A stretch of DNA of 64,000 bases, from contig JACIXR010000001.1 in NCBI GenBank assembly GCA_014360495.1, forward strand, positions 186,001-250,000, given 5' to 3'. A program made the position numbers and the translations under genes. Positions 1 through 64,000 of the stretch are shown piece by piece (position 1 is the stretch's first letter; every line of letters starts with the position of its first letter). Under the pieces are notes generated by a model. That model was given only the letters and a program-made list of their open reading frames with translations, did no database searches and was not told the DNA's origin. The DNA is from a bacterium (lineage in GTDB: Bacteria; Armatimonadota; JACIXR01).

Positions 1-202
1 TTATGGGAAAGAAAGGCAAGGGAAGGAGGGAATCAATAAAATGATAAATAACTATTTCCCGCTCGCTCTCGTAAGCGGTGAGGTTGAACTTCTTGTTCCA
101 GATTTGAAGCTCCCGCAGATAGATATGGAATAGCTTTTCCTTATCTTTCTCTAATTGTCCAAGTCCTATATCGGTAACGACACTTCTGAGAAGCGAGAGC
201 AA
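1..202 (-). CDS. rsmG: 16S rRNA (guanine527-N7)-methyltransferase RsmG, N-terminal part
   Basis: The gene runs off the left edge of the window, leaving about 67 N-terminal residues. The translation contains YLRELQIWNKKFNLTA followed by a HFIDSLLP stretch, which is the typical RsmG/GidB N-terminal signature (ELLLxWNKxxNLTA ... HFxDSL). The family methylates N7 of G527 in 16S rRNA in the cytoplasm, using SAM. An in-frame TAG lies just upstream, so the only start is TTG at 202; it lies 4 bases after the stop of the upstream small gene, suggesting co-transcription. The SAM-binding domain is outside the window. Confidence 0.75.
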   Translation of the reverse strand, partial: MLSLLRSVVTDIGLGQLEKDKEKLFHIYLRELQIWNKKFNLTAYESEREIVIYHFIDSLLPLPFFPI

Positions 203-206
203 GTCT

Positions 207-494
207 TCAAGCTATCTCTATAGTTATAGGACTCCTCTCTTCGTTTCCCTTGCTATCTCTCGCTACGAGATAAACTGTGTAGGAACCAGGTGGTGCGTCG
301 TAAGGGATGTTTCCCTCTAAGACGAATAAATCCTCGCCCCTTCTATCTGCCCAGAGTCTATTCCCCATTGGGTCAATAACGAATACTTCTACAATGTTAC
401 CCTCATCAGAGGTTATCTTGCATTCACCCCTTCCCCAGTATCCCCTTTTTAAGGGGAAGGGTTCAATCTTCAAATTGCTGATATTTATAGCCAT
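207..494 (-). CDS. Small Ig-like beta-sandwich protein, unknown function
   Basis: A 95-residue protein without signal peptide or membrane segment. The pattern of alternating beta strands with a DAPPGSYTVYLVARDSKGN stretch resembles the last strands of Ig-like/PKD-type sandwich domains (PGxYxVxLxAxDxxGN). The ATG at 494 is chosen because an AGGAGG sits 9 bases upstream; a GTG at 503 would overlap that site. It is the last gene before rsmG and lies 12 bases after the ABC exporter gene, so it probably belongs to the same transcript. No function can be assigned; it may be cytoplasmic and bind another protein through the sandwich fold. Confidence 0.6.
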   Translation of the reverse strand: MAINISNLKIEPFPLKRGYWGRGECKITSDEGNIVEVFVIDPMGNRLWADRRGEDLFVLEGNIPYDAPPGSYTVYLVARDSKGNEERSPITIEIA

Positions 495-506
495 AAAGGA
501 CACCTC

Positions 507-2249
507 CTATATTAATTCTAATTTCTCGCCCATTTGGAGTGAATAGAGTTTTGCATAAAGCCCATTTAATCTAATCAGTTCCTCGTGGCTTCCTTCCTCC
601 AAGATTTTTCCATCATAGAGAACGAAGATTTTATCCACTGACCGGACGGTGGATAAGCGGTGTGCTATTATAATAGCTGTTCTTCCCTCAAAAAGTCTTT
701 GCATTGCCTCATATATTTTGAATTCCGTTTCGGAGTCAAGAGAGGAGGTCGCCTCATCAAGGATAAGGATAGGAGGTTTGCGGAGGAAAGCCCTTGCAAG
801 AGCGATTCTTTGCCTCTCACCACCGGATAGTTGAGCACCTCTTTCTCCCAGAATCGTGTCGTAGCCCTGTGGAAGATTGATGATGAAATCGTGGGCGTTT
901 GCCAATTTCGCCGCCTCTATAATCTCCTCCTCGCTCGCTCCCAGCTTACCTATGGCTATGTTCTCCCTCACTGTTCCCGAGAATATTATCGTCTCCTGGG
1001 GAACAGCTGCTATGAATTTGCGTAGAGAGGCGGGTTTAATCTTCTTCAAGTTTATGCCATCAAGATAAATCTCCCCTTCTTGTGGGTCATAGAGACGGAG
1101 AAGAAGGGCAGCTAACGTGGACTTGCCCGCTCCCGTAGGTCCTACGATGGCTACTTTCTCTCCCGCCTTTATATGAATGTTTATTCCTTTCAAAACTTCC
1201 TCCCCGGTATAGGTAAAGCTTACATTGGAAAAAATGATATCGCCTTTCACTTCCTTTAACTCAATCGTTCCCTTTGCCAATTCCAACTCTTTTGGTTCAG
1301 CTAAAACCTGGAAAATCCTTTCGCTTGCTCCCAAAGCGGATTGAAGGTTAGCCCATGTGTTGGAGAAAAGTGCGACTTGTTCAATTACCAAAGCCATATA
1401 CCATATGAAGGCTACGAGCCCGCCAGGGGTGAGACGATTATTTATCACGAGAAAGCTCCCATATCCTAAGGCGCCTAAGAAGGGAACGGCTCCACCGAAA
1501 AGGCCGAGAGAGGCCATAATCGCCCTGTATCTAGCGTTTTTGAGCACAGTATCTATGAATTCTCTGCTCACAGCTTCAAGCTTTTGTAATGTGAACTTCT
1601 CCAAGAGGAAAGCTTTTACAACAAGGATTCCGCTGAGAGTATCCTGGACAAGCGATGTCATCTCTCCCAATTTCTCCTGCATAGCCCTAGCCTTATCCTT
1701 GACCTTTTTGCCCAGAGGGGTGGCAACGATAACGAAGACGGGGATGAACAGGGCGATGAAGAGCGATAGCCTCAAATTTATAGTAAGCATAAGAACGAAT
1801 CCACCGATTAGAAGAAGGGGTTGGCGAATGAGGTTTATTATTTCGGAGGTTAGAAGGTTTTGCACTGTTCCCACATCGTTCATAAGGCGGGAAACCATAT
1901 CTCCTGTGTGGGTTTTCTGAAAATAGCGGAAGGAAGTGTTTTGTAGGTGGTCAAAAAGGGTTATTCTCATGTTCGTGCTGACATTTGCCCCTAAATAGGC
2001 GAAATTTAGAATCTGAAGATAGCTCGCGCAGGCTTCCAAGCCCAAAATCGCAAAAGCTAAGAAAATGATTCTCTTTAAAGTTGGAATATCCTTTGATACG
2101 AGGGCGGAATTGAAAAGCTCTTTGATAAGCCAAGGGAAAATCAGCGTAGTAGCGGATGTGATGAGGGTAAGGATGAGGCATAAAAGAACTATGTGCCAAT
2201 AGGGCAATATGAAACTCAAAAGCTTTTTAATTCCGCCTCTTTCTTTCAT
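507..2249 (-). CDS. ABC-type exporter, fused membrane and ATPase domains (MsbA/BmrA type)
   Basis: A 580-residue half-transporter that should work as a homodimer in the inner membrane. Residues 1-310 form the six-helix exporter domain; the rest is the ATPase, with Walker A GPTGAGKST near residue 370, signature LSGGERQRIALARA near 471, Walker B ILILDEATSSLD near 491 and the switch histidine in IIAHRLSTV. MsbA-type members flip lipid A or lipids, BmrA-type members export drugs; the sequence alone does not separate these. Its start ATG overlaps the stop of the prenyl synthase gene (ATGA), so the two are translationally coupled. The link to an isoprenoid-making enzyme may hint at lipid export, but that is inference. 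Confidence 0.9.
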   Translation of the reverse strand: MKERGGIKKLLSFILPYWHIVLLCLILTLITSATTLIFPWLIKELFNSALVSKDIPTLKRIIFLAFAILGLEACASYLQILNFAYLGANVSTNMRITLFDHLQNTSFRYFQKTHTGDMVSRLMNDVGTVQNLLTSEIINLIRQPLLLIGGFVLMLTINLRLSLFIALFIPVFVIVATPLGKKVKDKARAMQEKLGEMTSLVQDTLSGILVVKAFLLEKFTLQKLEAVSREFIDTVLKNARYRAIMASLGLFGGAVPFLGALGYGSFLVINNRLTPGGLVAFIWYMALVIEQVALFSNTWANLQSALGASERIFQVLAEPKELELAKGTIELKEVKGDIIFSNVSFTYTGEEVLKGINIHIKAGEKVAIVGPTGAGKSTLAALLLRLYDPQEGEIYLDGINLKKIKPASLRKFIAAVPQETIIFSGTVRENIAIGKLGASEEEIIEAAKLANAHDFIINLPQGYDTILGERGAQLSGGERQRIALARAFLRKPPILILDEATSSLDSETEFKIYEAMQRLFEGRTAIIIAHRLSTVRSVDKIFVLYDGKILEEGSHEELIRLNGLYAKLYSLQMGEKLELI

Positions 2250-3196
2250 CTCTCCCTTAGGATTATAAAATCGCTTAATTGGAGAACTGCTTCTTTCGCA
2301 GGGGAAGGAGGGAAGGAAGCCAAGTAGCTTTTAGCTTTATTGACGAACATTTCCGCTTTTCTTTTTGCTTTCTCCAGCCCGCCGCTTTCCTCAAGCTTTC
2401 TCCTCAACTCTTCCCTCTCCAATTTATTCATCGCTAACAAGTCCTTCAAAATACCCTTTTTAAGCAAGGGAATAAAGGGGAGAGTCAAAGTGCCTTCCTT
2501 GATATCCGAAATAATGGGCTTTCCCATACTCTTTTCGTCGCTGGTTATGTTCAGTATATCGTCAGTGATTTGGAAGGCGAGCCCAATATATTTACCGAAA
2601 AGAAAGAGTCTTCTCTCCTCCTCTCTATTTGCTTCTCCCAAAATCGCTCCTATCCTTGTTGTTGCGCTAAATAAGGAGGCGGTTTTCAACTCTATCACTT
2701 TCAGGTAATCCTTTTCCCGAATTTTCTCTTTCCCTCTTAGCAAAAGCTCCAGCGCTTCTCCTCTGCTCATATTCTCCACAGCTTCAGCTATAATGGAAAA
2801 TATCCGTTTGTTTCCCCATTTTAGGAAGAGTCTCGCTGCCTTCGCGACAAGCAAATCTCCTACGAGAACGGCGATTTTATTCCCCCATTTCGCATTGATG
2901 GAGGGATTCCCCCTTCTCAAGTCAGCCTCATCAATCACATCGTCGTGAATGAGTGAAGCAGTGTGAACGAGCTCTATGCCAGCGGATAGGTAAAGGGCTC
3001 TCTTTTCCACTCTCCCCAACATCTTGCATATATTGAGAAGTAGGGCTGGCCTCAATCTCTTCCCGTTTGCAAAGATGAGAGATGAGGCGGGCGTGGAGAG
3101 TTCTTGGGGAACATCCTTCAATTGACTACGAAGAATCTCCTCAACCAGGATTAGTTCTTCTTTAATGGGGGTATAAAAAGATTGAAAATCTTTCAT
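2246..3196 (-). CDS. Polyprenyl diphosphate synthase (trans-isoprenyl, long chain)
   Basis: A 316-residue trans-prenyltransferase that condenses isopentenyl diphosphate onto an allylic diphosphate. The first aspartate-rich motif DDVIDEADLRRG lies near residue 84 and the second, DDILN, near residue 212; GNKIAVLVGDLLVAKA is also typical of hexa/hepta/octaprenyl synthases that make quinone side chains. The length fits this family. It overlaps the downstream ABC exporter gene by 4 bases and follows the flavoprotein gene by 2 bases. The chain length of the product (IspB- or HepT-like) cannot be fixed from sequence. Confidence 0.9.
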   Translation of the reverse strand: MKDFQSFYTPIKEELILVEEILRSQLKDVPQELSTPASSLIFANGKRLRPALLLNICKMLGRVEKRALYLSAGIELVHTASLIHDDVIDEADLRRGNPSINAKWGNKIAVLVGDLLVAKAARLFLKWGNKRIFSIIAEAVENMSRGEALELLLRGKEKIREKDYLKVIELKTASLFSATTRIGAILGEANREEERRLFLFGKYIGLAFQITDDILNITSDEKSMGKPIISDIKEGTLTLPFIPLLKKGILKDLLAMNKLEREELRRKLEESGGLEKAKRKAEMFVNKAKSYLASFPPSPAKEAVLQLSDFIILRER

Positions 3197-3198
3197 TT

Positions 3199-4026
3199 TT
3201 AATATTCATTTGGAAGCTCCTTAAGTTCCGCGTAGGAGAAGACGGGACCATCCAGGCAGACATATTTAGAGCCTACATTACAGCGTCCGCATTTCCCTAT
3301 CCCACACTTCATTCTCATCTCCAAAGTAGTGATTATTCGTTCGGGTGGAAAGCCGAGCTTGAGAAGATTCTCAATTGTGAACTTTATCATTATGGGTGGC
3401 CCACAGGTAACCGCATAAGCGTTATCGGGACTTGGTGATATCTCCATCACATAGGGAGGAACGAATCCTATATGACCGTCCCATTTCCCATCTTGTCTAT
3501 CTATCGTTAGATAAACTTTTGTCCTCTCGGCTCTCTCCCATTCTTTCAATTCGTCCCTAAAGCACAAATCACTGCTCGTTCTTGCCCCATAGATAATCGT
3601 TAAATCGCCGTATTTATCCCTATTGTCAATGCAGAACTGAATGAGGGAGCGTAGAGGGGCGAGACCTATTCCACCGCCGATAAATATTATGTTTTTCCCT
3701 TGCATTTCCTCATATGGGAAATGATTGCCGAAGGGACCCCTTATTCCCACTATGTCTCCCTCCTTCATATTATGGAGGGCGGTAGTTACCACACCCATCT
3801 TCTTAACGCTGAACTCTATATATTCCCGGCGGGTGGGGGAACAGGTGAGGCAAAAGGGAGCCTCGCCTACGCCGAAGACGGAAACCATCTGGAACTGTCC
3901 GGGCTTGTATACGAAGTTGCGATGGGCGTCCTCATCTAAGATAACTGCCCGAAATGTTTTCGTATCAGGCGTTTCCTGTCTGATATGCTCAATTCGCGCA
4001 ATGTAAGGAAGATACGGATTGCTCAT
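3199..4026 (-). CDS. FAD/NAD(P)-binding oxidoreductase with [2Fe-2S] domain (hydrogenase gamma/AsrB/PyrK-like)
   Basis: A 275-residue ferredoxin-reductase-type flavoprotein. The N-terminal barrel binds FAD (PGQFQMVSVFGVGEAPF), the middle Rossmann domain binds NAD(P) (IIFIGGGIGLAPLRSL, TCGPPIM), and the C-terminus carries the four-cysteine cluster motif CGIGKCGRCNVG ... YVC. This arrangement matches the gamma subunit of sulfhydrogenases, anaerobic sulfite reductase subunit B and the PyrK electron-transfer subunit of dihydroorotate dehydrogenase. No hydrogenase, sulfite reductase or pyrD partner is present nearby; the neighbours are lipid-related. It is the first gene of the minus-strand run. 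The electron acceptor is unknown. Confidence 0.8.
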   Translation of the reverse strand: MSNPYLPYIARIEHIRQETPDTKTFRAVILDEDAHRNFVYKPGQFQMVSVFGVGEAPFCLTCSPTRREYIEFSVKKMGVVTTALHNMKEGDIVGIRGPFGNHFPYEEMQGKNIIFIGGGIGLAPLRSLIQFCIDNRDKYGDLTIIYGARTSSDLCFRDELKEWERAERTKVYLTIDRQDGKWDGHIGFVPPYVMEISPSPDNAYAVTCGPPIMIKFTIENLLKLGFPPERIITTLEMRMKCGIGKCGRCNVGSKYVCLDGPVFSYAELKELPNEY

Positions 4027-4070
4027 ACTGAATTAAATTAAAAAGAGAAAAAATGGGAAAGTCAAGGATT

Positions 4071-4162
4071 TGTATGCATAACATTTGAGACCCCTTTGCT
4101 TATTAAATTCATATATACCGTTTAAGAGTTCTCTGGAATCGCTATCCATAGCCCTTCTCTCC
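4071..4162 (-). mobile_element. Degenerate internal-deletion remnant of the IS481-like element (copy A)
   Basis: The stretch from CATAACATTTGAGACCCC to TTATTAAATTC matches the end of the copies at 26538, 48362 and 61719, with several substitutions. After about 45 bases it jumps to TTCTCTGGAATCGCT plus CCATAGCC, matching their next segment, so some 50 bases are missing in between. This is the oldest-looking copy: no reading frame survives. Confidence 0.65.
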
Positions 4163-4408
4163 TAAATTCCCTTGCACTTTTACCCGATAACCTCGGGAAA
4201 GCATAAGAAGAGCAAAATCTTGAGAGAATATTTATATCCATGGTTTTTATGTCTTCTTGAGGAGTGTGCTTCCTGAAACGCCAAATAGCTCCCTTTCCTA
4301 ATATGGGGAATAAAATTTAAAAGGGTTTTGGATAATGGAGAAACGGTCCTATGGGTATATATTGATTTTGCCACGAAGCCTTCTATTTGGAATTAACAAT
4401 TAAAAATC

Positions 4409-4436
4409 TTGACTTGTGAAGTTATAATTTTAAAAT
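4409..4436 (+). promoter_or_regulatory. Sigma70-like promoter for the 4449 gene cluster
   Basis: TTGACT (4409-4414) and TAAAAT (4431-4436) are separated by 16 bases. The predicted transcript start, near 4443, is only about 6 bases before the ATG at 4449, and no Shine-Dalgarno sequence lies in between, so the mRNA would be almost leaderless. A TATAAT at 4423 is too close to the -35 box (8 bases) to pair with it. Confidence 0.45.
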
Positions 4437-4448
4437 ATCTTTTAAAAA

Positions 4449-4865
4449 ATGAAGGAAAATTATATTTGGAGAGTCTATCTCTTGCCTAAAAGCGGATGGA
4501 AAGCCCTCCTTCTTATACCGGCTCTTTTCCTCGCAGGGCTGGTTGGACTTTACCTTGGAGGGGTTATGCTCTTAATACTTGCTCTCTTTTTTTTACTTTC
4601 TTCCCTTCGCGATTTCCTTTTTCCCCTCACATATCAGCTCGACTCAGAAGGGATTAAATTAAGGGGGCTTTTAATAAAAAGAGAGTTGAGGTGGGAGGAA
4701 GTAGAAGACATAAAGAGGGAGAAGGGCGTCATCCTTTTCTATCAGCGAAATAGCCTTTCCTCTTTCCGTTTAAAGAAGCCTCTTTCTGTATATACAAATG
4801 GAAACGAGGAGGAAATATGGGAGAAGATAGAGAGCTTATGGAAGAGGAACTCTTGGAGAGAATAG
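4449..4865 (+). CDS. Membrane protein with PH-like domain, unknown function
   Basis: A 138-residue protein. Two hydrophobic segments near residues 20-60 form a hairpin in the membrane, followed by a cytoplasmic domain with the strand pattern of bacterial PH-like domains (YQLDSEGIKLRGLL, RELRWEEVEDIKRE). Such proteins (YdbS-like) are membrane associated with unclear roles. It is the first gene of the MutL-like cluster and overlaps the next gene by 49 bases. The tight packing of all eight genes to 10965 suggests that they act together. Specific function unknown. Confidence 0.6.
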   Translation: MKENYIWRVYLLPKSGWKALLLIPALFLAGLVGLYLGGVMLLILALFFLLSSLRDFLFPLTYQLDSEGIKLRGLLIKRELRWEEVEDIKREKGVILFYQRNSLSSFRLKKPLSVYTNGNEEEIWEKIESLWKRNSWRE

Positions 4866-5074
4866 CGGAGAGAATAAAGAGGATGGGCTTGCAAGCTCCC
4901 GCCATCCTTTTTCTTGAGGCTAATAAGCCCCTTGCCTTTATAGGAGGGCAGGCGTTACTATTTTCCGCTCCCTTTCTCGGGCTTCTTTTCGGATTTGAGA
5001 ATGTATCTCTTTTCGCGGATATACTCTCAAGACCAGGAGGAATTGAAAGACTCTTGAAGAAACTGGAGGAATGA
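4817..5074 (+). CDS. Small amphipathic protein, unknown function
   Basis: An 85-residue product starting inside the previous gene in another frame; AGGAGGAAAT sits just upstream of its ATG, supporting real translation. It has an acidic helical N-terminus (about residues 1-25) and a hydrophobic central stretch (about 40-65), then a short charged tail. No family recognised. It lies one base before the DUF6754-like gene and is probably co-translated with it; the small size and neighbourhood suggest a helper subunit of the membrane assembly, which is inference only. Confidence 0.5.
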   Translation: MGEDRELMEEELLERIAERIKRMGLQAPAILFLEANKPLAFIGGQALLFSAPFLGLLFGFENVSLFADILSRPGGIERLLKKLEE

Positions 5075-5075
5075 G

Positions 5076-5843
5076 ATGGAGCATGCAACGACTGGAGTAG
5101 CGATTTTGGAGTTATCCATAACTGGCGCCATCCTTTTTTCCATATTCTTGGCGAGAGGAGGAAAGGAGTTTTTCCTGCGGAAAATCGCTGCCTTTTCCGT
5201 CATTGACGATGCGATAGGTAGAGCGGTTGAGATGGGCAGACCCATTCTTTTCTCCGCGGGGTTGAGCGGATTAGGTGTAACCTTCTTTCAGGCGCTCGCT
5301 ATTTTAAGCTACGTGGTAAGAAGAGCCGCTGAATACGGTGTGAGGGTGATTGTCCCCCTTTTCGCCTCAGATGTCTATCCTCTCACGGAGGAGGTTTGCA
5401 AGGAGGCATATCGGGCGGCGGGAAGGTTGGAGGAATATAATCCCTCTGATGTGTTTTTCCTCTCCAACGACCAATTTGCCTACGCCTCAGGAGTTGTGGG
5501 AATAATGCACAGGGAGAGGACTGCGACTCATTTCTTCTTGGGAGATTTCGCCGCGGAGAGCTTGATTCTGGCGGAGGAGGGACATTCTGTTGGAGCGGTG
5601 CAAATAGCCGGCACTCCCTCAACTTTACAGCTTCCCTTCTTTGTTGCAGCTTGCGATTATACTTTGATAGGTGAGGAATATTATGCGGCGAGCGCTTATG
5701 TTTCCCGGGAGCCAATCCTCGTGGGCTCAATAAAGGGGCAGGATTTGGGAAAGATAATCCTGCTCCTCCTCTCCCTTTCAGGCGTTATTGGGATGACGCT
5801 TGGAGGGAAGATGGCTATAATCTTTCAAAATCTCTTCAGATGA
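5076..5843 (+). CDS. DUF6754-like membrane protein
   Basis: A 255-residue protein with hydrophobic segments near residues 8-25 and 225-250 and a large loop domain between them. The loop carries conserved-looking blocks such as GRPILFSAGLSGL, YNPSDVFFLSNDQFAYASG and FFLGDFAAESLILAE. I recall similar proteins being labelled DUF6754 and lying beside MutL-like genes, but cannot verify this here. Its stop overlaps the next start (ATGA). Function unknown; the context points to a membrane complex made with the other genes of 4449-10965. Confidence 0.6.
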   Translation: MEHATTGVAILELSITGAILFSIFLARGGKEFFLRKIAAFSVIDDAIGRAVEMGRPILFSAGLSGLGVTFFQALAILSYVVRRAAEYGVRVIVPLFASDVYPLTEEVCKEAYRAAGRLEEYNPSDVFFLSNDQFAYASGVVGIMHRERTATHFFLGDFAAESLILAEEGHSVGAVQIAGTPSTLQLPFFVAACDYTLIGEEYYAASAYVSREPILVGSIKGQDLGKIILLLLSLSGVIGMTLGGKMAIIFQNLFR

Positions 5844-6634
5844 GGATATTTCATCCGATAAAGGACCCGATTTTATTAACCGCCTGCATCATAGCTTCCC
5901 TGCTGGGAAGCTTCCTCGTTCTTGCCCTTATGCATAAGTTTCTCTCAATGCGGGCTAAAGGGAGGTTGATAACCGCACTAACATTTTTAGCTGGCTTCTT
6001 CTACAGCCTTGAATTCTTCCTCCCAGCAAAAGATGGTAAGAACTTTCTAACGCCCTGGGTTGAGCCAGTGGGAGATGCCCTTGCTGTGATAGGCGCCTTT
6101 GCCTTTCCACTTGGTTTAATAAGCCTTGCAGTGGTCCATTTGGGGAATATCAGAAGAAGGAGAGAGGGTTGGTATTTTAGCCTTTTCCTCTTCATCGCTA
6201 TGTTGGCAATGGCGCTCTCCGCTTTTTTAAATCACTATGCCCGCTTACCGCTGGCGAAGAATATCTTCACTTGTTTATTTAGCGGACTTTATATACCCTT
6301 GGGCGTTGCTATGATGTCCACATTGGCATTTTACATCGTTTCCGCTGCCTATCGTGCCTTCAGGGTCACGAATGTAGAGGCGGTATTGATGATGGGTGCG
6401 GCTATTATCGTGATGCTCGGACAGATTCCTTTCGGGATGTGGTTGACATCTTGGCTGCCTATGCAGGGCATTGTTGCCTCATTGAGAATAGAAAATCTGA
6501 GCAATTGGTTTATGACGGTAGTGAATATGTCCGTTCAGAGGGCGATTGGATTCGGGTTGGCGATAGGAGGAATCGCTATGGCTCTCAGGGTTTGGTTGAG
6601 CCTTGAGAGGGGTATGCAGTTGGGAGGGAAATGA
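5840..6634 (+). CDS. Polytopic membrane protein, unknown function
   Basis: A 264-residue protein with about seven or eight hydrophobic segments and short charged loops (for example GNIRRRREG near residue 102). No soluble domain, transport motif or known family is apparent. The ATG at 5840 overlaps the stop of the previous gene by 4 bases, and the following gene starts 1 base after its stop, so it is translationally coupled on both sides. It probably forms the membrane core of whatever the cluster builds. Confidence 0.6.
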   Translation: MRIFHPIKDPILLTACIIASLLGSFLVLALMHKFLSMRAKGRLITALTFLAGFFYSLEFFLPAKDGKNFLTPWVEPVGDALAVIGAFAFPLGLISLAVVHLGNIRRRREGWYFSLFLFIAMLAMALSAFLNHYARLPLAKNIFTCLFSGLYIPLGVAMMSTLAFYIVSAAYRAFRVTNVEAVLMMGAAIIVMLGQIPFGMWLTSWLPMQGIVASLRIENLSNWFMTVVNMSVQRAIGFGLAIGGIAMALRVWLSLERGMQLGGK

Positions 6635-6635
6635 A

Positions 6636-7469
6636 ATGGAGTGGCTTATTCAATTGCGGCAGATAAAAAGGCAATGGATCTATCTCTGTTTGGCGGTATT
6701 GGTTTCAATACCTCTATTCTTGAAGATTCGCCTCCCCTTCTTCGTAGGTCCGCAGGCGAAGGGTCTCTATGAGGCGGTGAAAAATCTACCCGAAGACAAA
6801 GTTGTGCTTCTCGCCATGGATTGGGGAGCAGCTACGAAGGGAGAAAGTATGTGGCAGGCGCAGGCGATTATTGAGCATCTCTTCAAGGAGAAAAAGCCCT
6901 TTGTCATATTGGGCTACGACATCCAAGGTCCCCAACTCTCTGAGGAATTGGCGGAGAAACTGGCGAAAAAGTATCATAAAGAATATGGGGAAGATTGGTT
7001 CAATGTTGGTTTTATAACGGGAGGTTTGCCACTCCTTTTAAGGATGGCGAAGAACTTCCAGGCAACATTCAAGCAGGATAGCGTTGAGCGAAAGCCCCTT
7101 TCCGCCCTTCCCCTGGCAAGGAAGATAAGGGATATCAACGACATCGGGCTAATAATTAATGTCACTGGCTCAGGCACATATGGAGATTGGATAACGATAC
7201 AGACGACTTATAAAGTTCCTCTTGCAGTAGCCTGCACAGCTGTAATCACACCGGACCTCTATCCATTTTTGGATTCTAAGCAGCTGATAGGTATGTTATC
7301 GGGTCTAAAAGGGGCGGCGGAATACGAAGCATTGATTAAGGGAAGCCATCGCGAGACCACTTTGAAGATGATGATGTCGCAATCTATGGCACATCTCCTC
7401 ATTATCATTCTCATAGTCCTTGCAAACATCGGACTTTACATGGAGAGGAGGAGAAGGAGAAGTGGTTGA
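6636..7469 (+). CDS. Membrane-anchored protein with central soluble domain, unknown function
   Basis: A 277-residue protein with one hydrophobic segment at each end (about residues 17-37 and 248-268) and a soluble middle domain with alternating strands and helices, e.g. DKVVLLAMDWGAATKGES, KPFVILGYDIQG and DIGLIINVTGSGTYGDW. The start at 6636 is preceded by GGAGGG at good spacing, better than an upstream ATG at 6603 inside the previous gene. The fold looks Rossmann-like, but there is no catalytic motif I know. Between two membrane proteins of the MutL-like cluster. Confidence 0.55.
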   Translation: MEWLIQLRQIKRQWIYLCLAVLVSIPLFLKIRLPFFVGPQAKGLYEAVKNLPEDKVVLLAMDWGAATKGESMWQAQAIIEHLFKEKKPFVILGYDIQGPQLSEELAEKLAKKYHKEYGEDWFNVGFITGGLPLLLRMAKNFQATFKQDSVERKPLSALPLARKIRDINDIGLIINVTGSGTYGDWITIQTTYKVPLAVACTAVITPDLYPFLDSKQLIGMLSGLKGAAEYEALIKGSHRETTLKMMMSQSMAHLLIIILIVLANIGLYMERRRRRSG

Positions 7470-8088
7470 GGTAATAGTTACCTGGCTAGCCGCAATAGCT
7501 ACGCTGGGAATTTATTCCATTCTTTACAAGGAAAATCCAATCTATCGTTTCTTTGAGCATCTCTTCATCGGATTGGGACTTGGCTGGACAATCTTTGAAG
7601 TCTGGAAGGATATCCTCCAACCTAAATGGTGGACACCTATGGTTGTTGAGGGGAAATGGTATTGGATATTCGCCTTCGTTATCGGTTCCCTTTACTATTT
7701 CATCTTCTCGCCACGTTTCGCCTGGATGGCTCGCCTTGTTATCTCAACTCTGATGGGGTTGTCAGCTGGCTTGGTCTTCAAGGTCACCGCTGCCATCTAT
7801 ATCCCCCAGATAGAGGCTTCCTTCCGTCCCATTACTTTCGTTCCTTCAATCGCTCGTGGGTTAAACAATCTCCTCTCCACAATAATTTTGCTTTGCGTTA
7901 TCCTCTACTTTCTCTTCACGATTAGCCACGAGAAGCAACCACTTGCCGGTGCCTCAAAATTGGGAAGATGGTTTATAATGCTCGGACTGGGCGCTATGTT
8001 CGGCAGCACCGTTATGGCGAGGCTTTCCCTCTTCATTGATAGATTGACATTCCTACTTCACGATTGGCTTAAGGTGATAAAGTTCTAA
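7462..8088 (+). CDS. Polytopic membrane protein, unknown function
   Basis: A 208-residue protein with about five or six hydrophobic segments and an ENPIYRFFEHLFIGLGLGW block near the N-terminus. The GTG at 7462 is chosen as start because a GGAGGAGAAGGAGA tract precedes it directly and it overlaps the end of the previous gene by 8 bases; the upstream ATG at 7420 would add an unlikely charged stretch. The MutL-like gene begins 1 base after its stop. No family recognised. Confidence 0.55.
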   Translation: MVEVIVTWLAAIATLGIYSILYKENPIYRFFEHLFIGLGLGWTIFEVWKDILQPKWWTPMVVEGKWYWIFAFVIGSLYYFIFSPRFAWMARLVISTLMGLSAGLVFKVTAAIYIPQIEASFRPITFVPSIARGLNNLLSTIILLCVILYFLFTISHEKQPLAGASKLGRWFIMLGLGAMFGSTVMARLSLFIDRLTFLLHDWLKVIKF

Positions 8089-8089
8089 G

Positions 8090-9859
8090 ATGGCTAAAGC
8101 TATCCTGGCTGTTGACTGCGGTTCAACCACCACAAAAGCTATCCTCTTCTCAGATGAAGGTGGATGGCATCTTGTTTCAAGAGGTGAGGCTCCCACAACA
8201 GTGGAAGCCCCCTTTGATAATGTCATGCTGGGACTTTACAATGCTGTGAGAGAGCTGGAAGAGCTAACGGGCAGGGAAATGCTAAAGGGGGATTCCTTCC
8301 TCATTCCCTCAATGAACGGCAAGGGGGTTGACCTTTTCCTTGCGACCTCGTCAGCTGGTGGTGGATTGCAAATGCTTGTTATGGGAGTGGTTAAAACTAT
8401 GACCGCTGAAAGCGCTCACAGGGCGGCGCTCGGGGCTGGAGCTATAGTCGTTGACTGCATAGCGCTTGATGATGGAAGGGAGGATTTTCAGAGAATTCAA
8501 AGGATAAGGGAGATACGACCCGATATAATACTTCTTGCAGGTGGAACGGATGGCGGGACGATAACTCATGTAGTCTCCTTAGCGGAGATGCTTTCCGCGG
8601 CTGAGCCTCGTGCTCGCCTTGGCAATCTACCGATACCTGTCATTTACGCAGGAAATAGGGACGCGAGGGAGGAAGTTAAAAGAATATTGGGGGATAAATT
8701 CTCGGTTATAATCACCGAAAACATTCGCCCAAGGCTGGAGGTTGAAAATCTCGCCCCTGCTAGGGAGGCGATACACGAGCTCTTCCTTCAGCATGTTATG
8801 AGGCAGGCGCCCGGCTATAACTTCCTTATGGAAGCAACAACCCATCCGATTATGTCAACCCCAAACGCAGTGGGGCTCATGGTTCAGCTTTTAGCTAAAG
8901 AGCTCGGGGGCAATGTGCTGGCTGTAGATATCGGAGGGGCAACGACGGATGTCTTCTCCGTCTTCTCCCAAACTTACAATAGAACAGTCTCCGCCAATTT
9001 GGGAATGTCTTACTCCATCTGCAATGTTATGGTGGAGGCGACAATCCCCTTAATCCAACGCTGGCTTCCATTTGATGTTGACCCTAAGGAAATAAAGAAT
9101 GCACTCAGAAATAAGATGATACGCCCCACCACGATTCCCCAAACTCTTAAAGACCTTTACATAGAACAGGCTGTTGCGAGGGAGGCACTCAGGTTGGCGC
9201 TTGAGCATCATAAATCTTTGGCAAGAAGCCTCGTCGGAGTGCAGAGGGAGAGAACGGTTGGCGATTTGTTCGTTCAAACTACAGGTGGAGAAACCCTTAT
9301 AGATATGAGCAAGGTTGACATGATTATTGGCTCGGGAGGCGTGCTATCTCATGCCCCAAATAGAGCTCAAGCAGCGTTGATGATGATAGACGCTTTTCAA
9401 CCAGCGGGGACAACCTATCTCGCAGTTGACAGTATATTTATGATGCCCCATCTTGGTGTTCTATCTTCTGTTTTGCCTGATGTAGCAGAGGAAATCTTCT
9501 GGAGGGATTGTGTTGTTCCACTCGGCTCCCTCATCGCCCCAATTGGAAGTATCAAGGAAGGAGAAGTTGCTGTTTCCATTGAGGGTAAGGAAAACCTTGG
9601 GGAAGTGAGGTTCGGGGAAGTGAGGGTCTTCCCCTTGAAGGAGGAAGGAGAATTCATAATCAAACCACATAGAGCTTTGGACTTGGGAGAGGGGAAAGGG
9701 AAGGAAGTGGTGAGGAAATTGAGAGGAGGGTTGGTTGGTTTAATAGTTGATTGTAGGGGAAGACCCCTACAGATTCCCTCTCAGGAGGAGAAGAGAAAGG
9801 AATGGTTGAGGAGAACATATCAAGCTTTCTCCCTGCCTTTGCCAGGTGATACGAGATGA
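8090..9859 (+). CDS. MutL/GlmL-like ASKHA ATPase, stand-alone
   Basis: A 589-residue protein of the glutamate mutase L family, an actin/Hsp70-type ATPase group. The N-terminal phosphate loop AILAVDCGSTTTKAILF (residues 4-20) and the second phosphate motif LAVDIGGATTDVFSV (about residue 280) are clear, as is IIGSGGVLSHAP near 410. In clostridia the gene sits between the two glutamate mutase subunits, and its role is still unclear (proposed chaperone or reactivation role). Here no mutase or cobalamin gene is present; instead it is embedded among membrane proteins. At about 590 residues it is longer than the usual 460; the extra C-terminus follows residue 480. It overlaps the next gene by 4 bases. 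Confidence 0.8.
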   Translation: MAKAILAVDCGSTTTKAILFSDEGGWHLVSRGEAPTTVEAPFDNVMLGLYNAVRELEELTGREMLKGDSFLIPSMNGKGVDLFLATSSAGGGLQMLVMGVVKTMTAESAHRAALGAGAIVVDCIALDDGREDFQRIQRIREIRPDIILLAGGTDGGTITHVVSLAEMLSAAEPRARLGNLPIPVIYAGNRDAREEVKRILGDKFSVIITENIRPRLEVENLAPAREAIHELFLQHVMRQAPGYNFLMEATTHPIMSTPNAVGLMVQLLAKELGGNVLAVDIGGATTDVFSVFSQTYNRTVSANLGMSYSICNVMVEATIPLIQRWLPFDVDPKEIKNALRNKMIRPTTIPQTLKDLYIEQAVAREALRLALEHHKSLARSLVGVQRERTVGDLFVQTTGGETLIDMSKVDMIIGSGGVLSHAPNRAQAALMMIDAFQPAGTTYLAVDSIFMMPHLGVLSSVLPDVAEEIFWRDCVVPLGSLIAPIGSIKEGEVAVSIEGKENLGEVRFGEVRVFPLKEEGEFIIKPHRALDLGEGKGKEVVRKLRGGLVGLIVDCRGRPLQIPSQEEKRKEWLRRTYQAFSLPLPGDTR

Positions 9860-10965
9860 GTCAGGCTTATACCCCCGGCTTAACGATTACCCCCTATGCA
9901 AAATTGAAAAAAATCCGCAAGCTGCCGATAAAAGGCGAAGTCCTCGTTGGAATTGGGGAATGGGTCAAACCAGAGAGCATTGTGGCGCGTGCTTTTCTCC
10001 CTGGACCAGCCCATATAGTGAAGGCGGGAGAGATACTCGGAGTGGCTGGGGAGGATTTGGAAAAGCATCTCTTGAAAAAAGTGGGCGATAAAGTGGAGGA
10101 AAACGAGGTAATAGCTTCCTCCACTTCCTTTTTCGGGCTCTCCAAGAAGTTCGTTCGCTCGCCTATAATGGGGACGATTGAGAACATCTCCCCAATAACG
10201 GGAAACATAACGATACGAGAGGAGCCAAAACCTTTGCTGCTTCCTGCCTATGTGGAAGGCGAGGTTGTGGAGATTTTGCCGAATGAGGGGGTTGTTATTG
10301 AGACTAAAGGAGCGTTTTTGCAGGGAATATTCGGAGTGGGTGGGGAAAGGTGGGGGCAATTGAAAGTCGTCGTGTCTTCTCCCGCTGAGCCGATAAGGGA
10401 AATAAAGGAGGAGCTAAAGGGATGTGTTATCGTTGGAGGAACGATAGACGGCGAGATGTTGAGGAGAGCTGCGGAGGTGGGGGTTAAGGGTGTGGTTGTC
10501 GGCGGGATTTTCGACGAGGTATTGAGGGATTTTCTCGGCTACGATATAGGTGTTGCGATAACGGGACAGGAGGATATACCGTTAACCCTGATAATAATGG
10601 AGGGGTTTGGAGAGCTTCCTATTTCCCAGCGAGCTTTTAATTTGTTTAAGCGATTTGATGGATTTCTCGCATCAATAAATGGGGCAACGCAGATAAGGGC
10701 TGGGGTGATGAGACCCGAGATAATAATTCCCCATAAGGAGGAGATGCCGGCGTTTGAAGTGAAGCTTATGAATCAGCTTCTTGAGGGAACAAGGGTTAGG
10801 GTTATTAGGGAGCCATATTTCGGTTTATTGGGAAAGGTTGTTGCTCTACCACCTGAGCCGAGGATATTGGAGACGGGAGCGAAGGCGAGGGTAGCGGAGG
10901 TCCTTTTGGATAATGGCGAACGAGTGATTGTTCCCCGGGCGAACTTAGAGATAATCGTGGATTGA
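9856..10965 (+). CDS. Barrel-sandwich and KOW-domain protein, unknown function
   Basis: A 369-residue protein without signal or membrane segments. Residues 1-140 contain repeated GEVLVGIGEWVKPES / VKAGEILGVAGEDL / VGDKVEENEVIA patterns like barrel-sandwich hybrid folds (lipoyl-type or RNA polymerase beta-prime). The C-terminal 60 residues resemble a KOW motif (GTRVRVIREPYFGLLGKVV). The middle region (EELKGCVIVGGTIDGEMLRRA) has a small-molecule-binding look. It is coupled to the MutL-like gene by ATGA overlap and closes the cluster. I believe such proteins recur beside MutL-like genes in Chloroflexi and Armatimonadota, but this needs a database check. Confidence 0.6.
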   Translation: MSQAYTPGLTITPYAKLKKIRKLPIKGEVLVGIGEWVKPESIVARAFLPGPAHIVKAGEILGVAGEDLEKHLLKKVGDKVEENEVIASSTSFFGLSKKFVRSPIMGTIENISPITGNITIREEPKPLLLPAYVEGEVVEILPNEGVVIETKGAFLQGIFGVGGERWGQLKVVVSSPAEPIREIKEELKGCVIVGGTIDGEMLRRAAEVGVKGVVVGGIFDEVLRDFLGYDIGVAITGQEDIPLTLIIMEGFGELPISQRAFNLFKRFDGFLASINGATQIRAGVMRPEIIIPHKEEMPAFEVKLMNQLLEGTRVRVIREPYFGLLGKVVALPPEPRILETGAKARVAEVLLDNGERVIVPRANLEIIVD

Positions 10966-10997
10966 CAAAAACGAGAAAGGGTGTAAGGGAAGGAGAC

Positions 10998-11026
10998 TTG
11001 ATATTCCCTCACAAGGTAGTTATAAT
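10998..11026 (+). promoter_or_regulatory. Consensus sigma70 promoter for ftsH
   Basis: TTGATA (10998-11003) and TATAAT (11021-11026) with the ideal 17-base spacer. The predicted transcript start near 11033 leaves a leader of about 9 bases before the GTG at 11042, with no Shine-Dalgarno sequence. Confidence 0.7.
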
Positions 11027-11041
11027 ATAATCTGATAAGAA

Positions 11042-12874
11042 GTGGAAAGGAAAAATTCAGCCCTTATATTTTGGATATTAGCTATCTTCTTTCTCCTCCT
11101 GGTATTGAGGGAGCCGCTCTCCCGTAACTTTGGAGGGGTAGAGAAATACGATTACAGCCAGTTCATTGAGAAGGTGAAGAACAAGGAGGTCCTTAAATGC
11201 GTGATAGGGCGAGGGGAAATAATTGGGGAGCTTAAGAACGGCACTCGCTTCACGACTAATTTCATTCCCGAGATAGCGGGGGCGGAGATGGAGAAGATTT
11301 TGCGAGAAAACGAGGTCCATTTCTCCTATAAAACCCCTATGCTCTCCGAAGGATGGCAAAATTTCATCTTTTTCATCCTTTTCCCTCTCTTATTTCTGAT
11401 TTTCTTCTGGTCCTTCTTTTGGAGGGGTTTACAGGCGGGGAATAAGGAGGCTTTCACTTTCGCAAAAAGCAGAGCGAGAAGATACACCCCAGCAAATATT
11501 CCAAGAGTAACATTCAACGATGTGGCTGGCGCCGAAGAAGCAAAGCAAGAGCTACAGGAGGTCGTTGAATTCCTCAAAAATCCTCGCAAGTTCCAGGCTT
11601 TGGGGGCGAAGATACCTAAGGGGGTCCTTCTCTATGGACCGCCGGGGTGTGGGAAAACTCTTCTTGCGAGAGCTGTGGCGGGAGAGGCGAATGTGCCATT
11701 CTTCCATATATCAGGCTCTGAATTTGTGGAGATGTTCGTGGGAGTAGGTGCAGCAAGGGTAAGGGACCTCTTTGACCAAGCAAAAGCTAATGCCCCCTGC
11801 CTTATTTTCATAGACGAAATAGACGCAGTTGGAAGGCAAAGAGGAACTGGTCTCGGAGGCGGACACGACGAAAGAGAGCAGACCCTCAATCAGATACTAG
11901 CGGAGATGGATGGCTTTGATCCAAATATAGGTGTGATAGTTATAGCTGCGACTAATAGACCTGATGTTCTGGACCCTGCCCTCCTTAGACCGGGTAGGTT
12001 TGACCGCCACATTGTGATAGACCATCCCGATATCAAAGGGCGATTGGAGATTCTGAAAGTCCACGCAAGGAATAAACCCTTAGCGGAGGATGTTGACCTT
12101 GAACTCATCGCAAGGAGAACCCCTGGCTTTACCGGAGCGGATTTGGCGAACTTGCTCAACGAAGCAGCTCTTTTAGCTGCGAGGCAGGGGAAAAATAAGA
12201 TAACAATGGCTGAATTAGAAGAGGCAATAGAGAGAGTTGTTGCTGGTCCGCAAAGGAAGAGCAGGGTGATAAGCGATAAGGAGAAAAAGCTTGTTGCCTA
12301 CCATGAAGTTGGGCATGCCTTGGTCGCTAAAATGCTTCCCAATGCCAATCCCGTTCATAAAATATCAATTCTTCCCCGTGGCTTAGCACTTGGCTATACG
12401 CTTCAATTTCCCGAACAGGATAAATACATAATAACTAAATCTGAGCTTATGGATGAGCTTGCTGCTTTATTAGCTGGTAGGGCGGCGGAGGAGGTTGTTT
12501 TCGGTGAGACTACCACGGGTGCCCAGAACGATTTACAAAGGGCGACAGAGATCGCGAGAAAAATGGTCTGCGAGTTGGGCATGTCCGAGCGAATCGGTCC
12601 AATAACTTTGGGGAGAAGGCACGGAAACCCCTTCCTCGGAAGAGATATATTTGAGGATAGAAATTATTCCGATGAGGTTGCAAGGCTAATTGATGAGGAA
12701 GTGAAGAACTTTATAGAGACAAATTATAAGAGGGCGAAGGAAATCCTCCAACAGAACAGAGAAAAAATGGAGAAGCTCGTTGAAATCCTGCTTCAAAGAG
12801 AGACGCTGGAAAAAGAGGAGATAGACGAGATTCTTTCCGATGGCGAAAATCCTCAGCAGTCCGAACTTCAGTGA
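11042..12874 (+). CDS. ftsH: ATP-dependent zinc metalloprotease FtsH
   Basis: A 610-residue membrane AAA protease that degrades misfolded and regulatory membrane and cytoplasmic proteins. Membrane segments lie near residues 8-22 and 105-128 with a periplasmic domain between. The AAA module shows Walker A GPPGCGKT (about residue 200), Walker [13 protein letters not shown] and the second region of homology [20 protein letters not shown]. The zinc site is HEVGH in [13 protein letters not shown] (about 420), where most relatives have HEAGH. Translation starts with GTG 16 bases after a consensus -10 box. It overlaps the formiminotransferase gene by 35 bases and heads the folate gene run. Confidence 0.95.
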
Positions 12875-13727
12875 GGGAAACTCCAAAGAAATAATAGAGC
12901 AAATTCTTGCTCCGATAAGGGAAATAGAAGGAGTCAAGATAATTGATTATTCATCCGACCCCGACCACAATCGTTCAGTTGTCAGCCTCATCGGCGAGCC
13001 CCAACCGCTGCTCAAAGCCCTTCTTGAAGCCTCGCGCAGGGCTGTTGCCTTGATCAATTTAAACAATCATGAGGGAGAGCATCCACGCTGTGGGGCAGTG
13101 GATGTAATCCCTCTTATCCCACTAAAAGATATAAGCTTAGAGGAATGTGTTAGATATGCACATGATTTGGGCGAGCTGTTGGCAAAAGAGCTCCATTTGC
13201 CGGTTTATTTTTACGGTGAGGCGGCTCTCAAGGAGGAAAGAAGGGACCTATCGGATGTGAGGAAGGGAGGGATAGAGGCGATAAAGGAGGATATGAGAAA
13301 TGGTAGGAGGTTGCCGGATTTAGGTCCTCCCCAGCCCCATCCTACCGCTGGTTGTGTGATAGTTGGAGTGAGAGATTTCTTAATTGCCTTCAATGTCAAT
13401 CTTGCCTCTACAAATCTTGAAATCGCAAAGAAGATAGCCTCCTCGGTAAGGGAAAAGGGAGGGGGACTCTTAGGGGTTAAGGCTTTGGGAATAAACCTTG
13501 CCTCAAGGGGAATGGTTCAGGTTTCCATGAACATCACGATGCCCTTCAAAACCCCACTATACAGAGTTTATGAGCTGGTGAAAATTGAGGCAAGAAAATA
13601 CGGTGTTGAAATAGATTCAGCGGAAATAATCGGTCCCGTTCCTTTGCAAGTCCTTATTGATACCCTCTCTTACTATCTTCCTCTTAAGGATTTCAAGCTT
13701 CAGCAAGTAATAGATATCCATATATAA
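12840..13727 (+). CDS. Glutamate formiminotransferase (FTCD N-terminal type)
   Basis: A 295-residue protein that transfers the formimino group from formiminoglutamate to tetrahydrofolate. The SPNFSEGN motif at residues 7-14, DPDHNRSV, the [17 protein letters not shown] block and YGEAA are hallmarks of formiminotransferase domains. The cyclodeaminase domain found in vertebrate and some bacterial FTCD proteins is absent. The ATG lies inside ftsH in another frame, giving a 35-base overlap. The next genes make the pterin part of folate, so its use of tetrahydrofolate fits the context. Confidence 0.88.
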
Positions 13728-13745
13728 AGGAGTGATTTTCCCCAG

Positions 13746-14291
13746 ATGGATAAAGAGAAGATAGAGAAAGCGGTAAAGGAGATATTGATTGCTATAGGAG
13801 AGGACCCTGAAAGGGAGGGATTAAGGGAGACGCCGAGGAGGGTTTCTGAGGCAATGGAGGAACTTTTAGCGGGATATGAAAAGAAAGAGGAGGATTTCAC
13901 GGTTTTTGAGACAGACTCTGAGGGGGTAGTCATCCTGAGGGATATCCCCATCTTTTCCTTCTGCGAGCATCATCTCCTGCCCTTTATCGGGAAGGCGCAC
14001 ATTGCCTACCTCCCAAATGGCAAGATAGCGGGTGTAAGCAAACTGGTGAGAACCGTTGAGAAATACGCAAGGAGATTGCAAGTGCAGGAGCGTCTAACAA
14101 AAGAAATAGCTGATGAGTTGATGGAAAGGCTTAATCCAAAGGGATTAATTGTCCTCATAGAAGCAGAGCATCTTTGTATGACATTAAGGGGAGTAAGAAG
14201 CCCTGGTTCAGTTGTTGTGACATACCAAGCAAGAGGAATATATGAGGACGAGTCCCTTTCTCGTTCCATTCTCTCGCTCTTCGGGAAATGA
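13746..14291 (+). CDS. folE: GTP cyclohydrolase I
   Basis: A 181-residue enzyme of the usual length that converts GTP to dihydroneopterin triphosphate, the first step of folate synthesis. Zinc ligands are visible in SFCEHHLLPF (Cys and His, about residues 76-80) and in HLCMTLRGVR (Cys about 146); GKIAGVSKLVR is the conserved substrate-binding block. An AAAGGAG lies upstream of the ATG. Its stop overlaps the folP start (ATGA), so the two are coupled. Confidence 0.95.
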   Translation: MDKEKIEKAVKEILIAIGEDPEREGLRETPRRVSEAMEELLAGYEKKEEDFTVFETDSEGVVILRDIPIFSFCEHHLLPFIGKAHIAYLPNGKIAGVSKLVRTVEKYARRLQVQERLTKEIADELMERLNPKGLIVLIEAEHLCMTLRGVRSPGSVVVTYQARGIYEDESLSRSILSLFGK

Positions 14292-15499
14292 AGGGGATTA
14301 GGGTTCTAAAGCTGGATAGGAAGGGGTTAGTTGAGCAGATGAGGAGGGTGGGTGTTTCCGAAGGTGGAATTGAGAGAATGCTTGGGAAAGGAGAATTCCT
14401 TCAGATTTTCTTGCCCAAAGCACCCTATTTTCTTGCAAATATAATAAAGCAAAAGATGCTGGCATTAGGAGGGGAGAACGCGGTTAGTTGGGAGGCGGTA
14501 AAGGGAGGGGAAGGGGAGACGGATTGTCTTATTTTGGGCACGAGAAAACAGATAGAGGCGCTTATCGCCTATTTGAAGGAACAGCCCTTTTCTTCTATTA
14601 AGGAAGTAATCAGTGAAGTGGAGGATACATTGAGAAATATTGAAAGGGAAGAGTGGTTGCTACCTCTGCCACGCCATCCTTTCTCTCTTGGCAAAAAGCC
14701 TAAAATAATGGGGATACTCAATGTCACCCCCGATTCCTTTTATGATGGAGGCAGGTATAATGAATTAGAAAGGGCAATAGCGCGTGCGGAGGAGATGGCG
14801 GAGGAAGGAGCAGACATAATAGATATAGGCGGAGAATCAACTCGTCCCGGCTCGGAGCCGATTAGCGTTGAGGAAGAGATGAGAAGGGTATTGCCAGTTA
14901 TAAAGGAGCTTGTGAAGAGGGTTGATTTGCCGATATCTATTGATACATATAAGTCCGAGGTAGCAAGAGCTGCTGTAGAGGAAGGTGCGGAGATAGTTAA
15001 TGACATAAGCGCTATGAGATTTGACCAAAGGATGATTGAAGTGGTGAGGGAAAAGAGGGTAGCTGTGGTTTTAATGCATATGAAAGGGACGCCGAAGGAT
15101 ATGCAGATTAATCCATATTATGAGGATGTCGTTGGGGAGGTATATGACTTCCTGAGGGAGAGAGTTGAATGGGCGATGAAAAACGGAATAGACAGAGATT
15201 ATCTCATAATAGACCCCGGGATAGGATTCGGGAAGAGGGTAATTGATAACATTGAGCTTATAAGACATCTTCCCGAGTTTAAATCGCTTGGTTTGCCGAT
15301 TCTCATAGGTCCTTCCAGAAAGAGCTTCATTGGACACATCCTGGGTGGATTAAAGCCGGAGGAGAGGTTGGAAGGGACAGCTTCAGCTGTGGCGATTTCC
15401 GTAATGAAAGGGGCGAATGTCATAAGAGTGCACGATGTGAGAGAGATGAAGAGAGTAATAGAGGTAGCGTATGCAATAAAAGAAGGTCTTGCTGATTGA
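14288..15499 (+). CDS. folP: Dihydropteroate synthase with N-terminal extension
   Basis: A 403-residue protein whose residues 137-400 form the TIM-barrel synthase that joins the pterin pyrophosphate to p-aminobenzoate. Conserved blocks are MGILNVTPDSFYDGG, IIDIGGESTRPGS, ISIDTYKSEVA, IVNDISA, LMHMKGTP and PIGPSRKSF-like LIGPSRKSFIG. The first 135 residues are an extra domain with no known motif; typical synthases have about 270-280 residues, but longer ones occur in several thermophile-rich groups. Coupled to folE by a 4-base overlap. The genes for the aldolase and pyrophosphokinase steps are not next to it. Confidence 0.92.
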   Translation: MKGIRVLKLDRKGLVEQMRRVGVSEGGIERMLGKGEFLQIFLPKAPYFLANIIKQKMLALGGENAVSWEAVKGGEGETDCLILGTRKQIEALIAYLKEQPFSSIKEVISEVEDTLRNIEREEWLLPLPRHPFSLGKKPKIMGILNVTPDSFYDGGRYNELERAIARAEEMAEEGADIIDIGGESTRPGSEPISVEEEMRRVLPVIKELVKRVDLPISIDTYKSEVARAAVEEGAEIVNDISAMRFDQRMIEVVREKRVAVVLMHMKGTPKDMQINPYYEDVVGEVYDFLRERVEWAMKNGIDRDYLIIDPGIGFGKRVIDNIELIRHLPEFKSLGLPILIGPSRKSFIGHILGGLKPEERLEGTASAVAISVMKGANVIRVHDVREMKRVIEVAYAIKEGLAD

Positions 15500-15503
15500 A
15501 TAT

Positions 15504-15752
15504 TTATCCGCTTCCCTGATACATCTTTATCCCCATAATCGCTATTAAAGTCCCGCACATTCCCATTACGAATAAATAGGCGATGTTTTTCAATAGAGAG
15601 ACGAGATAACTGGCAATCTCGCTCGGCTCGCTCATCGGGATTGGGCGGGATAAGGAGGTGAGGGCGATGGCGAATGTGTAAACGAGAAGCGCTATGCCCA
15701 AAATGAACACGATAATCCCTAGGGTGGAGCTCGCAATCTTATGAGGATTCAT
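15504..15752 (-). CDS. Small two-helix membrane protein, unknown function
   Basis: An 82-residue protein with two hydrophobic segments (about residues 9-30 and 55-75) joined by a short loop with SRPIPMSEPSEI. No family recognised. Its ATG overlaps the stop of the glucoamylase gene by 4 bases (coordinates 15749-15752), so it is coupled to that gene. It converges with folP, 4 bases apart. Confidence 0.55.
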   Translation of the reverse strand: MNPHKIASSTLGIIVFILGIALLVYTFAIALTSLSRPIPMSEPSEIASYLVSLLKNIAYLFVMGMCGTLIAIMGIKMYQGSG

Positions 15753-17662
15753 TTTTCAAACCTCCTTCTTTTGGTCAAATAATGTAGAACAGCGGACATA
15801 AAAGATATGTGAGACCAGGTGAGGGGAGCTACTGAAAGCGGCTCGCCAGTTAGCGGGTGGACCTGCTCGGGGAGGATTCCCGTTGGTAGGGAATGCTCCT
15901 TAGCCCAGCGGAAAAATTTCTGGCAATCTTTTAATTCTTCCAAACTGTTTGCCTTTTCTATATGCCATTCGGCGAGCCACATCGTGCATATATACCAGGG
16001 ATTTCCCGGTATGTTTTCTATATCTTCACTTTGGCGAAAATACCAATCGCCTTTATACCTGCTTAAACCACCTATTTTCGTTTTCACCCAGAGTTCCCTT
16101 TCAACTTCGCCGAGCAATGGTTCAAGTTTCCCTTCGGGCAAAGGGAGGATATTGAGAAGAGGAAGGAGAAATAGGCTTGAATCGGGAGTGTAATCCTTTT
16201 GCCAACCAGAAGGGGAGGGAAGGAGGCTTCGGCAAAGGTTGCCATTCTCAAAGAATGTCCTCAAGCCGCCCCAAATCTGCTGAGCTTTAGTAAAGAAATT
16301 CTTTGAGCTTTCCATATCGCCCATTGCGGAGGATAGTTCGGAGGCGGAGAAAAGAGAGAGGGAAGTAATGGCGGAGGTATAAAGGTGAATTCCTCGCCTT
16401 TCCTCCCAAATGTCCCAAGATGGACGAGGAAGATTTAGGTTTTCATCCAGATAATTGCTCATGAAATCGGCGGGCTTTTTCACGACTTCAGGATAAATAT
16501 TTGAGAGGAATTCAATATCACCGAACTTCTTATAGTGTTGCCAAAGGGCATAGATGACCAAGGCGGTAGAATCTTGCTGGAGGGGTATTTCCCTTTCACC
16601 ATTTATTATCCAAGGATGCCAACTTGAGCCGAGGGAGCCATCGGCGGAATACTTGTGCCAAAGGAAAGGGAGGTCTTTTGATAGAAGTTCTTGAATAAAT
16701 AAGAAGAATCTTCTACTTATATCTATTTGTCCCAACTCATCCAAAACCATAACCGTGTAAGCGGAATCCCTTCCCCACATATAAGAATAGTGGGCACGAG
16801 CTGTTTGCATAATGTCGGAATCATTAGCTGCGATAATCGCTCCATTATTATCTATGTTGGTTCTAACTATCAAAGCGCTTTTGCGAAAAAGCTCGGAAAT
16901 TTCGGAAGGCAAGTCAAGAAAATCAGGAAGAATGCTCCTTAGCCAACTATTCCAGTAAGCATAGGTTTCCACCAAAAGCTGATTTCCTTTTTGCTTCGCC
17001 AATTCGTTGAGTTTTGATACCTCTTCAAGAGAATGACCAACTGCCACCCATAGCAATGCCTTATTGTGGGGAGGATTTGGTTTAAGTTTTATGGAGAACG
17101 TGCTATCAACTGCTCCTTGTTCAATTGAGCGCATTGTTAGCTTCCCATCCTCGGCATCGCGCCAGGTTCCCTTTGTTCCTATGGAGAATTGAGCTATCTT
17201 CCCCTCGGGGAAGGTGCCGGAGACGAGGATATAAATGTCTCTTTTGAAGTGGATGATGGCGTCTAAAAAGGGGTTATAGAAGGCTGTGTCCCCAACATCT
17301 GTTTCCAGAAGGGAAAAATCGTTATGGAAGAATAGAGTTACTTCTTTTTCCCCTCTTAGTTCTAATTCTCGCAAGAAGATGTTGGAGAAAGGATGAACCG
17401 CCAATTTTGAGTAAATCTCCATCTCATTGGGGAGCTTGTAGTGGGCATACCCGACAAGTGTGTCTGGTTCATATCCGATTTCCCCTTTCCCATTATCATC
17501 CATCCAGAAAAGCTTTTCCCCGTCCCATAAGCCAATCCTGCACACATTTCCCATAATGTGATTGAACAACCCGACATAAGGAAAATAAAGGTCTCGCAAT
17601 TGAGCGAACTTGTCAAGGCATACCAATAGGTTGCCGTTTCCCAAAACGAGGTGTCTTGCCAT
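15749..17662 (-). CDS. Glycoside hydrolase family 15 (glucoamylase-like)
   Basis: A 637-residue protein with the GH15 layout: an N-terminal super-beta-sandwich (about residues 1-240, YFPYVGLFNHIMGNVCRIG) and an (alpha/alpha)6 barrel. MWGRDSAYTVMVLDELGQ and SWDIWEERRGIHLYTSA are typical; the Glu in WEER is the expected general acid and the Glu in GILPEQVHP the expected base. The family releases glucose from starch, trehalose or related glucans. No signal peptide is seen, so it is likely cytoplasmic. The gene lies 13 bases after the S1 gene. Confidence 0.9.
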   Translation of the reverse strand: MARHLVLGNGNLLVCLDKFAQLRDLYFPYVGLFNHIMGNVCRIGLWDGEKLFWMDDNGKGEIGYEPDTLVGYAHYKLPNEMEIYSKLAVHPFSNIFLRELELRGEKEVTLFFHNDFSLLETDVGDTAFYNPFLDAIIHFKRDIYILVSGTFPEGKIAQFSIGTKGTWRDAEDGKLTMRSIEQGAVDSTFSIKLKPNPPHNKALLWVAVGHSLEEVSKLNELAKQKGNQLLVETYAYWNSWLRSILPDFLDLPSEISELFRKSALIVRTNIDNNGAIIAANDSDIMQTARAHYSYMWGRDSAYTVMVLDELGQIDISRRFFLFIQELLSKDLPFLWHKYSADGSLGSSWHPWIINGEREIPLQQDSTALVIYALWQHYKKFGDIEFLSNIYPEVVKKPADFMSNYLDENLNLPRPSWDIWEERRGIHLYTSAITSLSLFSASELSSAMGDMESSKNFFTKAQQIWGGLRTFFENGNLCRSLLPSPSGWQKDYTPDSSLFLLPLLNILPLPEGKLEPLLGEVERELWVKTKIGGLSRYKGDWYFRQSEDIENIPGNPWYICTMWLAEWHIEKANSLEELKDCQKFFRWAKEHSLPTGILPEQVHPLTGEPLSVAPLTWSHISFMSAVLHYLTKRRRFEK

Positions 17663-17675
17663 AATCTAATTTATT

Positions 17676-18011
17676 CTATCTTCTTCCTTTATTATTTGCC
17701 TCCCTTTTCTTTAAGCCAGAAAGTCTATCATCGCTTTGCTTGCGGAATTGGCGTAGCTTCTCCTCCAAGAGGGTGGATTTTTCGCTTGCTCTCTTTATAG
17801 AGAGCTCGAGCCTTCCCTTTTCATCATAACCTAAAACCCTGCATCGGACTTCTTCCCCAACTTTTAAGAAATTGTTTATGTTTTCCACGAACTCCTCTGC
17901 TATCTCCGATATGTGGACAAAGCCTCTCTTCCCGTTCTCCAGCAGCACGATGGCGCCTCTTGGAAGGATTTGCTTGACTTTTCCTTTGAGAACACTTCCT
18001 ATTTCCGACAT
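17676..18011 (-). CDS. S1-domain RNA-binding protein (general stress protein 13-like)
   Basis: A 111-residue protein with one S1 OB-fold (residues 5-75): VLKGKVKQILPRGAIVLLENGKRGFVHISE and GRLELSIKRA are standard S1 strands. The C-terminal 35 residues are basic and likely unstructured (KKREANNKGRR). Small single-S1 proteins of this kind (YugI/YabR type) bind RNA or ribosomes. A TTGGAGGAATG lies upstream of the ATG. First gene of the minus-strand unit with the glucoamylase. Confidence 0.8.
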   Translation of the reverse strand: MSEIGSVLKGKVKQILPRGAIVLLENGKRGFVHISEIAEEFVENINNFLKVGEEVRCRVLGYDEKGRLELSIKRASEKSTLLEEKLRQFRKQSDDRLSGLKKREANNKGRR

Positions 18012-18193
18012 ATTCTCGGCATTCCTCCAATTTATAAATTTTTAGTTTAGTAAGATTATATATTGCTTGAGAAAAAAAGCAAATCGCATTTGATAAAGAA
18101 ATTTGCAACTTAGCGTGTTCTTTTTTTTCGCCCCAAATCCTACAAACATCATCAACTATATTTGTAATGATATGGGTTTTGCTAACAAAAAGC

Positions 18194-18222
18194 TTGCATA
18201 CTTGTAGTCCATCTAATAAAAT
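18194..18222 (+). promoter_or_regulatory. Promoter for the 18251 beta-barrel gene
   Basis: TTGCAT (18194-18199) and TAAAAT (18217-18222) with a 17-base spacer, in the 230-base divergent gap between the S1 gene and the barrel gene. Confidence 0.5.
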
Positions 18223-18250
18223 ATAAAAAATCTCTTCGGAGGTGATTGCT

Positions 18251-18793
18251 TTGAAGAAATTGCTTTTGCTGTCTGTTGTGCTTCTCTGTGTCGTTGGTCT
18301 CTGGGCACAGGAGGAAGGCGGAAAAACCCTGATTTATTCGGGCAAGATAGGCATTTTCCGCCCCAGCGATTCCGATCTACGAGACGCGGTTGGCGGGAGC
18401 TGGTTCCTACTCGGCATAGACGCTGAATCCCCCGTTGCTCCAGATGCCTCTTGGGTATACTCGGTGGAGTATCTCCACAAGTCGGGCTCGGGCGGAACGG
18501 TAACCGAGATACCTCTTCTTGTGACCTGGAAGAAGACATCCGTTTCAGGCGAGCCACCTTTGTTCGGAGAAGCCCAGCCCCAGTACTATCCCTATCTTGG
18601 CGTTGGAGCAGGTCTTTATTATCTGAAGGCGGAAAGCGGCACAAGCGATAGCACTTGGAAGACCGGCTTTCATGTTCTCGTTGGAGCTCGCTTCAGCTCA
18701 AATATGTTCGCTGAGCTACGCTGGAACACAATCGGCAAATGGAGCGATACCGACTTCGGTGGTTATTCCTTGATATTCGGCATAAGGTTTTAA
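18251..18793 (+). CDS. Secreted outer-membrane beta-barrel-like protein
   Basis: A 180-residue protein with a clear signal peptide (KKLLLLSVVLLCVVGLWAQ, cut after AQ). The mature part has alternating strands with many aromatic residues and ends in GGYSLIFGIRF; a terminal aromatic residue is typical of outer-membrane barrels, and the PYLGVGAGLYY and GARFSSNMFAELRW segments resemble small OmpW/OmpA-type barrels. The TTG at 18251 is preferred to the GTG at 18242 because GGAGGTGA (18238-18245) lies 5 bases before it and overlaps the GTG. Size fits an eight-strand barrel. Ligand unknown. Confidence 0.7.
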   Translation: MKKLLLLSVVLLCVVGLWAQEEGGKTLIYSGKIGIFRPSDSDLRDAVGGSWFLLGIDAESPVAPDASWVYSVEYLHKSGSGGTVTEIPLLVTWKKTSVSGEPPLFGEAQPQYYPYLGVGAGLYYLKAESGTSDSTWKTGFHVLVGARFSSNMFAELRWNTIGKWSDTDFGGYSLIFGIRF

Positions 18794-18812
18794 ACAGGGG
18801 GTAATTGCCTAA

Positions 18813-19382
18813 ATAGAAGTATTAGAGATATTTCGTAAATTAGAAGCTGTTAGGGAAGGGCATTTCCTGTTAGCCTCCGGGTTACACAGCCCTTTCTACT
18901 TTGATAAAATGAAGGTGCTGGCTAACCCGGAGGCAGCTTCTATTTTATGTAATAAACTGGCTGAGGAGCTGAAGGGGAAAGAATTTGAAATCGTTGTTGG
19001 TCCTTCGCTTGGAGGTGTGATAATCGCTTTTGAAGTGGCGAAATATCTCGGTCTTAAATGCGCTTTTGCCGATAGGGTAGGGGACAAAAGGGCTATTAGA
19101 CCAAGGGAGATTTTAAAGGAAGGGATGAAGGTTGGATTGGTGGATGATATTTTGACAACGGGCAAATCCCTGAGAGAGACTTTATCCGCTTTGGAGGAAT
19201 GCGGAGCAGAGGTGGTCATAATAGGTGTGCTCTTGGACCGCAGCGGTGGGGAAGCGGACTTAGGAATTCCCCTCGTTTCCCTTGCCTCAATGAAAGTAGA
19301 GGCATACAAGCCTGAGGAATGTCCCCTTTGCAAGAAAGGGATACCACTTGAGGTTTATGGAAGCGCTACGAGGAGGGGATGA
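18813..19382 (+). CDS. pyrE: Orotate phosphoribosyltransferase with abnormal start
   Basis: The enzyme adds the phosphoribosyl group to orotate in UMP synthesis. The PRPP motif is GLVDDILTTGKS and the N-terminal motif EGHFLLASGLHSPFYFDK is clear, but this N-terminal part (18813-18908) lies upstream of the first ATG (18909) and contains no ATG, GTG or TTG; a stop (TAA) precedes codon 18813. Either an ATA at 18813 starts translation (AGGGGG lies 11 bases upstream) or one A is missing: a single added A would place TTG 18805 in frame. Starting at 18909 would remove conserved residues. The C-terminal C-P-L-C pair may bind a metal. The end overlaps the convergent M16 gene. Confidence 0.8.
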   Translation: MEVLEIFRKLEAVREGHFLLASGLHSPFYFDKMKVLANPEAASILCNKLAEELKGKEFEIVVGPSLGGVIIAFEVAKYLGLKCAFADRVGDKRAIRPREILKEGMKVGLVDDILTTGKSLRETLSALEECGAEVVIIGVLLDRSGGEADLGIPLVSLASMKVEAYKPEECPLCKKGIPLEVYGSATRRG

Positions 19383-20634
19383 GGAGAAGGAGGGAGACGT
19401 TTCCCTTCAAATAGCGCCTGACAATCTTCTTAACATCCCAGATATTTACGGTCTTAACTAACTTAGGGAACTTGTCTATGTAATCGTATCCTAATCCCAT
19501 AGCTTCAAACCAGGCGAGGCTAAAGGAGAAGTTTTTCAGCTGGGCTTGGGAAAGAATGAAATCGCCAATCAGCTTGTTTTTCGCTTTCTCCAATTCATTT
19601 TGGTCAATATCGTCTAAGGAAGTAATTTCGTTCAGAATGGCTTCCTTTGCTTCTTCAACTCTTTGAGGGTCAACAGCAGCCCATACGAGCAGATGGCTCT
19701 TCCCGAGGAGGGGTGGATAAAGGGAGCCGAAGTCGTATGAGATTCCCATTCGCCAGCGTAGCGCCTTTGCAAGGCGGGAAGATGTTCCTTTCCCTAAAAG
19801 GGTATTAATTATCTCAAATACTGGGTAATCCTTGTAGTTCATCCCCGGAAGAGGAATACCCACAAAAAGATAGGCAAAAGGGGAAGCTCGCTCCATTACA
19901 TCAACCTCCGAGCGGACGAGGGGGTAGAAGAAAGGATATGTAAGTCTAATTATTTCTCCTTTGGGGAAACTTCCTAATAAATCTTTTGCTATTTCTATGG
20001 TCTCCTCTGTTTCAACGTCTCCCGCTATTGCAACGAAAACATTTTGAGGTTGGAAGTATGATAGAAGAAGGTGGCGGAGCTCCTCCAAACTCAAGGATTG
20101 CAAGCTTTCCTTCGTTCCATTTATAAGCCTTGCATAGGGGTGATTTCTCCCATAAAGGCTTTCTCTTAAGCGAGCATAGGCGGATGTGAACGGACGTGAG
20201 CTGATTTCCTCTATTTCCGAAATGGCTTTCCTTTTCTCGCTCTCAAAGTCATATTCATCAAGAAGGGGTTGGAAAATAATCTCCCCTAACAATTTTAAAG
20301 CCTCTTTCAAGGAAAAAGCGGGACAGGTTATGGAGATAGACCAATAATTCTCGTTTATTTCTGTTTGTAAGTCTATAAGGTTTTCCTCCAAAATCTTCTC
20401 TATTTCGTCTTTTGTGTGATTTTTTGTCCCAAGTGGAATAAGCCGTATGAGGAGACTTGAGGCTCCTGGCGTTTTCTCCACTATGCTCCCTCCCTTGATA
20501 ATAGTGGAAATGCTAACTAATTGACTGACTTCCCTTGGAGCGACGATTAGGGTGAGACCATTTTGGAAGGTGCGTTTGATGGGGGAGGTAAAGGCAAGGG
20601 ACAGGAAAAGAAAAAGGGCGATAATTTTCTTCAT
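19366..20634 (-). CDS. M16 family peptidase-like protein, catalytically inactive partner
   Basis: A 422-residue insulinase-fold protein with a signal peptide (KKIIALFLFLSLAF). It keeps the M16 fold (NGLTLIVAP, YFQPQNVFVAIAGDV) but lacks the zinc motif HxxEH; the equivalent region reads TPGASSLLIRLI. In M16B proteases an active and an inactive subunit form a heterodimer, and the active partner is the adjacent upstream gene, which overlaps by 4 bases. Likely periplasmic. Confidence 0.85.
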   Translation of the reverse strand: MKKIIALFLFLSLAFTSPIKRTFQNGLTLIVAPREVSQLVSISTIIKGGSIVEKTPGASSLLIRLIPLGTKNHTKDEIEKILEENLIDLQTEINENYWSISITCPAFSLKEALKLLGEIIFQPLLDEYDFESEKRKAISEIEEISSRPFTSAYARLRESLYGRNHPYARLINGTKESLQSLSLEELRHLLLSYFQPQNVFVAIAGDVETEETIEIAKDLLGSFPKGEIIRLTYPFFYPLVRSEVDVMERASPFAYLFVGIPLPGMNYKDYPVFEIINTLLGKGTSSRLAKALRWRMGISYDFGSLYPPLLGKSHLLVWAAVDPQRVEEAKEAILNEITSLDDIDQNELEKAKNKLIGDFILSQAQLKNFSFSLAWFEAMGLGYDYIDKFPKLVKTVNIWDVKKIVRRYLKGNVSLLLLIPSS

Positions 20635-21938
20635 TTCTTCGGTATGAGGGCTACGAAGCAGTAGGCATCAGGTCGGATATATTTATCCCAAGCTTCCTTG
20701 GTTTCCTGCAGAGTTATTTCCTCCACCATCCTGGGATAATCGCAGGCGAAGGAAAAGTCACAGATGCTCTCGTAGAATCCCAATATATGGGCTTGGTCAG
20801 CGTATGTCTCGCAGTTAAGGGCGTAGGAGAACAGAAGCCTTTGCTTAACTTTAGAAAGGATTTCCTCGCTTAGGTTTTTCTTTAGCTCCATAAGAGATTT
20901 CAAAACTTCCTCCCTGACATCCTCTATAACATTTCCCCAAGTTGAGGCATAAATGATGAAAACTGAGGGATATCTTTGGGTTAGGAAAAAGGAGCGAATT
21001 TCGGAGACCAGCCCTTTCTCCTTCAAAGAGGAGAATATCCAACTATCCTGAATGATTTGGTCAAGCAAATCAAACGCAACAACAGCTTTACCATCCTCAA
21101 CGCTTGGAGCGGGAAAGCCGAAGGCTATATAGCTTCTAACTCCGCTTTCGCTAACTTGGGAAGAGGAGGGTTGATAATTCAAGGTAGAAGTGCGGATTTC
21201 ATTCAGTTGAGGTTCAGGGTTTATGGTGGAGGGAGAAGAATTGTTTTCCCAATCGCCGAAGAAATGCTCAACCAATTGGAGAGCATTCTCCTCCTCTACT
21301 TTACCAACTATTATTATGCTGGCGAGGCTGGGGAGATAAAAACTTTTCCAGGCTGATAAGATATCATCCCTTCTTATTTTAGCAATGGTTTCCTCCCAGC
21401 CCGGAATAGGATAGCGATAGGGGTGTTGGGTGAACATCAAGCGGGATATTTCCCAGGCGCATTGCTGGAAGGGGTTGTTTGCTCCCTTTGCTTCCGCCAA
21501 AACTATCCTTTTTTCCCTTTCCATTTCTTTTTCATCAAATAAGGGATACCTTATGAGCTCGGATAGGATTTCCATCGCTTTTGGGAGGAATTGCGGTGTA
21601 ATCTCTATTGAGAAATAAGTGAAATCCTGTCCTGTTTCAGCGCTTATCCTCCCTCCCATTTCCTCAATAGCTTCGTCTATGGCTCCTGGGGGATGATTCC
21701 TTGAGCCATCAAACAGCATATGTTCCAATAAATGCATAAGCCCTGGTTTATCTCCATCCCGCACAGAGCCTACTTTGAGCCAGAGTTGAAGAGAGACGAG
21801 GTCCAATTCGGAGCGTGGGAGAATAACGACACGCAATCCATTGGAGAGGGTCTTGACGCTAATTTTCTCCTTTTGAACAAAGGAGAAGGAAAGTGCGCAA
21901 AGAAATATTAGGAGGAATTGTTTTCCTTTGAAAATCAT
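20631..21938 (-). CDS. M16 family zinc peptidase, active subunit
   Basis: A 435-residue periplasmic protease with signal peptide. The inverted zinc motif HLLEHMLF (about residues 67-74) is followed about 75 residues later by the third ligand region EKRIVLAEAKG. M16B enzymes degrade peptides and unfolded proteins. The gene is translationally coupled to the inactive partner (ATGA overlap). Confidence 0.9.
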   Translation of the reverse strand: MIFKGKQFLLIFLCALSFSFVQKEKISVKTLSNGLRVVILPRSELDLVSLQLWLKVGSVRDGDKPGLMHLLEHMLFDGSRNHPPGAIDEAIEEMGGRISAETGQDFTYFSIEITPQFLPKAMEILSELIRYPLFDEKEMEREKRIVLAEAKGANNPFQQCAWEISRLMFTQHPYRYPIPGWEETIAKIRRDDILSAWKSFYLPSLASIIIVGKVEEENALQLVEHFFGDWENNSSPSTINPEPQLNEIRTSTLNYQPSSSQVSESGVRSYIAFGFPAPSVEDGKAVVAFDLLDQIIQDSWIFSSLKEKGLVSEIRSFFLTQRYPSVFIIYASTWGNVIEDVREEVLKSLMELKKNLSEEILSKVKQRLLFSYALNCETYADQAHILGFYESICDFSFACDYPRMVEEITLQETKEAWDKYIRPDAYCFVALIPKK

Positions 21939-22067
21939 CCTGGTTTTCTTCAGATAGGGCTATTTAAATTATACTTTATGCTTCTTGAATCGTAAATCCG
22001 TAGAAGTAGAAAGAACTTGACTCCCTGTTCTTAGCCTAATATTTTTAAACATAAGAGGTGATGTTTT

Positions 22068-22727
22068 ATGAAGCTTTTCATTGATACAGCAAATATAGCG
22101 GAGATAAGAGAAGCGGCTTCCTGGGGAATCATCCAGGGAGTAACGACGAATCCAACCCTTGTGAGCAAGGAAGGGCGTCCTTTCAGGGAGTTAGTGGAGG
22201 AAATTTGTTCAATAGTTAATGGACCTATAAGCGTTGAGGTAACGGCTACTGATGCAGATGGGATGGTGGAGGAGGGAAGGGAGATAGCGAAATGGCATAA
22301 AAATATCGTTTTGAAGATACCAATGGGGGTAGAAGGAATCAAGGCTGTGAAAAGGTTATCTCAGGAGGGAATTAAGACAAATGTAACCCTTATATTCTCT
22401 CCCAATCAAGCGCTCTTAGCGGCTGAAGCGGGAGCGACATTTGCGAGCATATTCGTGGGGCGTCTTGATGATATTGGTCATGATGGAATGGAGGTTGTGG
22501 AGAAATCCCTGAGAATTTATAAAAATTACGACTTCTCAACCGAGATATTGGTGGCGAGCGTTCGGCATCCAATCCACGTATTGAGAGCAGCGGAGATAGG
22601 GGCTCCTATCGCCACTGTTCCCTACAAAGTATTAGAATTAATGTTCAAGCATCCTTTAACTGATATCGGTTTGGAAAGGTTCCTCTCCGATTGGGAGAAG
22701 ATGAAAGCTATAGAATCCCAGCGCTAA
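22068..22727 (+). CDS. Transaldolase-like / fructose-6-phosphate aldolase
   Basis: A 219-residue TIM barrel of the short transaldolase (TalC/MipB) subfamily. The N-terminus [16 protein letters not shown], the GVTTNPTLV block and the Schiff-base lysine K83 in IVLKIPM are all present, as is [17 protein letters not shown]. Short members act as transaldolase in the pentose phosphate pathway or as fructose-6-phosphate aldolase; sequence alone does not decide. With the split transketolase at 62791 it could complete the non-oxidative pentose pathway. AGAGGTGAT precedes the ATG. Confidence 0.92.
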
Positions 22728-22745
22728 TTGTACGGGGGAGTTTCA

Positions 22746-23198
22746 TTACCTACCCGCAGATGCCCCTCCCATTGGCATAGGACCTTTCCCCATCATACCT
22801 CCTCCCATCATGCCTGGACCCATCATTGGCGCACTGCCTCCGCCACCTCCCATTGGCATAGGACCTTTGCCCATCATACCTCCTCCCATCATGCCTGGAC
22901 CCATCATCGGTGCACCGCCTCCGCCACTTCCCATTGGCATAGGACCCTTCCCCATCATACCTGGACCCATCATGGGGGCGCCGCCTCCTCCAGGTGCATT
23001 CCCACCTCCCATCATTGCTCCGCCCATCATACCCGGACCCATCATCGGCATCATCGCGGGAGCGTTGCCTCCTGCCCCACCCACGGGAGCAACAGCGGTA
23101 GCTGGAGGTTTAGGTGAAAGCAAAACAACCGCTATGGTGGCGAGTAAGCAAACGATGAAGAATATAGCCGATGCCATAAGCATCTTATCGTTTTTCAT
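22746..23198 (-). CDS. Membrane-anchored Met/Gly/Pro-rich repeat protein
   Basis: A 150-residue protein: one N-terminal membrane helix (about residues 8-28), then a low-complexity region of a unit of about 27 residues built from GPGMMGGGMMGKGPMPMG and GGGGGAPMM, in about three copies plus partial ones. AAGGAGGTT at proper spacing before the ATG supports this strand over the proline-rich frame on the plus strand. Met-rich tails can bind copper or simply act as flexible extracellular chains; no function can be assigned. Confidence 0.65.
   Translation of the reverse strand: MKNDKMLMASAIFFIVCLLATIAVVLLSPKPPATAVAPVGGAGGNAPAMMPMMGPGMMGGAMMGGGNAPGGGGAPMMGPGMMGKGPMPMGSGGGGAPMMGPGMMGGGMMGKGPMPMGGGGGSAPMMGPGMMGGGMMGKGPMPMGGASAGR
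22770..23040. repeat. Tandem repeat of about 81 bases in the Met/Gly-rich gene
   Basis: Blocks such as CCCATTGGCATAGGACC followed by CCCATCATACCTCCTCCCATC and CCTGGACCCATCAT recur about every 81 bases, with one shortened unit. The repeat is in frame with the minus-strand protein, so unit gain or loss keeps the frame. Confidence 0.75.
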
Positions 23199-23289
23199 AC
23201 TCTATAACCTCCTTTTTCGGTTTTTCTATTATTTTACTACAATCAAAAGCATTGTCAATGGCGATGTTTTATAATAAATTTTTTCTATA

Positions 23290-23688
23290 ATGACGCTGGA
23301 TGATGCCCGGTTGAAAGAACTATTGGAAATAGCGAAAAAAGCGAGTGCCAATTCCTTTGCTCCTTTCTCCGATTTTCCTGTGGGTGCTGCCTTATTGACT
23401 TCAAACGGGGAAATCTTTGCTGGCTGTAATGTGGAGAATTCATCTTATGGGTTAAGCATATGCGCGGAGAGAGTAGCGGTATTTAAAGCAATATCGGAGG
23501 GAGAGAGGGATTTCCTCGCTCTCGCTATCTTCACACCAGTCATTTCCACACCATGTGGGGCTTGTCTGCAGGTCCTTTCTCAATTCGTTCGTTCTCCGGA
23601 TGATTTCCTCATAATCTCCTCGGATAAGAAGGGAAATGTTGAGAAATGGACCCTTTCCCAGCTGTTTCCTTTACCATTTACTTTTTGA
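23290..23688 (+). CDS. cdd: Cytidine deaminase
   Basis: A 132-residue enzyme of the small tetrameric class, converting cytidine to uridine in pyrimidine salvage. The active site shows GCNVENSSYGLSICAER (zinc Cys and catalytic Glu) and TPCGACLQVL (two zinc Cys). No Shine-Dalgarno sequence precedes the ATG; a TATAAT at 23270 lies 14 bases upstream, so the message may be nearly leaderless. The 3' end overlaps the convergent WbsX-like gene by 11 bases. Confidence 0.92.
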   Translation: MTLDDARLKELLEIAKKASANSFAPFSDFPVGAALLTSNGEIFAGCNVENSSYGLSICAERVAVFKAISEGERDFLALAIFTPVISTPCGACLQVLSQFVRSPDDFLIISSDKKGNVEKWTLSQLFPLPFTF

Positions 23689-26320
23689 TGAGCTTTATGT
23701 AATCTATCTCCACATTCGCACCTGCTGAATCAGTTGGGTCAAAGCGGATTTGTGTAATCTTGCCCATCCAGGCGGGATTAGTGGTTAAATCAAGTTCATA
23801 AATGTGGAATTGATTGTCCGCTATCAATCGAAAACGCTGGCTTGTGAACTCGCTGATTGGGAAGACATTCGTAGCCCAAAATACTTGACCACCGCTTCCC
23901 TTATCAACCTTCATCCTTATGATTATCTTTCCATAATCTTTAGCGTCAAGCATAACGGGAGGAAGATTGATCGCGGGGTCATTCGTTGAGGTCTTGAGGA
24001 TTAAGCAGCCGTTCTCAACCTTGAACTCTCCTATCCCCATCATAGCTGACCAGCCTTCCAAACCCTCTTCAAAATCCCAACTATCCCTTGGAGGAGGCGA
24101 TTCCGCTTCAACCAAGGGCAAGCCAATATCTTGGGGCACTAAATCAAGGTGCTCACCTTTCCCCAAGAAGACATCCCTCACCGCGTCAAGATAGGCAAAT
24201 CCCCATTCTCTGCTTGGCTCTATATATGAACCTTCACCCCATTCGTTCCAAGCTTCAATTACGACGATTTTCCTCAGACCCCTTTTCTCCACGAAATCCT
24301 TAGCCTCCCGAAGATGTTTCTCAAATAAGGAAGGGGTTGAATTCGTCCTGACGAGTGTGTTTTGACCGTGCCAAGGTCTTGGGTCCCAGCCAGGAGATGT
24401 GGGAACAATCAAGTCGTATCCTTTATCCGCAATTCCTTGCCAAATGCGTGCGAATCCATTTATCATATCCTCATATGAAGCCCTTTTGTCCGTTGGTCCC
24501 GCTCCTGCCCAGGGGTAGTTATATCCAGTAACTGCGTCATATCCTTCTTCTTTCATAATCCTCAAATCCCAATCGGAATCGTGCATACAACCTATTATGA
24601 ATAGACCGTTCAATCCTTCCTGCCTACAGAGCTCCCTCATTTTCTCAAAGCCTTCCTTAACTCCCTCAACGCCGAGGTCGTTGGTAAGCTGACGAGGTGT
24701 GAATATGAAGAGGGTTGGTTTGCCATCTATTTTCAGATAATTTGGCAGGTGGAAATAATTATCTATGCAAAATCTCGTTAGGTTGATGAGGTCTGGTATT
24801 GAGGATGTCTTGGGTGGGTTATGGTTTGCCCAGAGGAGGGAGAACTTCATAAGTTTTCCATAACGGGATTTGAGAAAGCCGTTATGGAGGGCGTGTTCCA
24901 ACATCCTGCTTCCCTGCACCCAATACCAATCAAAGATGAAAAAGGTTATGCCGTGCTCAAGCGCCCATTTTATCTGCCAATCCATAACATAGGGCTCTCC
25001 CTCTTTATAAAAACCCAATAGCGGTTTGCGTCCCCAATTCTTAACGGGAAGCCAATTTGACGCACTTGGCCAGCCAGGGAAATAATAAACCCCTATCTCC
25101 CAATCGCTCGGAGTCACCTTCGGCTCAGGTGGATAATCCGAGGGAGAAAGGGGAGGGAGCTTTGTTATCTTTAATACAGAGGAAAGCTCTTGTCGGTTTT
25201 GGGCAAAGGATATTTTTGCTCCTACCTTGTATTCCCCAGCTTTCTCGCATACCACATCCCAGCTGAGAAATTCGGTATCACCGAAGGAGAATTTCGCTAT
25301 TCTAACGGAAGGTTTTCCCTTTTGAAGCTTTAATTCCTTGGGAAGTTGTAATTCCACTTGAACATTCTCAATAGTTGTTCCTTTATTTTCTAATTGGAGG
25401 ATAAGAGGAAAGGGCTTACCAGCTCTTGCGATGCCGTCAACGCCGAAGTATTTTATATGAATTTCTTCTCCCTTTGGGGTTACACCCACATTCACATCTC
25501 CGATTTCCCCTTCTCCCATGCAATTTCGGAGCAAAAGCATCACGGAGGAGACATCTCCAAACCAACCGGGAAAGAGATTGTAAAAGTGGGGTTTACCATC
25601 CATGATGAGGTCGAAGGCATAGCTTCGTCTTTCCTTTCCCTCTTGAAAGACTATCTCCCCGAAGCCATTTGGATTTGAGGATTTGAGACGCAGGCGGAAG
25701 GAAAGGAGAGGGGCTTCCGTTCCCTTAAATGGAGGGACGGGAAGGAGGAGATTGGCTTCCTTGGAGGTTATCTGAAAGGTTAGAGCCTTATCAGTTGATT
25801 TCTTCACGTTTAAACCTCCGAAAATAAGCCATTGACCTTCTGGCGTGGGCTGAATTTCCTTGATTTTTATATATTCAATCTGGAAATAAGCTCCATCGGG
25901 AGGGTCAAGGCGCAGATGGATTATCTTCTCTTCTCCTCCCCAGAAAGGGAGAAGGCGATATACGTGTAAGAGGTTGTCGCCTTTCACATAAAAATCGTTT
26001 ACTTTCTCCGGGCGGAATCCTCCGTAAGGTTCTTCCAGGGTGCCTGACCAGAAAAGCTGGGCTAACCCATCCCTATCGCTTTTCATTTTAATCTCAACTA
26101 CTTGGCGATTATTTGCTTTTATCTCGAAAAGGGGGCTGAAAATTTGGGGGTCGCTGCCAACGCATTTGCCAGTTAAGTATTTACCTTCTACCTTTAAATC
26201 GCTGATGCTTTGATTTGCCCTCCAATCTTTGAAAGCGGCGGATTCAAAGGAGAGGAGGGTTATTTCCTCTCCCAGTGCAAGGAAGGATAGGAGGAGAAGA
26301 AGGGGGATTATTTTGCCCAT
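23678..26320 (-). CDS. Secreted WbsX/GH99-like protein with flanking jelly-roll domains
   Basis: An 880-residue protein with a signal peptide (about 17 residues). The central part (about 400-730) resembles the glycosyltransferase WbsX / GH99-like TIM barrel: IGVYYFPGWPS, FFIFDWYWVQGSRML, VTGYNYPWAGAG and IEAWNEWGEGSYIEPS. Two similar sandwich domains flank it, one near residues 20-170 and one at the C-terminus (WDFEEGLEGWS ... GQVFWATNV); both contain a QxFW motif and may bind carbohydrate. A conserved-surface-protein middle region lies between. Likely acts on an extracellular glycan; substrate unknown. It lies 5 bases after the Trm112-like gene. Confidence 0.75.
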   Translation of the reverse strand: MGKIIPLLLLLSFLALGEEITLLSFESAAFKDWRANQSISDLKVEGKYLTGKCVGSDPQIFSPLFEIKANNRQVVEIKMKSDRDGLAQLFWSGTLEEPYGGFRPEKVNDFYVKGDNLLHVYRLLPFWGGEEKIIHLRLDPPDGAYFQIEYIKIKEIQPTPEGQWLIFGGLNVKKSTDKALTFQITSKEANLLLPVPPFKGTEAPLLSFRLRLKSSNPNGFGEIVFQEGKERRSYAFDLIMDGKPHFYNLFPGWFGDVSSVMLLLRNCMGEGEIGDVNVGVTPKGEEIHIKYFGVDGIARAGKPFPLILQLENKGTTIENVQVELQLPKELKLQKGKPSVRIAKFSFGDTEFLSWDVVCEKAGEYKVGAKISFAQNRQELSSVLKITKLPPLSPSDYPPEPKVTPSDWEIGVYYFPGWPSASNWLPVKNWGRKPLLGFYKEGEPYVMDWQIKWALEHGITFFIFDWYWVQGSRMLEHALHNGFLKSRYGKLMKFSLLWANHNPPKTSSIPDLINLTRFCIDNYFHLPNYLKIDGKPTLFIFTPRQLTNDLGVEGVKEGFEKMRELCRQEGLNGLFIIGCMHDSDWDLRIMKEEGYDAVTGYNYPWAGAGPTDKRASYEDMINGFARIWQGIADKGYDLIVPTSPGWDPRPWHGQNTLVRTNSTPSLFEKHLREAKDFVEKRGLRKIVVIEAWNEWGEGSYIEPSREWGFAYLDAVRDVFLGKGEHLDLVPQDIGLPLVEAESPPPRDSWDFEEGLEGWSAMMGIGEFKVENGCLILKTSTNDPAINLPPVMLDAKDYGKIIIRMKVDKGSGGQVFWATNVFPISEFTSQRFRLIADNQFHIYELDLTTNPAWMGKITQIRFDPTDSAGANVEIDYIKLIKK

Positions 26321-26325
26321 TTAAA

Positions 26326-26496
26326 TCACCTCTCTTTTATCGTCAAATCTATAGGTTGGAGCATATCTACAATGCCATTTACAATACGATATCTACGCCC
26401 GCAACCCAAGCAGATGAGCTCTTCCTTTCCAAGATAGAGGTCTGAAAAGCAAACGGGACAGCGCAGAATTCGTATCAGTCTCTCGTAGTTATTCAT
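26326..26496 (-). CDS. Trm112-family small zinc-ribbon protein
   Basis: A 56-residue protein starting MNNYERLIRILRCPVC with the zinc-ribbon pairs CPVC and CLGC, then YRIVNGIVDML, as in the UPF0434/Trm112 family. Bacterial members are of unclear function; the eukaryotic relative activates methyltransferases. An upstream start at 26550 would add residues encoded near an IS end and is rejected. It lies directly before the WbsX-like gene; the IS remnant is 42 bases upstream. Confidence 0.8.
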   Translation of the reverse strand: MNNYERLIRILRCPVCFSDLYLGKEELICLGCGRRYRIVNGIVDMLQPIDLTIKER

Positions 26497-26537
26497 TTTT
26501 TTAAATTTAGTCAAAAGGAACAGGTAAGTCAATCCAT

Positions 26538-27318
26538 TGTATAATTCCATAACATTTGGGACTCCTTTGGTTATTAAATTCGTCTATATCCGTTGAGTCC
26601 AGCGGGTATACATCTATGAAATATTCTTGGATAGTTCTCTGGAATCGCTCCACATAGCCGTTCTCTTGCGGTCTCTTTGGATGGGTGTAGAAATGGATAA
26701 TACCCTTATTCCTGAGAAAATCTTCAAATTCTCCCGCGAACTCACTCCCGTTATCCGTTTGAACACACCCCGGAGGGAGGGGGATAACCAAATCTTGAGA
26801 CAACATCTATACCACTAATGAGGAACATCTTTACGCCATTGAGGAAAATCACGATTGAGTCAATCTGGACTAAATCTCCGGGACATTTGGGGTAAAAATT
26901 GCCTCTTCTTAGCTTTTTCTCTCTTTTCCTTTTCCTTATAACCAATTTCCCTGTTTTCCCGTAGAGGGAAACCTTTACATTTGGGTCTAATATTTCCCTT
27001 TTATCCTTTAGCCATTTTATAATCCTCGCTATTGTGGAAGCTGAGGGAGCTTTTATTCCTGTCTCTTTGCAAAACATATCCAACTCCTTCTTTAAAGGAA
27101 CCTGACCTAAACGAGGACATTCTTCTCTTCTATCCTTTTATATTGTATCACTCTTATATCCCAGTTTCTTTTTCTTGGATTTTTAGGTCTTCTTGAGAGA
27201 GGTCGGAGCGCTGCGGGGTTATAACCTGAGTCTTTGTATATCTTTAACTTAACTATATCTTCTCCTTTCAAATCTCTCCTCTTATCTATATATTCCAATA
27301 TCTTTTTGAAATTATTCA
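26538..27318 (-). mobile_element. Decayed IS481-like element (copy B), longest copy
   Basis: Three frames on the minus strand together give pieces of one integrase-core (rve) transposase: an N-terminal piece at 27107-27298 (NPAALRPLSRRPKNPRKRNW), a middle piece at 26751-27083 with the first catalytic Asp in PGDLVQIDSIV and DVVSRFGY, and a C-terminal piece at 26550-26800 with VQTDNGSEF (Asp) and ENGYVERFQRT (Glu). Between SRFGY and CVQTDNGSEF roughly 35 residues expected in this family are missing, and the join changes frame, so the enzyme is dead. The downstream end is TGTATAATTCCATAAC, shared with the other copies. Confidence 0.8.
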
Positions 27319-27373
27319 GATGGGCGCCTTTCCTCCAGAAATAATTTATTTGGGAAAAGATAGCGATTATTAA

Positions 27374-27655
27374 GAAAACGCGAAAAGATACATAAGGTCC
27401 TCCGAGAAGGAAAAGACAAGGGTACTTAATGATTTATGCCATACCTTCCATCTGAGGAGAAGTTATATCGCCCAGTTTTCAAGAATGTATGGGAGAGAGA
27501 ATACACAAAAGGAAAAAAGATATATACCGCCGAGCTTGTCTCTTTTCTTGAAAAGATTTGGCAAACCTCTGGTTATATCTCCTTCGAGCATCTCTACCAT
27601 TACATAAAGCATAACACAGACAAGCTTTTTGATAGTATAGAAAAATTTACAGTCA
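27374..27655 (+). pseudogene. Remnant of an ISNCY-like transposase, N-terminal part
   Basis: In one frame (from 27374) the translation reads AKRYIRSSEKEKTRVLNDL then RRSYIAQFSR, and in the next frame (from about 27485) ENTKG-like residues lead into AELVSFLEKIWQTSGYISFE and KLFDSIEKF. This resembles the N-terminal helix-turn-helix part of the integrase-type transposases with A-x-R-Y-x-x-A-x-K-x-E-K and L-x-K-I-W-E patterns. One frameshift joins the pieces. The catalytic domain is absent. Its end coincides with the point where the minus-strand radical SAM gene loses homology, so the insertion or a related deletion probably cut that gene. Confidence 0.45.
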
Positions 27656-28112
27656 TTTCGTCGCACTTTGCTTTTAAGGTCCTAGCTATTAAAAGTATTA
27701 TATTAGGGCATAGAAGGGGTTCACCGCCATAAAACGATATGTTCAACGCCTTGTATCTGCCCCCCTCCAGCTGATTTATTATCCAGTCGCAGACTTTTAA
27801 AGCGAAAGCTTTACCCATCTTCGTGGACGGCCTTGATTCCCCTTCGTAGCAATATGGGCACGCCATATTACACTCGTATGTCGGAAGTATTGTAACGCTT
27901 AACGTGTTCCCTGTAAATTTACTTCTCCAAAACAAAGTTTTTACCAGGGCTAACTCGTCTACTTCCTTGGAGACTATCAAATTGTTTTCCTCCAATTCCC
28001 GTATCACCTCAGGTTCAAGGGAATCTAAATTCCCTTCCTGAAGCGCTTTTGCCACCTCTTTGTTTATAAAGTTTATAAATGCGATAGTCTTTGATAAAGT
28101 ATTAAAAACCAA
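27600..28112 (-). pseudogene. Radical SAM/SPASM-type peptide maturase, 3'-truncated
   Basis: A 170-residue fragment. Residues 1-70 resemble the RiPP-recognition-like N-terminal domain of peptide maturases (VFNTLSKTIAFINFINKEV, ENNLIVSKEVDELAL); then comes TILPTYECNMACPYCYEG with the [4Fe-4S] ligands C81, C85 and C88, and the SAM-binding ISFYGGEPLL. Complete relatives have about 400-480 residues. Homology ends near residue 152 (CDEMTVNF), where strand 6-8 and the SPASM cysteines should follow; the last 18 residues are read antisense to the transposase remnant. It starts with TTG (stop TAA is just upstream) 107 bases after the second Cys-rich mini-protein. The family crosslinks Cys-rich or other precursor peptides. 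Confidence 0.75.
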
Positions 28113-28186
28113 ATAACCTTATATGAAAACAATTTTTCACCTTCCCCTTCGAGGGTCGTAAATTTAACTACTAATAATAGAGACTC

Positions 28187-28208
28187 CTAAGAACTTTATA
28201 ATTCTTAG
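28187..28208 (-). promoter_or_regulatory. Hairpin between Cys-rich peptides and maturase gene
   Basis: CTAAGAA (28187-28193) pairs with TTCTTAG (28202-28208) around an 8-base loop. The position between the mini-proteins and the radical SAM gene fits a partial terminator or processing site that would keep maturase expression below peptide expression. There is no long T tract, so the role is inferred. Confidence 0.35.
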
Positions 28209-28219
28209 TTTCCTACGGC

Positions 28220-28351
28220 CTAACATATACTTGCGCAATTAGCGTAATTTCTGCATAGGCTACAAAATTGTGACACCTCAAACCTTCTTACAACAGTTGC
28301 TCTAAAGGCTTGGGACCTTAAAATCTCTTTGCCAGTATCAACAGCATCCAA
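28220..28351 (-). CDS. Second Cys-rich mini-protein (possible decayed precursor copy)
   Basis: A 43-residue frame opening with TTG directly after, and in frame with, the TAG of the first mini-protein. Its C-terminus QFCSLCRNYANCASIC has Cys at 30, 33, 39 and 43 and matches QYCSRCTNHGDC of the first one. At DNA level the leader part also matches (TTAGAGCAACTG versus TTAGAGCAGCTG), but in this copy that stretch is in another frame, so the N-terminal half has shifted while the Cys-rich part stayed in frame. It may be a second core read through the TAG, a separate peptide, or a pseudo-copy. No Shine-Dalgarno sequence is obvious. Confidence 0.4.
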   Translation of the reverse strand: MDAVDTGKEILRSQAFRATVVRRFEVSQFCSLCRNYANCASIC

Positions 28352-28477
28352 CTACGTAACATACATTTTGCAATCGCCGTGATTTGTACATCGGCTACAG
28401 TATTGTTGACATTCCAACGCGTTCTCATATCGCAGCTGCTCTAAAAACTTGCTTTTTTCAAGTATGATCACTTTCAT
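28352..28477 (-). CDS. Cys-rich mini-protein, candidate RiPP precursor
   Basis: A 41-residue peptide starting MKVIILEKSKFLEQLRYENA with Cys at 23, 27, 30 and 36 in a C-terminal QYCSRCTNHGDC segment (C-x2-C-x5-C). The AAGGGGGTGA before the ATG is a good ribosome site at 5-6 bases, and the ATG overlaps the stop of the 1081-aa TPR gene (ATGA), so it is translationally coupled. A similar mini-protein and a radical SAM maturase follow on the same strand. A leader-like charged N-terminus and Cys-rich C-terminus next to a maturase is the layout of radical-SAM-modified peptides. I know no named family with this motif. Confidence 0.6.
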   Translation of the reverse strand: MKVIILEKSKFLEQLRYENALECQQYCSRCTNHGDCKMYVT

Positions 28478-31400
28478 TCTTTCACCCCCTTTCCTTGCTT
28501 TGAAAGGAAAGCCTCCCATCTTGTATGGAAATGTTTTTTGAAGAAACCGTTTTCCAATATGAGGGGCATAGAAGCACCTTTTGGACGCTTGGCAAAAATT
28601 ATATAGTCCGTCGCCCCACCAAGAGAAAGCGCTTCCTCAATAAGCTCGCTATCAAAGGAAAATATAATTAACAAAAATTTATCCTGATTAAGAGGATTGG
28701 GACTAATAGAAATCACACCAATTTCCCTCCCCTTATAAACCCTATTTCCAACCCGTATCACCTCTTTTTCTATATTGATCGGCAAATAATCTTTAAAAGA
28801 TTCCAATATTCTGTTAGAGGGGTCGCAGCTAATCAAGATTATGTTATTCTCCTCCAAGTCCTTATGAGAGATTTCCACAGCCTTTCTGAAAGTAGGCGAA
28901 CCTACTTCCTGTAATGCGACAGACGCCCATCGTTTAGCTAACTCTTCACACTTGAGTGTTCCCTGTTGGTTGGTTTGTGTCTCATAGATAAGCAACACAT
29001 TTCCTTTTGCCCAATCCTCTGTAAAGTCTTCATAAATAGAATTTATGGGGCCAATTACCCTAGCTTTAGCTTTGGTTTCGAGCTTAGCCGAGATAGTAGG
29101 GGTTTGAAATATATCTTTGATACTAGCAAGTAGACATTCATAAATAGGATACCATGCATCAACGCGAGGGATATTTTTTATTGCTCTTTCCAACATGACG
29201 ATGGAATCTCGGAAGTCGCTTATTTGCAAATAACAATTGCAAATCCCAATCAGTGCGAGGTTATAAATTTGTTCTCCAGGGGCGGAGCGCTGTAAAATTT
29301 TCTTATAGCAATTAAGCGCGGATGAGAAATCGAGCTTATGCTCGTAACAGCGAGCCATAAACCACAGAATTTCTTTGTGTATTTCATCAGGCAATTTGTT
29401 GCTCTGTGATTCTTTTAAGATAGATTCGTATGTTTGCAACGCTAAATCGTATTCCGCTTTAGCATATAATTCCTTGGCCTTGGAAAGCGATGCGATATAC
29501 CAACGCTTTTGGTTTTCTACTTCGTCTAAATTTAATGTTAATGCTTCGCCAGAGAAAGGAACCCACTCCTTTGGTGAAACTTTCCAGAAGTAGCCTTCCT
29601 CAATCACATCTATTCCTAACCTATCCGAACGAGAGGATGTAAAGACTATATAATCGGAGTATCCATAGAAAATAGAGGAAAGTCCTGTTAGCAAGGAAGG
29701 ATCAAAAGCACAGTAAACTAAAACGAATTTTTGGGGGTTATAGGGAGAAGGAGCAATCATAATAACACCCAGACGTTCTCCCATATAAGTACGATTAGCC
29801 ACCACTATTCTCTTTTCTTCAATTTTTATTGGCAAGCTGTCCTTTAACATAGCTAAGATTTTGTTGGACGATGGCGTACCAATTAGCACTAAGTCCTTTT
29901 CTTTCAAATCCTCAATATTAACCTCACTGTCAGGCTTCAAAGCAACAGGCAAGGAAGCTCTATATAGTCTCAAACTTTCCCCTAGATTTTTGTAAATGTT
30001 CTTGACTGATTCATCGCATTGGGTCCCGTAGACTATTGTAACCCTTCCCTTCCGAAAGTCCACTTTGAACTCTACATCCGTGACCGAGAAACCCTCAAAA
30101 ATACCAGTAGGTCCGAGCACATCTATAATAACCTTGCTTCCATGTTCAAGTTCTGAATTTAAATGAGGCTTGATAACATCCTTATAACTTTTTAGCAATC
30201 TTTTGGCTACGATAGACCAAAAATTCCAATCTCTCCCTGGCACTTTGCTTTCAGCTATTTCCTCCCACAATTTGTAAGTCTTTGCCAAATCCCCCATTTG
30301 TAAATAACAATAGGCGATTCTTAATTTTAAATATTGATAGCTATCCCTTGCCAAGACAATTTCTGGAGATAACTGCCGAATCGGTTTCTCTATATATTTC
30401 TGTAATACAGTGGTTTTCTTTTTAAGAACTTCTGAATAAGCGCCTATAGCCGCAGGATAATCTAATTTATGTTCGTAGCACCTACCTATATACAGCAATG
30501 CCTCGGCCTCTATATCATCTAACCCAATGTCTTTATATTTCTGTGATAATTCTTTAAAAATCTCCAATGCAAGGTCATATTTTCCTAAATCAAAATACCT
30601 CCCCCCTAAACCCAGAAGAGCCAGTGGTCTCTGGTCAATATGGCGATCCGCTACTTCTTTATACTTTTCAAGTGCTTCCTCGCACTCGCCTAATAAATCT
30701 AATGCATAAGCCTGATTTAATCCAGCCCTACTTAAAAACCAGTCCCCCTTATTTGCGGCTTCCAATGACTTCATCGCATAGGAAAGCGATTCCTTGTAGT
30801 TTCCCTCTTCCTTGCAAATCTCACTTAGCCAGTAGTTTGCCTCCCCTTTAAAGAAGGGGAAATCCTTCTCCACTTTCTCCGCTATGTATTTCGCCTTCTT
30901 GTAATCCTTCATCTTTATACTGCATTCAACCTGTCTAAAAAGAGCCCAAGGCTTTAATGGGCTATAAATTTCCCCCATCGTTTCATAAATCTCCCTCGCC
31001 CTTGCATAGTTGTTTTTATCCTCCTCCGCCAAAGCTATCTGTAAATAAGCCTCAAATGTGAGCGGGTTGCCAGGATATTCGCTGATGAAGGCATAGTAGG
31101 GAGAAGCTATACCATCCTCCACAGTGGATGAAATTGGGAAGGAGAGGGAATATAATCTAACTGCATCATATAAAACAGTGCCGGTTATCTCCTTATCCAC
31201 CCGCAGGATGATTTCTCCCCTCGTTGCTCCCTTCGGTGGCAATGCATAGAGGAAAATGGGCTCCCATCCCTCACTATCAGGATTGACAAAATATGGGGAA
31301 CGAGAGTTGCCCAGCCATCCCTTTTCCCCGTACCAAGCAATTGAGAGGTGTATCCTTCCCGAGGCGCCCTTCGTTTTCAGATAAGCTTCGCAGTAAAACC

Positions 31401-31719
31401 AAGTGTAATCGTTTTGATATTCGGCGAAGACGGGAAAGGATTGGCTTCTCCATCCCGTTGACCAATCAGTCTTACGCAAGCCGGCTGAGCGAATTCCATC
31501 AAAAGCTTCACCCGACCAGAAGAATTCCCCCTTCCCCCATCTATCCCAATGGCTTGGATAATTCCCCTCACCTTCCTCAAATGATGAATTGCTGATTGGT
31601 ATCTGATGCCAATCCTTGGAAAACATCTCCCTTCCCGGGAAACTAGCCTTTTGAGAAAAAGCAATCTCCAAGCTTATCAAGAAAACAAGCAAAAGAGAAA
31701 AAGACTTATAACTTCTCAT
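28474..31719 (-). CDS. Large secreted TPR protein with two repeated halves
   Basis: A 1081-residue protein with signal peptide (about residues 1-22). A jelly-roll-like region (about 30-190) is followed by TPR repeats (about 220-500), then a domain containing DLVLIGTPSSNKILAMLKD and GERLGVIMIAPSPYNP-QKFVLVY. After a second TPR set (about 740-870) this domain recurs as NNIILISCDPSNRILESFKD and GREIGVISISPNPLN-QDKFLLII. The domain looks like the substrate-free module found at the C-terminus of some large secreted hydrolase-like proteins. No catalytic residues recognised. It is preceded by a sigma-like gene (50 bases) and coupled to the Cys-rich mini-protein, so it may handle or respond to that peptide; this is inference. 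Confidence 0.6.
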   Translation of the reverse strand: MRSYKSFSLLLVFLISLEIAFSQKASFPGREMFSKDWHQIPISNSSFEEGEGNYPSHWDRWGKGEFFWSGEAFDGIRSAGLRKTDWSTGWRSQSFPVFAEYQNDYTWFYCEAYLKTKGASGRIHLSIAWYGEKGWLGNSRSPYFVNPDSEGWEPIFLYALPPKGATRGEIILRVDKEITGTVLYDAVRLYSLSFPISSTVEDGIASPYYAFISEYPGNPLTFEAYLQIALAEEDKNNYARAREIYETMGEIYSPLKPWALFRQVECSIKMKDYKKAKYIAEKVEKDFPFFKGEANYWLSEICKEEGNYKESLSYAMKSLEAANKGDWFLSRAGLNQAYALDLLGECEEALEKYKEVADRHIDQRPLALLGLGGRYFDLGKYDLALEIFKELSQKYKDIGLDDIEAEALLYIGRCYEHKLDYPAAIGAYSEVLKKKTTVLQKYIEKPIRQLSPEIVLARDSYQYLKLRIAYCYLQMGDLAKTYKLWEEIAESKVPGRDWNFWSIVAKRLLKSYKDVIKPHLNSELEHGSKVIIDVLGPTGIFEGFSVTDVEFKVDFRKGRVTIVYGTQCDESVKNIYKNLGESLRLYRASLPVALKPDSEVNIEDLKEKDLVLIGTPSSNKILAMLKDSLPIKIEEKRIVVANRTYMGERLGVIMIAPSPYNPQKFVLVYCAFDPSLLTGLSSIFYGYSDYIVFTSSRSDRLGIDVIEEGYFWKVSPKEWVPFSGEALTLNLDEVENQKRWYIASLSKAKELYAKAEYDLALQTYESILKESQSNKLPDEIHKEILWFMARCYEHKLDFSSALNCYKKILQRSAPGEQIYNLALIGICNCYLQISDFRDSIVMLERAIKNIPRVDAWYPIYECLLASIKDIFQTPTISAKLETKAKARVIGPINSIYEDFTEDWAKGNVLLIYETQTNQQGTLKCEELAKRWASVALQEVGSPTFRKAVEISHKDLEENNIILISCDPSNRILESFKDYLPINIEKEVIRVGNRVYKGREIGVISISPNPLNQDKFLLIIFSFDSELIEEALSLGGATDYIIFAKRPKGASMPLILENGFFKKHFHTRWEAFLSKQGKGVKE

Positions 31720-31769
31720 CTCTTATGCTCCTTCCCTTATTATATAGACGCTATTTTTAAGGATTTTAT

Positions 31770-32231
31770 TTATTCCTCCTGAAAAAATCCTTCCAATTTT
31801 TTCTTAACTATCTCCTTTATTCTCTTACATTGGGAGCAAACCGTTCCTATAGCCTTGCCAAGCTCCTTCGCAGTTTCCGGTATGGATTTGCCCTCTATGA
31901 ATATCCTTACCCCTACCTCCCTTAACTTCGGGGGAAGCTCCCCTATTATCTTTCTCACCTCTTCCCTCAAAGCTTCCCTTTCAATCTCCTCCTCCAAATC
32001 TTCACCGGCTTCGCTCTCCTCATAATCATACCACTCCAGCACCTTAGAGGGGTTTCTTCTAAACCAATCAGCTATGACACTGTTAGCCAGCTTCTTCCTC
32101 AACCAGTTGTCAAACCTCCCTCTACCAGCGAATCCTCTAATCTTATTAAAAAGACGAAGAAGAAATTCTCCCTTAACATCTTCTACATCCTCTTTGGGAA
32201 CCTTCCACTCAATTATCCGCGCCGCTATCAT
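31770..32231 (-). CDS. ECF sigma factor-like protein
   Basis: A 153-residue protein resembling extracytoplasmic-function sigma factors. Region 2 is suggested by VPKEDVEDVKGEFLLRLF and GRFDNWLRKKLANSVIADWFRR (-10 recognition), a linker rich in Glu follows, and region 4 by IGELPPKLREVGVRIFIEG and SIPETAKELGKAIGTVCSQCKRIKE (helix-turn-helix). The start at 32231 gives a short region 2.1, so the N-terminus may be incomplete (see the 52-aa gene). It lies 50 bases before the TPR gene and may control this run of genes. Confidence 0.65.
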   Translation of the reverse strand: MIAARIIEWKVPKEDVEDVKGEFLLRLFNKIRGFAGRGRFDNWLRKKLANSVIADWFRRNPSKVLEWYDYEESEAGEDLEEEIEREALREEVRKIIGELPPKLREVGVRIFIEGKSIPETAKELGKAIGTVCSQCKRIKEIVKKKLEGFFQEE

Positions 32232-32245
32232 AAGACTTCTTTCCG

Positions 32246-32404
32246 CTATGCATTCAGACCCCTCTTCGCCCTTTTTAAAAGAACACCAATTATATACCGC
32301 TCAATTTTCCCTTCTTCCCAATCTTCCCCTACCGTCATTTTGATTTCTTCCTCGGTTAAGGGGTCCAATTTCCATTCAGAGAGGATTTCCTCCAAGTTAG
32401 CCAT
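32246..32404 (-). CDS. 52-aa acidic protein upstream of sigma-like gene
   Basis: A short gene beginning MANLEEILSEWKLDPLTEEE and ending KIERYIIGVLLKRAKRGLNA. AAAGGGGGTCGTT before the ATG is a good ribosome site, like that of the Cys-rich peptide gene. It ends 14 bases before the sigma-like start. Its last 20 residues look like sigma region 2.1 (RYIIGVLLKRAKRGL), so it may be the true N-terminus of the sigma factor separated by a frameshift, or an independent small regulator. I cannot tell which. Confidence 0.5.
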   Translation of the reverse strand: MANLEEILSEWKLDPLTEEEIKMTVGEDWEEGKIERYIIGVLLKRAKRGLNA

Positions 32405-32817
32405 AACGACCCCCTTTGTAGTCCTCGCCGAAACTAGCGCAATAGCCGAAGAGAGAGAAATTCACCGTTTTCTCCCTTTCAAAAATTTTTTGGTAGCGTT
32501 TTCTTCATTGCGGATATGCTTTTACTTAACATTTTATAACACAGACTCACAAAAATAACCCCACTTCTTAATATTGAAGCAAAGAACTGCAAATCATCAA
32601 GTCTATATTTCCTATTATATACATGACAAAACTTTCTGTCGATATTTTTTAAAGATTTCTGCTCTCATTCTAACCCCTCTCTTTTAAGCAGTCAAACCTT
32701 CGCCATTCCTCAAAAATAATTAATTCGAAACAGGCTTGTTTCTTCAAAAAATCCGCTGGAAAAAAGAGGCAAGCATCCCTTACAATTTATTCCATTATAA
32801 ACCCATTTGAACTTTCA

Positions 32818-32892
32818 ATGAAAATAGAAGAGTTAGTAAAAAAGCTTGACAAAGTATACCAAAATAAGGCAAGGAGGTATAACAATGAATAA
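32818..32892 (+). CDS. Tiny ORF 1, unknown
   Basis: A 24-residue frame (MKIEELVKKLDKVYQNKA ...) whose end overlaps the start of the next tiny ORF by 8 bases. It spans a TTGACA at 32846 and the AAGGAGGT that serves the next frame. No ribosome site is evident for this one. It could be a leader peptide or noise. Confidence 0.25.
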   Translation: MKIEELVKKLDKVYQNKARRYNNE

Positions 32893-32962
32893 AAATATTA
32901 AAATTTCAAGTCAATTTAATTATGAAGAAAGACGTAGATGGGGAAATCGCATAGCGGATTAG
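32885..32962 (+). CDS. Tiny ORF 2 with strong ribosome site, unknown
   Basis: A 25-residue frame containing QFNYEERRRWGNRIAD, with a perfect AAGGAGGT (32871-32878) 6 bases before the ATG. After its TAG the same frame stays open for 18 more codons (VSLKLWWREKNPTAIGRG, to 33019), so a longer 44-codon gene may have been cut by a nonsense change, or TAG may be read through. No family recognised. Confidence 0.35.
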   Translation: MNKNIKISSQFNYEERRRWGNRIAD

Positions 32963-33120
32963 GTTTCTCTTAAATTGTGGTGGAGGGAGAAGAACCCAAC
33001 GGCGATAGGTAGGGGATAGGGGAAAAGGCAAAAAGGATAGAGAAAATCCTTGATAAATTCCCTCCTTAAGAAACTCCTAAAATAGATTAAAATCAATGAA
33101 AGAGGTGAAGCAAAGATGGG

Positions 33121-33672
33121 CTATTCTTCCTTTATCTGCCAAATCTTCACTGTTCCATCTTCAACGCCGACCGCTAAGAAATGTCCATCGGGATTGAAGG
33201 AGACGGAGTTGACCCAATGGCTATGGAAGAGGCTCGTTACCCTACTTCTTTTCAATAGGTCCCAGATATGGACTTCTTGATATGCTCCGAAGGCGAGAAG
33301 TCTCTCATCCGGGCTGAAGACCATCTGCCAGATTCCGCTGTTATGTCTCAATTCAGCGACGAGCTTCTTGGTCTTCACATTGAGGATTTTCGCCCTCCCA
33401 TCCTCCGAGCCCGAAGCCAAATAAGTTCCCTTTGGACTGAAGGAAACGAACCATACCCTATCTGTATGTTTGTAGGAGATTATCTCCTCTTCCTCCGGGA
33501 AGCTCCATATCTTGACCGTGCCATCATCGGAGCCTGTTGCCAAGAGGGTCCCATCCGGGCTGAAGGCGAGGGAGCGGATGCCAGCAAAGGCAATGAAGGC
33601 TATACTTCGTCTGTGAATGAGCTCGCTGAACTCGCAAATCTTTACAGCTTCTTCGTTTTCGTTATCCTCCAT
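33121..33672 (-). CDS. WD40-repeat protein with four repeats
   Basis: A 183-residue protein consisting almost entirely of WD40 blades: SLAFSPDGTLLATGSDDG-TVKIW, FVSFSPKGTYLASGSEDG, MVFSPDERLLAFGA and SVSFNPDGHFLAVGVEDG. Only four full repeats are visible, fewer than the six to eight of a closed propeller, so it may be a fragment or assemble as a dimer. The ATG at 33672 (MEDNENEEAV) is preferred; a longer frame to 33861 would run through the divergent promoter region. No signal peptide. Confidence 0.65.
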   Translation of the reverse strand: MEDNENEEAVKICEFSELIHRRSIAFIAFAGIRSLAFSPDGTLLATGSDDGTVKIWSFPEEEEIISYKHTDRVWFVSFSPKGTYLASGSEDGRAKILNVKTKKLVAELRHNSGIWQMVFSPDERLLAFGAYQEVHIWDLLKRSRVTSLFHSHWVNSVSFNPDGHFLAVGVEDGTVKIWQIKEE

Positions 33673-33694
33673 TGAAATCAGACCTTCTCTTTTA

Positions 33695-33718
33695 TTGTTT
33701 ACTATAAATAGTAAACAA
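33695..33718. promoter_or_regulatory. Perfect palindrome in divergent promoter region
   Basis: TTGTTTACTAT (33695-33705) and ATAGTAAACAA (33708-33718) are exact inverted repeats separated by AA. A 24-base two-fold symmetric site between two divergent genes is typical of a dimeric repressor operator. It lies immediately upstream of the -35 box at 33722. Confidence 0.6.
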
Positions 33719-33721
33719 GTC

Positions 33722-33750
33722 TTGTTAAATGACAAATGAGGGGGTATAAT
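33722..33750 (+). promoter_or_regulatory. Promoter of the radical SAM gene, leaderless
   Basis: TTGTTA (33722-33727) and TATAAT (33745-33750) with a 17-base spacer. The ATG at 33761 begins 11 bases after the -10 box, so the transcript should start within a few bases of the start codon. Confidence 0.65.
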
Positions 33751-33760
33751 CCAACTCGCT

Positions 33761-34531
33761 ATGAAGCCGATATATGGACCCGTTTCCTCTTGGAGATTGG
33801 GAAGGTCGCTTGGGATTGACCTCCTTTGCAGGGAGGAGAAAATTTGCTCCTTTGATTGCATCTATTGTCAGCTGGGTGAGACGAAGATAAAGACAATCAG
33901 AAGGGATGTATATGTGGAAAGCGAGAGAATTTTCGCTGAATGGGAAAAGATAGAGGGGAAGTTTGAGGCTGATGTGATAACATTATCGGGCACGGGAGAG
34001 CCTACCCTTGGGAAGAATTTGGAGGAAGTCGTTGAGTTCCTACGGGGAAGGACTAACCTTCCCCTTGCGATTTTGACCAATTCAAGCCTTCTCGGGGATG
34101 AAGAAGTTAGGGAGGAATTGAATAAATTGGATATAGTGGTGGCGAAGTTAGATGCCTGTGATGAGGAATCTTTTAGAAAGATAAATAGACCGGTGGAGGG
34201 GTTGGGATGGGGAGAATATTTGGAGGGGATTAGGGAGTTCAGGAGGGGATATAGGGGGAAATTCGCTTTGCAGATGATGTTTATTGATGATAATAAGGAT
34301 TTGGTGGAGGGGATGGTGAGGTTAGCGGGTGAGCTAGAGCCAGATGAAGTGCAGGTGAATACTCCACTTCGTCCCTGTGGGGTGCGTCCTTTGAGCAGGG
34401 AGGAACTGGAGGAGATAAAGGGGAGGTTCGCTGGCTTTCCCGTGGTCATCTCTCCCTATGATGTAAAGAAAAAGGTAGCAAGACCATTGGATGTAGAAGA
34501 AGTTTACAAGAGGAAACGTCCCGAGCCCTGA
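33761..34531 (+). CDS. Radical SAM protein (COG0731-like)
   Basis: A 256-residue radical SAM enzyme with the cluster motif CSFDCIYCQLG (Cys x3 Cys x2 Cys, about residues 28-35), TLSGTGEPTLGKNLEE as SAM-binding glycine-rich motif, and LPLAILTNSSLL. The family resembles the tRNA wybutosine-synthesis TYW1 relatives and MoaA-like enzymes; many bacterial members have no known reaction. A conserved EPDEVQVNTPLRPCGVRPLS block and a basic C-terminus follow. Transcribed from a leaderless promoter next to a palindrome; its neighbours give no pathway clue. Confidence 0.8.
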   Translation: MKPIYGPVSSWRLGRSLGIDLLCREEKICSFDCIYCQLGETKIKTIRRDVYVESERIFAEWEKIEGKFEADVITLSGTGEPTLGKNLEEVVEFLRGRTNLPLAILTNSSLLGDEEVREELNKLDIVVAKLDACDEESFRKINRPVEGLGWGEYLEGIREFRRGYRGKFALQMMFIDDNKDLVEGMVRLAGELEPDEVQVNTPLRPCGVRPLSREELEEIKGRFAGFPVVISPYDVKKKVARPLDVEEVYKRKRPEP

Positions 34532-34534
34532 AGG

Positions 34535-34615
34535 AAATCGCTTCGTCGCTTCGCTCCTCGCAATGACAAAGAGGTATTTTCATTGCGAGCCCGCCGAAGG
34601 CGGGCGTGGCAATCT
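34535..34615. repeat. REP-like palindromic element
   Basis: CTCGCAATG (34557-34565) is inverted as CATTGCGAG (34581-34589), and GCCCGCC (34589-34595) pairs with GGCGGGC (34599-34605); the element ends CGTGGCAATCTC. Related ends occur at 35936-35970 (CGCGGCAATCTC) and 43821-43855 (CGCCACAATCTC). Such elements are dispersed extragenic palindromes in many genomes. Confidence 0.55.
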
Positions 34616-34640
34616 CACCTATAGAGAGAAGACTTAAAAT

Positions 34641-34667
34641 GGGTCCCAAATGTTATGAAATTATACA
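34641..34667 (+). mobile_element. Terminal scrap of the IS481-like element (copy E)
   Basis: GTCCCAAATGTTATGAAATTATACA is the inverse of the end TGTATAATTCCATAACATTTGGGAC of the copies at 26538, 48362 and 61719, with one substitution. Only about 27 bases remain, opposite in orientation to the others, just upstream of the next promoter. Confidence 0.6.
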
Positions 34668-34672
34668 ATATA

Positions 34673-34700
34673 TTGACTGGTTATTTGTTTTGGATATAAT
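34673..34700 (+). promoter_or_regulatory. Promoter of the FGG-repeat gene
   Basis: TTGACT (34673-34678) and TATAAT (34695-34700) separated by 16 bases, 5 bases after the IS end scrap. The leader to the ATG at 34748 is about 41 bases and contains AAGAAGGGGG. Confidence 0.6.
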
Positions 34701-34747
34701 GAAGACAATTAATGAAAATATTACATTTAAGAAGGGGGTTAAAGCTT

Positions 34748-35833
34748 ATGCAACTTTTACAGGACAGAACTTTTAAAAAACTCTTAGCGTGCTTGTTTGT
34801 CATCGCGCTTCTTGGTCTCCAAGGTGGCGGTGGTGCTCCTTCTCCTCCATCAGTTCCAACCCAAACATTTGAGAAAACCTTCGGAGGTAGGGATAGTGAT
34901 GGGGGCAATTGCGTAGCGGAGACTAAGGATGGAGGTTATATCATCGTTGGGACCACTTACTCCTTTGACGCAGGTGGTGGGGATGTATATCTCATAAAGA
35001 CGGATTCAAAGGGTAATAAGGTTTGGGAAAAAAACTTCGGAGGTAGGGATAGGGATGAGGGCTATAGCGTAGCGGAGACTAAGGATGGAGGTTATATCAT
35101 CGTTGGGGGAACTTGGTCCTTTGGCCCAGGTTATAGTGATGTATACCTCATAAAGACTGATTCAGAGGGAAACAAGGTTTGGGAAAAAACTTTCGGAGGT
35201 AGGCATGTGGATGTGGGCTATAGCGTAGCGGAGACTAAGGATGGAGGTTATATCATCGTTGGGAAAACTTTGTCCTTTGGTGAAGGTTTGGAGGAGGAGG
35301 ATGTATACCTCATAAAGACGGATTCAAAGGGAAATATGGTCTGGGAGAAAACCTTCGGAGGTAGGCATGTGGATGCGGGCTATAGCGTAGCGGAGACTAA
35401 GGATGGAGGTTATATCATCGTTGGGAGAACTTATTCCTGTGACGCAGGTATGGAGGATGTATATCTCATAAAGACGGATTCAAAGGGAAATATGGTTTGG
35501 GAAAAAAACTTCGGAGGTAGGGATAGGGATGAGGGCTATAGCGTAGCGGAGACTAAGGATGGAGGTTATATCATCGTTGGGAGAACTTGGTCCTTTGGCC
35601 CAGGTTATAGTGATGTATACCTCATAAAGACTGATTCAGAGGGAAATAAGGTTTGGGAAAAAACTTTCGGAGGTAGGGATAGGGATGAGGGCTATAGCGT
35701 AGCGGAGACTAAGGATGGAGGTTATATCATCGTTGGGTGGACTGGGTCCTTTGGCGCAGGTGAGGACGATGTATACCTCATAAAGACTGATTCAAAGGGA
35801 AATGTGCATAAGGGGAAGAGCTATGTGAAATAG
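34748..35833 (+). CDS. Secreted six-repeat (FGG..GYSV..TKDGGYIIVG) protein
   Basis: A 361-residue protein with an N-terminal hydrophobic segment (KKLLACLFVIALLGLQ) that looks like a signal peptide, followed by six near-identical repeats of about 52 residues (FGGRDRDEGYSVAETKDGG, DVYLIKTDSKGN). Similar strand-rich repeats form propeller-like domains in secreted proteins. Repeats 2 and 5 are almost the same in DNA and protein. The sixth repeat breaks off after DSKGN, so the original gene may have been longer. The ATG at 34748 is chosen for its AAGGGGGT at 8 bases; the ATG at 34712 has none. Function unknown. Confidence 0.65.
   Translation: MQLLQDRTFKKLLACLFVIALLGLQGGGGAPSPPSVPTQTFEKTFGGRDSDGGNCVAETKDGGYIIVGTTYSFDAGGGDVYLIKTDSKGNKVWEKNFGGRDRDEGYSVAETKDGGYIIVGGTWSFGPGYSDVYLIKTDSEGNKVWEKTFGGRHVDVGYSVAETKDGGYIIVGKTLSFGEGLEEEDVYLIKTDSKGNMVWEKTFGGRHVDAGYSVAETKDGGYIIVGRTYSCDAGMEDVYLIKTDSKGNMVWEKNFGGRDRDEGYSVAETKDGGYIIVGRTWSFGPGYSDVYLIKTDSEGNKVWEKTFGGRDRDEGYSVAETKDGGYIIVGWTGSFGAGEDDVYLIKTDSKGNVHKGKSYVK
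34868..35805 (+). repeat. Six tandem repeats of about 156-162 bases
   Basis: The segment TTCGGAGGTAGG ... GGGAAATAAGGTTTGGGA is repeated six times in frame. Units share long exact stretches such as GAGACTAAGGATGGAGGTTA, pointing to recent duplication or gene conversion. Confidence 0.8.
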
Positions 35834-35935
35834 GTGGTTGGGAATAAAGCAGAAAGTGGAAAACGTTATCGGATGGAGAGGTGGGAGAAATTTAAGGCTC
35901 ATCCGGGAAGGGATTAGCGAGTTTTAATTTGAGGG

Positions 35936-35959
35936 GCGGGCTCCCCGAAGGGAGCCCGC
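35936..35959. terminator. GC-rich hairpin downstream of the FGG-repeat gene
   Basis: GCGGGCTCCC pairs with GGGAGCCCGC around a CGAA loop (10 base pairs). It lies between the convergent FGG-repeat and TPR genes and shares its CGGCAATCTC tail with the REP-like elements, so it may be a REP-derived terminator for both sides. Confidence 0.55.
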
Positions 35960-35974
35960 GGCAATCTCTCGCTC

Positions 35975-37210
35975 CTATTTAATCAAACTCTGGAATCTCT
36001 CATCCTTGTGAAGCGATTTGAAGTTTTCGTTTACCCTGGCTTCAAACTTCAATTCCGGCTTCAGCTCCAATGCCCTCGTCAAGTTATCCAAAGCCATCTC
36101 CTTCTTCTCCATCTTCGCACAAATCATCGCCTTAATAAACCACATATTCCCATTATCCGGCTCCAATTCCAATACCCTGTTAATCGCCCGGAGAGCCTGG
36201 GGATTATGTCCCGCCTTAAAGTAGCTGAGGCTTCGCCATCGCCAATTCTCGGGGTTCTTTGGCTCCCGCTGAGTTGCCTCCTTGGCAGCCTTTGCGGAAA
36301 GGCTGAGCTCGTCAAGCGCATAATTGGCGATTGCAAGCATTCGCCAGACCTCCGCATCCCCCTTGTATACATCCAAAGCCTCCCTACAAGCAGTAATAAC
36401 TTCTTCAAAATTGCCCATCTCAAGCTCTACCTTAGCTATTCCCTTCAATGCCAAGAAGTTCTCCGGATTCAATTCGTTTGCGAAGAGAAATGCCTCCATA
36501 GCCTCGTCGTAGCGTTCAAGGGTGAGGAGCGTATCACCTTTCTCTATCAATATTTCCTCAGATGGTTCCTCGTCAAATGATATTGCCTTATCATAGGCTT
36601 CCAGCGCCTCCGTTAGTTGTCCTTTCTTTTTCAATATCAAACCTTTCAGGAACCAAATATCGGGGTGGACCTTTCCCTCCTCCGTTATTAAAGCTTCATT
36701 GACTACTTCGGAGGCAGAATCCAATTGCCCAAGAGCGAAGAGGGCACAACCCTTGAGGTATGATAAATCCAAATCATCGGGTCGTAACAAGAGGGCTCTT
36801 TCCGCTATCTCTAAGGCTTTCTGGTAATCTCCTTTCTCCATCATCTCCATAGCCTCGTCATAGGCTTTTTCTATTTCGCGGAATTCAATGTCTACGGCTT
36901 TAATAAGACACTCCTCCATCATCTCCTCATTTCCCAACTTCTGCCAGACGCTGGCGAGGAATCGCCAGTAAAATGGTTCGGTACAGGGGATATCCATCGC
37001 TTTTTCCAGCACTTCCGGCAATTCCTTGTATCTTTTCTTCAGCACAAGCGCGCCGATTTTTGAGAGCCAGGCTTTGTGATAATCCGGCGCGATTGCGAAG
37101 ACCTGGTCGTAAACCCTTCTCGCCTCGTTCTCCTTCCCCTCCCGCCAAAGATTCCATGCTTTCTCAATGAGTTTATCCACATCTTTCAGATTGTATTCCT
37201 TTTTCATCAT
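35975..37210 (-). CDS. Cytoplasmic TPR-repeat protein
   Basis: A 411-residue protein made of about ten tetratricopeptide repeats (for example MEKGDYQKALEIAERALLL, KKGQLTEALEAYDKAISF, GKAEVELEMGNFEEVI-type and GHNPQALRAINRVLELEP). No signal peptide, so it is a cytoplasmic scaffold. The ATG at 37210 overlaps the stop of the long helicase gene (ATGATGA) and is preceded by GAGGTGG, so it is coupled to it; a longer frame start at 37267 lies inside that gene. Confidence 0.8.
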   Translation of the reverse strand: MMKKEYNLKDVDKLIEKAWNLWREGKENEARRVYDQVFAIAPDYHKAWLSKIGALVLKKRYKELPEVLEKAMDIPCTEPFYWRFLASVWQKLGNEEMMEECLIKAVDIEFREIEKAYDEAMEMMEKGDYQKALEIAERALLLRPDDLDLSYLKGCALFALGQLDSASEVVNEALITEEGKVHPDIWFLKGLILKKKGQLTEALEAYDKAISFDEEPSEEILIEKGDTLLTLERYDEAMEAFLFANELNPENFLALKGIAKVELEMGNFEEVITACREALDVYKGDAEVWRMLAIANYALDELSLSAKAAKEATQREPKNPENWRWRSLSYFKAGHNPQALRAINRVLELEPDNGNMWFIKAMICAKMEKKEMALDNLTRALELKPELKFEARVNENFKSLHKDERFQSLIK

Positions 37211-40200
37211 AAATCCACCTCGCTTATGGAAGGAATTGAGGAAACGAATTCGGAGAGTTCGCTCCATTCCCTTATGATTTCCTCCCGGGAAATGGGTGGG
37301 ATTACTTTGGCGTGGGAATTTTTAGCTCTCACTAAAATCGCTCTTGATTTCACTTCGTAGAATAGCTCTCCTCGCAAAAGGGCGCGATGAAGTGAATGGG
37401 AGATAACATCAAGCGGTATTCCGCTTTTCCTCGCGGAAGCAAGTAGGTCAAGCGTCTTTATCCTTTTAGAACTCACCCCATTTTCCCGAAGTATTTCCCT
37501 CAATTCCTTATCCTCAACCTCCTTTCCTTCCTGCAAGACGATGCCCACCATTCTCTCCACAATTCGCCAACTCGCTCTCCCTGATTGGGAAAATAGATGG
37601 ATAAGTCTCCATCGCTTCGGCGGGATTTGCCCCGGGTTCAAAAATAGAACTTCCCTTTTCGCATTTAGCAAGGCGGAGAAATCCTCAATGTCCCTTTCAT
37701 CTGGGAACATTAATTGGATTTGTTCCTCCAAGGGAATCCCGTTTTTTAGGCATACCAGGGCATAACCCTCGCCTCCGCCCCATTGTGCTTGGCTTGACTC
37801 AACGAGATAGGAGATTTTGTCTCCTATCGGTGGATAATGGATGACTATCTTTGCCCCTTGCTTATCGGCTGTTCTCCCGGGAGGAAGGATTAGGATATTC
37901 AGGAGGTCCTTTTGGAAAAGGGGAAGCATTTCTTCACCCCAAGAGGCGAAGAAGTTTCTCTTATTGAGTTCCTCCTCCAGTTCTTTTCCCTTTGGCGTGT
38001 AGATAATAACATCCCTCTCCTGTTTCTTAGCCTCCGTTAAGAAGGGGTAGATATCACTAATCCTTCTGATTAGAAGTTGGAAGTTTTCCTTGTCGGTTTT
38101 GATGAACTCCAAGTGATTGAAGTTTGAGAGAAATTCTTCCAAGCTCGGGTGGAATAGGAAGATTTTTCTTTTTACTTCCGGGATGTTTTCGCTCAAAACG
38201 GGGGAGAAAAATGTGCTTGAGTAGAGGAGGGAGAGAGGTTGGGTGATGATTAGGATATCCGCTTTCTTTATTTTTTCTCTTACCTCTTCATCCATAAGCC
38301 AGTATGGATGGAGCGAGAGGACGCTTGGCGTTTCCTCCCAAATTCTCAGGAAGAGGGACATATTCAACACAGGCTGAGGCGGTAAATAAGGTATGGGTTG
38401 TTCGTGCTGGGAAAGGAGGAAGGCAGGGTCGGAGTAGGAGATAATGGCGACGCGAAGGTTTTTTCTTGTGAGATGGGAAAGGATAGGGGATAGGTTTGTG
38501 GTTAGAAGGACACAATCCTTTTGGAGCAGGATTTCTCCGTTTAGGGGGAATTCTTCCGAGGGTTTTTCCTCAAAGGCAAATTCCTCCACTTGCTCCAATT
38601 TTTCCTTCCAGGGGAAGGAAGGGAATTGGAGTTTCATATGTTCACTCACGGCGGAGTAGAGTGATTTCCTCGTTTTCTCGCATTCCTCGTCTCTCTTGAA
38701 GCCCGGAAGGGAGGCGAGCGCTATTTCCCTGCTGAGGATATCCGAGCGGAGGCGTTTATCAAGGAAAAGCACCACTCCCCTATCGTTTGGCGACCTTATA
38801 AGCCTTCCAAATCCCTGTTTGAAGGGGATGATGGTCATAGGCAAGAGGTAATCTATGTATTCGTCCCTTCCCATTTTTCGCATTTGTTCGCGTCTTGCTT
38901 GGGAGAGTGGGTCTCTGACGGAGGGGAATGGAAGCTTTTCAAGGATGAGGTAGGAAAGGGAGGGACCGGGCACATCAACGCCCTCCCAGAAGGAACGCAG
39001 TCCCAGAAGCGTGGCTTCCTCTCTATCCCTGAATTCACGCAATAAGTGTCTCTTTGAAACGCCCCGCCTCTGCCAATAGAGGGGAAGCATCCTCTCCCCC
39101 AATCGGGGTTCTAAGTTCTTACCCACATATTCCAATCTCTCCCGGGCGGAGAAAAGGACGAGGCTTCTCCCCTCCACGAAACTGATGAAATGAAATAACT
39201 CTTCAAGCGTTTCCTCTTTGAATTTTTCAATATTCTTTTGTGAAGCATCGCTCCTTAAGTAATAGGGAAGGAGTAGGAGGACGTTTTCATTATAATTGAA
39301 TGCAGGAGGGAGTGAGAGCAGGTCGTCATCGCTGATGTAATCATCTAACCCCAACCTATCCAAGAAGAAGCTGAATCCCTTTCCAGCAATTGTTAAGGTG
39401 GCGGAGGTGAAAACTACTGAGCGAAACTTTTCATAGATATTTTCCCTCAGTGCCTCGTCAACCCTGAGCGGTGCCTCGCGGAAAAGCCAATTCAAAAACT
39501 GGGGCGGAGGAGAGTTTAAGTCTATCTCCTCTGGGGCGTCTTCGCTAATCTCTAATTCTATCCATCTGACGAATTGTTTTTTATTGTAATCCCAATTAGA
39601 GAGGGAGAAACAGTCGTTGAGCCTTTTTGAGAAGTTGTTATAGATATTTCTGAGCTCATCAGCCAAATGAGGAGATTGTGAGGAGAGTTTGAGGACAAGC
39701 TGAACGATTGCGAACCTTAATTGTTCCGATGTTTTGCTCATCTTTCTAATCAGTTCCCGAACTTTTCGCCAGTGCCTTTCGTCTCTTCTTGAGAGCCTTT
39801 TCATCCAAAGGGAGGCGGCATAATAATTGTGGAGAGAGAGATTTTGCGTGAGGAAGAAGAAGTGGAGCGCCTTCCCTAACTCGTCTAAGAGTTCGTGTAG
39901 CTCTCTAACTGCGGCGAAAGCGGAGCGTAAATCCTCGTTATCTCCCAAAATCTTTCTCACCCTAAGAAGCATTCCCCTATTTCCTTCCTTATTGAGAAAT
40001 AGAGAGAGAAGAGCGGTGAGCTCCACTTTTCCGATTTCTTTGCCGAAGGCTTTGCTTGCCGCATCCTCCAGATTATGCGCCTCGTCAACCACGATTGAGC
40101 ATTCCTGGGGATTGTGCCATTTCTTCATCAGGAGGAGCCAGTGGTTAGTTATAATGACATCCGCTTCCTTAGATGCTCTATCCGCTCTCTGGAAAAAGCA

Positions 40201-41532
40201 TAGAGAGAAGAAGGGACAACTATTCCTTACGCAGATATCCCTATCCGATTTTATGTCTTCCTTCAGGGCAATGGTATAGGGAAAGTGTAAACTCAGCCAA
40301 TAGGGAAATGCGTCCAAATCCTCAATTTTATCTTTCGCTTCCTCAATAAATCTTCCCACATATAGCAAGAGGAATTTCTCCTCTTCCGTCGTCTCCTCGC
40401 TGAAGCGCAAAAATGCGTCCTCCAATTTATAAAGGAATCGGCGCATGCAAAGGTAATTGCCCCTCCCTTTCAGGACAACATATCTCGGCGAGAAAGGCAG
40501 GAAGGGAAGCAGTTTATTTTCAAGGTCGGAAACGGCTTGATTCTGGAGATGCTTCGTGTAGGTGGCGATTATCACCTTTCCACCTCCCCTGCTGACGAGG
40601 AAGGAGGCAGGTAGAAGATAAGCCAAAGTTTTACCGGTTCCCGTGGGAGCCTCTATCATCCCTATTTTCCCCTTCTCAAATAGCTCCGCCACCTTGCCAA
40701 TAACAGTCCTTTGCGATTTCCTTTTCTCCCAGCGTCCCTTCTCCACCAATTCATCGTAAAATTGCAGTACCTCTTGGGAAGTGAAACTGAATTCGCTTGG
40801 CTCTCTCATTATCTCTTCAAGTGATTCTGCTTCGTTGTGGGGAGGAAATAGGTGTGAGAAATCATTTGGTGGAGATGGTAGGGAGAGTGATTCGGCGAGG
40901 ACGGGCGAAATTAAGTGGAGAAGGGAAAGGAATTTGCTTTCCTTGAGTTTCTCAAGCGATTTTTTAAGGAGGCAATAAAGGGCGAGACAATCGTAGAGGG
41001 CATTGTGAGGAAACAATCCCTCCAAACGGAGCTCATCGCTGAGTTTCGCTATTTCATCTTCAATTCCCACTTCCTTAATGATTTCCTCAAGCGAGTAGCT
41101 GCTTGCCAGTGGGAAAGCGAGAGAGACCAGCTCTAAGCTATCAAGGTAGGGGTTTGGCAGATTTAGGTCATGGGAGGCGAGGATTGACAAATCAAACCCG
41201 ATGTTGTGCCCTATCAAGGGGAAATCGGAAAGGAAGGAGGCGAAGGACTTGAGCACCTCCTCAATAGGCGGTGCTTCTTCAATTCTTTTCCTTAATTCGG
41301 GTTCAGTGAGTTGAAGCTTTAATTGAAGGGTATAGGGAAGATTTTTCAGTTCCTCGGGTGGGATATTTGCATATAGGTTGATGAAGTCCGTTATTCGCCA
41401 ATTCTCCACTTTGAGGGCGGAGAATTGGAAAGGGCGGGCGGATTTGTCCAATCCAGTTGTCTCCAAATCCAAGATGATGAAGCGGTCAAAGGAGGGAAAA
41501 TGGAAGATTGTCGGATTATTTTCCCTTGCCAT
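37207..41532 (-). CDS. dinG: DEDDh exonuclease-DinG family helicase with long C-terminal extension
   Basis: A 1441-residue fusion. Residues 15-210 form a DnaQ-like 3'-5' exonuclease (FIILDLETTGLD with the first acidic pair, LIGHNIGFDLSIL). The XPD/DinG helicase follows: EAPTGTGKTLAYLLPA (about 295), an iron-sulfur cluster set of Cys near 361, 431, 436 and 442 (NYLCMRRF, CVRNSCPFFSLC), VVDEAHNLEDA (about 480) and motif VI-like SFWEGVDVPGPSLSYLILEKLPF (read in pieces). The last 450 residues include a second degenerate helicase-like part and a winged-helix-like end (IVLQEGKEVEDKELREILRE). Typical exonuclease-DinG proteins have about 900 residues. Acts on branched or damaged DNA. Confidence 0.85.
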   Translation of the reverse strand: MARENNPTIFHFPSFDRFIILDLETTGLDKSARPFQFSALKVENWRITDFINLYANIPPEELKNLPYTLQLKLQLTEPELRKRIEEAPPIEEVLKSFASFLSDFPLIGHNIGFDLSILASHDLNLPNPYLDSLELVSLAFPLASSYSLEEIIKEVGIEDEIAKLSDELRLEGLFPHNALYDCLALYCLLKKSLEKLKESKFLSLLHLISPVLAESLSLPSPPNDFSHLFPPHNEAESLEEIMREPSEFSFTSQEVLQFYDELVEKGRWEKRKSQRTVIGKVAELFEKGKIGMIEAPTGTGKTLAYLLPASFLVSRGGGKVIIATYTKHLQNQAVSDLENKLLPFLPFSPRYVVLKGRGNYLCMRRFLYKLEDAFLRFSEETTEEEKFLLLYVGRFIEEAKDKIEDLDAFPYWLSLHFPYTIALKEDIKSDRDICVRNSCPFFSLCFFQRADRASKEADVIITNHWLLLMKKWHNPQECSIVVDEAHNLEDAASKAFGKEIGKVELTALLSLFLNKEGNRGMLLRVRKILGDNEDLRSAFAAVRELHELLDELGKALHFFFLTQNLSLHNYYAASLWMKRLSRRDERHWRKVRELIRKMSKTSEQLRFAIVQLVLKLSSQSPHLADELRNIYNNFSKRLNDCFSLSNWDYNKKQFVRWIELEISEDAPEEIDLNSPPPQFLNWLFREAPLRVDEALRENIYEKFRSVVFTSATLTIAGKGFSFFLDRLGLDDYISDDDLLSLPPAFNYNENVLLLLPYYLRSDASQKNIEKFKEETLEELFHFISFVEGRSLVLFSARERLEYVGKNLEPRLGERMLPLYWQRRGVSKRHLLREFRDREEATLLGLRSFWEGVDVPGPSLSYLILEKLPFPSVRDPLSQARREQMRKMGRDEYIDYLLPMTIIPFKQGFGRLIRSPNDRGVVLFLDKRLRSDILSREIALASLPGFKRDEECEKTRKSLYSAVSEHMKLQFPSFPWKEKLEQVEEFAFEEKPSEEFPLNGEILLQKDCVLLTTNLSPILSHLTRKNLRVAIISYSDPAFLLSQHEQPIPYLPPQPVLNMSLFLRIWEETPSVLSLHPYWLMDEEVREKIKKADILIITQPLSLLYSSTFFSPVLSENIPEVKRKIFLFHPSLEEFLSNFNHLEFIKTDKENFQLLIRRISDIYPFLTEAKKQERDVIIYTPKGKELEEELNKRNFFASWGEEMLPLFQKDLLNILILPPGRTADKQGAKIVIHYPPIGDKISYLVESSQAQWGGGEGYALVCLKNGIPLEEQIQLMFPDERDIEDFSALLNAKREVLFLNPGQIPPKRWRLIHLFSQSGRASWRIVERMVGIVLQEGKEVEDKELREILRENGVSSKRIKTLDLLASARKSGIPLDVISHSLHRALLRGELFYEVKSRAILVRAKNSHAKVIPPISREEIIREWSELSEFVSSIPSISEVDL

Positions 41533-41620
41533 TTCGCTTTAAATTATAGCAGAAATACAAGTTGTTGGAGAGATTGATTGCCCACTACTTAACTTACGCG
41601 CTAAATCATAAATTCCCTTC

Positions 41621-43744
41621 TCAATAATAGCCGCCAACGTTTGTTCCAATGTATTGCCCCTCTGCACCCAACCCCAGAGGTCGTATCTGGATGGGGAATG
41701 CCTTGAGATATAAGTTAAAAGTCAATTCCTTTCTTCTTTTATTGTATAGTAGAGAAGCGACCCAGCAGTGTAGGTCCCTTGTCAATGCGAGGTCTAGCTC
41801 TTCAAGCTTATTTGTATAGCCATTGTAACCATAGATTCCCTCAATCTTCCACCACTTCCCCAATTCCAGCTTTGCCGTTCCCCTCACAAATGCCAGCTTC
41901 TTCTCTTCAGTAGCATACCTTATATTTATATTCCAAAGAGGCTTCGTCTTCTCGCCAATTTTTATATTCGCTATGATATCACGCCATTTTTTGCTTCTCG
42001 GCTCATAGCCAAGATAAAGGCGAAAATCGCCCCAACTGGGAGATATCTCCAATCTGCCGGTGATGGAGTAGGGGTAATCGTTTCGGAAATCGTAGCCTCC
42101 CTGAAGCGAAAATTTTGCGGTTTTGGAGCTCAGGGTCCAGCCTGCGTTTAGGGAGCTATAGGGATAGACTTGGTCCATAAAAAAGGGGCTGTAGCCCCGA
42201 GAGGCGGTATGTCTAAAGGAGAGGTTTAGGGAGGAAGAGCCAATGGGAACTGAAAGGGTGGAGGAAAGATTGTATGAATAGAGGGCTGTTCCATCTCCAT
42301 ATAGCCCTTGAAAGAAATCTCCATTTAAGGCGAGATTGGGCTTGTGTCCTTGGGAAAGGCTTTGGGAACTGCGCCAATATGTGGAGAGTGAGAAGGTCGC
42401 TCTGGATAAGAAGGGCTTAGTGATGAATTGGCGATATTGCCCCCAGACGATTTCCGCATCTACAGGTAATTTGGACGAAATCTCGGGAGCTTTTAACCTT
42501 ATCTCCGGCATTTTCTCAAGGAAAGAGTAGTTTTGGTCAGCGGTGTAGACATCCTTGTCCAAATCGCTTCTGCGTTTTGTCTCCACCTCAAGTCCAACTT
42601 TACCTTGTTGGCTGAAAAGAAAAGTTGAATAGAGTTCCTTATCTGTTGGAGTATTTGAATAAGAAAGGCTTGTATTTTGGATATCCACCTTCAAATTTCT
42701 CCTTGCATCAAGCCGGATGTTATAGAAAAGAGAAGCGAAAAGATTTTGGGAATCGTAGAAACCCTTGAGATTTTGCTGGCGGAAGCTCAAGCTGAGGTTG
42801 CTGGTAGAGGTATTCTGCTCAATAGTTGCTTGGAGATTAGACGTCCTTGATGAGCCACCATACCAGAGGCTGTTTTTCTGGAAATCGGAGAGAATAGAAG
42901 CCCTCAAACTTCCCTTTTGCCAATCCATTTTACCGTTTGCGGTAAGGCTCTCTCCTTCCCCTCCCGAGGGAGCCATATGATAAAGGGAAAAGGAAGATTT
43001 CAAGTGGGGATACACAAAGGTGTGTTCTATTCCCTGTCCCGTGCCCCTTTTCTGGATATAATCAAGGTGGAGAATGCCAGTTGCTACCGCCGTGCTTAGA
43101 TAGGGATAGGTTGTTTTGATGAAGTAGCCCTGGTAAGGGTCGCTTCCAAACTGGGGAATGAAGCTCCTTTTGGCAGGCGTCTTTAAGGGAATGACGAGAT
43201 AGGGAAGATGGAAAAGCTTCTTTCCCAGGGCAACAAAGGAGACATCTCTTGCAACAAGCTTATCGCCGAAGATAACAAATATCTCTTTAGCGTTAACGCT
43301 GTAATGGGGACGCAAAAGGTTGCAGGTTGTGAGGGAAATGCCTTTCCCTTCCATTTCCTTAGAGGTACCTGAGCTTTCCTTCGCGTAAAGGAATAAAGGT
43401 GCTTGTGCTCCTTGCAATCTCTTCGCTTCAATCTCCACTTTGCCCGATTCCATCTTCCATTCCTCTTTCTCCCAATTAAAGAACAGCTTCTCTCCCCTCA
43501 TCATTTCTCCCGATTTCATGAGTAAAGCGTTCCCCTCAACTACGCCTGAGTTCTCATCAAGGCTTAGAGTGACCTTATCACCCCTGATCTCGTAATCCTC
43601 ATATTTTATCACCACATCTTCCCCTATTATTTTCTCCTCAGAGGGAATATATTTCGCTCTTTTCGCTGTTATGGTTCCCTCTCCAGCGAATGAGAGGGAA
43701 AGGATGAGGATAAAGAGGAATAAGAGACAAAACCTTGATAGCAT
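41621..43744 (-). CDS. LptD/OstA-like outer-membrane protein
   Basis: A 707-residue protein with signal peptide (about 1-20). Residues 22-130 carry the OstA/LptA-like jelly roll (TAKRAKYIPSEEKIIGEDV, GDKVTLSLDENSGVVEGN); the rest is a large strand-rich barrel with KRSFIPQFGSDPYQGYF typical of LptD. LptD inserts lipopolysaccharide into the outer membrane. The length is close to the 750-800 of known members. The TATAAT on the minus strand at 43754-43759 lies 9 bases before the ATG, suggesting a leaderless message. Supports a diderm host together with hldD. Confidence 0.8.
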   Translation of the reverse strand: MLSRFCLLFLFILILSLSFAGEGTITAKRAKYIPSEEKIIGEDVVIKYEDYEIRGDKVTLSLDENSGVVEGNALLMKSGEMMRGEKLFFNWEKEEWKMESGKVEIEAKRLQGAQAPLFLYAKESSGTSKEMEGKGISLTTCNLLRPHYSVNAKEIFVIFGDKLVARDVSFVALGKKLFHLPYLVIPLKTPAKRSFIPQFGSDPYQGYFIKTTYPYLSTAVATGILHLDYIQKRGTGQGIEHTFVYPHLKSSFSLYHMAPSGGEGESLTANGKMDWQKGSLRASILSDFQKNSLWYGGSSRTSNLQATIEQNTSTSNLSLSFRQQNLKGFYDSQNLFASLFYNIRLDARRNLKVDIQNTSLSYSNTPTDKELYSTFLFSQQGKVGLEVETKRRSDLDKDVYTADQNYSFLEKMPEIRLKAPEISSKLPVDAEIVWGQYRQFITKPFLSRATFSLSTYWRSSQSLSQGHKPNLALNGDFFQGLYGDGTALYSYNLSSTLSVPIGSSSLNLSFRHTASRGYSPFFMDQVYPYSSLNAGWTLSSKTAKFSLQGGYDFRNDYPYSITGRLEISPSWGDFRLYLGYEPRSKKWRDIIANIKIGEKTKPLWNINIRYATEEKKLAFVRGTAKLELGKWWKIEGIYGYNGYTNKLEELDLALTRDLHCWVASLLYNKRRKELTFNLYLKAFPIQIRPLGLGAEGQYIGTNVGGYY

Positions 43745-43753
43745 TTAATAAAG

Positions 43754-43782
43754 ATTATAGTTATGTTGGAAGCTATCGTTAA
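43754..43782 (-). promoter_or_regulatory. Leaderless promoter of the LptD-like gene
   Basis: On the minus strand TTAACG (43782-43777) and TATAAT (43759-43754) lie 17 bases apart; the ATG is 9 bases downstream of the -10 box and no ribosome site lies between. Confidence 0.5.
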
Positions 43783-44033
43783 ATGTTTATTTCGCCTTTC
43801 TGAAAGGCAGTCAATCGGGTCGTCGCTGTAAGGAGCAAAACGACGCCACAATCTCTTTTTTAATAGGGATTTCCACTCGCTCCCGCTGGGAACATATTCC
43901 CAAACTCTTCGTGAAGATTTACTTAATTTTATATTCACAGTAAAATTTATAAAGAGAGATGGAGTCAGAATTTAAAAGGGGAGCAACAAATTTTTAAAGG
44001 TTTTTATTTACCAAAAGAAACGGAGGAATGAAA

Positions 44034-45170
44034 ATGAAAGCGAGCAATTATTTGTTCGGAATTTTGGTACTTCTCTTCTTTGGGACTTCCCTTTCCTTTC
44101 CCTTAGACAGAGATAAGACCACCTTTATAGCTCCTAACGAAACTATTTCAGAGACCTATATCTGGGCGGGCAATGTTCTCCATTTCCATGGACACGCTTT
44201 AAAAGACCTTGTTCTCTTCGGGAGGGAGGTGGTGCTTCGGGGTGTTGTGGAAGGGGATGTGGTAGCGTTTGCTCAGAGGATAGAGATTGAGGGAGAGGTT
44301 AAGGGAAGCCTAAGAGGGGCAGGTGAAACCGTTGATGTGAGGGGGAAAATCGGGAAAGATGTCAGCTTGGCAGGAAGATATGTCAACATCTTAAAGGGAA
44401 CGGAGATAGGTTGGGACCTCCTTGTAGGAGCGCAGAGGCTTTCAGTTGAGGGGAAGGTGGATGGTAATATAAAAGGAAGTGCAAGTGAGGGAATTTTGGG
44501 AGGAGATGTTGGTGGAAATGTTGAGTTAAAGCTTCAAGAACTGACCGTTTTGCCATCCACCCACATAAAAGGCAATCTAATTTATTCCGCCTCTCAGGAG
44601 GCGTCAATTCCCAAGGAGGCGAAGATAGAGGGAAAGGTCCTCTTCAATCCCCTCTCTACCCCGACTCCCAAACCCAAAAGGCAGGGGACCCCAATAGCCT
44701 TGAGGCTCTTTTGGCTGCTGAGCTTGATGACCACGGGCGCTTTCCTCGTCCTGCTTTCCCCAAGGCATTTGAGGGAGATGGGAAACGATATGCTTTATAG
44801 ACCTTGGTTCAATATGGGATGGGGATTTATCGCCCTTATAGTGGCGCCCATAGGCGCTATATTGATGGCAATAACTCTAATCGGGATTCCCTTGAGCTTG
44901 ATAAGTTTGCTTATTTATTTAATTGCCATTTATCTTTCAACCCTTATTGCGGGAACAGCTTTGGGGATGAAAATTTTACAGCGTCTTTTGAAGAGTGAGG
45001 ATGTAAATCTTTATCTCTCAATGGCGGTTGGAGTTATCGTGTTCTATATCCTTCAAAATATACCGATTCTCGGTTTGATAGTATCATTGCTTGGCATCTG
45101 CTGGGGGCTTGGAGGGATGAAAGGGCTCTTAGGAAAGAGGATAAGGGCGGCTCGCTTGCAGGATGGGTAA
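44034..45170 (+). CDS. Bactofilin-like beta-helix and membrane protein
   Basis: A 378-residue protein with signal peptide, then about 170 residues of short repeating strands (VVEGDVVAFAQRIEIEGEV, VRGKIGKDVSLAGRY) like the polymer-forming bactofilin or DUF342-type beta-helix, a Pro/Lys linker (PTPKPKRQGTP), and four hydrophobic segments at the C-terminus. It probably exposes the helix outside the cytoplasmic membrane. ATG 44034 is chosen because GGAGG (44022-44026) is 7 bases upstream; the ATG at 44028 is too close. Confidence 0.7.
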   Translation: MKASNYLFGILVLLFFGTSLSFPLDRDKTTFIAPNETISETYIWAGNVLHFHGHALKDLVLFGREVVLRGVVEGDVVAFAQRIEIEGEVKGSLRGAGETVDVRGKIGKDVSLAGRYVNILKGTEIGWDLLVGAQRLSVEGKVDGNIKGSASEGILGGDVGGNVELKLQELTVLPSTHIKGNLIYSASQEASIPKEAKIEGKVLFNPLSTPTPKPKRQGTPIALRLFWLLSLMTTGAFLVLLSPRHLREMGNDMLYRPWFNMGWGFIALIVAPIGAILMAITLIGIPLSLISLLIYLIAIYLSTLIAGTALGMKILQRLLKSEDVNLYLSMAVGVIVFYILQNIPILGLIVSLLGICWGLGGMKGLLGKRIRAARLQDG

Positions 45171-45302
45171 ATTTATTTTGAAAAATGGTTGTTCGCCAGA
45201 AGAATTACCGCCTTGAATTGTTTTTGAATACTGAGAAATGCTTGGCTAAGGTATAGGCTTCGTATATTCCGAAGATTCTTGATATGTCCTTATAGCTCAA
45301 TC

Positions 45303-45331
45303 TTGAAGTGAGGGATATGTGCTATTATAAT
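45303..45331 (+). promoter_or_regulatory. Leaderless promoter of hldD
   Basis: TTGAAG (45303-45308) and TATAAT (45326-45331) with a 17-base spacer; the ATG at 45338 follows the -10 box after 6 bases, so transcription should begin at or next to the start codon. Confidence 0.6.
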
Positions 45332-45337
45332 AAAAGT

Positions 45338-46333
45338 ATGCTCGTCATAACTGGCTCAGCGGGATTCATTGGAAGCGCCCTTGTTTGGGGATTCAATAAG
45401 AGAGGCTTTGATGATATTTTGATTGTAGATTCCTTGGGGCAAGACGAGAAATGGAAGAACCTCCTCAACCTTCGTTTCCAAGATTTTATGGATAAGGACG
45501 AATTCATAATTCGCCTTGAGAAGGGCGAGCTGGATGGAAAGATAGAGGACATCATCCATATGGGAGCATGTAGCGATACAATGGAAAGGGATGCCGATTT
45601 CCTACTCCGCAATAACTATGAATACAGCAAAAGATTGGCTTTATGGTGCTTAAAGAGGGGTAAACGTCTCCTCTATGCCTCCAGCGCCGCTACCTATGGC
45701 GATGGGAAGATGGGTTTTTCAGATGACCATAGCCTCCTGCCTTCCCTCCGACCTCTCAATATGTATGCCTATTCCAAACACCTATTTGACTTATGGGCAT
45801 ACAGAAACTCTTTTTTGGATAAGATGGTGGGATTGAAGTATTTCAATGTATTCGGTCCAAACGAATATCACAAAGGGGAGATGCGCTCCGTCATCCACAA
45901 GGCTTACGAGCAGGTCAAGCGGGAAGGGAAGATAAGGCTGTTCAAATCCTACAATCCGAATTTCAAAGATGGCTGGCAGATGAGGGACTTCGTCTACATA
46001 AAAGATGTCGTTGAGGCTACGATTTTCCTCTATGAGAATAAGAAGGCGAGGGGGATTTATAATATAGGGACGGGTAGGGCAAGGAGCTTCTATGATTTAG
46101 CTATGGCTGTATTCAGGGCTTTGGAAGTGGAACCGAATATAGAGTTCATAGATATGCCAGAGGAGATAAGAGATAAGTATCAGTATTGGACGCAGGCGGA
46201 TATCAGCAAGCTGAGAAATGCGGGCTTCGTGAGGGAGTTCACTTCCCTTGAGGAGGCTGTAAACGATTATATCCGCAATTATCTCCTCAAACCCAACCCT
46301 TATTTGGGAAATGAATTTGAGGAAAGGAGTTGA
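45338..46333 (+). CDS. hldD: ADP-L-glycero-D-manno-heptose-6-epimerase
   Basis: A 331-residue short-chain dehydrogenase-type epimerase that makes the heptose of the lipopolysaccharide core. MLVITGSAGFIGSALVWG carries the NADP-binding GxxGxxG, LLYASSAATYG the Ser/Thr and YAYSKHLFD the Tyr-x3-Lys catalytic residues; KYFNVFGPNEYHKGEMRSV is typical for HldD/RfaD. The start at 45338 matches the family N-terminus and the leaderless promoter; a longer frame from 45308 would cover the -10 box. Confidence 0.93.
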   Translation: MLVITGSAGFIGSALVWGFNKRGFDDILIVDSLGQDEKWKNLLNLRFQDFMDKDEFIIRLEKGELDGKIEDIIHMGACSDTMERDADFLLRNNYEYSKRLALWCLKRGKRLLYASSAATYGDGKMGFSDDHSLLPSLRPLNMYAYSKHLFDLWAYRNSFLDKMVGLKYFNVFGPNEYHKGEMRSVIHKAYEQVKREGKIRLFKSYNPNFKDGWQMRDFVYIKDVVEATIFLYENKKARGIYNIGTGRARSFYDLAMAVFRALEVEPNIEFIDMPEEIRDKYQYWTQADISKLRNAGFVREFTSLEEAVNDYIRNYLLKPNPYLGNEFEERS

Positions 46334-46338
46334 GTTAA

Positions 46339-47010
46339 ATGCTTCTTTTTTTAACCACTTATTTTACCACCATTTCCCTCCCAGTCGAAAGCTATACTGC
46401 TTATAAAGTGGAGAAAGCCCCCGTGATAGATGGTGATTTGCGCGATTGGAAGGGAGTTCCTTCGGTTGAGGTTAATTACGATATAGAGAAAGGGGAAAGG
46501 ATAAAGCTCAAGACCTATGCGAGGGTAGTTTGGGATGATGAGCACCTTTACATTTCTTTTGAATGCGAAGATAACGACCCTTGGGCGACAATCACAAAGC
46601 GGGACGGCTTCTTGTGGGAGGAGGAGGCGGTGGAGGTTTTCATAGACCCAAGAGGAGATGGGAAGAGATATGTTGAGTTGGGAGTGAATCCCCTCAACAC
46701 TGTTGACGATATTTTGATAATAAGGGAGCCAAAGTATCGCTGGCTCTTGAATTGGAATCTATTTGACCTGAAGACAGCGGTTAGGAAGAGGGAAGGTGGC
46801 TGGGATGTGGAGATAGCCATTCCCTGGTGGAATTTCCTCTCCTTTGAGGTTCCCCTGCCACCCCGAGAGAAAACCTGGCGAATCCAACTGTGTAGGGTGG
46901 ATAGACCAGACCATAAAACACCCATATGGGTCTCCTGGTCTCCCACTCGCCAGACATTCCATAAGCCGGAGAATTTCGGAAAGGTCCTTTTCTCCGCGGA
47001 AAGAAGGTAA
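46339..47010 (+). CDS. Secreted CBM9-like protein
   Basis: A 223-residue protein with a hydrophobic start (about 15 residues) and a family 9 carbohydrate-binding-like sandwich: VIDGDLRDWKGVPSVEV, ARVVWDDEHLYISFECED, WEEEAVEVFIDPRGDG and GWDVEIAIPWWNF. Such domains bind sugar ends or act in cytochrome-like proteins; here it stands alone. It follows hldD by 5 bases with GGAAAGGAG before the ATG and touches the next gene. Confidence 0.75.
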   Translation: MLLFLTTYFTTISLPVESYTAYKVEKAPVIDGDLRDWKGVPSVEVNYDIEKGERIKLKTYARVVWDDEHLYISFECEDNDPWATITKRDGFLWEEEAVEVFIDPRGDGKRYVELGVNPLNTVDDILIIREPKYRWLLNWNLFDLKTAVRKREGGWDVEIAIPWWNFLSFEVPLPPREKTWRIQLCRVDRPDHKTPIWVSWSPTRQTFHKPENFGKVLFSAERR

Positions 47011-47640
47011 ATGGGCAGCTTGAAAGAGGCTTTCATTTTAGGGCTCTTGCTTTTCGGGCTGATGAATTCCATTTGGGGAGTGCCATTTCTTTTGGCTTAT
47101 TGCCTGTGCAGTGCGAGGGGTTCCTTTTATTGGACATCCCTTTTCCTCTTCGGCAATTTCACCGCTTATTTCTTTGTTTTCCTTTTATTTCTTTATTCGG
47201 GAGGAAATATAGTGGGAATAATACCTAACTTAAGGCAATTTTTCGCACTCGTGATTTCCTTCTTCTCCCTAATAGAAGGTTTTTTAATCCTCCTCACTGT
47301 TGCAACGCTGAAAAAGGGGCTTGTTATATTTATGAAGGGCTATCTACTCAGCGGGTGGGTGATTTACCTTTTCGGTTTTTTGGTCGGACTCTATCTTGGG
47401 AAAAGCGCTGAGGGAGCGAGCCTCTACTTTGATTCGTTGTTCCCATCAAGCAAAGGGATGTTTGCCCTTGCCAGCTTTCTTGGATGTCTTGGGACTTTCA
47501 TTTCCCCTCTCTATATCCTCACGCCATTCTTCCGCGTCTTTCCCCTCCATACTTACACAAAAGGCGAGAGGAGGTTCTGGGATTCAATTGCGGGGATGAC
47601 ATTGATGATTACGGGAGCGGTATTTTTCTTTTTAAGGTAA
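47011..47640 (+). CDS. Polytopic membrane protein, unknown function
   Basis: A 209-residue protein with about six hydrophobic segments and few charged loops. No transport or enzyme motif is visible. It begins directly after the stop of the CBM9-like gene (no gap) and is probably co-translated. It may place or export the upstream sugar-binding protein, but this is speculation. Confidence 0.5.
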   Translation: MGSLKEAFILGLLLFGLMNSIWGVPFLLAYCLCSARGSFYWTSLFLFGNFTAYFFVFLLFLYSGGNIVGIIPNLRQFFALVISFFSLIEGFLILLTVATLKKGLVIFMKGYLLSGWVIYLFGFLVGLYLGKSAEGASLYFDSLFPSSKGMFALASFLGCLGTFISPLYILTPFFRVFPLHTYTKGERRFWDSIAGMTLMITGAVFFFLR

Positions 47641-47661
47641 AGGCTTTAATGGGAATAAGAC

Positions 47662-47970
47662 CTAAGAGGATTCCTCCTCCTTGAGCATCCTGTTTATTTC
47701 TTCCTCCATGATATGCCCCTGGAGAGTTACCTCTACCTCACTTATCCCCTCAACGCTAAGGGCTTTCTCCTTGATTTGTTTGCCGATGAAGAGAGCGAAT
47801 GGAGGAGGGCAGAAGGGAGCGGTGAGATGATATGTTATGGAAGCCTTGTTCCCTTCCACCCTTACCTCATCAATGAGTCCAGCCTCCAGGATTGAGAAGC
47901 CAAGCTCGGGGTCGGCTACATCCTTGAGGGCAGAGAGGATTGCCTTCTCCTTTTCAGATTGATTAGCCAA
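47662..47970 (-). CDS. DUF59/MIP18-family iron-sulfur assembly protein
   Basis: A 102-residue protein: ILSALKDVADPELGFSILEAGLID is the MIP18/PaaD signature (DPEL-x-x-S-I-x-x-L-G-L), and TAPFCPP holds the conserved Cys. Such proteins act in iron-sulfur cluster insertion (SufT-like). It lies 13 bases after rpsF on the same strand, an unusual pairing. An acidic tail (EEEINRMLKEEESS) ends the protein. Confidence 0.85.
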   Translation of the reverse strand: MANQSEKEKAILSALKDVADPELGFSILEAGLIDEVRVEGNKASITYHLTAPFCPPPFALFIGKQIKEKALSVEGISEVEVTLQGHIMEEEINRMLKEEESS

Positions 47971-47983
47971 TTTCTTTCCTCCT

Positions 47984-48265
47984 TTATTTGCTTTTTCTCA
48001 CGATCATGTGACGGAGGATGCCCTCCTGTAGCTTCAGGAACTGGTCCAATTCCTTCAAGGTATCACCCGTCGTTTGAAAGAGGATGACGACATAATAGCC
48101 CTCCGTCTTGCGATTGATTTTATAGGCGAGCTGCCTTTTCTCCCATTCTTCTACATTTAAGACCTCGCCCTTTATCTCGTTTTTCACTGCCTCAATGATT
48201 TTCTCCCTTTCCTCATCGCTTAAATCAGGGTCTAAGATGAACATAAGCTCGTAAATATGCTCCAC
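47984..48265 (-). CDS. rpsF: 30S ribosomal protein S6
   Basis: A 93-residue S6 that binds 16S rRNA in the platform with S18. MEHIYELMFILDPDLSDEER and EGYYVVILFQTTGDTLKELD and the closing ILRHMIVRK are characteristic. GTG start after AGGGAGGTTGAT. Usually rpsF is followed by ssb, rpsR and rplI; none of these is in this window, so it stands apart with a DUF59 gene. A hairpin lies in the region upstream. Confidence 0.92.
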   Translation of the reverse strand: MEHIYELMFILDPDLSDEEREKIIEAVKNEIKGEVLNVEEWEKRQLAYKINRKTEGYYVVILFQTTGDTLKELDQFLKLQEGILRHMIVRKSK

Positions 48266-48292
48266 GATATCAACCTCCCTATGGACATTTTG

Positions 48293-48313
48293 GCTCCTCC
48301 CTGAGGGAGGAGC
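48293..48313 (-). promoter_or_regulatory. Hairpin upstream of rpsF
   Basis: GCTCCTCCC pairs with GGGAGGAGC (9 base pairs, TGA loop on the plus strand), 27 bases from the rpsF GTG. No T tract follows on either strand, so it is more likely a leader structure or barrier than a terminator. I do not see the known S6:S18 leader motif. Confidence 0.35.
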
Positions 48314-48361
48314 AGGGTTTCAATAAGATTTTAATGAAAAATTCAAGATATGGCAAATCGC

Positions 48362-48813
48362 TGTATAATTCCATAACATTTGGGACTCCTCTGGTTATTA
48401 AATTCCTCTATATCCGTTGAGTCCAGCGGGTATACATCTATGAAATATTCTTGGATAGTTCTCTGGAATCGCTCCACATAGCCGTTCTCTTGCGGTCTCT
48501 TTGGATGGGTGTAGAAATGGATAATACCCTTATTCCTGAGAAAATCTTCAAATTCTCCCGCGAACTCACTCCCGTTATCCGTTTGAACACACCCCACAGG
48601 GAAGGGGGATAACCAAATCTTGAGACAACATCTATTCTTCTATCCTTTTATAATTGTATCACTCTTATACCCCAGTTTCTTTTTCTTGGATTTTTAGGTC
48701 TTCTTGAGAGAGGTCGGAGCGCTGCGGGGTTATAACCTGCGTCTTTGTATATCTTTCTCCATCTATAGACTGTGCTTCTTTGTATAATTCCAATATCTTT
48801 GTGAAATTGTGCA
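48362..48813 (-). mobile_element. Non-autonomous IS481-like derivative (copy C)
   Basis: About 450 bases. It carries the C-terminal transposase part (VQTDNGSEFAGEFEDF, ENGYVERFQRT) and an N-terminal part, but lacks the middle between DVVSRFG and the N-terminal piece. The junction ACAACATCTATTCTTCTA is the same as in the copy at 61719. Its N-terminal end differs from copies B and D and encodes a helix-turn-helix-like IIQRSTVYRWRKIYKDAGY, so it keeps an older or different 5' end. Confidence 0.75.
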
Positions 48814-48904
48814 ATTTGCCCTTGCATTTCTCTCTGATATTTTAAATGCCCCCTATGTGAGAGATAAAGAGTGGTATCAAAGGGCGCTCTAATATTTTAA
48901 CTTG

Positions 48905-51900
48905 TCAAAGAAGCTCATAAAAGCAGGCATCTTTACTCGCCTGGAAAAGCAGTAAATCGCCTTTCCTTGTCCATTCAACATCCCCTAACTCCCTTCCATC
49001 CTCCCCGAACGCCTTAACCTTGACCTTCTCCCATTCCTTTTTGAACTCTCCCAATCGCAACCCCACGGAGCATTCCCGCCCAATGGGAATGGGGATTATC
49101 CGAAGGGAATTTCCCCTCTTCTCAATCCTCAAACAGCCATCTGTTACAACCTTCCCAAAATCAATCGTTCTCCCCTCTTTATTCAAACGATATAGATACT
49201 TCTCCATTAAATCCTCTCCAGCTTCCTCATTGAACTCAATCCTCACTCTATCATTCTCTCTCCTCACCTCCAACTTACCCACCAAAAAACTATCCCTCCC
49301 ATTTCCAAGTGTTACTCTCCCCTCCTTATTATAGAGCCCAAGATAGACTGGGAAAGTTCCCTCTTTATCCTTGGGCACCTCTATCGTATATGGACCATCT
49401 TCTATTACCATCCCTTTCTTCCAATCTTTTGTTGGAATAGGAAGATTATGGTCTTGCTGGAAGGCGATGGTATTTCTTTGAGGGTCGGTGAAATGGACGA
49501 AAGCAACGAAATCTCCACCCACCTCATCCTCAACTCTCCATCTATAAGTTATCTCAAACCTCCCGTCTCCCAGGTCCTTGAAATTTGAAATAGAAGGGAA
49601 GATTCGCTTGATTTTGGGAAGATATGTCTGCGTCCTGGCGTCGCAGAAAATCCCTTCCTCATCCTCGGAGTAATCAACGATAACGCCTTCACGCCTTGCG
49701 GTATAGGCGAGAACTCCCGCTCCCTCCGCAAGAAATCCATATTGAGGAATGATATAATTCCCTACTCTCCAGTCATCCCTTCCCCTGTTGAGGAAAAGCT
49801 TCAAGCCATTGGTAAATTCAATGAATAACCTATCCATATTGCCGAGAAGAATCGCTCCCGAGGAGCTTATCCATTTCCCATCTACTTCGTAGAGAATCCT
49901 CCTCGGCATAAAGGTCCCATACTTCTTCTGAATAGGCAGAGTGAGGAAATACTCTTTAGCCAAACCGTGAACGCTGAACATCAATTGGTGCCCCAAGAAT
50001 CCGATTCTACCAAAGGCGAGAGTCATTATCCTATATTCGTCCCTTTCCTCCTCGGTTGGCACACGAAAATACCATGATGGGTCGGAATAGCCATCTATCA
50101 GCCAGCGCTCGTAATATCCCATCCCGTGATTGAGCATCAGCGGATGAACCTTGAGGAGTTCAAAGTCGGGAAGCATGGGGATTTGACGGCGATTCACACC
50201 GTAATTTGAGCCGCCATCGTAATATCCCGCCTCAGTGAAGTCGCTTGCCTCGCAGACGACTGGACCATTATATGTCTTTCGCAGGAAATCGTAGGCTTGC
50301 ACATTTACTCTATGGGTATAGCTAATCTTTCCCGCGCCCTCAGCCTTCGCATCGTAATCCACATTCCAGCTTGGCATAATGTCAAAGTAGCCAGCATTCA
50401 CACCATATCGCCTCTTTATCTCGGGAGAGAAGATTTTCTCGTAATAAAGGAATTTTGAGGGCTTTAAAATTAGAGCTTGGATGGGCACCGCCCCATTGAA
50501 CCAACCTTTTAAATAATTCCCCTCCGGGTCTAAAGCAACATCCTCATATTTAAATGCCTCGGAGTTAGGATAATAATCGTAATAATTCTCGTGAACACAG
50601 AACCTATGCCCTATCCTCTTCGCTTCCTCGCATAACTTTCTCAGTTCCTCATCACCACCAAGCGATTTATTAGCGGGCATAGTTGTGGGATATGCGTTGT
50701 CATATCCCTCCCTTTGCCATTCGTGTTTGATGACGAGCAGGCTGTTTATCCCATATCTCTCCAATTCCAGTAGATATTTCCTATCATCGGCGAACTTTCC
50801 CGTCCAAATATCCAAGACAAGCCTATTTGAGAGCTCCTCCAGATAGGGGGAAGCTGGATTGGGGATATTGGGGAGAACCTCGTCAAGAATGGGAGAAGCG
50901 GTTAAATAGAAGATTTCCCTTGCGGGATTTCGCTCTCCGTTGGTCTTCGGGATATATGTGGGGGAAGAGCCATCGCCGCCTATGCTTGAAGCCTGGGTTT
51001 CCCACCAATCGCAGAAGGAGGATAAGAAAAGGGGCTCAACATAGGCTATTTCGGCTTGTCCCTCAAAGAGGAAGGGAATGAATACCTTTCTAAAGGGTGG
51101 AACCGCTATATTTATCGCATTGACGATGGGCTTCTCTGAGGAGAACTCCAATCTCAAGGACTTCCCTTCTATCGTCGCCTTGATTTTAAATTCTCCCCTT
51201 TCCCCCTTAAACTCCCATACTTCCCACTCCTCAACGCCTTTTTCCACAATTTTAACCTCAATATCCTTTTTAACATCTTCCCTTGCCCAATCAACTACCT
51301 CGCCTTTCAATACCAAGCTCACGCCTCCCATAAAGCAGGGTCCCTCTATCTCCTTTCCATTGAAAAATACAAGCAGATTGTTCAGAGATGAAAATGGTGG
51401 GGAGAAAATGTAATCTATCTGGCAATCTTTTCCTTTATAGCTGAATTTATATGAACCGTTTGAAAGCTTTTCAATTTTGTTTTGGAAGGGCGATGGGCAA
51501 GAGGGTCTTGGATTTTTCGCTCCTATTCCCCAAAATCTTCTGACATCACCGGTTTCCTCCCCATATCTCTTTAATATCTCCTTTCGCTTTTCCTCCTTTT
51601 CTTTCTCCTCCCATAATCTCGCTTCTTCCTCATTACCTACGATGACTTTCAACTCACCTACCCTCGCCCAATCGTTTGTCGTATTCCATTTCTCACCGGG
51701 ATTCACCACCAATCTGAGGGTTATCCTCTTCCCCGCGAGATTTGATATATCAAAATCCCTTTCCTCCCATTCCTCTTTTCTGCAGAAAACACTGGCGATT
51801 TCTTTCCTTTCCCCATCTTCTATAGCCAACAGTTTATAGATTACCCCATCGCTTGCAGGGAGCGCTCCCTGGGATAGGGCTACTTTCAAACGAATCGTTA

Positions 51901-52201
51901 TCGGCTTCACTTGAGGGAGAATAAGTTCCCATTCCGCGAAGGTTTCACCGGTGACACCACGCCAGGGTGGATGGATGAACCAGGGAGTGATATCTCTCTC
52001 CCTCATTTGGGGATAGCAATCAGCTCCCGTTGACTCAAATCTTCCATACCAATAGGGTGGCATATATCTCTCTTTCTCGCCCTTTATGATAAATCCCCAG
52101 CGAGGATAGGCCTCTAAAAGGTTATTCACACCCTCCTTTGGATTTATAGGCTGAGCGAATAGCAAAGCAAGGGAGGTGAATAGGGAGAGGCAAAATCTCA
52201 T
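48905..52201 (-). CDS. Large secreted glycosidase-like protein
   Basis: A 1098-residue protein with signal peptide (MRFCLSLFTSLALLFAQP). Residues about 20-200 form a jelly roll (RLKVALSQGALPASDG, ISNLAGKRITLRLVVNPG); a middle TIM-barrel-like region (about 440-760) contains LLVIKHEWQREGYDN, HRFCVHENYYDYYPN, NAGYFDIMPSWNVDYDA and VVCEASDFTEAG, resembling GH101/DUF5696-type glycosidases with Asp/Glu at strand ends. C-terminal sandwich regions follow. Substrate unknown; presumably a plant or microbial polysaccharide. Transcribed toward the IS copy at its 3' side, about 90 bases away. Confidence 0.65.
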   Translation of the reverse strand: MRFCLSLFTSLALLFAQPINPKEGVNNLLEAYPRWGFIIKGEKERYMPPYWYGRFESTGADCYPQMRERDITPWFIHPPWRGVTGETFAEWELILPQVKPITIRLKVALSQGALPASDGVIYKLLAIEDGERKEIASVFCRKEEWEERDFDISNLAGKRITLRLVVNPGEKWNTTNDWARVGELKVIVGNEEEARLWEEKEKEEKRKEILKRYGEETGDVRRFWGIGAKNPRPSCPSPFQNKIEKLSNGSYKFSYKGKDCQIDYIFSPPFSSLNNLLVFFNGKEIEGPCFMGGVSLVLKGEVVDWAREDVKKDIEVKIVEKGVEEWEVWEFKGERGEFKIKATIEGKSLRLEFSSEKPIVNAINIAVPPFRKVFIPFLFEGQAEIAYVEPLFLSSFCDWWETQASSIGGDGSSPTYIPKTNGERNPAREIFYLTASPILDEVLPNIPNPASPYLEELSNRLVLDIWTGKFADDRKYLLELERYGINSLLVIKHEWQREGYDNAYPTTMPANKSLGGDEELRKLCEEAKRIGHRFCVHENYYDYYPNSEAFKYEDVALDPEGNYLKGWFNGAVPIQALILKPSKFLYYEKIFSPEIKRRYGVNAGYFDIMPSWNVDYDAKAEGAGKISYTHRVNVQAYDFLRKTYNGPVVCEASDFTEAGYYDGGSNYGVNRRQIPMLPDFELLKVHPLMLNHGMGYYERWLIDGYSDPSWYFRVPTEEERDEYRIMTLAFGRIGFLGHQLMFSVHGLAKEYFLTLPIQKKYGTFMPRRILYEVDGKWISSSGAILLGNMDRLFIEFTNGLKLFLNRGRDDWRVGNYIIPQYGFLAEGAGVLAYTARREGVIVDYSEDEEGIFCDARTQTYLPKIKRIFPSISNFKDLGDGRFEITYRWRVEDEVGGDFVAFVHFTDPQRNTIAFQQDHNLPIPTKDWKKGMVIEDGPYTIEVPKDKEGTFPVYLGLYNKEGRVTLGNGRDSFLVGKLEVRRENDRVRIEFNEEAGEDLMEKYLYRLNKEGRTIDFGKVVTDGCLRIEKRGNSLRIIPIPIGRECSVGLRLGEFKKEWEKVKVKAFGEDGRELGDVEWTRKGDLLLFQASKDACFYELL

Positions 52202-52289
52202 TTTATCTCTCCTCCTGAAAAAATAGTGGACAAACTTATAAAGGTATAGTAATATTTTTGAAAAAATTTTTCAAGGAGGTAGAGTTAAG

Positions 52290-52475
52290 ATGAAAGTGAA
52301 GGTAGACAGAGAGCTTTGCATAGGTTGCGGGCTCTGTGAGGAGAGCTGTCCAGAGGTCTTCGCCTTGGACGATGAGGGCAAGGCATATGTTTTGCCCGAT
52401 GCAGATTTTGAAGCCTGCGACCTTGAGGATGTAGCCCACTCCTGTCCCGCTGAGGCTATCAGCATAGAGGAGTAA
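52290..52475 (+). CDS. Ferredoxin, single [4Fe-4S] cluster
   Basis: A 61-residue electron carrier. CIGCGLCEESCP supplies three cluster Cys and CPAEAI the fourth; the spacer between them replaces the second cluster of longer ferredoxins, as in the thermostable one-cluster ferredoxins. TTCAAGGAGGTAGAG precedes the ATG (perfect AAGGAGGT). Monocistronic: a long hairpin follows. The partner oxidoreductase is not nearby. Confidence 0.93.
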   Translation: MKVKVDRELCIGCGLCEESCPEVFALDDEGKAYVLPDADFEACDLEDVAHSCPAEAISIEE

Positions 52476-52489
52476 GCTTCGAAGGGCGA

Positions 52490-52536
52490 TAGGGGGAGAT
52501 TATTGTCTCTGGTGAGAGATGAATAATCTCCCCCTA
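52490..52536 (+). terminator. Long hairpin after the ferredoxin gene
   Basis: TAGGGGGAGATTATT pairs with AATAATCTCCCCCTA (15 base pairs) and an inner TCTCT/AGAGA stem closes the loop. Strong structure without a T tract; probably the ferredoxin transcript end or 3' stabiliser. Confidence 0.55.
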
Positions 52537-52569
52537 CGCTCATTCTGGGTTAAGTATTTTGACATTGTG

Positions 52570-52597
52570 TTGACAAACTATAGATTGAGAATATAAT
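52570..52597 (+). promoter_or_regulatory. Consensus promoter of the pseudopilin gene
   Basis: TTGACA (52570-52575) and TATAAT (52592-52597), both perfect, with a 16-base spacer. The leader of about 108 bases ends in AAAGGAGGTGAG before the ATG at 52712, indicating very strong expression. Confidence 0.75.
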
Positions 52598-52711
52598 AGT
52601 TATCGTCAGTCAAAGTAAGAAATAATTCATTCTAAAAAGAAGTTTTGAGGAGAGCTCTGTCCCTCTCATATTTTTAAAGCAAAAATCCAAAGAGAAAGGA
52701 GGTGAGAAAGA

Positions 52712-53470
52712 ATGAAAAGAAAAGGATTTACGCTCATTGAACTGCTCGTCGTCATAGCTATCATCGCTATTCTCGCGGCAATTCTCTTCCCAGTTTTCAG
52801 CCGTGCGAGAGAGCAGGCGCGTAAAGCTGCCTGCGTAAGCAATATGAAGCAGTTAGCGCAGGCTTTGCAGATGTATGCACAAGACTGGGACGAAAACTTC
52901 CCAGATTGGCGATGGGGTCGTGATAGAGGTAATCCTCCTGTAAGCGGGAATCCCGCAACGCCGCTCCCTTGGTACCTCGCTGCCTTCCCCTATGTGAAGA
53001 ACGAGGCTGTCTATGTCTGCCCCTCCGATAACCGTTGCCCCGACGGTGGTCCAAAAGGTAGAAGGTGCTGTGAAGATTGTAAGTACCCCCAGTTCCCAAT
53101 AAGTTACGGTATAAACGAGGTTATAAGCGGTTGGGGTAGGACCTCCTTAGCCCAATGGCAGAAACCTGCAGAAACTGTTCTTCTCGGTGATTGTCGTGCT
53201 TCTCTGACCGGAAGCTGGCCCGGCTCTACCCCGAATTCACCCGGCTATATAGCTCGCTATATACTCGCCAACCAACCTCCCTCAGATGCATGCGGTGGCT
53301 GTCTTAGTGGCATCAATTTGCCGGCTATGCGCGATGATTATACCCGCCACACCGGTGGTTCAGTTATCGCCTTCGTTGATGGACATGTTAAGTGGGTGAA
53401 ATGGGACCAGATAAAGATGAGAAGTTACGGAGGACCGCTTGTCTACCTGCCAGAGGACGAATGGTATTGA
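52712..53470 (+). CDS. Type II/IV pseudopilin with H-x9-DG C-terminus
   Basis: A 252-residue protein. [19 protein letters not shown] is a prepilin signal cut after the Gly by PilD, followed by the long helix [20 protein letters not shown]. The globular part carries several Cys and ends in [16 protein letters not shown], the H-x9-DG signature of a pseudopilin-like family abundant in Armatimonadota and Planctomycetes. The product is exported and probably forms part of a surface fibre or secretion pseudopilus. Strong promoter and ribosome site; the pilus machinery lies 1 kb downstream on the other strand. Confidence 0.88.
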
Positions 53471-53491
53471 TGATGAGTAGCTGAAAGGAAA

Positions 53492-53530
53492 TGTGGGGGA
53501 GCGGGAGGCAGAGCCTCCCGCTCCCCCACA
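53492..53530 (+). terminator. 18-base-pair hairpin after the pseudopilin gene
   Basis: TGTGGGGGAGCGGGAGGC pairs perfectly with GCCTCCCGCTCCCCCACA around an AGA loop. The core GGGAGGC-GCCTCCC recurs in the hairpin after the second pseudopilin. Confidence 0.65.
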
Positions 53531-53538
53531 TCCTTTGA

Positions 53539-54168
53539 TTGTATAAAATAGCTTCTACTTGTATGTCGAATATGAAGCAGATTATGACGGCGATGATGAT
53601 GTACACTCAAGACTGGGATGAGAGGTTCCCCTACGCTAGCTGGGGAGACCTTCACCCTGGCGGTGTGGAGAACCCAGCTGCTTCGGACTGGCTGGATGGC
53701 ATTTACCCATACTTGAAGAATGTTCAAGTCCTTGCTTGTCCAAGCCAGGGATGGAGCCAGGGCATCTGCAATGTCATCCGCTGGAGAAACCCAGTCTGGA
53801 ACACACCTAACATCAGAGTTAACTACGGCTTCAGCGAACCTGTTGCTCTGAATTGCGGTGGAAAGGGAAGTCTTGCAGCTATGAAGTATCCCGCCGATTC
53901 CTTCGTCGTTGGAGAGTCCGTTTGCCACTGGCTTGGAGGCTATTGGAATGACCAGAAGTTCTTCTTCCGCAGGACCGCTTGGACGGACTGGTATGGCTGT
54001 GGCTGTCCACCTTCTGGCGACATTCCTCCGGATCCTGATGACCACACTTACCACTCCGGAGGAGCTAACATAGGCTTTGCTGATGGACATGTTAAGTGGA
54101 TGAAATGGGACCAGCTATACTCCGTGATGCGAGGAGGAAGGCTACGCTACGGGCAGTGTGAGCTATAA
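53539..54168 (+). pseudogene. Pseudopilin lacking its N-terminal helix
   Basis: A 209-residue frame that matches the first pseudopilin from SNMKQ onward (SNMKQIMTAMMMYTQDWDERFP; HSGGANIGFADGHVKWMKWDQ with H-x9-DG), but the prepilin signal and transmembrane helix are missing. The homology starts at ACTTGTATGTCG, only about 30 bases after the hairpin of the first gene; a TTG at 53539 or ATG at 53563 could start it. Without the signal it cannot be processed by PilD or inserted, so it is most likely a broken tandem duplicate. A TATAAA at 53542 is present but no ribosome site. Confidence 0.65.
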
Positions 54169-54175
54169 CTAAAAA

Positions 54176-54204
54176 GGGGGCGGGAGGCAAAGCCTCCCGC
54201 CCCC
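54176..54204. terminator. Bidirectional terminator between pseudopilin 2 and pilD
   Basis: GGGGGCGGGAGGC pairs with GCCTCCCGCCCCC around AAA. It is followed by AAAATTTTTATTT on the plus strand and by a T run (from AAAAA upstream) on the minus strand, so it can end both converging transcripts. Confidence 0.75.
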
Positions 54205-54211
54205 AAAATTT

Positions 54212-55024
54212 TTATTTAAACCCCGCTAATGTTAAATAAAAATCTATTAGCGAGGAAGCAAAAAATATTGCCCCTATGCTCCCTATAACTAAAAAGGGAC
54301 CAAAGGGAATATAAGTTCCCCATTCCTTCTTCCCTCTCAATATCAAACATATCCCCCATATTGCCCCCACTAAGACAGCAAGGAAAAAAGCGACAAGCGC
54401 GTTCTTCCAACCCAAACAAGCTCCCATCCCACCCGCCAACATCACATCGCCTCCGCCCATACTCTCCTTCTTAAATATCTTCCTCCCAATCAAATCTATC
54501 AGAACAACGAGAAGCGCCATGGCTAAAGCGGAGAATATCGCGGGCGGAAGAAAACCCCACATAAGCTCATCCCTTTTCTGCCAAATCATAATCCCATTTA
54601 TGAGGATGCCCCATCCTATCGTAAAAAAGGAGAGCTGGTCGGGTATTATGTAGTGCTGGAGGTCTATGAAAAAGACAGCGATAAGGGCTAAGCTGAATGG
54701 GAGGTAGAGGAGAAGAAGATAGGGTTCGTAATCATAAATCAAAAACCTATATGCAAGGAGGAGTGATAAACTGGAGGAGGCTAATTCAACTATTAGATAG
54801 CGTGGCTCTATTCTCTCCCCACAATATCTACATCGTCCTTTAAGCATCAAATAGCTGAGGATAGGGATTAGGTCGAGGGGGCGGAGTGGGGCGTTGCATT
54901 TGGGGCAGTGGGAAGGTGGGAAGACGATGGATTCCTCTCTTGGCAGGCGCCAAATTAGCATATTGAGAAAGCTTCCAACCACCGCGCCGAAGATAAAGGC
55001 GCCTGCCAGAACAAGAGGAACCAT
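54212..55024 (-). CDS. pilD: Prepilin peptidase/N-methyltransferase
   Basis: A 270-residue A24 aspartic peptidase with about seven membrane segments. The zinc-binding pairs CPKCNAPLRP and CRYCGERIEP, the first active Asp in FFIDLQHYIIPD and GGGDVMLAGG (second active Asp) are present. It cleaves after the Gly of the prepilin signal and methylates the new N-terminus, so it should process the pseudopilin at 52712. Last gene of the pilB-pilT-pilC-pilD run, 16 bases after pilC. Confidence 0.93.
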   Translation of the reverse strand: MVPLVLAGAFIFGAVVGSFLNMLIWRLPREESIVFPPSHCPKCNAPLRPLDLIPILSYLMLKGRCRYCGERIEPRYLIVELASSSLSLLLAYRFLIYDYEPYLLLLYLPFSLALIAVFFIDLQHYIIPDQLSFFTIGWGILINGIMIWQKRDELMWGFLPPAIFSALAMALLVVLIDLIGRKIFKKESMGGGDVMLAGGMGACLGWKNALVAFFLAVLVGAIWGICLILRGKKEWGTYIPFGPFLVIGSIGAIFFASSLIDFYLTLAGFK

Positions 55025-55040
55025 TTATTCTTTTTAAGCT

Positions 55041-56285
55041 TTACCCTCCGCCGCCTTGCTCTCCTATCTTCTGGAGAACCGTTATAATGGGACCCCAGAG
55101 GGCGATGAGGATAACGAGAACAGCGCCTCCGAGGAGGACGAGAACGACAGGCTGGATGGCATCGGAGAGGGACTGAATGGCGGTATCAACTTCCTGCTCA
55201 TAGAACTCTGCGACTTTAATGAGCATATCGTCAAGCGCACCGGACTCCTCTCCAACGCTGACCATATGCACGACCATGGGTGGGAAGTATTTGCTCTTCT
55301 GCATAGGACCAGCGATTGGGTCACCCTCTCGGATGCGGGCTCTTGCCTCCAAAATCGCGTCGCCGATTATGGAGTTGCCGACGGTTCCAGCGGTGGTTTC
55401 CATAGCTTGAAGGATGGGGACGCCGGAGCCAAGGAGGGTGGCAAGTGTGCGGGAGAAGCGGGCAAGGGCGAGCTTATGGGAGAGCTTGCCGACTACGGGT
55501 GCTTTCAACATCATGAAATCCCAGGCTCTTCTGCCCCAGCGGGTGCTCTTCAAAACGCGATAGACAATAAATAACCCAACCAGGATAGCGATTATCCAGT
55601 ACCATTTATGAATGACGAAATCGCTGAAGTTCATTAGAGCCCTTGTGAGAGGAGGGAGTTCCTCCTCCGCTCCCGTCTTCTGGGTAATCTCCGCTATCAT
55701 ATTGATGAACCTTGGCACGACGAAGGTGACAAGGACGAGGATAATCATAAGAGCGAAGCCAACGACTATGATTGGGTAAGTCAAAGCTCCCTTGACCTTC
55801 CTCCGCAGGGCGAGGTCATCTTCTAAGAACTTGGCGATTCTTTGGAGGACTTCCTCCAACGCGCCACCGACTTCACCAGCCCTAACAAGCCCTACATAAA
55901 GGTCGGAGAAGACGCGAGGATGCTTTGCCATTGCTCTTGAGAGGCTTTCGCCTCCCTCAACATCCCTGCGAACCTGATTTATCACCTTGCGAAGAGTTCC
56001 GCTCGTCGTCTGCTCCTCCAAGACAGAGAGCGCCTTAACGAGGGTTACGCCTGCGTCTATCATCGTTGAGAACTGCCTGCTGAATATCGCGAGGTCGGAT
56101 ATCTTAACGCCGCCGATGAATGGCAGCGCGAAGCCAGCTCCCGCTATCTTCTCCCTTCTTATAGAAACGACCTTATATCCTTCCCTAGCAAGCCTCTGCG
56201 CCAATACCTTCTCATTCTCAGCCTCGGCTCTTCCTCTTATTATCTGCCCCGATATATCTCGCGCTGCGTATTCGTAGTTTGGCAT
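55041..56285 (-). CDS. pilC: Inner-membrane pilus assembly protein PilC/GspF
   Basis: A 414-residue platform protein with the usual two copies of the T2SSF domain, FSRQFSTMIDAGVTLVKAL near residue 80 and LARFSRTLATLLGSGVPIL near 275, and three membrane segments (about 175, 225 and 380). It couples the ATPases to fibre growth. 27 bases after pilT, 16 before pilD. Confidence 0.93.
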   Translation of the reverse strand: MPNYEYAARDISGQIIRGRAEAENEKVLAQRLAREGYKVVSIRREKIAGAGFALPFIGGVKISDLAIFSRQFSTMIDAGVTLVKALSVLEEQTTSGTLRKVINQVRRDVEGGESLSRAMAKHPRVFSDLYVGLVRAGEVGGALEEVLQRIAKFLEDDLALRRKVKGALTYPIIVVGFALMIILVLVTFVVPRFINMIAEITQKTGAEEELPPLTRALMNFSDFVIHKWYWIIAILVGLFIVYRVLKSTRWGRRAWDFMMLKAPVVGKLSHKLALARFSRTLATLLGSGVPILQAMETTAGTVGNSIIGDAILEARARIREGDPIAGPMQKSKYFPPMVVHMVSVGEESGALDDMLIKVAEFYEQEVDTAIQSLSDAIQPVVLVLLGGAVLVILIALWGPIITVLQKIGEQGGGG

Positions 56286-56312
56286 ATTATCTCACCTCCT
56301 TTTTTCAATCTT

Positions 56313-57452
56313 TCATCTCGGGCGGACTGGTCCCGAACTGGCGATTAATTTCTTAAGCTCATCGGGATTTATCGCCCGGCTCATTGCCTCTTCATAGGTT
56401 ATCAGTCCCCTGATATAAAGGTCTCTTAGGGACTGGTCCATTGTTTGCATTCCTATCTCACCGCTCGTCTGAATTATTGAGGGAATCTGATGGAACTTCA
56501 TCTCCCTTATGAGATTGCGAATTGCGGGGGTGCAAATCATAACTTCGCAGGCGGGGACTCTGCCGGGTCCATCGGCTCGGGGAAGCAACTGCTGGGATAT
56601 CACCGCCACAAGCGTATTTGCCAATTGAACCCTCACTTGGTCCTGCTGGGAGGGCGGAAAAACATCTATGATTCTCTCAACCGTTTGGGCAGCGTTGTTC
56701 GTGTGGAGGGTGGCGAGGACAAGGTGTCCTGTCTCAGCCGCTGTTATAGCGGTTGCCATTGTCTCCAAATCCCTCATCTCCCCCACAAGTATTACATCGG
56801 GGTCTTCGCGCAAGGCACTGCGAAGAGCGGCTGCGAAGCTTTTCGTATCATGTCCCACTTCCCTTTGATTTATGATGGACATCTTGTGGGGATGGATATA
56901 TTCTATTGGGTCTTCAATCGTTATTATATGACAACTGCGCTCAGAGTTTATCACACCTATCATAGCGGCGAGGGTAGTGGATTTACCCGAGCCCGTGGGA
57001 CCTGTTACGAGGACCAAGCCACGAGGTTTGCGAGTTATATCCTCCAAAATGGGAGGGAGATTGAGCTCCCTTATGGTTGGGATGCGAGCGGGGATGAGGC
57101 GAAAGGCTCCCGCTACATTGCCCCTATCCCGATAAATATTGCAGCGGAAGCGAGCTATTTTGCTTAGGGAATAGGAGAAGTCCAGTTCCCATTCGCTTTC
57201 AAATCTTTGAATCTGGTCATCTCTTAGGATGTCATAAATCAACCTCTGCGCCTGGGAAGGCTTGACCCTCTCATAGGGCGTGGGAATGAGCTTCCCATCC
57301 ACCCTTATGATGGGTGGAACTCCCACTACAAGATGGAGGTCGGAAGCCCCCTTCTCAACCACTATTCTCAATAGGTCGTCTATATGCACATCGTCTAATG
57401 GTAGCTGGCGACCGACTTCTTTTTCCGCGATTGGGTCTGGGCGATTCTCCAT
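56313..57452 (-). CDS. pilT: Pilus retraction ATPase PilT
   Basis: A 379-residue hexameric ATPase with Walker A GPTGSGKSTTLAAMIG, Asp box, Walker B ILVGEMRDLETM and the C-terminal AIRNLIRE motif (in TPAIRNLIREMKFHQIP) that is diagnostic for PilT. It powers retraction, so the apparatus is probably a true type IV pilus, not only a secretion pseudopilus. Confidence 0.94.
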   Translation of the reverse strand: MENRPDPIAEKEVGRQLPLDDVHIDDLLRIVVEKGASDLHLVVGVPPIIRVDGKLIPTPYERVKPSQAQRLIYDILRDDQIQRFESEWELDFSYSLSKIARFRCNIYRDRGNVAGAFRLIPARIPTIRELNLPPILEDITRKPRGLVLVTGPTGSGKSTTLAAMIGVINSERSCHIITIEDPIEYIHPHKMSIINQREVGHDTKSFAAALRSALREDPDVILVGEMRDLETMATAITAAETGHLVLATLHTNNAAQTVERIIDVFPPSQQDQVRVQLANTLVAVISQQLLPRADGPGRVPACEVMICTPAIRNLIREMKFHQIPSIIQTSGEIGMQTMDQSLRDLYIRGLITYEEAMSRAINPDELKKLIASSGPVRPR

Positions 57453-57471
57453 ACTCTCTTACCTCCTTTAA

Positions 57472-59223
57472 TTAGAATCCTACCGTTGCTGCCACGCGGA
57501 GCACTTCCTCAATCGTTGTTATTCCCGCCATAGCTTTCCGCAAACCATCTTCCATCAAGGTCTTCATCCCAGCCGCCCTAGCTGCTTCCCTTATTTCAGA
57601 AAGAGGCGCCCTCCTCACAATCAGCTCCGCTATCTCCTCGTTCACCACCATAAGCTCAAATATACCCGTTCTTCCATAATAACCGGTGTGGCGGCAATAC
57701 TCGCAACCTCTTCCCCTATAGAAAGTTACTCCCTCAACTTCCTCAGGGGTAAGACCCAAACGCCTCAGCCCCTCAACTGGCGGCTTATATGGTTCCTTAC
57801 AGCGAGGACAGAGGGTTCTAACAAGGCGCTGAGCGAGGACTCCTATCAAGGAAGCGGAAATTAGGAAAGGCTCAACTCCCATATCAACGAGACGAGTTAC
57901 AGCTGTTGGGGCATCGTTAGTGTGGAGTGTGGAGAGGACAAGGTGTCCTGTAAGGGAAGCTTCAATCGCTATCTCCGCGGTTTCAAGGTCTCTTATCTCT
58001 CCTACCATTATTATGTCCGGGTCGTGGCGGAGGAAATATCTCAATGCGTTACTGAAGAGAAGACCTGCCTTGGTATTGACTTGCACCTGATAAATTCCCG
58101 CCAGCTGGTATTCAACTGGGTCCTCAATCGTTATTATGTTCACCTCGGTTGTATTCAATCTGCTCAAGATGGAGTACTGGGTAGTCGTTTTCCCCGACCC
58201 TGTAGGACCAGTTGAGAGGATAATGCCGTGGGGATGAGTTATCAGCTTTTCAAGGGCAGCGAATGTATCGGGGAAGAAGCCCAACTTGTGCAATCCAATC
58301 AAGGGGCTCTGCCTATCAAGTATTCGCATCACTATCTTCTCCCCGGTGATGGTGGGGATGCAAGAGACACGCAGGTCGTAATCCTTGCCGTCTGGTGTCC
58401 TTATGGGGATTCTTCCATCCTGGGGGAGACGACGCTCAGCGATGTTCATATCAGCCATAATCTTTATTCTTGAGGTGAGGGGCGGATGGAGAAAGCGGGG
58501 GAGATTCATAACCTCATGAAGGATGCCATCTATCCTATATCTAATCCTCACGCTTCTTCTCTCTGGCTCAACATGGATATCGGAGGCTCTCTCCCTTATC
58601 GCTTGATGGATTATGGCGTTAACCGCCCTTATGATTGGTGCCTCCTCAGCAACTCTAATCGCTTCTTCCTCCTCAGCGGAAATTTCTCCCCTTGCTCTAA
58701 GTGTGGATATAGCCTCCTGAACGGCGGTTGGCAAACCACCACCTCCAGCGGCGGTCTCCGTTAAAACAGCCGGCGTGGGCGCCGTTTCCCCACGATAGTG
58801 CCTATTTATAGCCTCGCTTATCATCTCAGGCACTGCTACTGCTGGCTCTATTTCCAAGCCAGTGACGAGCCTTAGGTCATCTATGGCAAGGATGTTCGTT
58901 GGGTCAGCCATAGCGACCAATAGCTTTCTGTCCCCTATCTTTCGCACGGGGATGACATTGTAACGCTGGGCGAAATGTTGGGGAACAAGATTTACAGCGC
59001 TGGGGTCTATACGCTCCTTGCTGAAATCAATGTAAGGATACCCCAGTTGTTGAGCGTAGGCGCTGTAAACTTGTTCCTCATTCGCGTAGCCAAGGTCTAT
59101 AAGGAGTTTCTTGATGTCTCCTTTAGTTGCCTTAGCAACATCACGCACCTCCTTGAGCTGCTCGGGAGTTATAACTCCCTGCTCAAGGAGTATTTCGCCT
59201 ATATCCTTTCTCATCATTGCCAT
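57472..59223 (-). CDS. pilB: Pilus extension ATPase PilB/GspE
   Basis: A 583-residue ATPase. The N-terminal domain (about 1-150, GVITPEQLKE, LGYPYIDFS) is the MshEN-type domain; the ATPase has GPTGSGKTTTQYSIL, MVGEIRDLETAEIAI and a zinc-binding four-Cys loop (CPRC ... CEYC). It drives fibre assembly. First gene of the run, upstream of pilT. Confidence 0.94.
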   Translation of the reverse strand: MAMMRKDIGEILLEQGVITPEQLKEVRDVAKATKGDIKKLLIDLGYANEEQVYSAYAQQLGYPYIDFSKERIDPSAVNLVPQHFAQRYNVIPVRKIGDRKLLVAMADPTNILAIDDLRLVTGLEIEPAVAVPEMISEAINRHYRGETAPTPAVLTETAAGGGGLPTAVQEAISTLRARGEISAEEEEAIRVAEEAPIIRAVNAIIHQAIRERASDIHVEPERRSVRIRYRIDGILHEVMNLPRFLHPPLTSRIKIMADMNIAERRLPQDGRIPIRTPDGKDYDLRVSCIPTITGEKIVMRILDRQSPLIGLHKLGFFPDTFAALEKLITHPHGIILSTGPTGSGKTTTQYSILSRLNTTEVNIITIEDPVEYQLAGIYQVQVNTKAGLLFSNALRYFLRHDPDIIMVGEIRDLETAEIAIEASLTGHLVLSTLHTNDAPTAVTRLVDMGVEPFLISASLIGVLAQRLVRTLCPRCKEPYKPPVEGLRRLGLTPEEVEGVTFYRGRGCEYCRHTGYYGRTGIFELMVVNEEIAELIVRRAPLSEIREAARAAGMKTLMEDGLRKAMAGITTIEEVLRVAATVGF

Positions 59224-59269
59224 AACTGCTCACGCCCCTTTTTAGGGTATTTAAGTAAATCATTTCCTA

Positions 59270-60139
59270 TTATACATCAAACAAAATTTTTTGCAATACC
59301 TTTTCCATAACCTCTAAAGGTGCTTTCCTTCCCGTCCAAATCTCAAAGGAAAAAGCCCCTTGATGGAGGAGCATCTTCCATCCCTCCACAACCTCCGCCC
59401 CCCTTTCCCTCGCAGCCTTCAATAACGGGGTTTCCCTGGGATTGTAAACCAAATCCATCACCACCATCCCCTCCTTTAAAAGCTCGCTCACTCCTTCTAT
59501 CTCCTCCCCCTTCATTCCTAAGGATGTAGCATTTATTAGAATATCCGCTCCTTTCATAGCTTCCTTCAGATTAGAAGGTGTTAATGCTCTCCCTTCTATC
59601 GCGCCAAGATTTTTATATTTCTCAGCCAATTCTCTCGCTTTCTCCTCTGTCCTATTCAGTATTATACAACTTGCCCCAGATGAAACAAGGGCATAAGCGA
59701 CAGCCCTCCCCGCTCCTCCCGCTCCCAATAGAACCGCTCTCTTCCCCCTAACATCCACGTTCAACGCCCTCTTAAATCCTTCAACATCGGTATTATAACC
59801 GATGAGCTTACCATTGAGATTCTGCACCGTGTTAACTGCTCCCACCATTTCAGCTTCCTCGCTGAGGACATCAAGGAATTGACTCACCTTCTCCTTGTGG
59901 GGAATCGTCACATTCAAACCCACTATCCCCAATCCCCTCACCCCATCCATTGCAAGCTTTAGGTTTGGGGGAGCTACTTCCCAGGCAACATAGATATAGT
60001 TCAGACCTAAATGGGAGAAGGCAGAGTTATGCATCTGAGGGGATAGGGAGTGGGAAATGGGATAACCAATAACCCCTACCACCTTCGTGGTGGCATTTAT
60101 AAATTTTGCTCTTAAATCTATTTCAACTGTCCGCTCCAT
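59270..60139 (-). CDS. aroE: Shikimate dehydrogenase
   Basis: A 289-residue NADP enzyme reducing 3-dehydroshikimate to shikimate in aromatic amino acid synthesis. VIGYPISHSLSPQMHN is the substrate site, NVTIPHKEKV holds the catalytic Lys, GAGGAGRAVAYAL binds NADP. It follows the HAD gene by 6 bases. Other aro genes are absent here. Confidence 0.95.
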   Translation of the reverse strand: MERTVEIDLRAKFINATTKVVGVIGYPISHSLSPQMHNSAFSHLGLNYIYVAWEVAPPNLKLAMDGVRGLGIVGLNVTIPHKEKVSQFLDVLSEEAEMVGAVNTVQNLNGKLIGYNTDVEGFKRALNVDVRGKRAVLLGAGGAGRAVAYALVSSGASCIILNRTEEKARELAEKYKNLGAIEGRALTPSNLKEAMKGADILINATSLGMKGEEIEGVSELLKEGMVVMDLVYNPRETPLLKAARERGAEVVEGWKMLLHQGAFSFEIWTGRKAPLEVMEKVLQKILFDV

Positions 60140-60145
60140 ATCCTT

Positions 60146-60679
60146 TCATATATTTTGACGAAAATAAGACTCAATATGTTCCCTAATTGCGAGCCGGAGA
60201 AGGAACCGCTCAAGATAATAGAAAAGCCTCGTCATAATTCCTGCACCTCCCTCCAACGGCTTCACTAATATCGTCCACATACCGACTCTATTCCCTCCCC
60301 ATATATCTGTCAATAATCTATCTCCTATCATAACGCTTTCGTTAGGCTTCACTCCAAGGTAATTTAACGCCTTTCTCAGACCACCTCTTCTCGGCTTGAA
60401 TTTCCCCCTTACATATGGAATTCCTAACTCAAGGCTTATCCTCCATAACCTCCTCATCTTGAAAGTGTTTGAAAAGATGCACAACTTGAACTCTTTCCCC
60501 TTTGCCTCCTCTATCCAAGCTCTTACCTTTTGAGGAACTTCGCTTTTACCTCCCAAAGCTATGGTGTTGTCAAGGTCAAGCAGGATAGCTTTTATTCCCA
60601 GCTCTTTAAGCTTCTCAAGTTCTACCTCCCAAAGGGAAGGATAAATAAAGTGAGGGACTATCCCTTTTCCCCTTGCCAA
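60146..60679 (-). CDS. YqeG-family HAD phosphatase
   Basis: A 177-residue HAD subfamily IIIA protein: IKAILLDLDNTIALGG has the nucleophile Asp and acid Asp, CIFSNTFKMRR the Thr/Ser motif, KPRRGGLRKAL the Lys and MIGDRLLTDIWGG the final Asp pair. YqeG-type proteins are mitochondrial-PGP-phosphatase relatives (possible phosphatidylglycerophosphate phosphatase). The start lies inside mltG (22-base overlap). Confidence 0.9.
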   Translation of the reverse strand: MARGKGIVPHFIYPSLWEVELEKLKELGIKAILLDLDNTIALGGKSEVPQKVRAWIEEAKGKEFKLCIFSNTFKMRRLWRISLELGIPYVRGKFKPRRGGLRKALNYLGVKPNESVMIGDRLLTDIWGGNRVGMWTILVKPLEGGAGIMTRLFYYLERFLLRLAIREHIESYFRQNI

Positions 60680-61668
60680 AGCCTTCTCGCCCTCTCTACA
60701 GCCTTGAAATGTTCCTCAGCGGTCAAAGAGAAGATGTGATAACCATCTGGACGAGCTACATAAAAGAGGAAAGGCGTGTCTTCAGGATTCAGCGCCGCCT
60801 CTATGGATGGAAGTCCGGGGTTGCATATTGGGGTTGGAGGCAATCCCTTCACCTTATAGGTATTATATGGGGAATCTATCTCCAAATCCTTATATGTGAT
60901 TCTTTCCTTATGTCTGGGCAAAACATATTGAACTGTAGCGTCACATTCAAGCTTCATTCCCTTTCTCAATCTATTTAGAAGGACACCAGCTATCAGCCTC
61001 CTTTCCTCGTCGTGCTTTGCCTCCCATTCAACTAAGGAGGCAAGTTTTAGCGCGTCGTAAAATGGAAGTTCACCGCCTCTTTCCACCTTCTCCAGAACCT
61101 TTTTCCGAAAGTTCCATAGCATAGCCTTCAAAATGTTCTCGGGGCTTTCCCCTTTTGCAAAGTAGTATGTATCGGGGAATAGAAATCCCTCCAGATTACC
61201 GGAGGGAGCGCCCACTATCATTCTGAGGGTAAGGGGAGCGTTTGTAGCGAGATGAACGAACTCTTTAGCGGAGACTATGCCAGCTTTTTCCAGCCTCTCC
61301 CCTATCTGCCTTATACTGAAGCCCTCAGGAATGGTTACTTTGATTTTCTTCACTTCGCCTTCGGCGAGGATGCCCAATATCTTCCATGAGGGAAGAGCTG
61401 GGGAAAGCTCATAAAATCCTGCCTTCAATTTCCTCCCTTTACCCGTTAGGAGGGCAAGGAGAACGAAGGAAAATTTGCTCCTTATAAGTTTTTCGCTCTT
61501 TAATTCATCCGCTATGTAAAAAAGAGATGTTCCCTCCTTTATCTCTATATCCTTTCGCTCGCCTTTCCCCACGGGAAGCAGAGAAAGGAAGAAGAGCAAG
61601 AGGAAAAAAGATAAAAGGAGGTAGAGAAGCTTTACCCCTTCTTTTCCGCTCAGCTTATAGCGTTTCAT
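60658..61668 (-). CDS. mltG: Endolytic murein transglycosylase MltG
   Basis: A 336-residue protein with one N-terminal membrane helix (about 12-32), a LysM-like part (EGFSIRQIGERLEKAG) and the YceG domain; LVEWEAKHDEERRLIAGVLLNRLR carries the catalytic Glu (in VEWEA) and YNTYKVKGLPPTPICNPG the conserved substrate region. It cuts nascent peptidoglycan strands. First gene of the minus-strand run with the HAD and aroE genes. Confidence 0.94.
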   Translation of the reverse strand: MKRYKLSGKEGVKLLYLLLSFFLLLFFLSLLPVGKGERKDIEIKEGTSLFYIADELKSEKLIRSKFSFVLLALLTGKGRKLKAGFYELSPALPSWKILGILAEGEVKKIKVTIPEGFSIRQIGERLEKAGIVSAKEFVHLATNAPLTLRMIVGAPSGNLEGFLFPDTYYFAKGESPENILKAMLWNFRKKVLEKVERGGELPFYDALKLASLVEWEAKHDEERRLIAGVLLNRLRKGMKLECDATVQYVLPRHKERITYKDLEIDSPYNTYKVKGLPPTPICNPGLPSIEAALNPEDTPFLFYVARPDGYHIFSLTAEEHFKAVERARRLWQGEKG

Positions 61669-61718
61669 CTATGCCAATTTTAGATTATAAATGATTTTGA
61701 CGAATTATCAAAGATTAG

Positions 61719-62186
61719 TGTATAATTCCATAACATTTGAGACTCCTCTGGTTATTAAATTCCTCTATATCCGTTGAGTCCAGCGGGTATACATCTATGC
61801 AATATTCTTGGATAGTTCTCTGGAATCGCTCCACATAGCCGCTCTCTTGCGGTCTCTTTGGATGAGTGTAGAAATGGATGATACACTTATTCCTGAGAAA
61901 ATCTTCAAATTCTCCCGCGAACTCGCTCCCGTTATCCGTTTGAACACACCTCACAGGGAAGGGGGATAACCAAATCTTGAGACAACATCTATTCTTCTAC
62001 CCTTTTATATTGTATCACTCTTATATCCCAGTTTCTTTTTCTTGGATTTTTAGGTCTTCTTGAGAGAGGTCGGAGCGCTGCGGGGTTATAACCTGAGTCT
62101 TTGTATATCTTTAACTTAACTATATCTTCTCCTTTCAAATCTCTCCTCTTATCTATATATTCCAATATCTTTTTGAAATTATTCAA
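61719..62186 (-). mobile_element. Non-autonomous IS481-like derivative (copy D)
   Basis: About 468 bases with the same outer ends and the same internal junction ACAACATCTATTCTTCTA as the copy at 48362, so the middle of the transposase (first catalytic Asp region) is missing. The C-terminal frame at 61715-61954 retains TDNGSEFAGEFEDF and the Glu region; the N-terminal piece at 61989-62186 matches copy B. Two separated loci with one deletion mean that the element moved after the deletion, using an enzyme in trans. Confidence 0.75.
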
Positions 62187-62254
62187 ATTAGAGTGGTACT
62201 ATCTTTTACCATTTTCTCTGGAAATAAAATTTTCTTTAGTGTAAAATAGAATTG

Positions 62255-62782
62255 ATGAGGATTAAGATTTATCCCGTTGGCGATTTAAGATGCGATATCC
62301 TCCCTTATCTCAAGGAGGAACTCTTCAGGATAATCTCCTTCCCCTGTTCCATTAGTGAGGAAACCATTGCTCCCCCTCCGGAGGCGAAGGTGGGAGAAAG
62401 ATACAACGCCTCAATCATCCTTCACAACCTTCCCTCATGTGATGAAGGGGAAAGGGTGTTAGGGGTATGCGACCTTGACCTATTTGTTCCGGGCTACAAT
62501 TTCATATTTGGTGAGGCTGAGTTTATGGGAACCCGTGCTTTAATAAGCCTCTATAGGCTTTATCCCCAATTTTGGGGTGAGCCACCAAACGATGCAATCC
62601 TTTTGGAGCGAGCAGTAAAGGAAGCAACTCACGAGATTGGACATACATTTGGCTTGCGTCATTGTCCAAATAGGCGCTGTGTGATGCATTTCTCCAATTC
62701 AATTTGGGATACAGATATAAAGGGAGCCCTTTTCTGCGAGAATTGCCAAGCCCAGCTGAAAGATAATTTCTTTGGAAGGTGA
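62255..62782 (+). CDS. Archaemetzincin-like zinc metallopeptidase
   Basis: A 175-residue metzincin with HEIGHTFGLRHC (HExxHxxGxxH plus Cys), then CVMHF (Met-turn) and a CENC zinc-ribbon pair. This is the archaemetzincin/AmzA pattern. Substrate unknown; such proteins are found in archaea, vertebrates and a minority of bacteria. Start is ATG 62255 or TTG 62252; a TAAAAT box ends about 7 bases upstream and no ribosome site is present, pointing to a leaderless message. Confidence 0.88.
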   Translation: MRIKIYPVGDLRCDILPYLKEELFRIISFPCSISEETIAPPPEAKVGERYNASIILHNLPSCDEGERVLGVCDLDLFVPGYNFIFGEAEFMGTRALISLYRLYPQFWGEPPNDAILLERAVKEATHEIGHTFGLRHCPNRRCVMHFSNSIWDTDIKGALFCENCQAQLKDNFFGR

Positions 62783-62790
62783 GCGCCAAG

Positions 62791-63645
62791 ATGAATGACA
62801 AGATAAAGGAGTTAAAGATTATCGCTACGAAGCTGAGGATAGATATAATAGAGATGCTCGCAGCAGCGGGTTCAGGGCATGCAGGCGGTTCCTTATCCTG
62901 TGCTGATATCATAGCCTGCCTTTACTTTTCCGTTATGCGACATAATCCTAAAAACCCAAAATGGCGAGAGAGGGATAGATTCGTTTTGAGCAAGGGGCAC
63001 GCCTGCCCTGCCCTTTATGCCGCCCTCGCCGAGGCAGGATACTTCCCAAGGGAGGAAATCTTCACATTGAGAAAGCTGAACAGCATTCTGCAAGGACATC
63101 CAGATATGAATAAGACTCCCGGTGTTGAGTTTTCAAGCGGCTCACTTGGACAGGGTTTCGCAGCTGCTTTCGGTATGGCATTGGGATATAAGATGGATAA
63201 TAACCCGGGGCGTATCTTCGTTATGCTCGGGGATGGGGAATGCCAGGAAGGGATAGTTTGGGAAACTGCTATGGGAGTGAGCCATTATAATCTTGATAAT
63301 CTAACAGCTATCTTGGACTATAACAATCTGCAAATAGATGGAAGGGTCTCGGAAATTATGGAAATCGCTCCTATCTCCGAGAAATTCCGTTCCTTTGGCT
63401 GGACTGTCTATGAAATAGATGGACATAACATTGAGGAAATCCTCTGGGCGCTTTCGCCCGAGAGGATAGTGCCGGGAAAACCGACGCTCATCGTCGCTCG
63501 CACGATAAAGGGAAAGGGGGTTTCCTTTATGGAAAACCAAGTTGATTGGCACGGCAAAGCTCCTTCTAAAGATGAAGCAGAAATAGCCCTCAAAGAGCTT
63601 AGAGAGGAACTGGAGAGGTTGATGAAAGATGAAGGAAGCTGTTAA
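62791..63645 (+). CDS. Transketolase, N-terminal subunit
   Basis: A 284-residue thiamine diphosphate-binding half. [53 protein letters not shown] and the [12 protein letters not shown] ... NN motif (GDGx-NN, with YNNLQIDG) are standard. It transfers two-carbon units in the pentose phosphate pathway with the C-terminal half encoded next. The ATG at 62791 is preferred over a GTG at 62779, because GGAAGGTGA lies about 9 bases before it. Overlaps the next gene by 17 bases. Confidence 0.93.
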
Positions 63646-64000
63646 ATCAACGAGGAGAGCTTATGGGGAAGCCCTTGCGGAGCTCGGAGAGCTCAAAGAG
63701 GAAGTCGTTGTGCTTGACGCCGACCTTTCCAAATCCACTTACACGAACATATTTGCCAAGAAGTTCCCTCATCGCTTCTTCAATATGGGCATCTCCGAGT
63801 GCAAGATGATTTCCTGCGCCGCGGGGCTGGCGACAACTGGCAAGATTCCCTTCGCCTCCACATTCGCTATATTCGCAGCGGGAAGAGCATGGGAGATGGT
63901 GCGGCTCTCCGTCGGCTACACAAACCTAAATGTGAAAATCGCCGCATCCCACGCGGGGATTTCTGTAGGGGAAGATGGTCCCACCCACCATTGCATAGAG
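63629..64000 (+). CDS. Transketolase, C-terminal subunit (5' part)
   Basis: The gene leaves the window at the right edge after 124 codons. [51 protein letters not shown] and [15 protein letters not shown] are the start of the pyrimidine-binding half (the catalytic Glu lies in GISE). It overlaps the N-terminal subunit gene by 17 bases and is coupled to it. Confidence 0.93.

Follow-up and report, generated by a model that had tools for sequence, protein, structure and literature searches.

Gene order at the locus

Within the window, the whole 64,000-nucleotide stretch of DNA from an Armatimonadota bacterium that was analysed here, the locus reads along the minus strand in the order ECF sigma factor, TPR gene, two short Cys-rich frames (mini1 and mini2), radical SAM fragment and mobile-element remnants. 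The ECF sigma factor (31770-32231, minus strand), which matches TIGR02937 over the cut-off and lies upstream of the TPR gene, is a possible regulator of the locus. The TPR gene (28474-31719, minus strand) encodes a protein of 1081 aa with Pfam TPR matches, whose start resembles a signal peptide and whose S-layer-like domain is duplicated; the gene overlaps mini1 (28352-28477, minus strand), an intact Cys-rich frame of 41 codons, MKVIILEKSKFLEQLRYENALECQQYCSRCTNHGDCKMYVT, considered here as a candidate RiPP precursor. Mini1 is followed on the same strand by mini2 (28220-28347, in a frame of 28220-28351), with the Cys core QFCSLCRNYANC, and by what remains of a radical SAM/SPASM peptide maturase (27645-28132, including the fragment frame 27645-28112), assigned from NCBIfam families and its reading frames. 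A stem-loop does lie between mini2 and the maturase, as in the original prediction, but its energy is like that of shuffled sequence (z -0.29); as it does not rise above the shuffles, the hairpin was rejected as a regulatory structure.

The mobile-element remnants (26538-27321, no strand assigned) were recognised from copies in the same genome and from a fragment of the integrase core rve_3 (Pfam, over the cut-off). Two multi-copy repeat pieces within them, 26538-26810 and 27126-27321, have many near-identical copies across the genome, and in other genomic copies the two are directly joined, an arrangement like that of a deleted-IS or MITE-like family. The TPR protein belongs to a family with a repeated S-layer-like domain that is amplified in the genus, with paralogs in genomes G000 (C14, C4 and C5), G001 (C28) and G002 (C71, C11, C148 and C124). 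Further along the window (22746-23198, minus strand), a protein of 150 aa, which has a membrane segment at its N-terminus, carries Met/Gly/Pro-rich tandem repeats (MMGPGMMG...KGPMPMG).

The two Cys-rich frames

The start of mini1 overlaps the TPR stop as ATGA (ATG at 28477-28475, TGA at 28476-28474), with a purine-rich, ribosome-site-like stretch immediately 5', and both bases and frames agree with the 41-codon, translationally coupled gene originally described. Its leader is encoded by ATG AAA GTG ATC ATA CTT GAA AAA, and its four Cys residues are spaced x3, x2 and x5. Searches of NCBIfam and Pfam with mini1 and mini2 returned no family match, and a search of its own genome with mini1 found no copy besides itself; it is the single intact copy in all data examined.

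At the DNA level mini2 is homologous to mini1, with a local alignment score of 71 against 17 +/- 2.8 for random segments of the window, none of which (0/2978) matched mini1 as well. The counterpart of the leader, ATG CTG TTG ATA CTG GCA AAG, begins with the ATG at 28347 (MLLILAKRF) and lies in a different frame from the Cys core, the alignment containing several indels; at the 3' end the frame shifts again, and the last Cys of the open frame comes from this shift. The related frame at 28220-28351 therefore exists as DNA homologous to mini1, but as a decayed copy; its TTG start is an artefact, being only the first codon past the stop of mini1. The split between leader and core frames, together with a score of 1.2 bits against the precursor profile described below, led to the rejection of mini2 as an independent gene, so that the two mini-proteins proposed at the outset are reduced to one gene and one decayed duplicate.

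The Cys motif that had been noticed in both frames is shared above chance, as CxxCxNxxxC in frames of 20-90 aa was found in none of 30 dinucleotide-shuffled windows versus the mini1 and mini2 frames in the real one. This bears on the possibility that both frames are open by chance alone, in degenerate sequence separating the TPR gene from a pseudogene. Short frames are common and mini2 is clearly no gene, but the shuffled windows yield nothing comparable, and coincidence would have to account for the duplication, the ATGA overlap and the profile match alike, which makes this explanation very unlikely.

Maturase remnants in two sister species

The radical SAM gene with CNMACPYC had been correctly recognised. 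The fragment scores 99 bits against NCBIfam NF038107 (E 3e-28), 94 against TIGR04463, 85 against TIGR04334 (Clo7bot) and 77 against TIGR04280 (geopeptide), exceeds the cut-off of Pfam Radical_SAM PF04055, and carries both CNMACPYC, a CxxxCxxC cluster motif, and GGEPLL; the cluster Cys residues and GGEP are invariant across 24 aligned sequences. Its N-terminus is homologous to those of relatives in an alignment that also spans the radical SAM motifs, and is predicted to fold as strand-strand-helix-helix (pLDDT 86), while a fold search using the fragment returned nothing significant. The maturase-like N-terminus originally described is thus present as homology, but it is split over two frames, MFSYKVIW (from a TTG at 28132) and LVFNTLSK (from 28112), by a frameshift near 28113-28120, where relatives read straight through MKxSxYN...LAFN. 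Similarity ends near 27645 rather than extending to 27600, after about 156 codons and one helix beyond GGEPLL, leaving the N-terminal domain and, of the radical SAM domain, only the first third. The truncation point adjoins the mobile-element remnants and falls before the C-terminal SPASM domain with its auxiliary clusters, which is absent from the window with the rest of the enzyme. Neither the missing half nor another close copy was found in the same genome, and searches with the fragment gave only distant radical SAM genes, both in 60 genomes of the phylum and in G001, the third species of the genus.

A counterpart of the locus is present in the sister species G002, a metagenome-assembled genome in which mis-assembly is possible. 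The locus sequence also appears in the public record JACIXQ010000017.1 (MAG-56). Here a TPR ortholog with 55% identity to the TPR gene of the window lies upstream of a maturase remnant; this ortholog is broken by one TAA (L071 6608-6612). No mini-genes are found between the two and mini1 is missing, the TPR gene being followed by a possible maturase start, MKISKYTLIKRMD. The maturase itself runs from the equivalent of GGEPLL to just before the SPASM domain, with nothing after GVGREQFKVGS, so that the two species hold complementary pieces, the front in the window and the middle in G002. Directly after the remnant comes an ABC ATPase, together with two more genes that resemble those of membrane proteins (permease-like); the best matches to this ATPase in G000 and G001 have about 30% identity. 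The ECF sigma factor is reduced to a 29-aa remnant. The same TPR gene, the complementary maturase fragment and the ABC genes support the reading of the locus as a RiPP locus. Sequence comparison establishes homology, gene order and breakage in both genus species that have the maturase, which bears out the earlier view that the locus is disabled: there is no working system in the window.

Intact relatives and known maturase families

When 84,980 species genomes were scanned with a query alignment led by a chimera that joins the window and G002 maturase fragments, 80 loci were obtained in many phyla; apart from G002 itself, they share roughly 23-38% identity. In many of them the maturase is adjoined by small frames that are rich in Cys and have good ribosome sites: nine in L090, three in L094, two each in L085 and L112, and one each in L086 and L095, with downstream mini-genes in L091, L122 and L126. 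The precursors are of the MKYIIKP...YCxC type in L090, MDFILKP in L094, MVYLIDP/MIYLIDP in L085, L095 and L112, and MEWIVEP in L086. Mini-protein genes thus do lie beside full-length maturases in relatives, as the check proposed at the outset asked, but without the exact motif Q[YF]CSxCxN[HY]x[DN]C, which was looked for in the relatives and not found. Placement of the fragment in RiPP maturase families, together with relatives in which Cys-rich mini-genes adjoin the enzyme, supports the RiPP-locus reading.

Several of these loci have features of their own. Tandem arrays of Cys-rich precursors precede intact maturases in L094 (1686-2081, WOR-3) and L090 (4075-5786, Clostridia). In L086 (5953-11358, Desulfobacterales), four tandem maturase-like genes, each beginning MKxSxYN or similar, follow one precursor near an ABC transporter, and in Theionarchaea (L138 5690-5917 and L144 5717-5893) small genes of tandem FCALEVQPT repeats lie directly before maturase-like genes.

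A precursor profile was built from 21 precursors of intact relatives. With one locus left out at a time, it reached at least 10 bits in 8 of 76 upstream stretches, compared with a single one of the 76 when the reverse strand was read, and left-out true precursors mostly scored 8-20 bits, a range that includes the 15.6 bits (E 6e-4) at which mini1 ranked best of 886 window frames. This score was reached by none of 1000 full shuffles of mini1 and, when the Cys positions were kept, by 2 of 1000. Mini1 was again at the top in a background of 288 kb, mostly from the same genus, and against 30 shuffled windows, all else scoring 10.8 bits or less. A 22-residue C-terminal piece alone still scores 14.8 of the 15.6 bits, so the match is carried mostly by the Cys core; the likeness of the leader, which lacks the xP found in MKYIIKP, to those of the relatives' precursors is suggestive only. 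The RiPP-type locus of the original prediction is upheld by this fit and by the adjoining of the relatives' mini-genes to the same maturase type.

The mini-proteins could instead be independent small metal-binding or regulatory (zinc-ribbon-like) proteins that merely lie beside a dying radical SAM gene, with mini1 working with the TPR protein. This would accord with the intactness of mini1 although the maturase is dead, with its overlap with a conserved TPR gene and with the absence of a matching NCBIfam or Pfam precursor family. However, mini1 ranks first against the precursor profile, the order of mini-genes and then maturase recurs in other phyla, the TPR paralogs in the genus have no such mini-genes, and G002 has the TPR gene without mini1, so we regard this explanation as unlikely.

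An ABC ATPase similar to that of G002 directly follows the maturase in L089 and L129 and lies beyond an intervening precursor in L122; in ten relatives such a gene is found on the same strand no more than 3.5 kb downstream, against a single opposite-strand match in all relatives. This supports, without proving, the view that the ABC genes of G002 were once part of the peptide system. TPR and sigma genes were also sought as general maturase partners, and no match was found near 79 relatives. That they belong to an unnamed RiPP lineage of the genus, in which the ECF sigma factor and the TPR/S-layer-like surface protein are part of the system and the modified peptide is produced along with the surface protein instead of as a free bacteriocin, seems to us quite unlikely.

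The locus is most probably a decayed RiPP locus whose intact form comprised mini1-like precursors and a radical SAM/SPASM maturase. We infer its binding, modification, export and function as follows. The mini1-like peptides would be held by the N-terminal RRE-like domain of the maturase, which would modify their Cys-containing cores, thioether cross-links being the likeliest chemistry by analogy; the product would then be exported, probably by the ABC transporter still found 3' of the remnant in G002. In the window species the maturase has been frameshifted and cut off beside the mobile-element remnants, the second precursor copy frameshifted and the exporter lost, leaving mini1 as the sole intact remainder; in G002 the precursors have been lost and the maturase reduced by an internal deletion and loss of its SPASM end, with the exporter kept. 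Points against the RiPP reading are the dominance of the Cys core in the score, the leader without xP, the single intact copy of mini1 in the data, the absence of a significant fold match, and the grouping of the maturase, on a long branch and through a chimeric row, with geopeptide maturases, whose peptides (LDEG...CC) look different.

Over about 340 positions the chimera scores 226 bits against CefB (NF038107, cut-off 600), 196 against geopeptide (TIGR04280, cut-off 400), 193 against TIGR04463 (cut-off 525) and 175 against Clo7bot (TIGR04334, cut-off 600). This amounts to 0.5-0.7 bits per position versus the 0.93-1.36 demanded by the cut-offs, so truncation and the missing end alone fail to explain the low scores. 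In an IQ-TREE tree of 78 rows, where the genus maturase is represented by this chimera of two species' fragments, it is sister to the geopeptide clade (98/85, bootstrap not fully settled) on a branch of 1.11 changes per column. The low scores, including those per position, the long branch and a core motif not seen elsewhere in its exact form could be taken to indicate a genuinely novel RiPP class, separate from the Clo7bot/geopeptide/CefB group and with a chemistry peculiar to it. However, the N-terminal start resembles that of the named families (MKxSxYN... in relatives, MKISKYT in G002) and the radical SAM motifs and operon logic are the same, making a separate class very unlikely. By sequence, the enzyme is an unnamed lineage among the Clo7bot, geopeptide, TIGR04463 and CefB maturases, and so of a known kind.

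The undescribed class originally proposed has weak support: the system of the window scores under all cut-offs and is an unnamed lineage, but its architecture is already represented in NCBIfam by Clo7bot, TIGR04463, CefB and geopeptide. The claim is further weakened because L090 is a true Clo7bot locus, with an enzyme at 719 bits and two tested peptides above the 31-bit cut-off of TIGR04333; nine other near relatives tested fall below all NCBIfam cut-offs, as does the WOR-3 locus L094. With this locus the Clo7bot/geopeptide/CefB maturase group gains a diverged branch that has no name, and the piecemeal loss of such a locus is seen in two sister species. The scan also yielded intact loci without a family name, in WOR-3, Zixibacteria, Desulfobacterales and other groups, with their precursors and enzymes.

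Among the named systems, Clo7bot (TIGR04334/TIGR04333) resembles this locus in its short, Cys-rich precursors, which are about 40 residues long, begin with a hydrophobic segment and occur in multiple copies immediately upstream of their radical SAM/SPASM maturase; the N-terminal domain of that enzyme is also the same. However, the window enzyme and the chimera both lie far below its cut-off, neither mini1 nor mini2 matches TIGR04333, and mini1 has no xP after its hydrophobic start. The geopeptide maturases are the sister group in the tree, but the chimera, aligned over 330 of 428 positions, remains under their cut-off and Geobacter-type precursors are unlike mini1. CefB and TIGR04463 are the top families for the fragment and rank first and third for the chimera, though well under cut-off, and the Cys-every-fifth arrangement of CefB differs from the spacing in mini1. 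A profile of the relatives' maturases matches 8VPO, which is TigE, an enzyme that is not known to make thioethers, so the chemistry of the product cannot be read off. The closest solved structure by sequence is PDB 5WGG (E 5.6e-5), which we take to be the thioether-forming SCIFF/ranthipeptide maturase CteB. CteB combines an RRE with radical SAM and SPASM domains, and both its RRE and its thioether chemistry have been described (PMC8326336). SCIFF precursors differ in having six Cys in 45 residues, compared with four in mini1, and the SCIFF maturase model scores only 35 bits.
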